Below are positions 1 to 41,845 of a stretch of DNA of 41,845 nucleotides, piece by piece. The translations under genes and the position numbers were made by a program. The stretch comes from Chloroflexota bacterium (GTDB lineage Bacteria; Chloroflexota; Ktedonobacteria; Ktedonobacterales; JADMIN01). Numbering within the stretch: the first letter of the stretch is position 1; the number at the start of each line of letters is the position of its first letter. Location of the stretch: assembly GCA_021814145.1 (NCBI GenBank), contig JAKAIY010000013.1, positions 1-41,845 on the forward strand, read 5' to 3'. Below the pieces are notes generated by a model. That model ran no database searches. It saw only the letters and a program-made list of their open reading frames with translations, and was not told the origin of the DNA.

Positions 1-100
1 GGCGCGGGCGCGGGTGCGGCGGCTGGCGCGGGTGCGGCAGTTGGCGCGGGTGCGGCGGCTGGCGCTGGCGCGGGTGCGGCGGCCTGCGCGGGTGCGCCGC
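1..100. repeat. Tandem ~18-bp repeat encoding the Ala-Pro linker of E2
   Basis: Units of ggcgcgggtgcggcggct, with 18- and 24-bp variants, repeated about 5 times. Confidence 0.8.
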
Positions 101-359
101 CGAATTCCGCCGGGATGGCCTCGTTCGGCTCGCCGATCAGCGCGATGGGCTGGCCGACGGGGATCGTGACGCCCTCCGGCGCGATGATCTTGCGCAGGGT
201 CCCGGCGGCGAAGGCCTCCGCCTCGATGTTCACTTTCTCGGTCTCGATCTCCGCCAGCGCGTCACCCTTGGCGACCGTGTCACCCTCCTGCTTGCGCCAG
301 GTGATGATCTTGCCTTCTTCCATGGTGTCGCCCATCTTGGGCATGACCACCGTGTGCAT
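1..359 (-). CDS. Dihydrolipoamide acyltransferase (E2) N-terminal lipoyl domain, partial (continues off the left edge)
   Basis: Minus-strand translation from ATG at 359: MHTVVMPKMGDTMEEGKIITWRKQEGDTVAKGDALAEIETEKVNIEAEAFAAGTLRKI..., with lipoyl-lysine motif ETEKV, then an Ala/Pro-rich linker running off the window. Confidence 0.9.
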   Translation of the reverse strand, partial: MHTVVMPKMGDTMEEGKIITWRKQEGDTVAKGDALAEIETEKVNIEAEAFAAGTLRKIIAPEGVTIPVGQPIALIGEPNEAIPAEFGGAPAQAAAPAPAPAAAPAPTAAPAPAAAPAPA

Positions 360-382
360 GGCTTCTCTCCTCGGCTCGCGGC

Positions 383-1381
383 TCAGCGCGCGGCCACGCT
401 CGCCGGAACAATCGCCTTCACCGCCGCGATCACGTCGCCGCGGGCTGGCAGCGCGGCCTGCTCCAGCGGCTTCGAGTAGGGCATCGGCACGTCCTTGCCC
501 GTGACATGGCCGATGGGCGCGTCGAGGTAGTCGAAGGCATGCTCGTAGATCAGCGCCGCGATGGTCTGGCCAGTGCCGTAATACTTCCAGCCCTCCTCGG
601 CGACGACCACGCGGTTCGTCTTGCGGACGGACCCGGTGATGAGGTCGAGGTCAACCGGGCGGATGCTGCGCAGGTCCAGCACCTCGGCCTCGATGCCTTC
701 CTTCGCCAGCTCCTCAGCCGCCTGGAGGCAGATGTGGACCATGCGCGAGAAGGTCACCAGCGTCACGTCGCGGCCCTGACGCCGGATCTCGCCACGATTG
801 AGCGGGACGGTGTACTCCACGCCCTCGTCAGGGACTTCGCCCTTGACGTTGTAGAGGAGCTCATGCTCGACGAACACCACCGGGTCATCGTCACGGACGG
901 CGGCTTTCAGCATGCCCTTCGCGTCATAGGGCGTAGCGGGCATGACGACCTTGAGACCGGGGATATGGGCGTACCAGCTCTCGAAGAACTGCGAGTGCTG
1001 GGCTCCGCGCTGGGCCCCGCCGCCGCCCGGCATGCGGAAGACGACCGGCATGCGCGTCTGGCCGCCAAACATGTAGTGGAACTTCGCCGCGCTGTTGACG
1101 ATCTGGTCGCTGGCCAGCAAGCTGAAGTTCATCGTCATGATCTCGCAGATGGGGCGCAGTCCCACCAGCGCCGAGCCAATCGCCGTGCCGGCGATGACCT
1201 CTTCGGCCAGCGGCGTGTCGCGCACACGCTTCTCGCCGAACTCCTCGAACAGGCCTCTGGTGACGGAGTAGGTGCCGCCATAGCCCGCGATGTCCTCGCC
1301 CAGAATGTAGACGCGCTGGTCGCGCAGCATCTCCTCGCGAATAGCCTCGCGCAGGGCGTCGCGAAAGGTAATGACCCGCAT
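383..1381 (-). CDS. pdhB: Pyruvate dehydrogenase E1 component, beta subunit
   Basis: 332 aa, MRVITFRDALREAIREEMLRDQRVYILGEDIAGYGGTYSVTRGLFEEFGEKRVRDTPLAEEVIAGTAIGSALVGLRPICEIM; classic E1beta. Confidence 0.95.
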   Translation of the reverse strand: MRVITFRDALREAIREEMLRDQRVYILGEDIAGYGGTYSVTRGLFEEFGEKRVRDTPLAEEVIAGTAIGSALVGLRPICEIMTMNFSLLASDQIVNSAAKFHYMFGGQTRMPVVFRMPGGGGAQRGAQHSQFFESWYAHIPGLKVVMPATPYDAKGMLKAAVRDDDPVVFVEHELLYNVKGEVPDEGVEYTVPLNRGEIRRQGRDVTLVTFSRMVHICLQAAEELAKEGIEAEVLDLRSIRPVDLDLITGSVRKTNRVVVAEEGWKYYGTGQTIAALIYEHAFDYLDAPIGHVTGKDVPMPYSKPLEQAALPARGDVIAAVKAIVPASVAAR

Positions 1382-1492
1382 GGTTTCTCTTCTCTATCTA
1401 TCGAACCGGCTGGCGGCTGAAGCCGCGCCCAAGGGCGGCCCGCGCCGCCGCGAAGCCCGCCCGCGCGGGCTTCCCCGCCGGGCCTCTCGTCG

Positions 1493-2530
1493 CTAGTCGC
1501 GGGGGGTGCTGGGCTTCTCGCGCCAGGCGATGGCGCCTGTCCCGTCCAGCAGCACATCATCGTAGAGCGCGTCCGGCTCCGGGAAGGGGGACTGCTCGGC
1601 GAACGCCACGGCGTCTTCGACCACGCTGGCGGCGCGCTCATCGCTGGCGCGGATGTCCGCGTCGCGGGCGACGCCGGCCTCTTTCAGCCGCGCCGCGAAG
1701 ATACTGACGGGGTCGCGGTTGGCCTTCCACTGGGCCTCTTCCTCGCGGGTGCGGTAGCGGGCCGGGTCCGCCATCGAGTGGCCACGGAAGCGGTAGGTGG
1801 CGGCTTCGATCAGGGTAGGCCCGCCACCGGAGCGGGCGCGCTCAGCGGCGGCCTCGACCGCCTGGCGGACGGCCAGCACATCCATGCCGTCCACGCGGGC
1901 ATAGGGCATGCCGTAGGCGGCGGCGCGCGGCTCCAGCGACTCGACCGACCACGCCTTCTTGACCGCCATGCCCATCGAATACTGGTTGTTCTCGCAGAGG
2001 TAGACCACTGGCAGATTCCAGAGCGCGGCGACGTTCAGCCCCTCATGGAACGCGCCCTCATCCACCGCGCCGTCGCCGAAGAGCGCCAGCGCGATATCGT
2101 CCCGCTCCTCATACTCGATGCCGAACGCCACGCCCGCGGCGATCACCAGGTGCGCGCCAACGATGGCCTGACCGCCGTAGAGGCGCTTCTCGGCGCTGAA
2201 CATGTGCATCGAGCCACCCTTGCCCTTGCTGCAGCCAGTGGCCTTGCCATAGAGCTCGGCCATCACAGCGCGCGGCTCCAGGCCCTTGGCGATGGCGTGG
2301 CCGTGCTCGCGGTAGCTGCTGAGGACATAGTCAGTAGGACGCAGGGCAGAGATCGCGCCGACACCAGTCGCTTCCTGCCCGATGTAGAGGTGGAGGAAAC
2401 CGCCAATCTTGCCGAGCGTGTAGGCCTCAGCCGCTTTTTCCTCAAACTGCCGGATGAGCGTCATCTGGTAGTACAGATCGAGCAGTCGCTCGCGGCTCAG
2501 ACCGGCCAGTGTCGCCTCACGAATGGCCAT
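1493..2530 (-). CDS. pdhA: Pyruvate dehydrogenase E1 component, alpha subunit
   Basis: MAIREATLAGLSRERLLDLYYQMTLIRQFEEKAAEAYTLGKIGGFLHLYIGQEA...; TPP motif GDGAVDEGAFHEGLNVAALWNLPVVYLCENN. The ORF track extends upstream, but the ATG at 2530 begins the recognisable domain. Confidence 0.93.
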   Translation of the reverse strand: MAIREATLAGLSRERLLDLYYQMTLIRQFEEKAAEAYTLGKIGGFLHLYIGQEATGVGAISALRPTDYVLSSYREHGHAIAKGLEPRAVMAELYGKATGCSKGKGGSMHMFSAEKRLYGGQAIVGAHLVIAAGVAFGIEYEERDDIALALFGDGAVDEGAFHEGLNVAALWNLPVVYLCENNQYSMGMAVKKAWSVESLEPRAAAYGMPYARVDGMDVLAVRQAVEAAAERARSGGGPTLIEAATYRFRGHSMADPARYRTREEEAQWKANRDPVSIFAARLKEAGVARDADIRASDERAASVVEDAVAFAEQSPFPEPDALYDDVLLDGTGAIAWREKPSTPRD

Positions 2531-2757
2531 GTGCGCTATCTCCTTGTTCGCCCCGTGCGGGCGATGCGCCCGGCTGCGGGCGCGCTGGCGCGCTGGGCGG
2601 ATGACGCGCCCGGCGCTCGCGGTGGCCGGGCGCGTTCGCGCGCCACGCCGCCACCGGTGATACCCCTGGGGAAACAATCCCGAGTGGGTCCCCAGATGCG
2701 TCCGATGGAGTCCAGTGAATGCCCAGAGCGCGTTCGCGCGATCAGGCTTTCCGGCGC

Positions 2758-2787
2758 TTGCCGGTTCCGGCGCGCGGGGGCTATGAT
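2758..2787 (+). promoter_or_regulatory. Candidate sigma70-type promoter of ferredoxin gene (TTGCCG-N18-TATGAT)
   Basis: TTGCCG at 2758-2763, TATGAT at 2782-2787, upstream of the ATG at 2878. Confidence 0.45.
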
Positions 2788-2877
2788 ACCTCGGACCGCT
2801 CTGGTCCGCGCGTTCGCTACAGCCGCGCCGCGCGTTCGCCTGTGATTGATGCGCCCGGAGAGGAGCCGCCACGCCCT

Positions 2878-3120
2878 ATGACCTATGTCATCTGCCAGCC
2901 CTGTGTGGGCGTGAAGGACGCCTCCTGCGTGGATGTCTGCCCGGTGGACTGCATCCACGCTCGGGAAGAAGACGAGCAATACTATATTGACCCCGACGCC
3001 TGCATTGACTGCGGCGCCTGTGAGCCTGCCTGCCCGGTCACCGCCATCTACGAGGAAGCGACCGTGCCTTCCGAATGGAAGGAATACATCCAGATCAACG
3101 CGCGCTACTTCGAGAAATAA
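2878..3120 (+). CDS. 4Fe-4S ferredoxin
   Basis: 80 aa MTYVICQPCVGVKDASCVDVCPVDCIHAREEDEQYYIDPDACIDCGACEPACPVTAIYEE...; two Cys-rich clusters. Confidence 0.95.
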   Translation: MTYVICQPCVGVKDASCVDVCPVDCIHAREEDEQYYIDPDACIDCGACEPACPVTAIYEEATVPSEWKEYIQINARYFEK

Positions 3121-3141
3121 GCGCCGGTCCATGACACGCGA

Positions 3142-3169
3142 AAGCCCGACCTCCTGGGAAGTCGGGCTT
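3142..3169 (+). terminator. Hairpin downstream of ferredoxin
   Basis: AAGCCCGAC (3142-3150) / GTCGGGCTT (3161-3169), perfect 9-bp stem just after the stop codon at 3120. Confidence 0.65.
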
Positions 3170-3372
3170 CATCGCTCGGCTTGCGAGGCGGGGGCCGTCG
3201 AGACGGCGGGCGTCTCGTGTCCCTCAGGATGGGCGGCGTCATTGTCGCCCTGGGCGCTGTCTTCAGCGATTCCCAGGCGACAGGCGACCTAACCCATCGC
3301 GCGCCTGGCTAGCGCAATCTGTTGCTGTAAACGGTTCAGTTGTCAGGGTGCGCGCGACCACCGGGAGCGGCG

Positions 3373-3618
3373 CTAGCTGGCCGCCGGGATCGCCGCGACG
3401 AAGAGCGAGATGAGGCAGAACGCTACCGCGAATCCGACCGTCAGCCAGAAGAGCATTTTATCAATGCCCCGCCGGGTCTTGAAGACCGTGCCGGTGCCGC
3501 CGAAGACGCTGCCCAGCCCGGCGCCGCGCGCCTGAAGCAGGATGCTGACGACTAGCGCCACCGAGATGATAATCTGCACGATCTGGAGGTACTGCCGGTA
3601 AGACGACAGGATGCTCAC
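3373..3618 (-). CDS. secG: Preprotein translocase subunit SecG
   Basis: GTG start; VSILSSYRQYLQIVQIIISVALVVSILLQARGAGLGSVFGGTGTVFKTRRGIDKMLFWLTVGFAVAFCLISLFVA; SecG signature LLQxRGAGLGSVFGG. Confidence 0.93.
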   Translation of the reverse strand: MSILSSYRQYLQIVQIIISVALVVSILLQARGAGLGSVFGGTGTVFKTRRGIDKMLFWLTVGFAVAFCLISLFVAAIPAAS

Positions 3619-3724
3619 GACCTGACCTCGTTTTCTCGCGTTCGTCCTGATACTGGCTCGCGTCCGCCACTGAATTACGAACGCGCGAACGACGCCTACC
3701 GTCTCGGCAGGCTCTATCCAGATT

Positions 3725-3753
3725 ATTTTAGCACCCCTCCCCAGACCGTGCAA
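3725..3753 (-). promoter_or_regulatory. Candidate secG promoter (TTGCAC-N17-TAAAAT, extended -10 TGC)
   Basis: On the minus strand: TTGCAC GGTCTGGGGAGGGGTGC TAAAAT. Confidence 0.55.
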
Positions 3754-3976
3754 CTCGCTAACACTGTTGGCGGCGCGCCCCACATCTCGCCCCCACGTGT
3801 CGCGCCGCGGTGAACCCCGGCCCACATCTTGCGATTGAACGCGCGAGCGCGCAGGTCCCGTTTGGATACACGTTCCTCATCCGGCGCTGGAGCGCCAGGC
3901 GCGCACGGCCTCGACCAGAGGCGAGACGCGGCGGCGGGAACGGGTATTCCCCGGGAGTTTACGAGAGGAGACTCCG

Positions 3977-4492
3977 ATGTCAGAAAGGCCTACACTGTCC
4001 GATACCGAGCGGCCCACGGGAGATGCGGGGCAGCGCCGGACGATGACCACTCCAGCGCCCGGACGCGCTCTCGAGACCAGTTCGGCGCAGGGCCGGACGA
4101 CCATCGAAAATGCGGTTGTCGCCAAAATCGCCGGTCTTGCAGCGCGCGAGATTGAGGGCGTGCATAGCCTGGAGCCAATGGGCGCCGCCTCGGCCATCTC
4201 TGGTCTGGCGGCTGGCCTTACCGCTCGCGTGAGCGGGGCCGACCAGAACGCTCCTAGCCGTGGCGGCCAGAACGTGCGGGTCGAGGTCGGCGAGCGCGAG
4301 GCGGCGGTGGATCTCGCCATGACGGTTGACTATGGCGTGAGCATCCCGCAGATCGCCGACGCCGTCCGGCGCAACATTATCAGCCGCGTTGGGGCGATAA
4401 CAGGCCTCACGGTAAAAGAAGTCAACATTGACGTGGCCGATCTCTACTTCCCGCAGGAGCAGGAAGCCGCGTCAGCGGCGCGTGTGCAGTAG
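3977..4492 (+). CDS. Asp23/Gls24 family envelope stress response protein
   Basis: 171 aa; TTIENAVVAKIAGLAAREIEGVHSLEPMG...VRVEVGEREAAVDLAMTVDYGVSIPQIADAVRRNIISRVGAITGLTVKEVNIDVADLYF. Confidence 0.92.
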   Translation: MSERPTLSDTERPTGDAGQRRTMTTPAPGRALETSSAQGRTTIENAVVAKIAGLAAREIEGVHSLEPMGAASAISGLAAGLTARVSGADQNAPSRGGQNVRVEVGEREAAVDLAMTVDYGVSIPQIADAVRRNIISRVGAITGLTVKEVNIDVADLYFPQEQEAASAARVQ

Positions 4493-4613
4493 GCGCGCGC
4501 GGCGGGTGGCTACGTGATGCGCCGGGTAGCGCGGGCGGGGGCGCCGCGATGAGGGCGCCTCACGTTCATCAAGGTGTGTTCGGCAGACCCACAGGTGAGC
4601 GCTGGGGAGGGAT

Positions 4614-5060
4614 GTGACGGTTGACATGGAACGCGAGCATTCCCAGGACCACGCGCCCAAGGCTTCTCGCCAGACTGGACCAGCGCGGCTGGACGATATC
4701 GTGGTCGCGCGGGTTATCGCCCGCGCGGCGCGCGCGATCCCCGGTGTGGCGAGCGTCAGCCCTGGGCGTTACGCCCTCGTCGCGACCTATGGCGCTGGCG
4801 AGCGTGTTCCTGGTGTCGCGCTCCGGCGAGCGGAGGATGGCGAGCTGGATGTGGAGGTGCATGTTAACCTCGACGCCAGCGCCATCATGCGTCCCGAGCC
4901 GGCCCCATCGCCGTCCGGCGCCGGGCGCGATAAAGCCCGCGCCGCGCCCACGCTCCTGCTCCTCGCTGACCAGATTCGCCTTTCCATTCGCGACGCCATT
5001 CACGCCCTCGGCCTGCCACATCCGGCGCGGATTGATGTCGTCTATGACGACATAGAGTGA
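4614..5060 (+). CDS. Second Asp23/Gls24-like protein, divergent
   Basis: 148 aa; LDDIVVARVIARAARAIPGVASVSPGRYA...LDVEVHVNLD...LADQIRLSIRDAIHALGLPHPARIDVVYDDIE; Asp23-like architecture adjacent to the first copy. Confidence 0.75.
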   Translation: MTVDMEREHSQDHAPKASRQTGPARLDDIVVARVIARAARAIPGVASVSPGRYALVATYGAGERVPGVALRRAEDGELDVEVHVNLDASAIMRPEPAPSPSGAGRDKARAAPTLLLLADQIRLSIRDAIHALGLPHPARIDVVYDDIE

Positions 5061-5124
5061 GAGTGGCCGCGTGACGCCCATGACACGCCAGCCTGACCAG
5101 GCGGCGTGAGTTCAGGAGAGCGCA

Positions 5125-5706
5125 ATGAATGTCGTCAATCGCATCGTGATGCTGTTGCTCAGCATAGGAGCGGTCATCTTTGGCGCGATTGGCCTGCTCC
5201 TGCTGGGCGGTGTCATTACGCCCGCGCAAGTCAGCCCGGGGGGAGTCCTGCGCGACCAGTGGGCGTTCTTCGCGGGACTGCAAGGGGACAGCGCGACGAC
5301 AGCGGCTATCGTCTGCGCTGTGATCGCTGTGGTGGGCCTGGTCTTCCTGGTCCTGGAGCTCCTGCCAGGCAAGCGCGAGCCTGCCGGCTATCTGGTCAAG
5401 CGCGATGACCTTGGACAGGTGACCGTCGCGCGCAAGAGCATTAGTGATCTCGTGCGGCATGAGGCCGCCACGGTGGACGGTGTGCGCGAGGTGCAGCCGG
5501 AGGTGCAGGGCACGTCGCGCGGGCTGCGTATCCTGGCGCGCGCTTCGCTCTTTCCGGAAGTAGACGCCGCCGCCGTCGGCCAGACGCTCCAGGAGCGAAT
5601 CCAGCAAGCCGTGCAGCGCCATGTTGGCCTCCCGGTGACGGAGGTTCAGGTGGCGACGCAGATCGCGACGCTCGATGGCGCGCGCCCACGACGGCGTGTC
5701 CAGTAG
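5125..5706 (+). CDS. Alkaline shock response membrane anchor (AmaP-like) protein
   Basis: 193 aa; two N-terminal TM segments (IVMLLLSIGAVIFGAIGLLLLGGV, TTAAIVCAVIAVVGLVFLVLELLPG), then an AmaP-like cytoplasmic domain (ISDLVRHEAATVDGVREVQPEV...). Confidence 0.8.
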   Translation: MNVVNRIVMLLLSIGAVIFGAIGLLLLGGVITPAQVSPGGVLRDQWAFFAGLQGDSATTAAIVCAVIAVVGLVFLVLELLPGKREPAGYLVKRDDLGQVTVARKSISDLVRHEAATVDGVREVQPEVQGTSRGLRILARASLFPEVDAAAVGQTLQERIQQAVQRHVGLPVTEVQVATQIATLDGARPRRRVQ

Positions 5707-5786
5707 ATAGCTGAAAACGTGAATTGCCCCGAGCCGCCGTATGTGGCAGGCAGGGATTGAGCGCAGTCCGGGAAAGGGGCGGCCGA

Positions 5787-5981
5787 ATGGTCTCAAGCAG
5801 AACGGTTGGCATGCTGGTCGGGCTGGTTCTGGGCATTGTGTGGGTCGCGTTTGGCTTTGGCGCGGCGCTGCTGTGCGCGGGCCTGGCCTTTCTGGGCTGG
5901 CTCATCGCAGGGATTGCGACTGGAACGGTGAGCTTGCCGGACATCATAAGCGAGCTGCGGGGGCGGCGGAGCGCCAGCTAG
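5787..5981 (+). CDS. Small integral membrane protein, DUF2273-like
   Basis: MVSSRTVGMLVGLVLGIVWVAFGFGAALLCAGLAFLGWLIAGIATGTVSLPDIISELRGRRSAS; DUF2273 proteins commonly sit in asp23/amaP operons. Confidence 0.7.
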   Translation: MVSSRTVGMLVGLVLGIVWVAFGFGAALLCAGLAFLGWLIAGIATGTVSLPDIISELRGRRSAS

Positions 5982-6085
5982 CGCTCTCGACGCATGCACT
6001 CAGGCGCTTCCCAGGCGTTGTGTGGAAGGAAGCGCGGGAGCGGGAGGCGCGGAATGTGGGGCTGCCCGAACAGTCACCGTGCGCT

Positions 6086-7603
6086 TTATTTCCCCGCGCT
6101 GCCAGGATGCGGCGGGGGTGGGGCCAGGAGCCAGTAGAATGCGCGCAGCTTGGAGGGCTTGGGGGGTGTGGCGGGCGCGGCGGGCTGTGCGGGCGGCTGG
6201 TCGCTGGCGTCCCAGCCATCAAGGGTGTCGAGCAAGGCGTTGACGCTCTGCGCCACGCCTTCTACCATCAGATAGCCGGAGGGCTTTACCGCGTCGCCAA
6301 CGAGGTAGAGGCCCGCCAGCCCTGTGCGCGGCGATACATCGGACCCTTGCGGCTTGCGGTTGACCGGCCATTCGTCGCGGTACTGGCTCATCGTCAGGAT
6401 GCGCACCCGCGCGCCGAAGTCGTCACCGAAGAGATAGCGCAGGTCGGCGCGCGCCGCTTCGCGTTCGGCGTTTACGTCGTCGCTGCGCATGAGCTGGTGC
6501 GTGATAAGCAGGTGTTTGCCTGGAGGAGCCAGGCGGCGGTCGCTATTGCTCGGCTGGACGATGCCGGCGATACGGTCGGTGTCCAGGCAATACATGATGC
6601 CCCGATGGGGAATGACAGAGTAGTCGGCTAGCAGATGCGTCTTCAGGCCACTGGCCACGCGCCGCCCGGATGGCGCTACCGGCTCATCCCAGGCTCCCGG
6701 CGCGCCGTCCGCCGCTTCCGCCGGGACGTTAGCGCCGTCCGCCGCGACCAGCCGCCGCGTCGCGGTGGGTCCAATGTCGCTGATGACCAGATTCGCCCGC
6801 AAGATGGTCTCGGCGCCAGCGCGCTTGTCGCGTATCATCACGCCGCGCGCCACGCCGTCTTCGCTCAGGATGGCCAGCGTCTCGGTTTCCAGCGCCAGCG
6901 CGCCGCCGCCGCTTGTCACGCGCCGCTCCAGCTCGCCGGTCAGCGCCGCGCAGCCACCCTCGACGATACCGGGCGCGCCATAGCGGAACATGTTTTTGGT
7001 AGACTCGACGATCTCAGGATAGAGCACGTCGTCGAGGTCCACGCTGAGCGCGAAGTGACAAACGCGCTCGAAGTAGGCGTATAGCTCGGGAGAGCGCTCG
7101 CGCGTGATGCGCTGGTCCAGCCAGTCGCGGTAGGTCTGAGCGCGCTCGTCGGGGCGCGGATCGCGCAGGAGCATGTCATAGCCCAGGCGCACGAACTGCG
7201 CGAACTGGCGCGGGCCGAGGACGCTGGCGAGCTGGAGGATGGAGCGGGTAACGATCTGCCGCCCGCGCACATGGAACGAGGCGAAGACTTCGGAATCGTG
7301 GATCGCGTGGGGAACGCCGAGCGCGCGCAGCATCGCCGCCAGCTCGCCGTTGGCGCCGAAGGGCAGCATGTGGACGGCGCCCGTGCTGACTTGCGCCCCC
7401 TGGAACGTCTTGGCGGTGAAGCGCCCGCCGGGGTGCGCCAGCCGCTCGATCACCGCCACGCGCTGGCCGCGCCGCAAAAACTGCGCGGCGGCCAGCAGTC
7501 CGCCCAGGCCGGCGCCAATGACGATGACATCGTACTCTGGCTCCAGCTGGCTGGCGCGGCTGGGGCCGCGCGCGTCTTCCGTGGCCGGATTCACACTCGT
7601 CAT
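6086..7603 (-). CDS. NAD(P)/FAD-dependent oxidoreductase, phytoene-desaturase (CrtI)-like
   Basis: YDVIVIGAGLGGLLAAAQFLRRGQRVAVIERLAHPGGRFTAKTFQGAQVSTGAVHMLPFG...; C-terminal GLAGLYLVGDAVKPSGYLMVEGVAQS. Start placed at ATG 7603 (MTSVNPATE). Confidence 0.85.
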   Translation of the reverse strand: MTSVNPATEDARGPSRASQLEPEYDVIVIGAGLGGLLAAAQFLRRGQRVAVIERLAHPGGRFTAKTFQGAQVSTGAVHMLPFGANGELAAMLRALGVPHAIHDSEVFASFHVRGRQIVTRSILQLASVLGPRQFAQFVRLGYDMLLRDPRPDERAQTYRDWLDQRITRERSPELYAYFERVCHFALSVDLDDVLYPEIVESTKNMFRYGAPGIVEGGCAALTGELERRVTSGGGALALETETLAILSEDGVARGVMIRDKRAGAETILRANLVISDIGPTATRRLVAADGANVPAEAADGAPGAWDEPVAPSGRRVASGLKTHLLADYSVIPHRGIMYCLDTDRIAGIVQPSNSDRRLAPPGKHLLITHQLMRSDDVNAEREAARADLRYLFGDDFGARVRILTMSQYRDEWPVNRKPQGSDVSPRTGLAGLYLVGDAVKPSGYLMVEGVAQSVNALLDTLDGWDASDQPPAQPAAPATPPKPSKLRAFYWLLAPPPPHPGSAGK

Positions 7604-7721
7604 GCGCACTCCATCGCTTCGCGCCCGCCATTGGGGCCGTCCTCCACAAGGCGTCAGCGCACGGGGTGCAGTATAGCGCCGCGCCTGCCCTTTCCGCCAC
7701 TGGCATGGGTGAAGGGGCATG

Positions 7722-7751
7722 TTGCGCCCCACGCCCGCCATCGCATATACT
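7722..7751 (+). promoter_or_regulatory. Candidate tRNA-Arg promoter (TTGCGC-N18-TATACT)
   Basis: TTGCGC at 7722-7727, TATACT at 7746-7751, tRNA begins at 7789. Confidence 0.5.
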
Positions 7752-7788
7752 TATGGCTGTGAGCGCGGCTCCCCGCGTCTCGCGATCT

Positions 7789-7861
7789 GGGGCTGTAGCT
7801 CAGTGGATAGAGCAGCGGTTTCCTAAACCGCGTGTCGGAGGTTCGAGTCCTCTCAGCCCCA
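7789..7861 (+). tRNA. tRNA-Arg (anticodon CCT)
   Basis: GGGGCTG...CAGCCCC acceptor stem, TAGCTCAGTGGATAGAGCA D-arm, anticodon loop TTCCTAA on stem GCGGT/ACCGC, GGTTCGAGTCC T-arm. CCA not fully encoded. Confidence 0.95.
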
Positions 7862-7864
7862 CCC

Positions 7865-7894
7865 GCCAGCTGAAAATCCCGATTTTCAGCTGGC
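7865..7894 (+). terminator. Perfect 14-bp inverted repeat just downstream of tRNA-Arg (terminator or processing hairpin)
   Basis: GCCAGCTGAAAATC cc GATTTTCAGCTGGC; no T-run afterwards. Confidence 0.6.
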
Positions 7895-8023
7895 GCCTCC
7901 TCACCGCCGGACAGCGAAGACCTCGAAATGGCGCACAAAGCTCCGGCTGTTCTGACTCACCCGCGCCGGAATCTCGATCCTCACTGGAGACGTTCAGGAT
8001 GGCGCGCCCCCAACTCTCGCGGC

Positions 8024-8392
8024 TCAGATGGCCGCGCCGTCTCTTGGAAAGGAAGCGGCGGCGCGGCGGCGCTCGGCCGCGATCGCGGCGCGCCAGTGCT
8101 GCTCGGCGCGCGTGCGCGCGGCGCTGGCCTGGGCGCGCGCATTCGCCAGCGCGACGCTTTGCTCCTTCGCGATGCGGCCGGTAAGGTAAGCCAGCGCGAA
8201 GTCGCGAGTGAGGTCGTCCGGCACGCTTTCCTCGACCACCGCAACGGCGGCGCGGACGGCGCGCTCAAACGCGGGCAGCACGGCGGGCGCTTCATGAGCG
8301 AGCCCTTCGGCGACCAGGCAATCGCGCAAGGTGGCGCTGGCTTGTTCAGCGAGCCCATGAAAGGGATTCGCGGCGGCTGAAGTGATCGTCAT
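8024..8392 (-). CDS. Hypothetical protein (122 aa, Ala-rich, helical)
   Basis: MTITSAAANPFHGLAEQASATLRDCLVAEGLAHEAPAVLPAFERAVRAAVAVVEESVPDDLTRDFALAYLTGRIAKEQS...; no family recognised. Confidence 0.5.
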   Translation of the reverse strand: MTITSAAANPFHGLAEQASATLRDCLVAEGLAHEAPAVLPAFERAVRAAVAVVEESVPDDLTRDFALAYLTGRIAKEQSVALANARAQASAARTRAEQHWRAAIAAERRRAAASFPRDGAAI

Positions 8393-8788
8393 CGTGTCGT
8401 CTCCGTATCAGCGGGAATAATGGGTGGTCTATACAGGCCGATGCGCCACTCACGCGGGCCGTCAGGCGCGTTGGTATTCGCCAGTGGAACGGCCACACAC
8501 GCTCAAATGCTTCCGACAGGTTACTTAAAATTAAAAACTAACGTGGGCTCAGGAGAAGCTTCGCGGATGGGTGCGGTAGCCTGATTGCGCTTGGGACATG
8601 TTGCGGCTCTCCGGGACAGATAATCAGGGAGCGTCTGCCTCTGCGGGAGCTTTCCAGCGCAATAAGCCTGGCTTCAAGGCTGGCTGTCGTGTCACGCCAA
8701 AGCCGCTCGCCCACGCGCGCGCCGCCAGTCTGCCCGGGGCATCGCTGGCAGACGCGCGCATGAGGAGCGGGGCCGGATGGTTTGTCCG

Positions 8789-9001
8789 CTACGCCTCGCT
8801 TATGCTCACGACGGCGTGCTTGTAAATGAGCACGAGGCGCCCGTTATCAGGCCGGATGAGCAGGCTATCATCATAGACCTCCTCGAGAGTCCCCGCATAC
8901 CGTTCAGGCTGAAGCGGGGGCTGTGGAGCGGATGTCTCGATAATTACCCGCTTGCCGAGCGACTCCTCCAGAAAGTCGAACTTGATTCTCTCTTCCTCCA
9001 T
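8789..9001 (-). CDS. Small Sm-fold (Hfq-like) protein
   Basis: 70 aa MEEERIKFDFLEESLGKRVIIETSAPQPPLQPERYAGTLEEVYDDSLLIRPDNGRLVLIYKHAVVSISEA; G-x-L-E-E-V-(Y/F)-D-(D/Q) and I-YKHAV-SI resemble the Hfq Sm1/Sm2 motifs. Confidence 0.65.
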   Translation of the reverse strand: MEEERIKFDFLEESLGKRVIIETSAPQPPLQPERYAGTLEEVYDDSLLIRPDNGRLVLIYKHAVVSISEA

Positions 9002-9088
9002 GATGTGCCTCCCTTGCGTCTGGCAAACGCAGCATTCAGGCGTCTACGCGCGCTGGCCGAAAAGCCGCTTCCATAAGGCTTTTCTCAA

Positions 9089-10474
9089 TCAGGGCGCGCC
9101 ACGCTTTCTCGTCACCTGCCCGTACGGATCACTGGCGTCACGATGCGACGATGGCGCGCCAAGAGCGCGCCAGGCGTAGGCGCCACCCGCGATCGCGAGC
9201 AGCCCGGTCCCGGTAAAGACCGCATTCACCGGCCCGAAGCGAATGCCCAGAATCGTGGCGTGGAAGCCAGCCAGCACGGTGCTGACGAGCGAGCCAGCCA
9301 GCGCGACCGAGACGAACGCCGCGAGCCGCCCTACCGGGTTGACTACCGCCGTTACTCGTCCGACGAACTGGCGATCGGTCGCATCTATCGCCAGCGGACC
9401 AGCCGCGACCAGGATCGCGGTCGCCGCGACACCGAAGAAGAACGCCGCTACCAGCGCCAGCGGGTAGCTTGTCAGGTGCGACATGACGATGACGAAGGCG
9501 CCCGAGGTGACCAGCGCGATCCACAAAATGCGCTCGAGGCCGGCGCGTTTGCCCATGAAGGTCACGAGCAGACCGCCAAAAATCGCTCCGACGCCGAAGA
9601 CCGCGCCAAACCAGCCGTACATGCTGGGAGGCGCGTGGAGGTTTTCAGTGATGAAAAAATAGCCGAGGGCCTGTAAGGCCCCAAAGCCGAGCCAGGTCAG
9701 CGTCTCAGCGATGAGGATTGTTCGCAGCGTGGCATGCCCAAGCACGTAGCCGATTCCGTCAAGGAACTCATGCGTGAAATGGCCAGTCTCACCGGGCTTG
9801 AGACTGCGCGCCGCGGTCGGCGCGTGGACGGCGGCGGACGCGGCGAATGCGACGATGAACGAGAGCGCATTGAGCGCTATCGCCCAGGAGATGCCCGCGC
9901 CAAAGACCAGCGCCGCCGCGACTGGCGGTCCGATGACCACGGCCAGTCCCTGGATCGCCTGCGTCATCTCCTGCGCCTGATCTTCCTTGTCGCTGGGCGC
10001 GATGTCCTTGATCAACGCGAGCTGGGCGGGGATAAAAAACTGCGAACAGATCGTGATGAGGGCGACATCGGCATAGATGACGCCCAGCGCCCAGAATGCC
10101 GTCAGGCGCGAGCTCCCCACCAGCGGCAGCGACAGGCCGACCAGCGGCGGAACGAGCAGAATGGCGAAGAGCGCCTGGAGCGCCGTCGCGACCAGCATCG
10201 TACGGCGCTTGTCCCAGCGGTCCACGAAGACGCCCGCGATCGGGCCGGCGACAATCTGCGGCAGCGCCGCCGCGACGATGACGCCACTAATCGCCAGCGG
10301 CGCCCATGACTGGTTGTACGCCAGGGTCGTGGCGACCCAGAGAATGAGGGCGGTGTCCCAGGCGTAATCGCCAACGCTGGAGATAGCCTGCCCCCACCAG
10401 ACCAGCCCGAAATCGCGATTGATAAAGACCGTCCGCGTGAGACGGGCAAGCCGCAGGCGCAGAACACGCTCCAT
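9089..10474 (-). CDS. MFS transporter
   Basis: MERVLRLRLARLTRTVFINRDFGLVWWGQAISSVGDYAWDTALILWVATTLAYNQSW...GPIAGVFVDRWDKRRTMLVATALQA; multiple TM helices. Confidence 0.88.
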   Translation of the reverse strand: MERVLRLRLARLTRTVFINRDFGLVWWGQAISSVGDYAWDTALILWVATTLAYNQSWAPLAISGVIVAAALPQIVAGPIAGVFVDRWDKRRTMLVATALQALFAILLVPPLVGLSLPLVGSSRLTAFWALGVIYADVALITICSQFFIPAQLALIKDIAPSDKEDQAQEMTQAIQGLAVVIGPPVAAALVFGAGISWAIALNALSFIVAFAASAAVHAPTAARSLKPGETGHFTHEFLDGIGYVLGHATLRTILIAETLTWLGFGALQALGYFFITENLHAPPSMYGWFGAVFGVGAIFGGLLVTFMGKRAGLERILWIALVTSGAFVIVMSHLTSYPLALVAAFFFGVAATAILVAAGPLAIDATDRQFVGRVTAVVNPVGRLAAFVSVALAGSLVSTVLAGFHATILGIRFGPVNAVFTGTGLLAIAGGAYAWRALGAPSSHRDASDPYGQVTRKRGAP

Positions 10475-10873
10475 GCCCACAGCGGCGCCCACCGTGGCTC
10501 GCGCGCCCGGCGCCGCTGGCGTCTGGCGCGCTGCGCTTCTCCCCGCCCCAGCGCGAGCCCTTGGCGCGTGGATTGGCGCGCCCCCGGGGCGGAAGCCTGG
10601 TCGCGCATGACGGCGAAGCGCCGGGCGGGCCCTGCCTTTTGCGCTATCTGGCCGGAGCGTCACGCCAGGCGCAAGCGCCCGGAAATTATGGGGTTGCCGC
10701 GAAGGACGCGGCTTTCCGGCGAACGGTTTTGGTTGATGGGTATGTCTCGGTGGATTGGGCATGCCAATGGCGCGCTCCTCTCCTCTCCACTTCTACTGGC
10801 CACTCCGCCTGGGATAGCCATCAGGAATATGCGCAAGAGAGAGGCCGGACATGCTCCGAGGGGGCCAGCGCGC

Positions 10874-12343
10874 CTACTGGGCGTCAGCGACGGGCCTGGT
10901 TCCAGACGCCTCCACAGCGATCAACTCCCCGGTCGTGTCTGGCGCGGGCGCATGGGCATGCCGCTTCTCACGGACCTTCAGGACGAACACCGCGCCCAGG
11001 AGCAGAAAGAGTGTCGCCAGCCCGAAGACGGCGCGGTAGCCGAACGCGGTTTGCCCCATCAGCCCAGCCAGGAAGATGATCCCGCTGCCCAGCATGGGCG
11101 CCAGCACGGCGGGCAGTGTGGACGCCATGCTCCACAGCCCGAGATCCTTGCCCGCGTCGCGATGTGAGGGCAGGGCGTCCACCGCGAGCGCGAGGTCTAC
11201 GCTCATATACGCGCCGTAACCCAGGCCGAAGAGAATGCCGAGCGGCCAGAGCGGGATGCTCCCTGGCGCAACCACGAAGGCGAGCGCCGTCAGCGCCATA
11301 AAGCCGCCCGCGATGGAGACGATCGGGGCGCGGCGCCGCACACGGTCTGAAAGGACACCCACGACGAGCGTGCTGAGGACGGCGCCACCCAGCGCCAGCA
11401 CGGCATTGATCGCGGTCGCCTGCACGAAGTTAGCGACATGGGCGACCTGGGCGAAGTAATAGGCGATGTAGGTTGTGAAGAGCGCTAGTCCCAGCACGAC
11501 AAAAGCGCGCGTCAGGAAGACCCAGGTAAAGTTGGGGTGACGCCACGGCTCGATCCAGAGACTGGCGAAGCGCTGCCCCCAGCGCCCGTGGGTATTGTCC
11601 GCGACACGCGGCGCGCGGGGATGTGGCGTCTCGCGCACCAGGATGAGGGTCACGACGACTGCGATCACGATGAGAAGCGCGCCCACGATGTAGAAGATCG
11701 AGGCGCCACGCGTGATGTCTGACGCGAACGTGTGAAGCGCGCGGCCAGTCGCGCTGACCTGTGAGAGCAGCAGCGAGGCGACCGCGAGACTGCCGACGGT
11801 GCCCAGGATCGTCATCAGGCCCATGTAGCCCGAAGCCGCGCCACGCTGCGAGCTTGGCACGCGGTCAGGCACAAGGCCCTGGTACGCCGTGCTGCTCGTC
11901 GTATGGGCCACCACCACGAAGAACATGCCAAGGATGAAAAGGGAGATCTGATGGGTGAACGCCAGTAGCGACAGCCCCACCAGCATGACGATGGCGCCGC
12001 CGAGGATGTAGGGGTGTCGCTTCCCAAGCCGGGTTGACGTGCGGTCAGAGAGCGCGCCCACCACTGGCTGCACGATGACCGCTGTGACCGCGCCGAGCGC
12101 GGCCAGTCCGCCAAGGAAGAGCGCCTGCCACCCGTCACCAGTCGCGCCGGGCGAGACATAAAGCAGGATCTGTGCGGGAATGACAACAGGCAAAAGCGCG
12201 GCGAACACGAAGTTCAGCGCGAACCAGAGAATATTGAGGCTAAGTAATTCACGGCGTGTCAGCGGCGCAGGGTTTCGTTCAAACGCTTCACGGCCTTCCT
12301 GAATGGCGAGTGACGCTGGGGACTGGCTTGCCTGGGCGAGCAC
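10874..12343 (-). CDS. MFS transporter (SLC45/GPH-like sugar transporter type)
   Basis: 489 aa; VQPVVGALSDRTSTRLGKRHPYILGGAIVMLVGLSLLAF is an MFS signature; 12-TM pattern. Confidence 0.88.
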   Translation of the reverse strand: MLAQASQSPASLAIQEGREAFERNPAPLTRRELLSLNILWFALNFVFAALLPVVIPAQILLYVSPGATGDGWQALFLGGLAALGAVTAVIVQPVVGALSDRTSTRLGKRHPYILGGAIVMLVGLSLLAFTHQISLFILGMFFVVVAHTTSSTAYQGLVPDRVPSSQRGAASGYMGLMTILGTVGSLAVASLLLSQVSATGRALHTFASDITRGASIFYIVGALLIVIAVVVTLILVRETPHPRAPRVADNTHGRWGQRFASLWIEPWRHPNFTWVFLTRAFVVLGLALFTTYIAYYFAQVAHVANFVQATAINAVLALGGAVLSTLVVGVLSDRVRRRAPIVSIAGGFMALTALAFVVAPGSIPLWPLGILFGLGYGAYMSVDLALAVDALPSHRDAGKDLGLWSMASTLPAVLAPMLGSGIIFLAGLMGQTAFGYRAVFGLATLFLLLGAVFVLKVREKRHAHAPAPDTTGELIAVEASGTRPVADAQ

Positions 12344-12361
12344 GTGGCGCTACCTCCGCAT

Positions 12362-12399
12362 GGAATCGCGTGGAATCGTTGTGGAATCGCTGGGAATCG
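12362..12399 (-). repeat. Four GGAATCG iterons at 10-11 bp spacing
   Basis: GGAATCG begins at 12362, 12372, 12383 and 12393, 19-56 bp upstream of the MFS start at 12343. Confidence 0.85.
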
Positions 12400-12574
12400 T
12401 TAAAGTGCGGAGTCGCGACAAAAGCTGGCGAGTGTATGTGCGTCCGGTTTCCTTATTCCAACCCCAGATCCGCTCTACCTTCGCACATCGCGCGATTCGT
12501 TGTCAAAGCAAGTGGCCGCGGGAAAGCGCCGCTCTCGCGCGTGTTTGCGGGGGAATTATGGGAATAATCACCGC

Positions 12575-13540
12575 TCAGCCTTGTTGGCCAGGCGCAGCGC
12601 CGGCCGCCCGCTCATACCAGCGGAGATCACGGTAGTCCGTGGGCTCGCCGAGCGGTGTGGCGGGGGTCCCGTAACGCGCGCGCAGCGCGATCACCTGGGC
12701 GAGTCCCGCGTCGTCGAGGATGGCCCGCTCGCCATAGCCATCACGAGGGTGGGTGAAGGCGTCATACGCGCGGGCCGGCGCGACGCCCGCCAGGCCGAGC
12801 GCCGACTCCTCCGCGAGGAGCGCCTCGACGGCGGGCCGCGCCGCGGGAGTGCAGATCCAGCGCAACGCTCGTAGCCACGCGCCAATATAGCGCGTGACGA
12901 GATCGCCGTGCGCGGCGATCCACGGCTCAGTGGCCGCGAGCGCCTGCGAGGCGTAGGCGGGGTAGACTGTGATGGAGCTGGCGAGGCGCTGGCAGCCCGC
13001 CTCTTCAACCAGCAGGTCGAACGGAGTGTAGAGGATCGTCACCGCGAACTCGCCCGCGAGCAGCCCCTGCGCGCGCTTGCTGGTGCCACCGGCGGTGGTG
13101 AAGCGATAATCGCGTCCCAGCTCCAGCCCGGCGCGAGCGAGCAGGTCGCGCAGGACGAGCGCGAAGCCCGAGGTTGGGTTGTCCACGCCAGCGTCCTGTC
13201 CGCGCAGCGCCGCCATCTCGGTGACGCCCCGGCGGGCGTAGACACTGAGCGGGCCGTTGCTGCCACCCATCAGCATCACGACACGCGGCGCGCTGGAGGG
13301 ATCGAGTCCAAACCCTGCCGGATTGGTGTCAAAGTTCACCACATTATCCGGCGCGGTATGAATGAGATCGTACACGCCGGTGGCCAGCGCGGAGAGTTGT
13401 TGGGCGGAGCTGTTGGTGAAGGACAGCGTGACGTCGAGGCTGGCCTCATCGAAGTAGCCCAGCCGCCGCGCCGCGACCAGCGGCAGGTTCTGCAAGCCCT
13501 GAAAGGTGCATACGCGCAACGCCGCGCGATCCTCTCCCAT
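12575..13540 (-). CDS. ABC-type nitrate/sulfonate/taurine (SsuA/THI5-like) substrate-binding-like protein, no visible signal peptide
   Basis: LRVCTFQGLQNLPLVAARRLGYFDEASLDVTLSFTNSSAQQLSALATGVYDLIHTAPDNVV...; periplasmic-binding type II pattern. Confidence 0.8.
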   Translation of the reverse strand: MGEDRAALRVCTFQGLQNLPLVAARRLGYFDEASLDVTLSFTNSSAQQLSALATGVYDLIHTAPDNVVNFDTNPAGFGLDPSSAPRVVMLMGGSNGPLSVYARRGVTEMAALRGQDAGVDNPTSGFALVLRDLLARAGLELGRDYRFTTAGGTSKRAQGLLAGEFAVTILYTPFDLLVEEAGCQRLASSITVYPAYASQALAATEPWIAAHGDLVTRYIGAWLRALRWICTPAARPAVEALLAEESALGLAGVAPARAYDAFTHPRDGYGERAILDDAGLAQVIALRARYGTPATPLGEPTDYRDLRWYERAAGAAPGQQG

Positions 13541-13560
13541 TTTCCGTTCTCCGTGAATGG

Positions 13561-14505
13561 CTACATAGCGCCCTGGGCTTCCTGACTGGCTGGCTTCACT
13601 CCATCGCCAGCCAGCGCGGCCACCTCCGCTTTCACGCCTGCCATCCTGGCGAGGACCTGGAAGGTGATGTAGAAGTCGTGCTCCGCGAGGCCCATAGCGC
13701 GCGCCGCCGTCAGGTATTCATTGCTGAGCGCGGTGACTGGCATCGGCGTTTCGAGCTGGCGTCCCATCTCCAGAGCGAGCAACACGTCCTTCTGCATCAT
13801 CGTGACGTTGAACCAGACCTCATCAGGCGCCTCGATGATGAACGGCGCGCGGTACTTGAGCGAGGGCGAGGCGATCACGCTGTCGAGCAGCGCGCGCATG
13901 GCGACCTCACGTGGAATGCCGCCTTTTTCCGCCAGTAGCAGGCCCTCGCAGAACCCCATCATCTGCACTTGCAGGTTGAGGTTGATGGCGACTTTCATCA
14001 GAACGGCCTGCCCGTTCTCACCGACGTAGTTCACGACCGGCGCGATAGCGTTCAGCACGGGTAGCGCGCTCTCGAAGACCGCCTTCTCGCCGCCAATCAT
14101 CATCGAGAGCTTGCCCTGCTCCAGCGTGACGACACTGCCGGAGACGGGCGCGTCGAGCATGCGCGCGCCACGCGCCGCGACCTGTTCAGCCGCCTTGCGC
14201 GACGCCGCCGGGCTGACGGTGCTCATATCCACGTAGACCTTGCCTGGGCCGAGCGCGCTGAGAATGCCGTCGGGTCCTTCGAAGACGGCCAGCAAAGCGG
14301 CGGTATTGCTGACCATCGAGAACGTGATATCAGAGGCCTCCGTGACCGCGCGTGGACTGTCAGCCAGTCGCATCCCGGCGTCAACCAGCCATTGCGCTTT
14401 CCCGGCTGTCCGGTTGTAGCCGGTCACCTGGTAGCCCGCGTCCAGTAGGCGCTTGGCGACACGTCCACCCATGGCGCCGAGTCCGACGAAGCCAATAGTC
14501 GTCAT
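13561..14505 (-). CDS. NAD(P)-dependent 3-hydroxyisobutyrate dehydrogenase-like protein
   Basis: MTTIGFVGLGAMGGRVAKRLLDAGYQVTGYNRTAGKAQWL...DAPVSGSVVTLEQGKLSMMIGGE; beta-hydroxyacid dehydrogenase signature. Confidence 0.92.
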   Translation of the reverse strand: MTTIGFVGLGAMGGRVAKRLLDAGYQVTGYNRTAGKAQWLVDAGMRLADSPRAVTEASDITFSMVSNTAALLAVFEGPDGILSALGPGKVYVDMSTVSPAASRKAAEQVAARGARMLDAPVSGSVVTLEQGKLSMMIGGEKAVFESALPVLNAIAPVVNYVGENGQAVLMKVAINLNLQVQMMGFCEGLLLAEKGGIPREVAMRALLDSVIASPSLKYRAPFIIEAPDEVWFNVTMMQKDVLLALEMGRQLETPMPVTALSNEYLTAARAMGLAEHDFYITFQVLARMAGVKAEVAALAGDGVKPASQEAQGAM

Positions 14506-14737
14506 GCCTTTCCCCCCAGATTCAAACGGGCCAGCCGCCGCCTGTCGTTGCGCGGACGCGCCTACGCCAGACGTGGCCCCCTCACCCGATATGGCGGCGC
14601 CCTGGCCCGCGCTGGATTGAGCGCGCTGTCTACCGGACCACAGCCGCGAGAACCATGTCACGCCTCGCTCCCCCTTTCGCATCACGCCCGGCGCGCCCAG
14701 GCGCTCACCGCCGGAAGCGCGCCCATGCCATTGTGTG

Positions 14738-15826
14738 TCATCGTGTTTTCCCCCCGCTCGCTGAGGCCGCGACGCTTCCGCCGGCATGGCGCCGTGGCCT
14801 CAGCGCGCCTCGTCGCGCGAGCGGAGGGCCGGAGGTCTCACGCGCGACCAGCGTGACAGGTAGCAATAGTGGGCTCTCCGGCCAGACGTCATCGAGAATC
14901 ATGGCGAGCAGGCGCTCGACGGCGTGGGCTCCCATAGCGCGGTCTGGAACCTGTATCGTGGTGAGCCGTGGTGTGATGTAGGTCGCATGGAACATATCAT
15001 TGAAGCCCACCATTGAGATGTCATCCGGAGCCCGCAGGCCCGCGTCGGAGAGCGCGTGCAGCGCGCCCAGGGCGGCAAGATCATTGACGGCGAAGACGGC
15101 GGTTGGCGGGTCATTCAGGTCGAGCAGCGCGCGCATGGCGTCGTACCCGCCCTGTTCGCGGAAGTCGCCAGTAACCAGCAGGGCGGGATCAACTGGCGCG
15201 CCGTAGCTCTGGAGCGTATCAAGGTAGCCCTGGCGTCGCAGGTAAGCGGTGGAGATCTCGTCGGAACCGGCGATATGCGCGATGCGGCGGTGGCCAAGGC
15301 CGAGCAGATGCCCGACTGCCGCGCAGGCGCCCGCGTAGTCGTCGGGGACGACAGTGTTGGGCGTGATCGGACTCGTATGGCGGTTGACGAGCACAAACGG
15401 CATGCGCTCGGCGGCGAGCCGCTCGATGGCGGGATCGTTGCGCCGGGCGGTGGCCAGCAGCAGCCCGTCTACCTGACGCTCGCGCAGCATGGCCAGGCCG
15501 TTCGCCTCACGCGCGGGCAAGTCATCGGTATTCGCGAGGATAATGCTGTAGTCGCGCGCGGCGGCGGCATCCTCCATGCCCCTCAGGACGCTGCCAAAGA
15601 ATGGGTTTGATATGTCAGGGATCAGGGTCCCCAGGACGGCGCTGCGCTTGGTGCGCAGCGAGCGCGCCACGCTGTTCGGGCGGTACTGGTGCTCACGGGC
15701 CAGGGTCATGATACGCGCGCGCAGCTCTTCGCTGACACGCTGTCGCGGGTCATTCTGGAGCACGCGCGCGACGGTCGAAGGGTGCACACCAGCGAGCTGG
15801 CTCAACTCCTTCAGCGTGATAGGCAT
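14738..15826 (-). CDS. LacI family transcriptional regulator
   Basis: MPITLKELSQLAGVHPSTVARVLQNDPRQRVSEELRARIMTLAREHQYRPNSVARSLRTKRS..., HTH plus periplasmic-binding-like domain. Confidence 0.95.
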   Translation of the reverse strand: MPITLKELSQLAGVHPSTVARVLQNDPRQRVSEELRARIMTLAREHQYRPNSVARSLRTKRSAVLGTLIPDISNPFFGSVLRGMEDAAAARDYSIILANTDDLPAREANGLAMLRERQVDGLLLATARRNDPAIERLAAERMPFVLVNRHTSPITPNTVVPDDYAGACAAVGHLLGLGHRRIAHIAGSDEISTAYLRRQGYLDTLQSYGAPVDPALLVTGDFREQGGYDAMRALLDLNDPPTAVFAVNDLAALGALHALSDAGLRAPDDISMVGFNDMFHATYITPRLTTIQVPDRAMGAHAVERLLAMILDDVWPESPLLLPVTLVARETSGPPLARRGALRPRRHAGGSVAASASGGKTR

Positions 15827-15871
15827 CGGCGCCTCAATCTAGGCCGTGGAGGAAGACCATGTTCCTGTGAA

Positions 15872-15915
15872 CAAACGATTGCCTAGACTGTACCATCACA
15901 CGCTTTGCCTGTCAA
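15872..15915 (-). promoter_or_regulatory. lacI-type promoter (TTGACA-N17-TACAGT) with CAATCGTTTG operator-like palindrome at the predicted +1
   Basis: Minus strand: TTGACA GGCAAAGCGTGTGATGG TACAGT ctagg CAATCGTTTG. Confidence 0.7.
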
Positions 15916-16118
15916 CTGGCGCTGGACCCGATTTCAAGGCCGGCGCATGGTCGCCAGCCGGGCGGCGGATGCGCGACAGGGACTCTCAGCCCGCGAAGAG
16001 CGCCTCAGCGAGCGGGAATACGCGGGGCAGAAGCCGGCGAATAGGCGCGAAGACGCCATGAGCTACCAGCCAGCGCCCCGGCGCTCATCCATGTGTGAAC
16101 CCGGGACGCGCGGGCGGG

Positions 16119-16748
16119 CTAGCGGCGGCTGTAGCCGGCGCGCGTGGGAGGGCTGTCGGGGGCGCTGAAGATGCGGATGAAGGTCAGCAGGCCCACGGAG
16201 ATCGCGGAAGCGACATAGACGAAGATCATCCACGGCTGGCTGGAGTCGCTGCCGGCCAGGACGCCATGCAGGGTGACGCCAGCGAAGACCGCGAAGCTCA
16301 GGTAGTGGATCAGCCGCCACTTCGCGTGTCCCAGTCGCCGCCGCAGCCAGGAGCTGACCAGCACTGCGGCCATGCCGTACATCGTCACGACGCCCACGCC
16401 AACGGCGAACGGGCGGTATGGCTCGGCGACCGGAATGAGCAGGTTGGTGACTGAGAATGGGATCAGCGCGTCGAGGAGGAGCGAGATGAGATGCAGGCCG
16501 ATCAGTCCCGCTGTCAGCAGCGCGAGGAACTGGTGCGTCTCATCCAGCCACCAGGCGACACGTCCGCCATTCAGCCGGGTCATCGAGCGCGCGAGGCCGA
16601 GAATGACCAGCAAGGTGAGCGTGATGTAGGATGACGAAGCCGCCGCGCGCGTGACATACCACATGAACGGGTTGACGGTAGTGGCGCTGATTGCCGCGAG
16701 CGGCAGCGCGCCCAGGAGGCGTATCAGCCCCAATGTGATGGTATCCAT
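16119..16748 (-). CDS. Ferric reductase-like transmembrane protein
   Basis: MDTITLGLIRLLGALPLAAISATTVNPFMWYVTRAAASSSYITLTLLVILGLARS...QFLALLTAGLIGLHLISLLLDALIPF...AKWRLIHYLSFAVFAGVTLHGVLAGSDS; multiple TM with candidate heme-ligand His. Confidence 0.8.
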   Translation of the reverse strand: MDTITLGLIRLLGALPLAAISATTVNPFMWYVTRAAASSSYITLTLLVILGLARSMTRLNGGRVAWWLDETHQFLALLTAGLIGLHLISLLLDALIPFSVTNLLIPVAEPYRPFAVGVGVVTMYGMAAVLVSSWLRRRLGHAKWRLIHYLSFAVFAGVTLHGVLAGSDSSQPWMIFVYVASAISVGLLTFIRIFSAPDSPPTRAGYSRR

Positions 16749-16761
16749 AGCTGAACGCCTC

Positions 16762-18015
16762 TTATTCTTCTTCCTGGTTGGGGAGTGGAGGGAGGGCTTC
16801 CACTCCAGCGGGTGAGACAAGGACGGGGACGCGCGCGTCCGCTGTGCCCCAGGTGGCGAGCCACACCCGCGCGTTGGCGGAGAGCTCTATCGCGCCGTCG
16901 CTGAACGTGACGATCAGCGCCACGCCCGCGTCCAGGTCGTCATCGGGGCCAATCGCGCCGTAACGCTCCCACGCGGCCTCCACGGCGCGCGCCGCCTGCG
17001 GGTAGCCGCGCAGCAAGGCCAGCTTGGCGGCCACTTCGGCGCGCTCGGCGGTCGGAGCCAGCGCGGTGACCATGGCGATCACGCGGCTGGGGCGCCCATC
17101 CGGCGCGCTGGCGGCGCCCACATCCGCGCCGGTCCAGATGGGCAGTGGTAGGCCGGTGCGTGGATCGAGCAGGTGGTGGCGGATCGCGCCGCCGTCACGC
17201 CACCAGCGCCGCGCGGCGCCTGACGTGGCCAGCGCGCCCCGGCTCAGGCGGATAGTCGCGGCCCATTCCGGCGCGCCAGGCTCCGGCGCGCCCGCCTCGG
17301 CGCGTGGCGAGCGCATGCCAACCGACCACGCCTCATGCGCCTGAGGCCCGCCGCTGGCGCGCAGGTCGCCGCCCACGTTGACCAGCGCGCCGGGGAATGG
17401 CTCGCAGCAGGTGGTGAAGGCGAGGTCAGCCGCCCAGCCCTTGGCGATGCCGCCGAGGTCGAGCCGCGCGCCTTCCGGCAGGCGGATGCGCAGGCCGTCG
17501 GGGTCGAGCTCCACCGCGCGCCACGCCTGGGCTGGTGGCGTCCAGGCCGGGCGGGGTCGCGCCGCTTCGGTCGGGCCGCCACGCGCTATCTGAGCGCCGC
17601 CATCTATGTCAGTCGCGATGTCGCGCCGCGCGATCAGCGCGAAATCGCGGTCGTAGCCTAGCGCCTCCAACTGGGGCAGCAGGGTGGGATCGAACAGGCC
17701 GTCGCTGGCGCTCGCTGCGTGGATGGCGGCCTCGACCGCGCCATACAGGACAGGCGAGGCCTCAAACCACGCGCCGCCAGAGCGGTTGAGCTGGCTCAGC
17801 TCGCTTTCAGGACGGAAGCGCGAGAGCCGCGCGTCTACCTCATCGAACCAGGTCATGCAGGCGTCAGCGGCTTCGTTCGCCTCGTCCACCTGATCGGGAT
17901 ACGCCGCGATCAGCACGCTGACATCGGTCGCCATCGGGCGGCCTGAGCGCGACACGACGATGCGCCGCTCCTCCGTGTCCGCCGCGTCTCTCGTGTTGTT
18001 TCCATTCGTGGCCAT
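16762..18015 (-). CDS. apbE: FAD:protein FMN transferase (ApbE family)
   Basis: MATDVSVLIAAYPDQVDEANEAADACMTWFDEVDARLSRFRPESELSQLN...DGLFDPTLLPQLEALGYDRDF...LDLGGIAKGWAADLA...LVNVGGDLRASGG...HHLLDPRTGLP. Confidence 0.93.
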   Translation of the reverse strand: MATNGNNTRDAADTEERRIVVSRSGRPMATDVSVLIAAYPDQVDEANEAADACMTWFDEVDARLSRFRPESELSQLNRSGGAWFEASPVLYGAVEAAIHAASASDGLFDPTLLPQLEALGYDRDFALIARRDIATDIDGGAQIARGGPTEAARPRPAWTPPAQAWRAVELDPDGLRIRLPEGARLDLGGIAKGWAADLAFTTCCEPFPGALVNVGGDLRASGGPQAHEAWSVGMRSPRAEAGAPEPGAPEWAATIRLSRGALATSGAARRWWRDGGAIRHHLLDPRTGLPLPIWTGADVGAASAPDGRPSRVIAMVTALAPTAERAEVAAKLALLRGYPQAARAVEAAWERYGAIGPDDDLDAGVALIVTFSDGAIELSANARVWLATWGTADARVPVLVSPAGVEALPPLPNQEEE

Positions 18016-18016
18016 C

Positions 18017-19402
18017 TCACGACATCCCCGTGCCTGTGCTGGGCTGGTTGAATGAAGGCGACGAGTAGAAGCCGCCGTTGCCGGATGAGCTGGACGAGCT
18101 CGACGATCCGAATGAGCCGGAGGAGCTGGACGAGCTGGAGGAGTTAGAGGAGCTTGATGAGCCGGACGCGCTTACATTGTGGCTGGTCATGCCCCAGACG
18201 TTGATAAACACTGTCGCGGTTGCGGCGACGAGCGCCACGCGCAGCGCGGTCCTTGCGCTGGCGTGCCGCTCGCGCGCCGCGATGGGCGCGTGGGCGCCCT
18301 TGCCGCCCGCCGAGGCCAGCGTCACATCGCCGGCCGGCTGCGCCACGCAGGCGAGGACGTAGCCCGACGAGCGCTCGCGCCCGGTCAGCGGGCCGCCTTC
18401 GTCACCGCGCGTCTTGCCGGAGAGCTTGCGCAGCGCGCAGGTCCCGCAGGCGCCCGCGCGGCAGCTAAACTCGGGCCGGTAGCCGTAACGCTCCAGCGTC
18501 TCCAGCAGCGACTCGCCGGGGCGCGCGTCCAGCGTCCTGCCGGTATCGGCCAGACGGATGCGCGCCGCCGTGCCTTTGCCCACCGCCGTGCGCAGGGACG
18601 GGCTGGCGAACGCCTCGACGTGCGTGAATTGCGCCGGGACTCCCGCGCGCTCCGCCTCGGCCACTATCGCGCGCCGCAGTCCTTCGGGGCCGCAGACGTA
18701 CCAATGGGCGCGCGCGGCGTGAGGGCCAGCCGACATGGCGATGTGCTCCGGGTGAATGCGCTGCCCGGCGGAGCTGGCGTAGTGATACTGGGTGAGCCAC
18801 GTCCGCTGTGGGTTCAGCGCGACGAGCTGGCGCGCGTAGATCGCCTCGGCGTGGCTGCGGTAGGCGTAGTGCAGCGTCACATGGGGACGGCGGCTGGCGG
18901 GCAGGGACGCCAGCGCGCGCAGCATGCCGTAGATTGGCGTAATGCCGCTGCCGCCCGCGACAAAGACCAGTCCGCCGGGCGCGCTCGCCGGATCAGCGGG
19001 CAAGGTGAAGTTCCCCTGCGGCGCGCTAACGCTCAGCAGCATGCCAGGCTTCGCGGTGTCGTTCAGGTAGTTCGAGATGCGCCCACCGGGCTGCCGCTTG
19101 ATGGTGATCTCCCACGGCTTGTCAGTCTTGCCGTCGCCGCAGAGCGAGTAGGAGCGGTAGAGCGTCTCACCGCCCATGCTGAAGCCCAGCGTGATGAACT
19201 GGCCGGGGTGGTAGGGCGCGGGCGCGCGGGTCGTTCCTGGCTCCGCGAGCCGCAAGGTAACGGCGTTCGCGGCGGCGGGAATGACCTCGATCACCTGTAC
19301 AGTGATTGTTCCTGGGCGCGCGGCGGGCTTTGCGGCGGGCGCGGCGGGGCGCGCCGCGGGCATGGGCCACGGAGCCGTCGCGGCATTCCTAGCGCTGACC
19401 AT
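18017..19402 (-). CDS. FAD/NAD(P)-binding oxidoreductase with [2Fe-2S] ferredoxin domain, C-terminal TM helix and poly-Ser tail
   Basis: RSYSLCGDG (FAD), VAGGSGITPIYGMLRAL (NAD), FSCRAGACGTCALRKLSG...C ([2Fe-2S]), then TALRVALVAATATVFINVWGMTS and SASGSSSSSNSSSSSSSSGSFGSSSSSSSSGNGGFYSSPSFNQPSTGTGMS. Confidence 0.9.
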   Translation of the reverse strand: MVSARNAATAPWPMPAARPAAPAAKPAARPGTITVQVIEVIPAAANAVTLRLAEPGTTRAPAPYHPGQFITLGFSMGGETLYRSYSLCGDGKTDKPWEITIKRQPGGRISNYLNDTAKPGMLLSVSAPQGNFTLPADPASAPGGLVFVAGGSGITPIYGMLRALASLPASRRPHVTLHYAYRSHAEAIYARQLVALNPQRTWLTQYHYASSAGQRIHPEHIAMSAGPHAARAHWYVCGPEGLRRAIVAEAERAGVPAQFTHVEAFASPSLRTAVGKGTAARIRLADTGRTLDARPGESLLETLERYGYRPEFSCRAGACGTCALRKLSGKTRGDEGGPLTGRERSSGYVLACVAQPAGDVTLASAGGKGAHAPIAARERHASARTALRVALVAATATVFINVWGMTSHNVSASGSSSSSNSSSSSSSSGSFGSSSSSSSSGNGGFYSSPSFNQPSTGTGMS

Positions 19403-19872
19403 CTGTGTGTCTACTTTCCATCATCATGATCATCACAGCTTCCCGTTCTCCTCGTTTCCATTCCACCGGCGGCGAGCGGGTCAGCGTTGATCTGTTCTCC
19501 GTTCAGGACGCCTCATGCGTCGCGCGCTTCATTGCGCATCCCGTTTTCGACAACCTTAGCATGACGCCCCGTCATTGGAGCGCAATTGAAGCTTTATGAG
19601 TGATTCCACATGTTTGCAGAGTGGAAGGTTTCTTATCCAGCGCTCAGGATACGCGCTGTTTTCCACGATAGCGCGCGACGCGGCGAAGCCAGGAAACGCC
19701 TGCGGGCGCGGCTGAAGACCTGGCGGCCACAAATCCCCTTGCGCGCGCTGGAAATCGCCGGGGGAGTTTGCGAAAACCTGCTCGATTTTCCGCGCATGGG
19801 CCGGAGACCCGGACAATTCACAATTCCCAGCCAGCATGACCGCTGAGGTTGAATTGAAGCGCTGTCCTTGTG

Positions 19873-20424
19873 TTACTCGTGCGGCGCCATCCTGGCGGGC
19901 GAGGGCGCATCGTCGGGGAGCAGGGTGTACATGCTGAGGTAGAAGCGGCGGATATAGGGCGGGACGAGGCGCAGGTCAGCCATCATGCCGCTGGCCATGC
20001 CGGCGTACATCTCCCAGTCGTTGCGCTCCACCAGCATGCCTGCCCAGCCCTGCGCCGGGATGCCGTGGATGTAGCCATAGGCCAGGTCGCGCAGGCGGCG
20101 GTAGCGCGGGTCGCGCTCCTCGGAGAGCGCGATGGTCGCCTCCATCAGCGCCTCCTCCTGGCCGATGCGGCGCTCGTGCCACCAGGCGTGGGCCAGCTCG
20201 TGGATCGCCGCCTCGTACTGCGCGGTAAAGAGATAGACCTTGTTCTCTTCCGGAATCCAGTAGCCGCCGCCGCGCGTGGACGCCAGGTCGGCCACCTCGA
20301 AGTCTATCTCCGCGCTGAGCCACGCGCGGGCGTCCAGCGTGTAGGGAAAGCGCGTCAGCACATCATCGCGGAAAGCCGCCACAGCGGGGTTGGTATGCGC
20401 CGAGATGGCGCTGTAGGCTGGCAT
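19873..20424 (-). CDS. HExxH zinc-metallopeptidase-like hypothetical protein
   Basis: VYLFTAQYEAAIHELAHAWWHERRIGQEEALMEATIALSEERDPRYRRL; HELAH motif. Confidence 0.7.
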   Translation of the reverse strand: MPAYSAISAHTNPAVAAFRDDVLTRFPYTLDARAWLSAEIDFEVADLASTRGGGYWIPEENKVYLFTAQYEAAIHELAHAWWHERRIGQEEALMEATIALSEERDPRYRRLRDLAYGYIHGIPAQGWAGMLVERNDWEMYAGMASGMMADLRLVPPYIRRFYLSMYTLLPDDAPSPARMAPHE

Positions 20425-20442
20425 GGGCAACGCTCCTCGCTC

Positions 20443-20482
20443 CCCCTCTCCTCCACCGAGGAGAGGGGCCAGGGGGTGAGGT
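20443..20482. repeat. Dispersed-repeat-like palindrome (CCCCTCTCCTC cacc GAGGAGAGGGG + CCAGGGGGTGAGGT)
   Basis: 11-bp inverted repeat at 20443-20453/20458-20468 followed by ccagggggtgaggt; resembles the recurring 'CCCTCACCCCCTGGCCCCTCTCC' intergenic motif seen in many bacterial genomes. Confidence 0.6.
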
Positions 20483-22044
20483 CACCCCGCTGCGGACCAG
20501 TCCTTCAGCAGGGCCTGGGCGGCGTTGTGGCCGGGCGCGCCCATCACGCCGCCGCCGGGATGGCTGCCGGAGCCGCAGAGGTACAGGCCGGAGACGGGCG
20601 TGCGATAGCGGGCGACCTCGGGCGCGGGGCGCAGCGAGAAGAGCTGGTCGGGCGTGATCTCGCCCTGGAAGATGTTGCCGTTGGGCAGGCCGTAGCGCGC
20701 CTCGATGTCCACCGGGCTGAGCGCCTGGCGGTCAATCACCGCGCCGGCGAAGTTGGGGGCGAAGCGCGTCATCGTCGCGATGATGCGGTCGGCCATCTCA
20801 TCGCGTGTCGCGTCGTTCCACTCGCGGCCCTTCAGGTGGTAGGGCGCGTACTGGCAGAACATCGAGATGGTGTGCGTTCCTGGCGGCGCCACGGTTGGGT
20901 CCGTGCTGGACTGCATGTAGGCCTCGATCCACGGCTCGCGCGAGAGCTCGCCGCGCTGCGCGTCCTCGTAGGCGTTCTGTACCCAGTCGGGCGTCGGGCT
21001 GATCTCGCAGGAGCCGAAGTGCTGCAAGGCTGGCTCCGTGCCGGGGACGCTGGTGAAGTTGGGCAGCTCGCGCAGGGCGATGTTGAGCTTGAAGGTGGCG
21101 CTCTCGGTCCTGAACTGGCCAATGCGGCGCAGGAAGCCGCTATCCAGCCCGGCGCCATCACAGAAGCGCAGGAACGTCGTCTTGGGGTCCACATTCGAGA
21201 GGACCGCGCCCGCGCGCAACTCCTCGCCATTTTCCAGCCGCACGCCTTCGACGCGCCCGTTGTGGATCAGCAGCCGCCCGACGCGCGCGTTGAGGCGTAT
21301 CTCGACGCCGTGGGCCTCAGCGGATGCCGCCATCGCGAAGCTGATGCGTCCCATGCCGCCGCGCACATAGCCCCACATGCCCTTCTCGCCGTTGACCTCG
21401 CCGAACATGTGATGCCACATCACATAGACCGAGCCGGGCGTCTTGGGGCCGATGAACGTTCCGATCACCCCCTGCCCGGCGAAGGCGGCGCGCATGTAGT
21501 CCGACTCGAAGTAGTCGGCCAGCATGTCGTAGAGCGAGCCGAACATCAGGCGGCGGTAGATCTCCTCGTCCTCGCCCTTGAAGCGTCCCGCCAGCTCAGC
21601 CACCGAGGGTGGCTCCTCCAGCAGGATCGGGTTCAGAATCTCGGAAGCGCGGTCGAAGAACTCCAGGAACTTCGGGTACATCTCGGCGTCATGCGGCGAG
21701 AGACGGCGGATTTCCTCGACGGTCTTCTCGGTGCTGGCGCGGAAGAAGAGATGCTCGCCATCGAGGAAGGGGCAGAACATCTGCGGGTCTTTGACGTAGG
21801 CGTCGAAGCCATATTTGTGCAGCTCCAGGTCGCGGATGATCTCGGGCCGCAGCAGGCTGACGACGTAGGCGCAGGGTGACATGGTAAAGCCGGGGAACGG
21901 CTCCTCCAGCGTGCAGGCCCCGCCGACACGGTCGCGCTGCTCCAGCACCAGCACGCGCTTGCCCGCCCGCGCCAGATAGCCTGCGGCGACCAAGCCGTTA
22001 TGCCCCGCGCCGATGATGATCGCGTCCCACTGTTCAGCCGCCAT
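20482..22044 (-). CDS. NAD(P)/FAD-dependent oxidoreductase (PYROXD2/phytoene dehydrogenase-like)
   Basis: MAAEQWDAIIIGAGHNGLVAAGYLARAGKRVLVLEQRDRVGGACTLEEPFPGFTMSPCAYVVSLLRPEIIRDLELHKYG...; C-terminal PVSGLYLCGSGSHPGGGVMGAPGHNAA. Confidence 0.92.
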   Translation of the reverse strand: MAAEQWDAIIIGAGHNGLVAAGYLARAGKRVLVLEQRDRVGGACTLEEPFPGFTMSPCAYVVSLLRPEIIRDLELHKYGFDAYVKDPQMFCPFLDGEHLFFRASTEKTVEEIRRLSPHDAEMYPKFLEFFDRASEILNPILLEEPPSVAELAGRFKGEDEEIYRRLMFGSLYDMLADYFESDYMRAAFAGQGVIGTFIGPKTPGSVYVMWHHMFGEVNGEKGMWGYVRGGMGRISFAMAASAEAHGVEIRLNARVGRLLIHNGRVEGVRLENGEELRAGAVLSNVDPKTTFLRFCDGAGLDSGFLRRIGQFRTESATFKLNIALRELPNFTSVPGTEPALQHFGSCEISPTPDWVQNAYEDAQRGELSREPWIEAYMQSSTDPTVAPPGTHTISMFCQYAPYHLKGREWNDATRDEMADRIIATMTRFAPNFAGAVIDRQALSPVDIEARYGLPNGNIFQGEITPDQLFSLRPAPEVARYRTPVSGLYLCGSGSHPGGGVMGAPGHNAAQALLKDWSAAG

Positions 22045-22368
22045 AGCCGCTTCGCTCCCTTCCGTCAGACCTTCGCGCCGCTGCGTCGCGCACGCTGGGA
22101 GCATTCTACGATGCAAAAGACCCTGGCTGCGACATCGTCATGGCGGCGGCGGAGCGCTGGGCCGCTCAGACAGCTTGTATTCCCAGGCCATCCAGACCTG
22201 TGGACGGCTCACCTGCCCTGGGAGCCGCCGGGTCCGCGCCGCCCGCATGGCGCGCTGTGATTGTGACGCCGGGCCGCAAGGATGATAGCGCGGTGTGATG
22301 AGGATATGCGCTTGATACAAGCAAGCGCCCCATCTGCGCCGTGAGGCGTGGGGGCAAGGAGGCGTGTC

Positions 22369-24078
22369 ATGCATCGAATACGCAATTCAAGGAAAGCCAG
22401 CCTCCTGGCGCGACTGACCACCGCGCTCGCGCTGGTCGCGATGTTGGGCCTGGGCCTGGCCGCAGCCGCGCCGTCCGCGAAAGCCACGACGGCGGCGACA
22501 GCCGCGCCCGCGATCACCGGGCCTTTCAATCTCATCACCAAGAGCGTCCTGAGCGACACCAGTATTGACGGGCCTGCGCTGGCGGGCCTGACGACCGGGC
22601 GGACGCGCGCCGCCATCGCCTGGACCGGGACCGACCAGGAGCGGCGCCTGAACGTGATGATTAGCGAGACGGGCTCCGGCTTCTATTCGAAACGCACCCT
22701 CAGCGAGACGGCGCGTTACGGCCCCGCGATAACGATGATCCCCGACGACAAGGTCGCCATCGCCTGGGTCGGCACAGACAGCGCGCGCACGCTCAATGTG
22801 CTCTATAACGTCTACGGAGCGCCGCGCAAGCTCATTCTGTGGGGCGAGACGAGCTCGATGGCGCCCGCGCTGACCTATGAGAACGGCCAGCTCTATCTTG
22901 CCTGGACAGGCGATGACGCGGGGCGCCGCCCGAATGTGCTGGCCATCACCATCGGCGCGACAGGCTTGAGCGTGGGGGCGAAGACGACGCTCTGGCAGTT
23001 CAGCAGTGGCGCGGCGCCCAGCCTCTCGCCAGGCTTGAACCATGCGGGGCTGATCCTGAGCTGGAGCCAGGCGGGAACAGGTGTGATCAGCTTCGCCACC
23101 TCGCCGGACGGCAAGACGTGGCCCGCCACGGCGAGCACGCTGCCGGAAACCACCGCCAGCGCGCCGCACATGGCGTCATTCGTCGCCAGCGACATGCCGC
23201 AGACCTATCTAGCGTGGACGGGCACGAACGCGGCCCATTCGCTGAATCTCCGGTACACGACCAGCTATCCGAGCTGGCCCGCGACAGGCGCGAAATCCAT
23301 CCTGGATGACACGGCGCTTGGCGGGCCGCAGATCGCCTATATCGGCGGGCCACAGGCGCTGCTGCTGGCGTGGACAGGCACGGATGAGGCGCATCACCTG
23401 AATATCGCGGTGGTGACGCCGACTTCGGCCTGTATCGCGCCGCCAGGGGTTACGCCGGTGTCGTCGCAGTTGATCGTGTATGGCAATGCCAGCCGCAAAC
23501 AGGTGTCGCTGACGTTCGACGCTGGCGGCTCTGATGGCGCGCAGGCGGCCAAGCTGCTCGACATTCTGGCCAGCTATAACGTCAAGTCCACCTGGTTCAT
23601 CATGGGCGCGTGGGGCCAGGAGAACCGCTCCACGTTCCAGCGCGTCGTCGCGAGCGGCCATGAGCTGGGGAATCACACGCTTGACCACCCTGACCTGACC
23701 AATCCTCCACGCAGCGATGAGTTCATCTGCTACGAGCTGGGCATGACGGAGCAGATCGCCAAGGAGATCAGTGGCAAGAGCACGCGGCCATTCTTCCGGC
23801 CACCGTTTGGCGCCTACAACACGCAGGTGTTGAACGACGCCGCGAAGCTGGGCTTCCGCACCGTGTACTGGAGCATTGACACGATTGACTGGGACCCCAA
23901 CACAACGGCGGACCAGATCGTCAGCCGTGTGCTGAACAGCCCGAACCTGAAGAACGGAGCGATCATCCTGATGCATGCCGGCAGCCTGCATGAGCCGGAG
24001 GCGCTGCCCAGAGTGATCGAAGGACTGCGCGCGAAGGGATACGAGATCGTGCCGCTGAGCCAGCTTATCGCCCCATAA
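22369..24078 (+). CDS. Secreted polysaccharide deacetylase (NodB domain) with N-terminal propeller-like repeats
   Basis: Signal peptide-like MHRIRNSRKASLLARLTTALALVAMLGLGLAAAAPSAKA; repeated AWTGTDxxRxLNV; NodB motifs LTFDAG, GHELGNHTLDHPDL, RPPFGAYN, ILMHAG. Confidence 0.92.
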   Translation: MHRIRNSRKASLLARLTTALALVAMLGLGLAAAAPSAKATTAATAAPAITGPFNLITKSVLSDTSIDGPALAGLTTGRTRAAIAWTGTDQERRLNVMISETGSGFYSKRTLSETARYGPAITMIPDDKVAIAWVGTDSARTLNVLYNVYGAPRKLILWGETSSMAPALTYENGQLYLAWTGDDAGRRPNVLAITIGATGLSVGAKTTLWQFSSGAAPSLSPGLNHAGLILSWSQAGTGVISFATSPDGKTWPATASTLPETTASAPHMASFVASDMPQTYLAWTGTNAAHSLNLRYTTSYPSWPATGAKSILDDTALGGPQIAYIGGPQALLLAWTGTDEAHHLNIAVVTPTSACIAPPGVTPVSSQLIVYGNASRKQVSLTFDAGGSDGAQAAKLLDILASYNVKSTWFIMGAWGQENRSTFQRVVASGHELGNHTLDHPDLTNPPRSDEFICYELGMTEQIAKEISGKSTRPFFRPPFGAYNTQVLNDAAKLGFRTVYWSIDTIDWDPNTTADQIVSRVLNSPNLKNGAIILMHAGSLHEPEALPRVIEGLRAKGYEIVPLSQLIAP

Positions 24079-24121
24079 GGGAAAGCGGGCGCTCGCTTGA
24101 CGCTCCCAGCGCCAGTTGACA

Positions 24122-24160
24122 CCGGCGCCAGGCCCTACAATAGCCGGGGCCTGGCGCCGG
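24122..24160. promoter_or_regulatory. Perfect 14-bp inverted repeat overlapping promoter-like hexamers
   Basis: CCGGCGCCAGGCCC (24122-24135) / GGGCCTGGCGCCGG (24147-24160); TTGACA at 24116-24121, TACAAT at 24136-24141. Confidence 0.6.
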
Positions 24161-24414
24161 CGCTTGCGCATTTTCCGAATCTCCCCCACGCGGCGGCATA
24201 CCATCTCTTTCGCCAGTTGGCGGATAGGGCGCACGGGTCAGCCGCAAGGCTGGGCATGCGCCATGGATGCGCCCTGTTTCTGGCCTGTGAACGCCATACA
24301 AATTTGACGGCGATTTTCCCGGCATTGGGTGGAAGTGGCCATACGTGCGGTGAAGAGTTCGCTGGTACGGGATATGCGCGAAGAATTAAAGAACAAACAC
24401 ATTGGAGGAGAGCG

Positions 24415-25920
24415 ATGAGCGACATACCACGTGTTCTGGTCACGGGCGCCACAGGCTATGTGGGCGGGAGGCTGGCGCCGCGCCTTCTGGAGGCGGGCTA
24501 TCGCGTGCGGGTTCTGGCGCGCGATCCGCGCCGGCTCCAGGGCTGCCCCTGGTTGGGGCAGGTCGAAGTAGCTCAGGGCGATATATTTGATCCCGCTTCC
24601 CTGAGCGCCGCCCTGGCTGGTGTTGATGTCGCGTATTACCTGGTCCACAGCATGCTGGGGGGCGCCAGCTTCCACCAGCGCGATCTCGTCGCCGCCCGCC
24701 GCTTCGGTCATGCGGCGAAAGCGGCGGGCGTGGGCCGTATCATCTATCTCGGCGGCCTGGGCGACCCCACAGCGGATCTGTCGGCGCATCTGCGCTCGCG
24801 CCAGCAGACGGGCCAGGCCCTCCGCGAGGCGGGCGTGCCGGTGACGGAGTTTCGCGCCGCCATCATCGTCGGCGCTGGCAGCGTGTCCTTTGAGATGATC
24901 CGCTACCTGACGGAGCGCCTGCCGGTCATGATCTGCCCCCGCTGGACCTATACGCGCGTGCAGCCGATCGCCATCCGCGATGTGCTGGACTATCTGGTGG
25001 CGGCGATCGCGGTTCCGGCCAGCGCTGGACAGATCATCGAGATCGGCGGGGCGGATATTCTCACCTACGGAGACATGATGCAGGGCTATGCGCGCGCGCG
25101 TGGGTTGCGCCGCTGGCTCGTGCCTGTGCCTGTGCTTTCACCGCGCCTCTCCTCATACTGGGTGCACTGGGTGACGCCTATCCCGGCGCAAATCGCCCGC
25201 CCGCTCATTGATGGCCTGCGCAACGAGGTCATCGTGCGCACGCCGCTGGCGAAAACCCTCTTTCCCGCCATTCATCCCCTCGACTACCAGACAGCGATAG
25301 ACCAGGCCCTGGCCCAGCTGCGCAGCGGAGAGGTCGAGACGATGTGGAGCGATGCGCTGGTCACGAGCCAGGGCGATATTCCCCCAGTGGAGCTGAGCAC
25401 GCGCGAGGGCATGATAGTTGAGCGGCGGCAGCGTCGCGTGGCGGCCTCAGCCAGCGAGGTCTTCCGCACGTTTACGGGCCTTGGCGGGCGCCGTGGCTGG
25501 CTCTACGCCAACTGGCTCTGGGAGTTGCGCGGCGCGCTGGACCGTCTGATAGGGGGCGTGGGATTGCGCCGTGGGCGCCGTCATCCCGATGAAGTCCGCG
25601 TGGGTGACGCCGTTGATTTCTGGCGGGTGGAGCGGGTGGAACCGGACCGGCTGCTACGGCTGCGGGCCGAGATGAAGGTCCCCGGGGACGCATGGCTGCA
25701 ATTTGAGGTGGCGCCGGCGGCGCCTGGCCGGACGCTGCTGCGGCAATCAGCCTATTTCGCGCCTAAAGGGCTGCCCGGCCTGCTCTATTGGTACGCTCTT
25801 TATCCCGTTCACCGCGTGATCTTCTCCGGCCTCATCCAGCGGGTGGCGCGCCGGGCGGAAGCGCGCCATCGTCAACGCGTGAAGGGCGCCGCCGTACAAA
25901 AGCGCCTCACCACCGCGTAG
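24415..25920 (+). CDS. SDR/NAD(P)H-binding epimerase-like protein with C-terminal DUF2867-like domain
   Basis: MSDIPRVLVTGATGYVGGRLAPRLLEAGYRVRVLARDPRRLQ...YYLVHSMLGGASFHQRDLVAARRFGHAAKAAGVGRIIYLGGLGD; SD aggag upstream of the ATG. Confidence 0.88.
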   Translation: MSDIPRVLVTGATGYVGGRLAPRLLEAGYRVRVLARDPRRLQGCPWLGQVEVAQGDIFDPASLSAALAGVDVAYYLVHSMLGGASFHQRDLVAARRFGHAAKAAGVGRIIYLGGLGDPTADLSAHLRSRQQTGQALREAGVPVTEFRAAIIVGAGSVSFEMIRYLTERLPVMICPRWTYTRVQPIAIRDVLDYLVAAIAVPASAGQIIEIGGADILTYGDMMQGYARARGLRRWLVPVPVLSPRLSSYWVHWVTPIPAQIARPLIDGLRNEVIVRTPLAKTLFPAIHPLDYQTAIDQALAQLRSGEVETMWSDALVTSQGDIPPVELSTREGMIVERRQRRVAASASEVFRTFTGLGGRRGWLYANWLWELRGALDRLIGGVGLRRGRRHPDEVRVGDAVDFWRVERVEPDRLLRLRAEMKVPGDAWLQFEVAPAAPGRTLLRQSAYFAPKGLPGLLYWYALYPVHRVIFSGLIQRVARRAEARHRQRVKGAAVQKRLTTA

Positions 25921-25950
25921 GGAGCGGGCGTCCATCTCGCGCCACCCACA

Positions 25951-25985
25951 AGACATTGACAAACGTCTATGTCTTGCGCTATGCT
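25951..25985 (+). promoter_or_regulatory. arsR promoter (TTGACA-N18-TATGCT) with overlapping AGACAT-N12-ATGTCT dyad
   Basis: TTGACA 25956-25961; TATGCT 25980-25985; AGACAT 25951-25956 and ATGTCT 25969-25974. Confidence 0.65.
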
Positions 25986-25991
25986 CTGGTC

Positions 25992-26354
25992 ATGGATACG
26001 ACGATTCTTTCCCAGCCACATTCCGACTCTGACCACGCCACGCCATGCTGTGGCGCTGTAGCGGTGGACTTCAGCCTGGACAGCGCGCATACCGCCGCGC
26101 TGGCTGACCGGCTGAAGGCGCTGGCTGATGCGACACGGCTACACATGCTGGACCTGTTCGCGGAGCACGCCCAGCCCCTGTGTGTGTGCGACATCACCAG
26201 TCAGTTCAACCTGCGCCAGCCGACGATCAGCCATCATCTCCGCATCCTGCGTGAGGCGGGGTTCATCAGCGGCGAGAAGCGGGGCGTATGGTCATATTAC
26301 TGGGTGACGGATGAGGGGAAGCGGGCGCTGTCCATGGTCAAGGCGCTGATGTAG
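25992..26354 (+). CDS. arsR: ArsR family transcriptional regulator
   Basis: DRLKALADATRLHMLDLFAEHAQPLCVCDITSQFNLRQPTISHHLRILREAGFISGEKRGVWSYYWVTDEGKRAL; contains the metalloid-type CVCD motif. Confidence 0.93.
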   Translation: MDTTILSQPHSDSDHATPCCGAVAVDFSLDSAHTAALADRLKALADATRLHMLDLFAEHAQPLCVCDITSQFNLRQPTISHHLRILREAGFISGEKRGVWSYYWVTDEGKRALSMVKALM

Positions 26355-26406
26355 CGTCTTTTTTTGGCCACCGTTCATAGACAATCTTCAATGAAAGGGC
26401 GCTATC

Positions 26407-27273
26407 ATGGCGCAAGAGCCAAAGATGAGGCCGACAGAGCCAGTGGTCGCTGACACTATTACCGAGCGGGTGCGCGAGCGGTACGCGGGAGCCGCGCTCC
26501 AGGTTCTCAGCCAGGGGGGCTCCTGTTGCGCGCCCCAGCCGTCCGGAAACGCTTGCTGCTCGTCCGATCCGTTTGGCGCGGACCTCAGCGCGGGCAATTA
26601 CACCGCCGATGACCTGGCGCTGCTGCCGGAGGAGGCGGCGCTCGCCTCGTTGGGATGTGGCAACCCGACCGCGCTGATTGACCTGCGCGCCGGGGAAACG
26701 GCGCTCGATCTCGGTTCAGGCGGCGGCATTGATGTGTTGCTCTCCGCTCGCCGTGTTGGTCCGACCGGATTTGTCTTTGGCCTGGACATGACCGATGAGA
26801 TGCTGGCGCTGGCGCTGGAGAACAAAGCGAAGGCCGGCGCCACGAATGTCGCGTTTCTCAAGGGGCGCATCGAGGACATCCCGTTGCCAGCGAACTCCGT
26901 AGATGTCGTGATCAGCAATTGCGTCATCAACCTCAGCGCCGACAAGGGGCAGGTTCTGCGCGAGGCGTTCCGCGTGCTCAAGCCCGGCGGGCGCTTCGCG
27001 GTCTCGGATGTCGTCGCTGATGGCCCCGTCCCGGAGGCGCTGCGGCTGAACATGGAGGCCTGGGTGGGCTGCCTCGCTGGCGCGCTCGACATTGATGATT
27101 ACAAGCGGTTGCTCACTGATGCGGGCTTTGAGGAAGTAAGCGTGACGGTCACCAAACGCTATACGGTGGCCGAGGCTGGCCTCGACCCCAGCGCGCTCCC
27201 CGCTGGCTGGGAGGCGGGCGATGGGAAGCTGGCTAGCGCGTTCGTGCGCGCCACCAAGCCACAGACAGCTTGA
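26407..27273 (+). CDS. arsM: Arsenite S-adenosylmethionine methyltransferase
   Basis: VRERYAGAALQVLSQGGSCCAP...FGADLSAGNYTADDLALLPEEAALASLGCGNPTALIDLRAGETALDLGSGGGIDVLLSARRVGPTGFVFGLDMTDEML...ISNCVINLSADK; directly downstream of arsR. Confidence 0.96.
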   Translation: MAQEPKMRPTEPVVADTITERVRERYAGAALQVLSQGGSCCAPQPSGNACCSSDPFGADLSAGNYTADDLALLPEEAALASLGCGNPTALIDLRAGETALDLGSGGGIDVLLSARRVGPTGFVFGLDMTDEMLALALENKAKAGATNVAFLKGRIEDIPLPANSVDVVISNCVINLSADKGQVLREAFRVLKPGGRFAVSDVVADGPVPEALRLNMEAWVGCLAGALDIDDYKRLLTDAGFEEVSVTVTKRYTVAEAGLDPSALPAGWEAGDGKLASAFVRATKPQTA

Positions 27274-27305
27274 GCGGATCCAGCGCGCGACGCCGGTCCT
27301 GCGCG

Positions 27306-27893
27306 CTAGCTCGCGCCCGGCGCCTTCTGCCGCGCCCGTTTGCGCGCGGCGATCCGGCGGCGCTCAAGCTGATCGAGCAGCGCCGCCGGGACGCTTTCGA
27401 CGCACAGCAGCGCGCGGTGTTCCTGGCCGATGAACCCTTCCGCGAGCGCGTGATCAATGAAAGCCATCAGTGGATCATAGTACCCGCTCACGTTGAGCAA
27501 CCCGATTGGCTTCTGGTGCAGCCCAACTTGCGCCCACGTGATCGCCTCGAACAGCTCATCGAGCGTGCCGAATCCTCCAGGAAGCGCGATGAACACGTCC
27601 GACAGATCGGTCATGACGGCTTTTCGTCGGTGCATGCTGCCCACGATACGCATCTCTGTCAGGCTGGTGTGCGTGACTTCATCGGGGAACGCGCGCCGGG
27701 GGGCGACGCCGATGACCTTTCCCCCCGCCTCAAGCGCGGCGTCGGCGAGCGCGCCCATCATCCCCACACCCGCGCCACCGTACACGATTCCGATGCCCCG
27801 CCTGGCGATTTCCGTTCCCAGCGCGCGCGCCGCGTCAACATACTCAGGCCGCAGCCCTGTCCTCGATCCCGCATACACACAGACCCGGCGCAT
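27306..27893 (-). CDS. LOG family (TIGR00730-like Rossmann) protein
   Basis: MRRVCVYAGSRTGLRPEYVDAARALGTEIARRGIGIVYGGAGVGMMGALADAALEAGGKVIGV...MHRRKAVMTDLSDVFIALPGGFGTLDELFEAITWAQ. Confidence 0.94.
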   Translation of the reverse strand: MRRVCVYAGSRTGLRPEYVDAARALGTEIARRGIGIVYGGAGVGMMGALADAALEAGGKVIGVAPRRAFPDEVTHTSLTEMRIVGSMHRRKAVMTDLSDVFIALPGGFGTLDELFEAITWAQVGLHQKPIGLLNVSGYYDPLMAFIDHALAEGFIGQEHRALLCVESVPAALLDQLERRRIAARKRARQKAPGAS

Positions 27894-28133
27894 AGAGCGT
27901 TCTCCAATGCTGATCAATCCACAGGTTTCAAGGCGCTCGCTCGCGAGGCCCAGCGGTGACAGTCTACGTAGCGCCGCCCGCGAGGTCAAATATGGCCGCC
28001 CCATTGGAGCGCGTCAGCGCCTCTATGTATTCTACGTTTGAGTGAAGGCGAGGGGCGCCAAACTATCCGCCCGCGCGCGCAACTCATCCCCACGCTTGCG
28101 CGTAGATCGTCCAAGCCGCTAATGACACACTCA

Positions 28134-28165
28134 TGATAGAGCTGATCGGATGTGGTACTCTATCA
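28134..28165. promoter_or_regulatory. Perfect inverted repeat TGATAGAG-N16-CTCTATCA upstream of the DUF6569-like gene
   Basis: TGATAGAG 28134-28141; CTCTATCA 28158-28165. Confidence 0.55.
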
Positions 28166-28187
28166 GAAGTGAAGTGGCGTCGTGGCG

Positions 28188-28210
28188 CTCCCGGCCTCTA
28201 GGGCCGGGAG
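28188..28210 (+). promoter_or_regulatory. 5'UTR hairpin abutting the Shine-Dalgarno sequence
   Basis: CTCCCGGCC (28188-28196) tctag GGCCGGGAG (28202-28210), then aaaggggg SD and GTG at 28226. Confidence 0.6.
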
Positions 28211-28225
28211 AAAGGGGGATGAGAC

Positions 28226-29335
28226 GTGTCAGATACCGCATCGAGCGCGCAAGGGGCGCATGAACAGGAAACAGTCGCGGCGGCGGTGCGTGAGTTGATT
28301 GGGAGTGTGCGGCAGGCTGAGCCGCTGCGTGTAGGCGCGCTGACGCTTATCCCGCTCCTGCCCACGCCAGAGCGGGCAGCGCGACAGACAGGGTATCTGC
28401 CGCTGGAGGAGGCGCTGCGGCGTAAACTCGTAGCGATTACCGAGCAGGCGCAGGCGAGCGTGCCGGAGCTGCTGGCGGTCAGCACGGCGGACGCGCCTGT
28501 CGTGCTGGTGGGTGGTGAGCAGGTCATCGGCGGCCTGCAGAACCGGGTGCTGAATACAACAATCTTGCTGGCGCCACATGTGGAGCTTCAGATTCCCGTG
28601 ACGTGCGTCGAGGTGGGGCGCTGGCATGACGAGCCGGATACTTTCGAGGAGGACACCGCCGCTGATCCGGCTGGATCCGCGCCCACGCGTCCCATGCGGC
28701 GCGGGTTCACATCCGACGAAGCGGCCTATGCGAAGCTGCGCCAGATGCATGCGAAAACAGTCACACAGTCGCTCGCGGTGGGAGATGGCCACCGCGCCGA
28801 TCAGGGCGCTGTCTGGGGCGAGGTGTCTAGTCGCATATCCGCTGCCCGCTTGCTCGCGCCGTCCGGCGCGATGCAGGCGCTCTATAAGGCGCCGGAGCGG
28901 GCGCGCAGGCTCAAGGAGACAGTGGAGGCGCTGAAGCGGCCTGATGGCGCGCTGGGCTTCGTCGCCCTGCTCAATGGCGTCGCGCTGGGCGCGGAGCTGT
29001 TCGCTGATGAGGCGCTGGCGGGCGCGTACTGGGACAAGCTGGCGCGCAGCTACGCGGTCGAGGCGCTCGATGAGGATGGCCGCGCGACAACAGAAAAACA
29101 GGGCGCTGGTGGCGGCGAGGCGCGCCTCCTGGAAGATGCGCTGGCCGCCGGCATCCAGGTTCACCCTTCGCCGGGGCTGGGTGTGGACGCGCGGCTGGTG
29201 AGCGCCAGCGTCTCCGGCGCCGGACTCGTTCACGAGGGGGTCGCCGTTCACCTGTCGCTCTTCCCCGAGGACCCCAGTGACGACAAGGGCCCTCAGCGAC
29301 CGCGCCGGCGCACGGGCGCTATCGGCCCTCGCTAG
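28226..29335 (+). CDS. ARPP-1/DUF6569-like protein
   Basis: LRVGALTLIPLLPTPERAARQTGYLPLEEALRRKLVAITEQAQASVPELLAVSTADAPVVLVGGEQVIGGLQNRVLNTTILLAPHVELQIPVTCVEVGRW; family signature (GEE/Q-x-GxxQNRxLNTTIL, IPVxCVExGRW). Confidence 0.8.
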   Translation: MSDTASSAQGAHEQETVAAAVRELIGSVRQAEPLRVGALTLIPLLPTPERAARQTGYLPLEEALRRKLVAITEQAQASVPELLAVSTADAPVVLVGGEQVIGGLQNRVLNTTILLAPHVELQIPVTCVEVGRWHDEPDTFEEDTAADPAGSAPTRPMRRGFTSDEAAYAKLRQMHAKTVTQSLAVGDGHRADQGAVWGEVSSRISAARLLAPSGAMQALYKAPERARRLKETVEALKRPDGALGFVALLNGVALGAELFADEALAGAYWDKLARSYAVEALDEDGRATTEKQGAGGGEARLLEDALAAGIQVHPSPGLGVDARLVSASVSGAGLVHEGVAVHLSLFPEDPSDDKGPQRPRRRTGAIGPR

Positions 29336-29359
29336 CTCTCTCTGACGGCGGCATATCAC

Positions 29360-29399
29360 GCAAGGCGGGCTATCCGCGTCATGTGGGCGCCCGCCTTGC
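29360..29399. terminator. Bidirectional terminator-like hairpin between convergent genes
   Basis: GCAAGGCGGGC (29360-29370) / GCCCGCCTTGC (29389-29399), perfect 11-bp stem. Confidence 0.6.
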
Positions 29400-29444
29400 C
29401 TGTATGTCGCGCCCGTCTGGCGTCGCTGGCGGGCGCCAGGCCCG

Positions 29445-30455
29445 CTACGGCTCGCGCGCCACGAACAGCCCATAGCGCGCGGCGAAGTCCAGGATCGCGC
29501 GCGTGTCGAGCAGACGCGGGCCGTTCCAGGTGACGCGAACCGTCGTGGGGGCTTCCGCCTCACCCAGATAGAGCGCGCGCTCCCCGTCCAGCGCCAGCAC
29601 GCATGGGAGCGTGGTGATCGCGGCCGCCTCGCCTATCGCCAGCCGCCGCCAGGAGCGCACGGCTATCCGCTCGACATTTCCCGGCGCGATGGGCGTCAGC
29701 ACGCGCACGGAAGCTGGCGGCGCGCCAGGCTCCGCCAGATCGAGCATGAGGGCGCCATCCTCAAAGGGCGAGAGCGGGCTGAGATGCGCGCCAATCGCCG
29801 CCAGCCCGATGCATCCCGGCATGGCTTGCGCGAGCCACAGCCTGGTGAGCGAAGCGATGTCCGTAACCGCTCGCGCGCCAAGAAACGGCGCGCTCGATGC
29901 GGCGATGTCCACCAGCGCCGTCTCGATCATGACTCCCGCCCGCGTCACCTCCAGGCGTTTTGTCGCGCGTGCGGCGGCGCTCGCCGGGACCAGGCCGCGC
30001 GCGAAGAGTCCCGCCGCCAGACCCGCGATGGTTCCTTCGACTGGCTCAGGGATCACATTATTCGTTCCGGTGGAGATGGCGAGCAGCGGAGTATCGCCGC
30101 AGCCCTTGGCCACCGCGCGGTTCGTGCCGTCACCGCCGAGCGTCACGATGCAGGCGCATCCCTCGCCGGCCATCGCCTGCGCGGCGCGCGTCGAGTCGGT
30201 CTCGTCCTGTGCGAGGCCCATCTCTACCAGGCGCACAGCTATCCTGACGCCGGATACGCTCGCGGCTGCGGTGGCGAGGCCGTAGTGATCGGGCATCGCC
30301 ACCGCCTCGGTGACGCCTGCCGCTTGCAGCCCGAACAGGACGCGCCGCAGAATGCGGACCTTCTCCTGGTTGTCCACAATCGAGCTATGCCCGCTCAGCC
30401 GCCGGATGTCGTGCGCGGCGGCCGGGTTGGCGATGAGTCCCACGAGCGGGGGCAT
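29445..30455 (-). CDS. acoX: ATP-NAD kinase-like (AcoX family) protein
   Basis: MPPLVGLIANPAAAHDIRRLSGHSSIVDNQEKVRILRRVLFGLQAAGVTEAVAMPD...CACIVTLGGDGTNRAVAKGCGDTPLLAISTGTNNVIPEPVEGTIAG; GGDGTNR motif; coupled to the E2 gene. Confidence 0.85.
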   Translation of the reverse strand: MPPLVGLIANPAAAHDIRRLSGHSSIVDNQEKVRILRRVLFGLQAAGVTEAVAMPDHYGLATAAASVSGVRIAVRLVEMGLAQDETDSTRAAQAMAGEGCACIVTLGGDGTNRAVAKGCGDTPLLAISTGTNNVIPEPVEGTIAGLAAGLFARGLVPASAAARATKRLEVTRAGVMIETALVDIAASSAPFLGARAVTDIASLTRLWLAQAMPGCIGLAAIGAHLSPLSPFEDGALMLDLAEPGAPPASVRVLTPIAPGNVERIAVRSWRRLAIGEAAAITTLPCVLALDGERALYLGEAEAPTTVRVTWNGPRLLDTRAILDFAARYGLFVAREP

Positions 30456-31606
30456 TATCGGGCCTCGCTAAAGGTGTCCGGCGACTCTACGAGCCGCTTC
30501 ACCGTCTGGAGGAACTCCGCCGCCGGAGCGCCGTCCACGGCGCGGTGATCGAAGGTCAGGCTGAGCGCCATCATGTGGCCAAAGGCGGGTTCGCCATTCA
30601 CTGGGATGATGGCCTCGCGAATACGCCCGATGCCCAGGATGCCCACCTCTGGGGGATTCAGAATCGGCGTGAAGGCGTCAATCTCATACGCTCCCAGCGT
30701 GGTCAGCGAGAATGTGCTCCCCGCCAGCTCACCCGGCGCGCTGGCATTATTCCGCGCGCGCTCGGTCAGTTCGCGCGCTCTCTGGGCCAGCTCGCTGAGG
30801 GGCAGCGCCTCCGCGTTTCGTACGACCGGGACGAGCAGGCCATCGCTGAGCGCGACCGCCAGGCCCAGGTGGATCGCCGCATGCCGGAGTAGCCGCTCGC
30901 CTTCCATCGTCGCGTTCATCGCGGGGTGCTGTTTCAGCGCCTGAACGGTCACCCACGCCAGCAGGTCGGTGTACGTCACTTCGAAGCGCTGGCGGATACG
31001 CTCGCGCGCCGCTACCAGCGCGTCCACGCGCGCGTCTGTTGTCAGGGTGAGCTGGGCTGCGGTATGCAGGCTTCGCAGCATCCGCTCGGCGATCACTTTG
31101 CGGCGGCCCGTCAGTAGCTCGCCTTCAGCGGCGTACGCGGGCGCGGCAGGCGCCCCGGCGGCCGCCGCGCGGCGCACATCGTCCTCGGTGATGCGCTGGC
31201 CGTCCGCAGGCGTCACGCGCGCAAGCTCCACGCCCAGCTCCCGCGCCAGCCGCCGCGCGGCGGGAGAGGCTGGTGTATACGCGCCTGCGCTGCCCCCTGA
31301 TGGCTGGGCCTGCGCCTCCGCTGGCGCCGCGGCGGGGACGCTCGCTGGCTCTGGCGCCGCTTCCCCTTCCAGGGCAAGCACAGCCACCACCATGCCTGGC
31401 TTGACAATATCCCCGCGCTGTAGCCGCACCTCCCGGATGGTCCCTTCCCTGGGCGCGATGATCTCAACCGTCGCCTTCTCTACCATGATCTCGCCCATTG
31501 TCTGGCCCTGGCGCACGTGCGCGCCAGGGTTCATGAACCAGTTGGCGAGGACCGCTTCCTCGATTGCGGTGTCTTCCCATGCCGGAATCGTGATCTCGAT
31601 GCTCAT
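30455..31606 (-). CDS. Dihydrolipoamide acyltransferase (E2), acetoin dehydrogenase-type cluster
   Basis: MSIEITIPAWEDTAIEEAVLANWFMNPGAHVRQGQTMGEIMVEKATVEIIAP...; peripheral binding domain ASPAARRLARELGVELARV; C-terminal catalytic motif LTFDHRAVDGAPAAEFLQTVK. Confidence 0.95.
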   Translation of the reverse strand: MSIEITIPAWEDTAIEEAVLANWFMNPGAHVRQGQTMGEIMVEKATVEIIAPREGTIREVRLQRGDIVKPGMVVAVLALEGEAAPEPASVPAAAPAEAQAQPSGGSAGAYTPASPAARRLARELGVELARVTPADGQRITEDDVRRAAAAGAPAAPAYAAEGELLTGRRKVIAERMLRSLHTAAQLTLTTDARVDALVAARERIRQRFEVTYTDLLAWVTVQALKQHPAMNATMEGERLLRHAAIHLGLAVALSDGLLVPVVRNAEALPLSELAQRARELTERARNNASAPGELAGSTFSLTTLGAYEIDAFTPILNPPEVGILGIGRIREAIIPVNGEPAFGHMMALSLTFDHRAVDGAPAAEFLQTVKRLVESPDTFSEAR

Positions 31607-31671
31607 AAAGACTTCCTGCCCATTCGCGGCGCCTGGTGAAAGAGGGGAGATGATAGGACGCCACGACAAGG

Positions 31672-31715
31672 GCGCGGTCTGGGGCCGCTCAGCGCTGAGC
31701 GGCCCCAGACCGCGC
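31672..31715. promoter_or_regulatory. Perfect 44-bp palindrome (zero spacer) in the E1beta-E2 intercistronic region
   Basis: GCGCGGTCTGGGGCCGCTCAGC | GCTGAGCGGCCCCAGACCGCGC. Confidence 0.9.
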
Positions 31716-31769
31716 TTCTCCAGTGTTTTGGGTATCCGCGCGCTCCGTGATGGGGCGCTCAGGGCGGCT

Positions 31770-32789
31770 CTAGCGACCGACCAGCTCATGAACGGCGGCG
31801 ATAATCTTGTCCGGGTTGGGCAGGACAAACTGCTCCAGCGGGCGGCTGTACGGGATCGGCACGTCTGGCTCGGCGATGCGGCGCGCGGGCGCGTCCAGAT
31901 AATCCACCGCGGTTTCGGCGACCGTGGCGATCACTTCGCCCGTCATGCCGTAACTGCGGTAGTCCTCATCCACGACGAGCAGTCGGTGTGTCTTCTTCAC
32001 TGAGTTGATGATCGCCTCGCGGTCCAGCGGGACGAGCGTGCGCAGGTCCAGCACCTCCGCCGAGATGCCCTGGCTGGCGAGCCGCTCAGCGGCTTCGAGC
32101 GAGCGGTGGACCATCATGCCAATGGTGACGATGGAGACATCCGTTCCCTGGCGCTTGATGTCGGCCACGCCGAACGGGATGGTGTACTCCTCTTCCGGCA
32201 CAGGCCCGGCGGACGCTTTCAGCATGGTCATCCAGCCCAGCCCCATGATCCCCTTGTGCATGAAGTAGATCACGGGGTTGTCATCGCGGATGGCCTCGAT
32301 CATCAGCCCTTTCGCGTCATAAGGCGTGGACGGCACGACGACCTTCAGGCCCGGTGTATGCGCGAAGATGCTGTAGAGCGTCTGCGAGTGCTGGGCGGCG
32401 TCGTCATAGCCCGCGCCATAGGCGGTAATCAGTGTGACGGGGAAGCGCACGCTACCTCCCGACATGTAGGTGTTCTTGGCCAGCTGGTTGTAGATCTGGT
32501 CCATGCACACCCCAAAGAAGTCAACGAACATCAGTTCGACGATTGGACGCATGCCCTCAGCCGCCGCGCCAGTCGCCGCGCCGATGAACGCTGTCTCGGA
32601 GATGGGCGTATCCATCACGCGCTCCGGGCCGAACTGGTCAAGCAGGCCCTGCGTGGCCCCGAAGATGCCGCCGTACTTGCCGATATCCTCGCCCATGATG
32701 AAGACCCGCTCGTCGCGCTTCATCTCCTGCGCGATCGCCTCAGAGATCGCGCGCGCCGTAGTCAATTCCCTGGATGAAACAGTTGCCAT
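31770..32789 (-). CDS. acoB: Acetoin/pyruvate dehydrogenase E1 component, beta subunit
   Basis: MATVSSRELTTARAISEAIAQEMKRDERVFIMGEDIGKYGGIFGATQGLLDQFGPERVMDTPISETAFIGAATGAAAEGMRPIVELMFVDFFGVCMDQIYNQ. Confidence 0.93.
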   Translation of the reverse strand: MATVSSRELTTARAISEAIAQEMKRDERVFIMGEDIGKYGGIFGATQGLLDQFGPERVMDTPISETAFIGAATGAAAEGMRPIVELMFVDFFGVCMDQIYNQLAKNTYMSGGSVRFPVTLITAYGAGYDDAAQHSQTLYSIFAHTPGLKVVVPSTPYDAKGLMIEAIRDDNPVIYFMHKGIMGLGWMTMLKASAGPVPEEEYTIPFGVADIKRQGTDVSIVTIGMMVHRSLEAAERLASQGISAEVLDLRTLVPLDREAIINSVKKTHRLLVVDEDYRSYGMTGEVIATVAETAVDYLDAPARRIAEPDVPIPYSRPLEQFVLPNPDKIIAAVHELVGR

Positions 32790-32821
32790 AGTAGGATCCC
32801 TCTCATTTCCCCGGTGTGCGA

Positions 32822-33817
32822 TCATCTGGTGGTGACAAATACGTCTTCGAGCGCCTCTTCAGGCGCTGGATAGGGGCTCTCGCGCGCGAACGCGACCGCT
32901 TCGTTGACCGCCTTCTGGGCGGCGGCGCGGAACTCGGCGTCCTGCTCCGGGGTGATCCATTTTCGCGCGAGCAGTTGCTCGCGCAGGCGGGTGATCGGGT
33001 CATGGGCCTTGAGGCGCTCCACTTCCTTCGGATCGCGATAGACCTCTGGATCGCCCTGGAAGTGTCCCAGATAGCGGTCGGTGCGGATTTCGAGCAGGGA
33101 GGGGCCATCGCCGCGCCGGGCGCGCGCCACCGCCTCCTGCGCCGCCTCGTAGACAGCGATCGCGTCATTCTCATGCACGGCGACGCCGGGAATGCCATAC
33201 GCCTGGGCGCGGTCGGCGTTGGAAGCGACGGCGGTCGCCGCCTCCTTGGGGACCGAGATGGCGTAGCTGTTGTCTTCGCAGACAAAGATCACTGGCAGCT
33301 TCCAGCGGGCCGCCAGGTTGAGCGACTCGTGGAACGATCCCTGATTGGCGGCTCCTTCACCAAAAAACGTGACCGCGACATCATCGCGACCCTGCTTCTT
33401 GGCGGCGAGCGCGGCGCCGACGGCGGGCGGCATTCCCGCGCCAACTATACCCGAGCAACTGAACTTCACGCTGGGGTCAAAGATGTGCATATGCCCACCC
33501 TTGCCCTTGCTCAGCCCCGTTTCCTTGCCAAAGATTTCCGCCGTCATCTTTTTGAGGTCTACGCCCTTGGCGATGGCGATATGATGCGCGCGGTGCGGGC
33601 CCGTCGCCGTATCAGTTGGACGCAGATGCGCGCACACGCCGACCGCGACTGGCTCCTGCCCGGCGGACAGGTGCATCTCGCCCGGGACGGGGCCTGAGCC
33701 GATATCAAACACGGGGGTCTTGCCCTCGGTATAGACCTGCGCCATCATCTCCTCAAAGGCGCGAATGGTGAGCATCTGCCGGTACATCGCGATAGCTGTC
33801 TGTTGATCAATGGGCAT
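32822..33817 (-). CDS. acoA: Acetoin/pyruvate dehydrogenase E1 component, alpha subunit
   Basis: MPIDQQTAIAMYRQMLTIRAFEEMMAQVYTEGKTPVFDIGSGPVPGEMHLSAGQEPVAVGVCAHLR...FFGEGAANQGSFHESLNLAARWKLPVIFVCEDNSYAISVP. Confidence 0.93.
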   Translation of the reverse strand: MPIDQQTAIAMYRQMLTIRAFEEMMAQVYTEGKTPVFDIGSGPVPGEMHLSAGQEPVAVGVCAHLRPTDTATGPHRAHHIAIAKGVDLKKMTAEIFGKETGLSKGKGGHMHIFDPSVKFSCSGIVGAGMPPAVGAALAAKKQGRDDVAVTFFGEGAANQGSFHESLNLAARWKLPVIFVCEDNSYAISVPKEAATAVASNADRAQAYGIPGVAVHENDAIAVYEAAQEAVARARRGDGPSLLEIRTDRYLGHFQGDPEVYRDPKEVERLKAHDPITRLREQLLARKWITPEQDAEFRAAAQKAVNEAVAFARESPYPAPEEALEDVFVTTR

Positions 33818-33894
33818 GCCGGTCACCTCCCAGATGAATGGGGCTCCGCGAAACGCCTCATGCGCTCCCGGCCAGAACGGCCTGTTTCTTTCCT

Positions 33895-33933
33895 TCGCTT
33901 CCCTGCCCGGGAGCGCGCCTGGCAGGGAAGCGA
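33895..33933 (-). promoter_or_regulatory. 13-bp stem hairpin in the MoaD-like/E1alpha intergenic region
   Basis: TCGCTTCCCTGCC (33895-33907) / GGCAGGGAAGCGA (33921-33933). Confidence 0.75.
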
Positions 33934-33953
33934 GCGACCTGCCATGCCTCCGT

Positions 33954-34238
33954 TTAGCCGCCAGCCGTTGGCATGAGCAGCGTCAACTGGTCGCCGTCGC
34001 GCAGGGCTTTCGCCAGCGCCACACGCTCATCCAGGCGTTCAGCGCCGGCCAGCGCGCGGATGCCTTGCGGCAGCCCACCCCCGGCGTCACGCAGGTAGCG
34101 CCGAGCCTGCGGGTAGCGGGCGGTCAGCGCGTCCAGCGTCTGCGCCAGCGTCGCGGCGTCTCCGGCCAGCGTCAGCTCGACCTCGCCACTGCCAATCACC
34201 ACCCGGAGCGGACCGGAGACGCGGACGTGAATGCGCAT
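33954..34238 (-). CDS. MoaD/ThiS family ubiquitin-like sulfur carrier protein
   Basis: MRIHVRVSGPLRVVIGSGEVELTLAGDAATLAQTLDALTARYPQARRYLRD...LRDGDQLTLLMPTAGG; terminal GG. Confidence 0.85.
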   Translation of the reverse strand: MRIHVRVSGPLRVVIGSGEVELTLAGDAATLAQTLDALTARYPQARRYLRDAGGGLPQGIRALAGAERLDERVALAKALRDGDQLTLLMPTAGG

Positions 34239-34261
34239 ATGTGAGCCCGCTTTCCTGTCCG

Positions 34262-35575
34262 CTAGAGTCCGTACTGCTGGCGAACGAGCGCGCCAATGCC
34301 AATCGCGTCGAGCTTCTCCAGTGGCGCGAGCATGGTCAGCTGGACCACGCCAGGCAGGCGGCCAATCTCGACCGAGCCAGTGATCGTGCAGCGGTTGCGC
34401 ACCTCGGCCTGTGTCATGCGCAGCGCGCTTCCCGCGCGGGCGATGGCGTTGTCGGTCGCCTCGTTGATCGTTGGGCCGCTGCCGATGAACTGGACAGGCG
34501 CCACCTCACGTCGCAGGGTAACGTTGTAGCGTTTCGCGAGCCGCTCGCCCTCCTCAAGCTCCTGCTGGGTGTAGGGACGCGCGATGGACGGCAGATCCTC
34601 TGTCACTGGCAGCAGGATTGGCCCATCCAGCGTCAGCCCGTGGATCACGTTTACGCGCACGGTCGCGTCCGCCGTGATGTCGGTGGTGTGCAGGCTCAGC
34701 TCACCATCGCCCTGGTTGGCGTGGCAATCGCCGATATAGACACCGCCGCCCTCGACCTTGACCGGGCAGATCAATACCGCGCCGGGCCGCACCTCATTGG
34801 TGTCGAGATGCCCGTCGGTCTTCGCGCGGTCGAGCGCGTCCTGCGTCAGCGCGTAGGGATGGCGCGCTCCGATGAGTGAATGGCCGAAGTCGCCCGCGTT
34901 GTGCGAGTCCGGCAGGTCCACGCTTGGGGTTGTGCCGATGTTGCCGATGAATGGCCGCAGCCGCGCCAGCACGCCGGGAATCGTGTGCGGCTCGAAGAGC
35001 AGGATAGGGTGCTGCCTGGAGCGCTCTGGCAGCGCGGCGATCTCGCGGGCGTTGCTGGCGAACTCGTGCGCGGCCTCCAGCCCGACGGTCAAGCCGACTG
35101 TGCGGCCGTCGTCGAAGGCGATGGTATAGCCTTCCTCAAAGGAGAAAGCGCTCGCGGACGCGCCACAGCGCTCGCAGCGGACGCTGCCTGGCCCAGTGCC
35201 TTCGATGTGGCTCTCTGGCCAGAGCGCTCCGCAATTCGGGCATTTCTTGTCCACAAACGGGTCATCGCCGAACGCCGCTGGGTTGGTGAGCATTGTTCCA
35301 GACGAGGTCGCGATCGAGCGTATGCGCATGCGCTCGATCGTGATCACGATGGCGTCACCGATATGCGCGCCTTCGACCGCTACGGGGCGCGTAACCTCGT
35401 GTCCGCCGCGAAACTCCGGGGTAATCATGGGGCCCCAGCACCCCGGCGGCACGACGCAGCTGATTCGCCCCCCATCCCTGACAACACCGGCGATGCCCAC
35501 GCCCGGCCCGATCAGTCCGCCGGTGTACTCGTCCACATAGATCTCGTCTTTGATCGGATGTGTGACCGACTGCAT
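34262..35575 (-). CDS. Acetamidase/formamidase family protein with CxxC-x18-CxxC zinc-ribbon-like insertion
   Basis: GPGVGIAGVVRDGGRISCVVPPGCWGPMITPEFRGGHEVTRPVAVEGAHIGDAIVITIERM...CPNCGALWPESHIEGTGPGSVRCERC...GGVYIGDCHANQGDGELS. Confidence 0.85.
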   Translation of the reverse strand: MQSVTHPIKDEIYVDEYTGGLIGPGVGIAGVVRDGGRISCVVPPGCWGPMITPEFRGGHEVTRPVAVEGAHIGDAIVITIERMRIRSIATSSGTMLTNPAAFGDDPFVDKKCPNCGALWPESHIEGTGPGSVRCERCGASASAFSFEEGYTIAFDDGRTVGLTVGLEAAHEFASNAREIAALPERSRQHPILLFEPHTIPGVLARLRPFIGNIGTTPSVDLPDSHNAGDFGHSLIGARHPYALTQDALDRAKTDGHLDTNEVRPGAVLICPVKVEGGGVYIGDCHANQGDGELSLHTTDITADATVRVNVIHGLTLDGPILLPVTEDLPSIARPYTQQELEEGERLAKRYNVTLRREVAPVQFIGSGPTINEATDNAIARAGSALRMTQAEVRNRCTITGSVEIGRLPGVVQLTMLAPLEKLDAIGIGALVRQQYGL

Positions 35576-36025
35576 AGTGGCTCCTCGTGACCGCAAGGGG
35601 TCTCACGTCATTGTGGCCCGCGCCAGCGCGCGAGCGAGAGGCGATACAGCCGCCAGCGTGGCGCGTCTGGCGCGACGAGAGCGGCGCGGTGGAGGAGCGG
35701 CAGCGTGTATACTTCTGCGCTGTGCGCTCCAGGCCGCTGTCCAGTCTGGTGGCATTACGAAAAGAGCGCGCAAGCGGGGGGATGGTGGCGGCAGATTGTC
35801 GCGTCCCTCACATCCTTCGCTTTCCCGGCTTCAGGCCCGCGCATGTGCTCATCCGTAGCATGCCGCGTGCCGAGAATGACGCTATGGCGTTCAATCAGGC
35901 GGATCGGATGGATGACATGAAAGCTGGCCTGGCTGCTGGTTAACGTGGGGGCCCTGACGCGCGGCGTGAGCCGCCAGCCAGCGTCCCGCCAATAATTCGC
36001 CGGCCCGCGATCCGCGCTGTTGAGC

Positions 36026-36055
36026 TTGACGGCGCTTGGGAAGCGCGTGTATACT
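36026..36055 (+). promoter_or_regulatory. tRNA-Asn promoter (TTGACG-N18-TATACT)
   Basis: TTGACG 36026-36031; TATACT 36050-36055. Confidence 0.7.
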
Positions 36056-36121
36056 GTACTTCGCTGCCCCAATGGCGTGTGGTGTGTGACTACCTCACAT
36101 ATTGCGCCGGGCGGCGTGTGA

Positions 36122-36196
36122 TCCTCGGTAGCTCAATGGTAGAGCAGGCGGCTGTTAACCGCAAGGTTACAGGTTCGAATCCTGTCCGGGGAGCCA
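36122..36196 (+). tRNA. tRNA-Asn (anticodon GTT), CCA encoded
   Basis: TCCTCGGTAGCTCAATGGTAGAGCAGGCGGCTGTTAACCGCAAGGTTACAGGTTCGAATCCTGTCCGGGGAGCCA; loop CTGTTAA. Confidence 0.96.
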
Positions 36197-36207
36197 GATG
36201 GTTCGTA

Positions 36208-36267
36208 CCACCCTGTCCGCGCTGGAGAGCGCAGGCAGGGTGGCGTTGCTTTTGCGCCCGTTTTTTT
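36208..36267 (+). terminator. Terminator downstream of tRNA-Asn
   Basis: CCACCCTG (36208-36215) / CAGGGTGG (36236-36243) with further inner pairing, followed by a T-run ttttttt at ~36261-36267. Confidence 0.6.
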
Positions 36268-36406
36268 CCAGCCAGTCATCTGACGCGAGACACTCGCGCA
36301 TGAGACGCGGCCAGGAAACAATCGTCTTAAGATTTCAGGACAGACGCTCGACGGAGGGAAGCGGCCGTGCGGGACAGGTGAGGCGCGAGCCCTTTTCTCA
36401 GACAAC

Positions 36407-39400
36407 ATGGGTGAGGTGATTTCGATACGCAACGTTTCCGCTCCATCGCGAGCCAGCGTCGCGCCCGCGCCCGGCATGCGGGGGCTTGCGCTGCACGCCG
36501 CCTGGCTCACCGCCGGTGGCGGGCGCCTCGCGATCTGGGCTGAGGTGGAGACAAAACCCGTCAGGCGCCGCGCGGTGACGACGGACGCGGCCGAGCCCGC
36601 GACCGGCTATCGCTCCCATCCCTTCTGCGCCAAGCGAGAAGAGTTGCTGGACGCGCTCACCCGTCTCTGGAAGACCTCACGTCCTGCCCTGACTCCCCGG
36701 ACATCCGCCCCGGTCAAACGGATCGAGATCCGGCTGCCCCGGCTTGGCTCCCGTCCCGTCCCATCGCCTGAATATGTCGCGCGGCAGTGGGCGCCAGAGC
36801 CGGAAGGCGCCGAGGACGCCGTTCTTAGTGTCTGGCGGGTCAACGCGCTGATACTTGACGCCGAGAGCGCCTGTGTCCTGCTAGCGGGCCTGTCGCATAA
36901 GCCGGGCTCCAGCGCCGCCCCCGCCAGGCTACGCCCGAACCCTTACGCGAACGCGCGCGTCCTCGACGAGCGTCCGATGCTCTTTGGCGCTGACCTCCGC
37001 TTTTGGGCCGCCGCCGCCCGGCTTGCGATGCGCCTCATCCTGCGCCAGCGTTACGTGCCCGCTGTTTACGAATCACAGGTGAGCGCGCTCTATCCGTACT
37101 CAGGCCTCAGCGTGGCCCCGCTCTTCGCTGAATGGCGTCTCGCGCCGCTTGAACCAGATGACCAGCGGCGCTTCGAGACGCTGGCCGCTTCCATGCCCGA
37201 CGCGGCGCGAGCCGCCGTTGAATATCGCTCCGCGCAACCCGCTGTGCTGTCCGTAAACGGGATGGACATCCAGGATGGACTAGATATTCTGGACATCCTG
37301 GACATGCCGGACACGCCTGTCGCGCCAGACCACGCAGCGCCGCCGGAGCCGTCCGCGCTGCTCAGCCACTTCCTCGCCAGCGCCGTCAACGCTCTGCTCG
37401 AGACGTGGGCCAGAAACGCGCAGATTTTCCTCCATATGCCTGCGGGCGAGCCAGAGGGATCGCGCGGCTTGCGCTACTACAGCCCGCGCTTCACCATCAC
37501 CAGTCGCTGGCTTGGGGCCCTCAACATGCATGGCCGCCCCATCTACCTTCAGGCCACAGAGGCCCGCGCCCTGCTCGATGGCGTTGAAGGCTGGCTGCTC
37601 AAGCTCGATGAGGCCCAGCGCGCGCCGTTCCGCCTCTGCCTGCGCCTTTCCACACCCGAGGACCGGGATGGTGATGAGGGGGACGGGAGTGACGAGAGCG
37701 CGGAGAGCGATCTGGAAGACGATGAGCGCGCCGCGCCTGCCGGACCGCCGCCGCTCATCCTGCTCCCTCCCGACGCGGACGGCCAGCCAGCCGCGCCGGC
37801 GAGCGCCGCGCCACTGATCGGGGCGCCCGGTGGCGGCTGGCGGCTGGACTATTTCCTCCAGGCGCGCGACGATCCCAGTTTGCTGCTGCCACTCGCTGGG
37901 GTCTGGAACGAGCGGGGCGATGTGGCGCGCTTCCTCGACCGGCGTTTTGAGCGCCCGTGGGAGCATGCGCTTACCTGGCTCGGCCAGGCGGCGCGCGCCT
38001 TCCCACCCATTGCCGCCAGCCTCGCGCGCGAGCATCCCGATGGCTGCGATCTGACCGGCGCTGAGGCGTACCAGTTCCTCGCTGAGGCGATCCCGGCGCT
38101 GGAGGAGGTCGGCGTCGGCGTTCTCGCCCCTTCCTGGTGGAAGCGTGCGCCCGTCAAGCCTGCCCTGCGGCTGGAGGTCAAGCGGGCGCAGCAGACCAGC
38201 TCGGGGCTGCTCGGTCTCGACGCGGTTGTCAGTTTCGACTGGAAAGTCGCGCTCGGCGGTGAGGAGTTGACGGCGGAAGAGCTTGGGCAGCTTGCCGCGC
38301 TGAAGGAGCCGTTGGTGCGCCTGCGTGGGCGCTGGGTCGAGATGCGCCGCGAGGATGTGGAGGCCGCGCTGCGCACGCTGGCGGCGCACAACGCGCGCAA
38401 GATGTCGCTAGGGGAGGCGCTGCGCCTCTCGATGACGGGCCAGACCGACGACGGTGCCGTCACCATTGAGGAGATGCGCGCCGACGAGTGGATTGGTGAT
38501 CTGCTGGGCCGCATGCGGGGAGGCGAGATGGTCGCCAGCGTTCCGACGCCCGGCGGCCTTCACGCCGAGTTGCGCCCCTATCAGAAGCGCGGCCTCGACT
38601 GGCTGGCGTTCCTGTCACGCTATGGCCTGGGCGCGTGTCTCGCTGATGATATGGGCCTTGGCAAGACCATCCAGTTGCTCACGCTGCTGCTCCACCTCAA
38701 GGAGACCGGCGCCATCAGCGGCCCCGCGCTGCTGGTCTGTCCTACATCGGTCGCGGGCAACTGGCTGCACGAGGCGCGCCGCTTCGCTCCCGGCCTGCGC
38801 GTGCTCATCCACCACGGCGCCGGGCGGATAGGCCGCTCCGACGAGGCTGGCTTCAGCGCGGAAGCGACGAACAATGATCTCGTCATTACGACCTATGGGC
38901 TGCTTCCGCGCGACGCCAAAATGCTCGATACCATCAACTGGAGCCTGATCGCGCTGGACGAGGCCCAGTACATCAAGAACGCCGAAACCAAGCAGAGCCA
39001 CGCCGCCCGCGCGCTCAGCGCCCCCATCCGCGTCGCGCTGACCGGCACGCCCGTTGAGAACCGCCTGGCGGAGCTGTGGAGCATCATGCAGTTCCTCAAT
39101 CCCGGCTACCTTGGCTCGCAGAAGCGTTTTCACGAGCGCTTCGCCGCGCCCATCGAGCAGCGCCACGACCCGAACGCCACCACCCAGCTGCACGCGCTTA
39201 CCCGCCCGTTTATCCTGCGGCGGCTCAAGACCGATCCCGCCATCATCAGCGACCTGCCGGAGAAGGTCGAGATGCGCGAATACTGTACCCTGACGCGCGA
39301 ACAGGCGACGCTTTACGAAGCGGTGGTGCGCGACGGCCTGCGCCAGATCGAGCAGGCTGATGACCCAATGGCGCGGCGCGGCGTTATCCTGGCGATGCTG

Positions 39401-40009
39401 ACCCGGCTCAAGCAGGTCTGCAATCACCCGGCGCACTTCCTGAATGATGGCAGCGCGCTGACCGGGCGTTCTGGCAAGCTCGCCCGCCTCGAAGACCTCG
39501 TCACCGAGCTGCTGGACGACGGCGACCGCGCGCTGATCTTCACGCAGTTCACCGTCATGGGCCAGCGCCTCACCGACTACCTGGCGAAGCGCTTCAAGCT
39601 GGAGACACTTTTCCTGCATGGCGGTGTTCCGCGCAAGCAGCGCGAGCGGATGGTCGAGCGCTTCCAGTCCGCTGACGGCCCGCCACTGTTCGTGCTCTCA
39701 CTCAAGGCGGGTGGCACGGGCCTGAACCTGACGAACGCCAACCATGTGGTCCACTTCGACCGCTGGTGGAACCCCGCTGTGGAGACGCAGGCCACTGATC
39801 GCGCCTTCCGCATCGGTCAGACGCGCAACGTGCAGGTGCGCAAGTTCGTCTGCTCCGGCACACTGGAGGAGCGCATAGACGAGATGATCGAGCAGAAGCG
39901 CGCGCTGGCCGAGAACATCTTTGGTAGCGGCGAGGGCTGGCTGACGGAGCTTTCCACCGAGGAGCTGCGCGACCTCTTCCGCCTGCGCGCGGGGGCCGTG
40001 GCGGACTAA
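36407..40009 (+). CDS. SNF2/Swi2-family ATP-dependent helicase
   Basis: 1200 aa; LADDMGLGKTIQLLTLLLHLKETGAISGPALLVCPTSVAGNW, LDEAQYIKN, LTGTPVENRLAELWSIMQFLNPG, LFVLSLKAGGTGLNLTNANHVVHFDRWWNPAVETQATDRAFRIGQTRNV. Confidence 0.97.
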   Translation: MGEVISIRNVSAPSRASVAPAPGMRGLALHAAWLTAGGGRLAIWAEVETKPVRRRAVTTDAAEPATGYRSHPFCAKREELLDALTRLWKTSRPALTPRTSAPVKRIEIRLPRLGSRPVPSPEYVARQWAPEPEGAEDAVLSVWRVNALILDAESACVLLAGLSHKPGSSAAPARLRPNPYANARVLDERPMLFGADLRFWAAAARLAMRLILRQRYVPAVYESQVSALYPYSGLSVAPLFAEWRLAPLEPDDQRRFETLAASMPDAARAAVEYRSAQPAVLSVNGMDIQDGLDILDILDMPDTPVAPDHAAPPEPSALLSHFLASAVNALLETWARNAQIFLHMPAGEPEGSRGLRYYSPRFTITSRWLGALNMHGRPIYLQATEARALLDGVEGWLLKLDEAQRAPFRLCLRLSTPEDRDGDEGDGSDESAESDLEDDERAAPAGPPPLILLPPDADGQPAAPASAAPLIGAPGGGWRLDYFLQARDDPSLLLPLAGVWNERGDVARFLDRRFERPWEHALTWLGQAARAFPPIAASLAREHPDGCDLTGAEAYQFLAEAIPALEEVGVGVLAPSWWKRAPVKPALRLEVKRAQQTSSGLLGLDAVVSFDWKVALGGEELTAEELGQLAALKEPLVRLRGRWVEMRREDVEAALRTLAAHNARKMSLGEALRLSMTGQTDDGAVTIEEMRADEWIGDLLGRMRGGEMVASVPTPGGLHAELRPYQKRGLDWLAFLSRYGLGACLADDMGLGKTIQLLTLLLHLKETGAISGPALLVCPTSVAGNWLHEARRFAPGLRVLIHHGAGRIGRSDEAGFSAEATNNDLVITTYGLLPRDAKMLDTINWSLIALDEAQYIKNAETKQSHAARALSAPIRVALTGTPVENRLAELWSIMQFLNPGYLGSQKRFHERFAAPIEQRHDPNATTQLHALTRPFILRRLKTDPAIISDLPEKVEMREYCTLTREQATLYEAVVRDGLRQIEQADDPMARRGVILAMLTRLKQVCNHPAHFLNDGSALTGRSGKLARLEDLVTELLDDGDRALIFTQFTVMGQRLTDYLAKRFKLETLFLHGGVPRKQRERMVERFQSADGPPLFVLSLKAGGTGLNLTNANHVVHFDRWWNPAVETQATDRAFRIGQTRNVQVRKFVCSGTLEERIDEMIEQKRALAENIFGSGEGWLTELSTEELRDLFRLRAGAVAD

Positions 40010-40035
40010 GCGGGGAGTCGCGGGAGAAAACGCAT

Positions 40036-40860
40036 ATGCCGAAAGCGCCAAAACCTGTCCTGCGCTGGTGGGCCCAGCGCTGGGTGGATATGCTGGAGAG
40101 CCTGGGGCCTGATTACGCCGGGCGGCTCCAGCGCGCCCGCAGCTACGCCCGCAACGCGCATGTCTGGCGGCTGAGCGTGGGGCCTGGGATTCTCTCCGCG
40201 CAGGTGCTCGGCTCCTATGGCTATTACACGACTGGCGTTCGCGTTCCCGCCATCCCAGACGCGGTCTGGGAGCGCGCGCTGGAGCCACTGGCGGAGCGGC
40301 CGGCGCTGCTGGCCAGTCTGCTCGCGAACGACCTGCCTGCTGAAGTCGAGGACATTCTCAATGAGGCGGGCGGCTCACTCTTCTGTGATGACCCCGATAT
40401 CCTGGCTTTTTCCTGCTCCTGCCCTGACTGGGAGCGGCCTTGCAAGCATGCGCTGGCCCTTTGCTATGACTTCGCCAGCCACTGCGACGCCCAGCCCGCG
40501 CTGCTGCTGGCGCTCGCTGGACGGACGGTAGAAGAGCTGCTGGCGACCATTCGCGCGCGCTGGAGCGCCGGGGATGGTGACACGCAAAGCGCCAGCGCCC
40601 CCGCGCTGAACCCTCCGCTGCGCGCCACAGGCTTCTACGAGGCTGACCGCGCGCTCGACGATTTCACGGTCCCGCTTGACCCGCCGCAAGTCCACGCCGC
40701 GCTGCTTCTCCAGCTTGGCAAGCCGCCTTTCGCTGGCCCCGATGAAGACCCGCTTGTCCCACTGGCCGAGTTCTATGGCGCGATGACCGAGCAGGCGCTG
40801 CGTGTGCTCTCCCGCACTGGCTATGTCCGCGACCACCAGCGCGAAGATGACGAGCCGTAA
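40036..40860 (+). CDS. SWIM zinc finger domain protein
   Basis: FSCSCPDWERPCKHALALCYDFA = CxC...CxH SWIM motif; directly follows the SNF2 helicase. Confidence 0.9.
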   Translation: MPKAPKPVLRWWAQRWVDMLESLGPDYAGRLQRARSYARNAHVWRLSVGPGILSAQVLGSYGYYTTGVRVPAIPDAVWERALEPLAERPALLASLLANDLPAEVEDILNEAGGSLFCDDPDILAFSCSCPDWERPCKHALALCYDFASHCDAQPALLLALAGRTVEELLATIRARWSAGDGDTQSASAPALNPPLRATGFYEADRALDDFTVPLDPPQVHAALLLQLGKPPFAGPDEDPLVPLAEFYGAMTEQALRVLSRTGYVRDHQREDDEP

Positions 40861-40876
40861 TCCGCCAGCGGGGCGC

Positions 40877-40885
40877 TGGTACAAT
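40877..40885 (+). promoter_or_regulatory. Extended -10 promoter-like element TGGTACAAT
   Basis: TG (40877-40878) N TACAAT (40880-40885); no clear -35. Confidence 0.4.
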
Positions 40886-40900
40886 CTTTGATAGCATGGC

Positions 40901-40925
40901 GTGGGCGCGTGACGCCCGCTTTTTT
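40901..40925 (+). terminator. Intrinsic terminator
   Basis: GTGGGCG cgtga CGCCCGC followed by TTTTTT (40920-40925). Confidence 0.75.
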
Positions 40926-40937
40926 CTGTGAGTGCGC

Positions 40938-41732
40938 ATGACAATCACGATTTTCAAGATTCTGCTGACGCCTGCGCTCATCTGGGCGGTCAGTATGGCG
41001 GGACGCCGCTGGGGCGCGGCGGTTAGCGGACTGCTCATCGGGCTGCCGCTCAACTCAGGGCCGGTCGCGCTCTTCATCGCCCTGGAGCATGGGCCAGCCT
41101 TCGCGCGTCAGACCGCGGCGGGCATCCTGCTTGGCGCGATCGGCGTCGCGCTCTTCTGCCTGGCGTATGGGTGGCTCGCCGCGCTACGCCAGCCGTGGCC
41201 GGTGGCGCTGCTGGGCGGCTGGCTCGCGACGCTGTTCGCCACCGTGACGCTCGATCAGGTCCACGTATCCGGACTGCTCGCGCTGGGTGTAGCTGCCGTC
41301 TCATTGCTGGCGCTGAACCGGCTCATGCCTCGCGCGCCGGAGCGCATGATCGGCGGACACTCGCCCTGGTGGGACATCCCCGCGCGGATGGTCGTCGCGA
41401 CGGCTTTCCTGCTCGCGCTGACCGCCGCCGCCGCCTCGCTTGGCCCGCATCTCAGCGGACTGCTGGCCACCCTGCCGATCTACGCCTCGATTCTCTCCAG
41501 CTTTAACCATCACTTGCTCGGCCCTGCCCAGGCGGTACGCTTCACGCGCGGGCTGGCGCTGGGCCTCTTCGGTTTTATCGCTTTCTTCGCCGTCCTCGAG
41601 GCGCTGCTGACCATCACGCCCCTGGCGGTCACATTCGCCGCCGCGACGGTCGCCGCCATCGTCACGCAGGCCGCTCTCGGCTGGTTCAGCCGCGAGCATG
41701 CGGTTCCCCGGCCCTCGCCCACCAACAACTGA
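40938..41732 (+). CDS. Polytopic integral membrane protein, hypothetical
   Basis: MTITIFKILLTPALIWAVSMAGRRWGAAVSGLLIGLPLNSGPVALFIALEHG...; about 7-8 hydrophobic segments. Confidence 0.75.
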   Translation: MTITIFKILLTPALIWAVSMAGRRWGAAVSGLLIGLPLNSGPVALFIALEHGPAFARQTAAGILLGAIGVALFCLAYGWLAALRQPWPVALLGGWLATLFATVTLDQVHVSGLLALGVAAVSLLALNRLMPRAPERMIGGHSPWWDIPARMVVATAFLLALTAAAASLGPHLSGLLATLPIYASILSSFNHHLLGPAQAVRFTRGLALGLFGFIAFFAVLEALLTITPLAVTFAAATVAAIVTQAALGWFSREHAVPRPSPTNN

Positions 41733-41779
41733 TATGACGGGCGCAATCGCCGGGCGAGGATGGGCGCGCAAGGGTGGCG

Positions 41780-41845
41780 CTAGGACTGGTCGGCTGACTG
41801 CCACCAGACGAGCGCGCCAGCGATTCCCGCGAGCCCTGTGAGCAG
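41780..41845 (-). CDS. C-terminal end of a membrane protein, partial (continues off the right edge)
   Basis: Minus strand reading to a TAG stop: LLTGLAGIAGALVWWQSADQS*. Confidence 0.4.
   Translation of the reverse strand: MLTGLAGIAGALVWWQSADQS

Follow-up and report, generated by a model that had tools for sequence, protein, structure and literature searches.

What does a long perfect palindrome do in the gap between neighboring genes of a dehydrogenase operon? We analyzed a window of 41,845 nt (the whole stretch of DNA studied) from a Ktedonobacterales (Chloroflexota) draft genome of 3.93 Mb, in which GCGCGGTCTGGGGCCGCTCAGC is directly followed by GCTGAGCGGCCCCAGACCGCGC. The two 22-nt arms match with 0 mismatches and form a perfect zero-spacer palindrome of 44 nt at positions 31672-31715, as a sequence-only reading of this DNA had described it. 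At 66.8% GC, the number of zero-gap palindromes with arms of at least 22 nt expected in the whole window was 2.5e-8, and with gaps of 0-8 nt allowed the expectation was 2.3e-7. The palindrome is therefore not a product of chance, and the earlier statement that a 22-bp arm lies beyond chance even at high GC was borne out.

The palindrome is located in a minus-strand operon with the gene order E1alpha, E1beta, E2 and an ATP-NAD/AcoX-kinase-family protein. The E1beta stop is at 31770 and the E2 ATG at 31606, both genes being on the minus strand, which confirmed the 163-bp gap between co-directional genes that had been reported. The features of the region were as follows.

33895-33933, minus strand: another long hairpin, with 1 mismatch in its 16-nt arms and a gap of 7, on the 5' side of the operon ahead of E1alpha
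32822-33826, minus strand: E1 alpha subunit, closely packed against E1 beta
31770-32825, minus strand: E1 beta subunit of a 2-oxoacid/acetoin-type dehydrogenase; the start may be near 32789
31607-31769, minus strand: E1beta-E2 intercistronic gap of 163 nt, with the hairpin 54 nt past the E1beta stop and 65 nt ahead of the E2 ATG
31672-31715, minus strand: perfect 44-nt palindrome, an RNA hairpin on the operon transcript (20-bp stem, GCGC loop)
30455-31606, minus strand: E2 dihydrolipoamide acyltransferase
29445-30455, minus strand: ATP-NAD kinase-family (AcoX-like) gene (PF01513), abutting E2
29357-29402, no strand assigned: inverted repeat with 14-nt arms (93%) around an 18-nt spacer, located past the AcoX-like gene in the convergent gap on the 3' side of the operon

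The genes form two packed pairs, E1alpha-E1beta and E2-AcoX-like, whose members overlap or are a few tens of bases apart, and the E1beta-E2 gap that holds the palindrome is the sole wide gap inside the operon. The label "acetoin-type", given to the operon in the sequence-only reading, is plausible because the fourth gene belongs to the ATP-NAD/AcoX kinase family; on the other hand, the E1 proteins gave their best scores to pyruvate dehydrogenase E1 models.

As RNA, the palindrome is predicted to fold at -47.6 kcal/mol, and none of 200 shuffles folded as well as the whole 163-nt gap (z = -5.6). A consensus scan of the gap detected neither a sigma-70-like promoter nor a U-tailed terminator, and a U-tract after the stem was absent on both strands (sense flank CCCUUGUCGUGG). 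The sequences flanking the palindrome are not mirrored and the gene order on both sides is the same as in relatives, so an assembly chimera seems unlikely. A known RNA family was rejected since the hairpin had no match to Rfam families at the gathering threshold; in the whole window this search gave only two tRNAs. Elsewhere in the window, a perfect 15-bp hairpin with a gap of 2 (7864-7895) lies 3 nt past a plus-strand tRNA gene (7789-7861) and is possibly its terminator.

A mobile REP-like unit had been put forward as one alternative, with many copies of the 44-mer in the host genome as its expected sign. We found a single copy: the arm occurred once in the 3.93-Mb genome even with up to 3 mismatches allowed, and genome_contigs contained no exact match to it. 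Nor did BLAST find relatives of the arm in the sampled sequence. We also looked for a target-site duplication in the 30-nt flanks and found none, the longest common word being GGG. Present once in the host and lacking any exact match of its arm in genome_contigs, the palindrome is, by copy number, not a dispersed element, and a mobile or REP-like origin was rejected for this copy on copy number together with the lack of a target-site duplication. Dispersed palindromes of other sequence do occur in the host genome. A perfect 40-nt palindrome beginning with GCCGTGGCGTTGACCGCTAGC has 11 identical copies (L040:11084-11123, L085:8414-8453 and L091:10-49 among them), mostly at contig ends, and probably marks the border of a repeat or insertion element that was not assembled. 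Another dispersed palindromic repeat, built around CTCACCCCCTGCCCCCTCTCCTCCGCGGAGGAGAGGGGG, has ~9 arm matches, with sites at 20442-20483 of the window, L088:20-65 and L074:3069-3096.

The host genome was analyzed for hairpins with at least 14 paired arm bases, no more than one mismatch and a gap of up to 8 nt. In 743 kb of the 3.93 Mb, with genes called by a simple home-made gene caller, 45 such hairpins were identified (~60 per Mb), while one mononucleotide shuffle of the same 743 kb yielded 0. The uniqueness that the earlier description implied was thus overstated. Genes occupy ~78% of the sampled space, yet only 2 of the 45 hairpins were inside genes; 36 were intergenic and 7 lay near contig ends without placement. 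Density was highest in convergent gaps, followed by tandem and then divergent gaps. Within tandem gaps of the host sample, 20 of 22 hairpins were closer to the upstream stop codon, at a median of 34 nt from it versus 228 nt to the next gene, and samples of other Ktedonobacterales showed the same bias for 19 of 20. The mean 50-nt folding energy also dipped in roughly the first 60 nt past stop codons. Hairpins at transcript 3' ends have this placing. The class has weak U-tracts: at least four T in the next 8 nt were present in 3 of 20 long hairpins near the upstream stop in tandem gaps, and on the other side in 0 of 20. Most of the sampled hairpins are unique in sequence, and of these the longest with perfect arms and zero gap is the 44-mer. 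It is otherwise an ordinary, unexceptional member of this genome-wide class.

Conservation of position was checked in part for other members of the class, at a fatty acid desaturase gene. A hairpin of 58 nt lies 83-140 nt past the desaturase stop in G011 (L258); its 28-nt arms have 1 mismatch and a gap of 2, and a T-run follows it. The ortholog in the host genome has a long hairpin too, unrelated in sequence, and the G024 desaturase is followed by an imperfect hairpin with a T-run; no long hairpin was detected past the stop in three other orthologs.

For the dehydrogenase operon, only three of the other genomes of the order that we compared, G030, G019 and G037, have a close ortholog of this E2 (58-63% identity). 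The order of the four genes is common to three families, G030 and G019 representing two families other than that of the host. An 18-bp perfect hairpin with a gap of 2 lies 24 nt past the E1beta stop in G030, where it is unique within its own genome, and a 14-bp hairpin with one mismatch and a gap of 7 lies 17 nt past the stop in G019. These two hairpins and that of the host are mutually unrelated in sequence; structure occurs at the orthologous site without sequence conservation. Covariation analysis was precluded by there being only three orthologous hairpins with no alignable sequence in common. The E1beta-E2 gap of G037 (L005:1112-1500) contained no hairpin of the class and owes its larger size of ~390 nt to copies of a dispersed repeat, beginning with GTAGGGGCGTGATTCATC, that has 105 matches in G037, 33 in G030 and 0 in both the host and G019. 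The copies surround a second inverted-repeat insert, AGTGCTCTGTCAAA...TTTGACAGAGCAGT.

Outside the order, 0 of 63 gaps upstream of E2 had a hairpin with arms of at least 10 nt, most of these gaps being shorter than 50 nt and the upstream gene having been chosen by open-frame length without one-by-one checking. Since ~7-13% of tandem gaps of 60-400 nt in these genomes carry a hairpin of the class (14/208, 7/55 and 2/30), the chance of finding one by luck in both the G030 and G019 gaps is roughly 1%, which is not negligible. With only two supporting orthologs, the apparent positional conservation at the E1beta-E2 gap is suggestive but falls short of proof.

We consider the palindrome most likely to be a signal of an ordinary kind, an RNA 3' end or a partial stop, whose location inside an operon is incidental. 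It probably acts as a U-poor ("I-shaped") terminator-like or pause hairpin, as a 3'-exonuclease barrier, or as both, and uncouples the E1 pair from the E2 pair. After RNA polymerase, transcribing the minus strand, clears the E1beta stop, the very stable 20-bp stem would form 54 nt further on. Because a U-tract is absent, this hairpin would most likely be an inefficient terminator or a pause site; it may in addition, or instead, block 3' exonucleases once processing or Rho-dependent termination has taken place. In this way the E1alpha-E1beta message would gain a protected 3' end of its own, and expression of E2-AcoX would depend on the fraction of transcription that reads through or on a promoter that escaped detection. 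Partial termination, stabilisation and a changed E1:E2 ratio are all what we infer for the site. The position past the stop and the bias of the class to upstream stops point to a 3'-end hairpin, as do the G030 and G019 hairpins set against 0/63 outside the order and a gap that parts two packed gene pairs. Against it are the missing U-tract, the negative scan for terminator-like sites, the G037 gap, and the fact that only two orthologs support it. The earlier interpretation is supported in part: its idea of an RNA hairpin serving as an attenuator, processing or 3'-end-protection element is reasonable and fits the post-stop position, the genome-wide class and the hairpins of other sequence in two families.

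Intercistronic 3'-protective hairpins and REP elements can give differential stability to messages within operons, and REP elements are repeated with one sequence in common. The palindrome resembles such elements in being stable, lying between cistrons and potentially shielding the upstream message; unlike REP elements, it is unique. It shares with canonical intrinsic (rho-independent) terminators a GC-rich stem, a tetraloop and a position at the transcript 3' end, but no U-tract directly follows the stem on either strand. A further parallel is TtsaD, a hairpin lacking a U-tract for which an effect was measured inside a GC-rich operon, alr-groEL1 of M. tuberculosis (PMC5335608). Like such I-shaped terminators, the palindrome is a GC-rich, stable hairpin lacking a U-tract that lies close past a stop codon, within an operon and between sub-operons; unlike TtsaD, it comes from a different phylum, is longer and perfectly symmetric, and has no DNA spacer. 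According to other work, many bacteria do not require U-trails (PMC8355165). Published evidence on whether I-shaped hairpins terminate is conflicting, and the authors of PMC5335608 note conflicting in vitro evidence. Terminator hairpins can also stabilise upstream mRNA, and long stems may attract RNase III (PMC11696848).

The same terminator-like placing, and the split between two packed gene pairs, would also suit a full transcription-unit boundary at which the hairpin terminates E1alpha-E1beta and a promoter in the following 65 nt serves E2-AcoX. We regard this as fairly unlikely, given a gap with scant room for a promoter and no sigma-70-like one found, no U-tract, and a four-gene order kept in three families. 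A bolder form of the preferred 3'-end hairpin seems doubtful to us: unusually long, near-perfect and sequence-free hairpins would be the main 3'-end signal in some Ktedonobacterales, kept perfect by template switching, and in the dehydrogenase operon one would be maintained across families as a pure-structure device setting the E1:E2 ratio. Alternatively, the palindrome may be functionless, having been made or perfected by template switching in a tolerant intergenic gap. Its zero spacer and full arm identity exceed the needs of an RNA hairpin, and template switching that homogenises arms is known in bacteria (PMC7202029). Against a neutral origin stand the strong bias of the class to upstream stops rather than anywhere in gaps, the peak of density between convergent genes, and the hairpins that two other families carry in this gap, and we think it quite improbable. 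Template switching may be the source of the perfect symmetry even if the hairpin is functional.

Processing by RNase III, in which the perfect 20-bp stem would be cut as double-stranded RNA to leave two message parts of unlike stability, has a slimmer chance still. The stem has about the length that RNase III cuts, but the G019 hairpin is shorter (14-15 bp), and most host hairpins are at gene ends, where processing is unneeded. A dispersed REP- or MITE-like mobile palindrome could draw on the other repeated palindromes of the host genome and on the dispersed repeat in the G037 gap; it is already largely refuted by the copy-number, BLAST and flank searches above and is highly improbable. Equally improbable is an operator for a dimeric regulator, which the earlier reading had offered and for which the two-fold symmetry speaks. 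The symmetry is far longer than in an ordinary operator, the site is inside the operon and not at its promoter, and the sequence is not kept in orthologs.

A long perfect palindrome in genomes of this kind is not by itself exceptional, as many gene ends of the host genome bear long U-poor hairpins. The E1beta-E2 palindrome gains added interest from its conserved place inside an operon with changing sequence. If the hairpin acts as we favor, it would be a simple way for the E1 pair to be expressed at a different level from the E2 pair.
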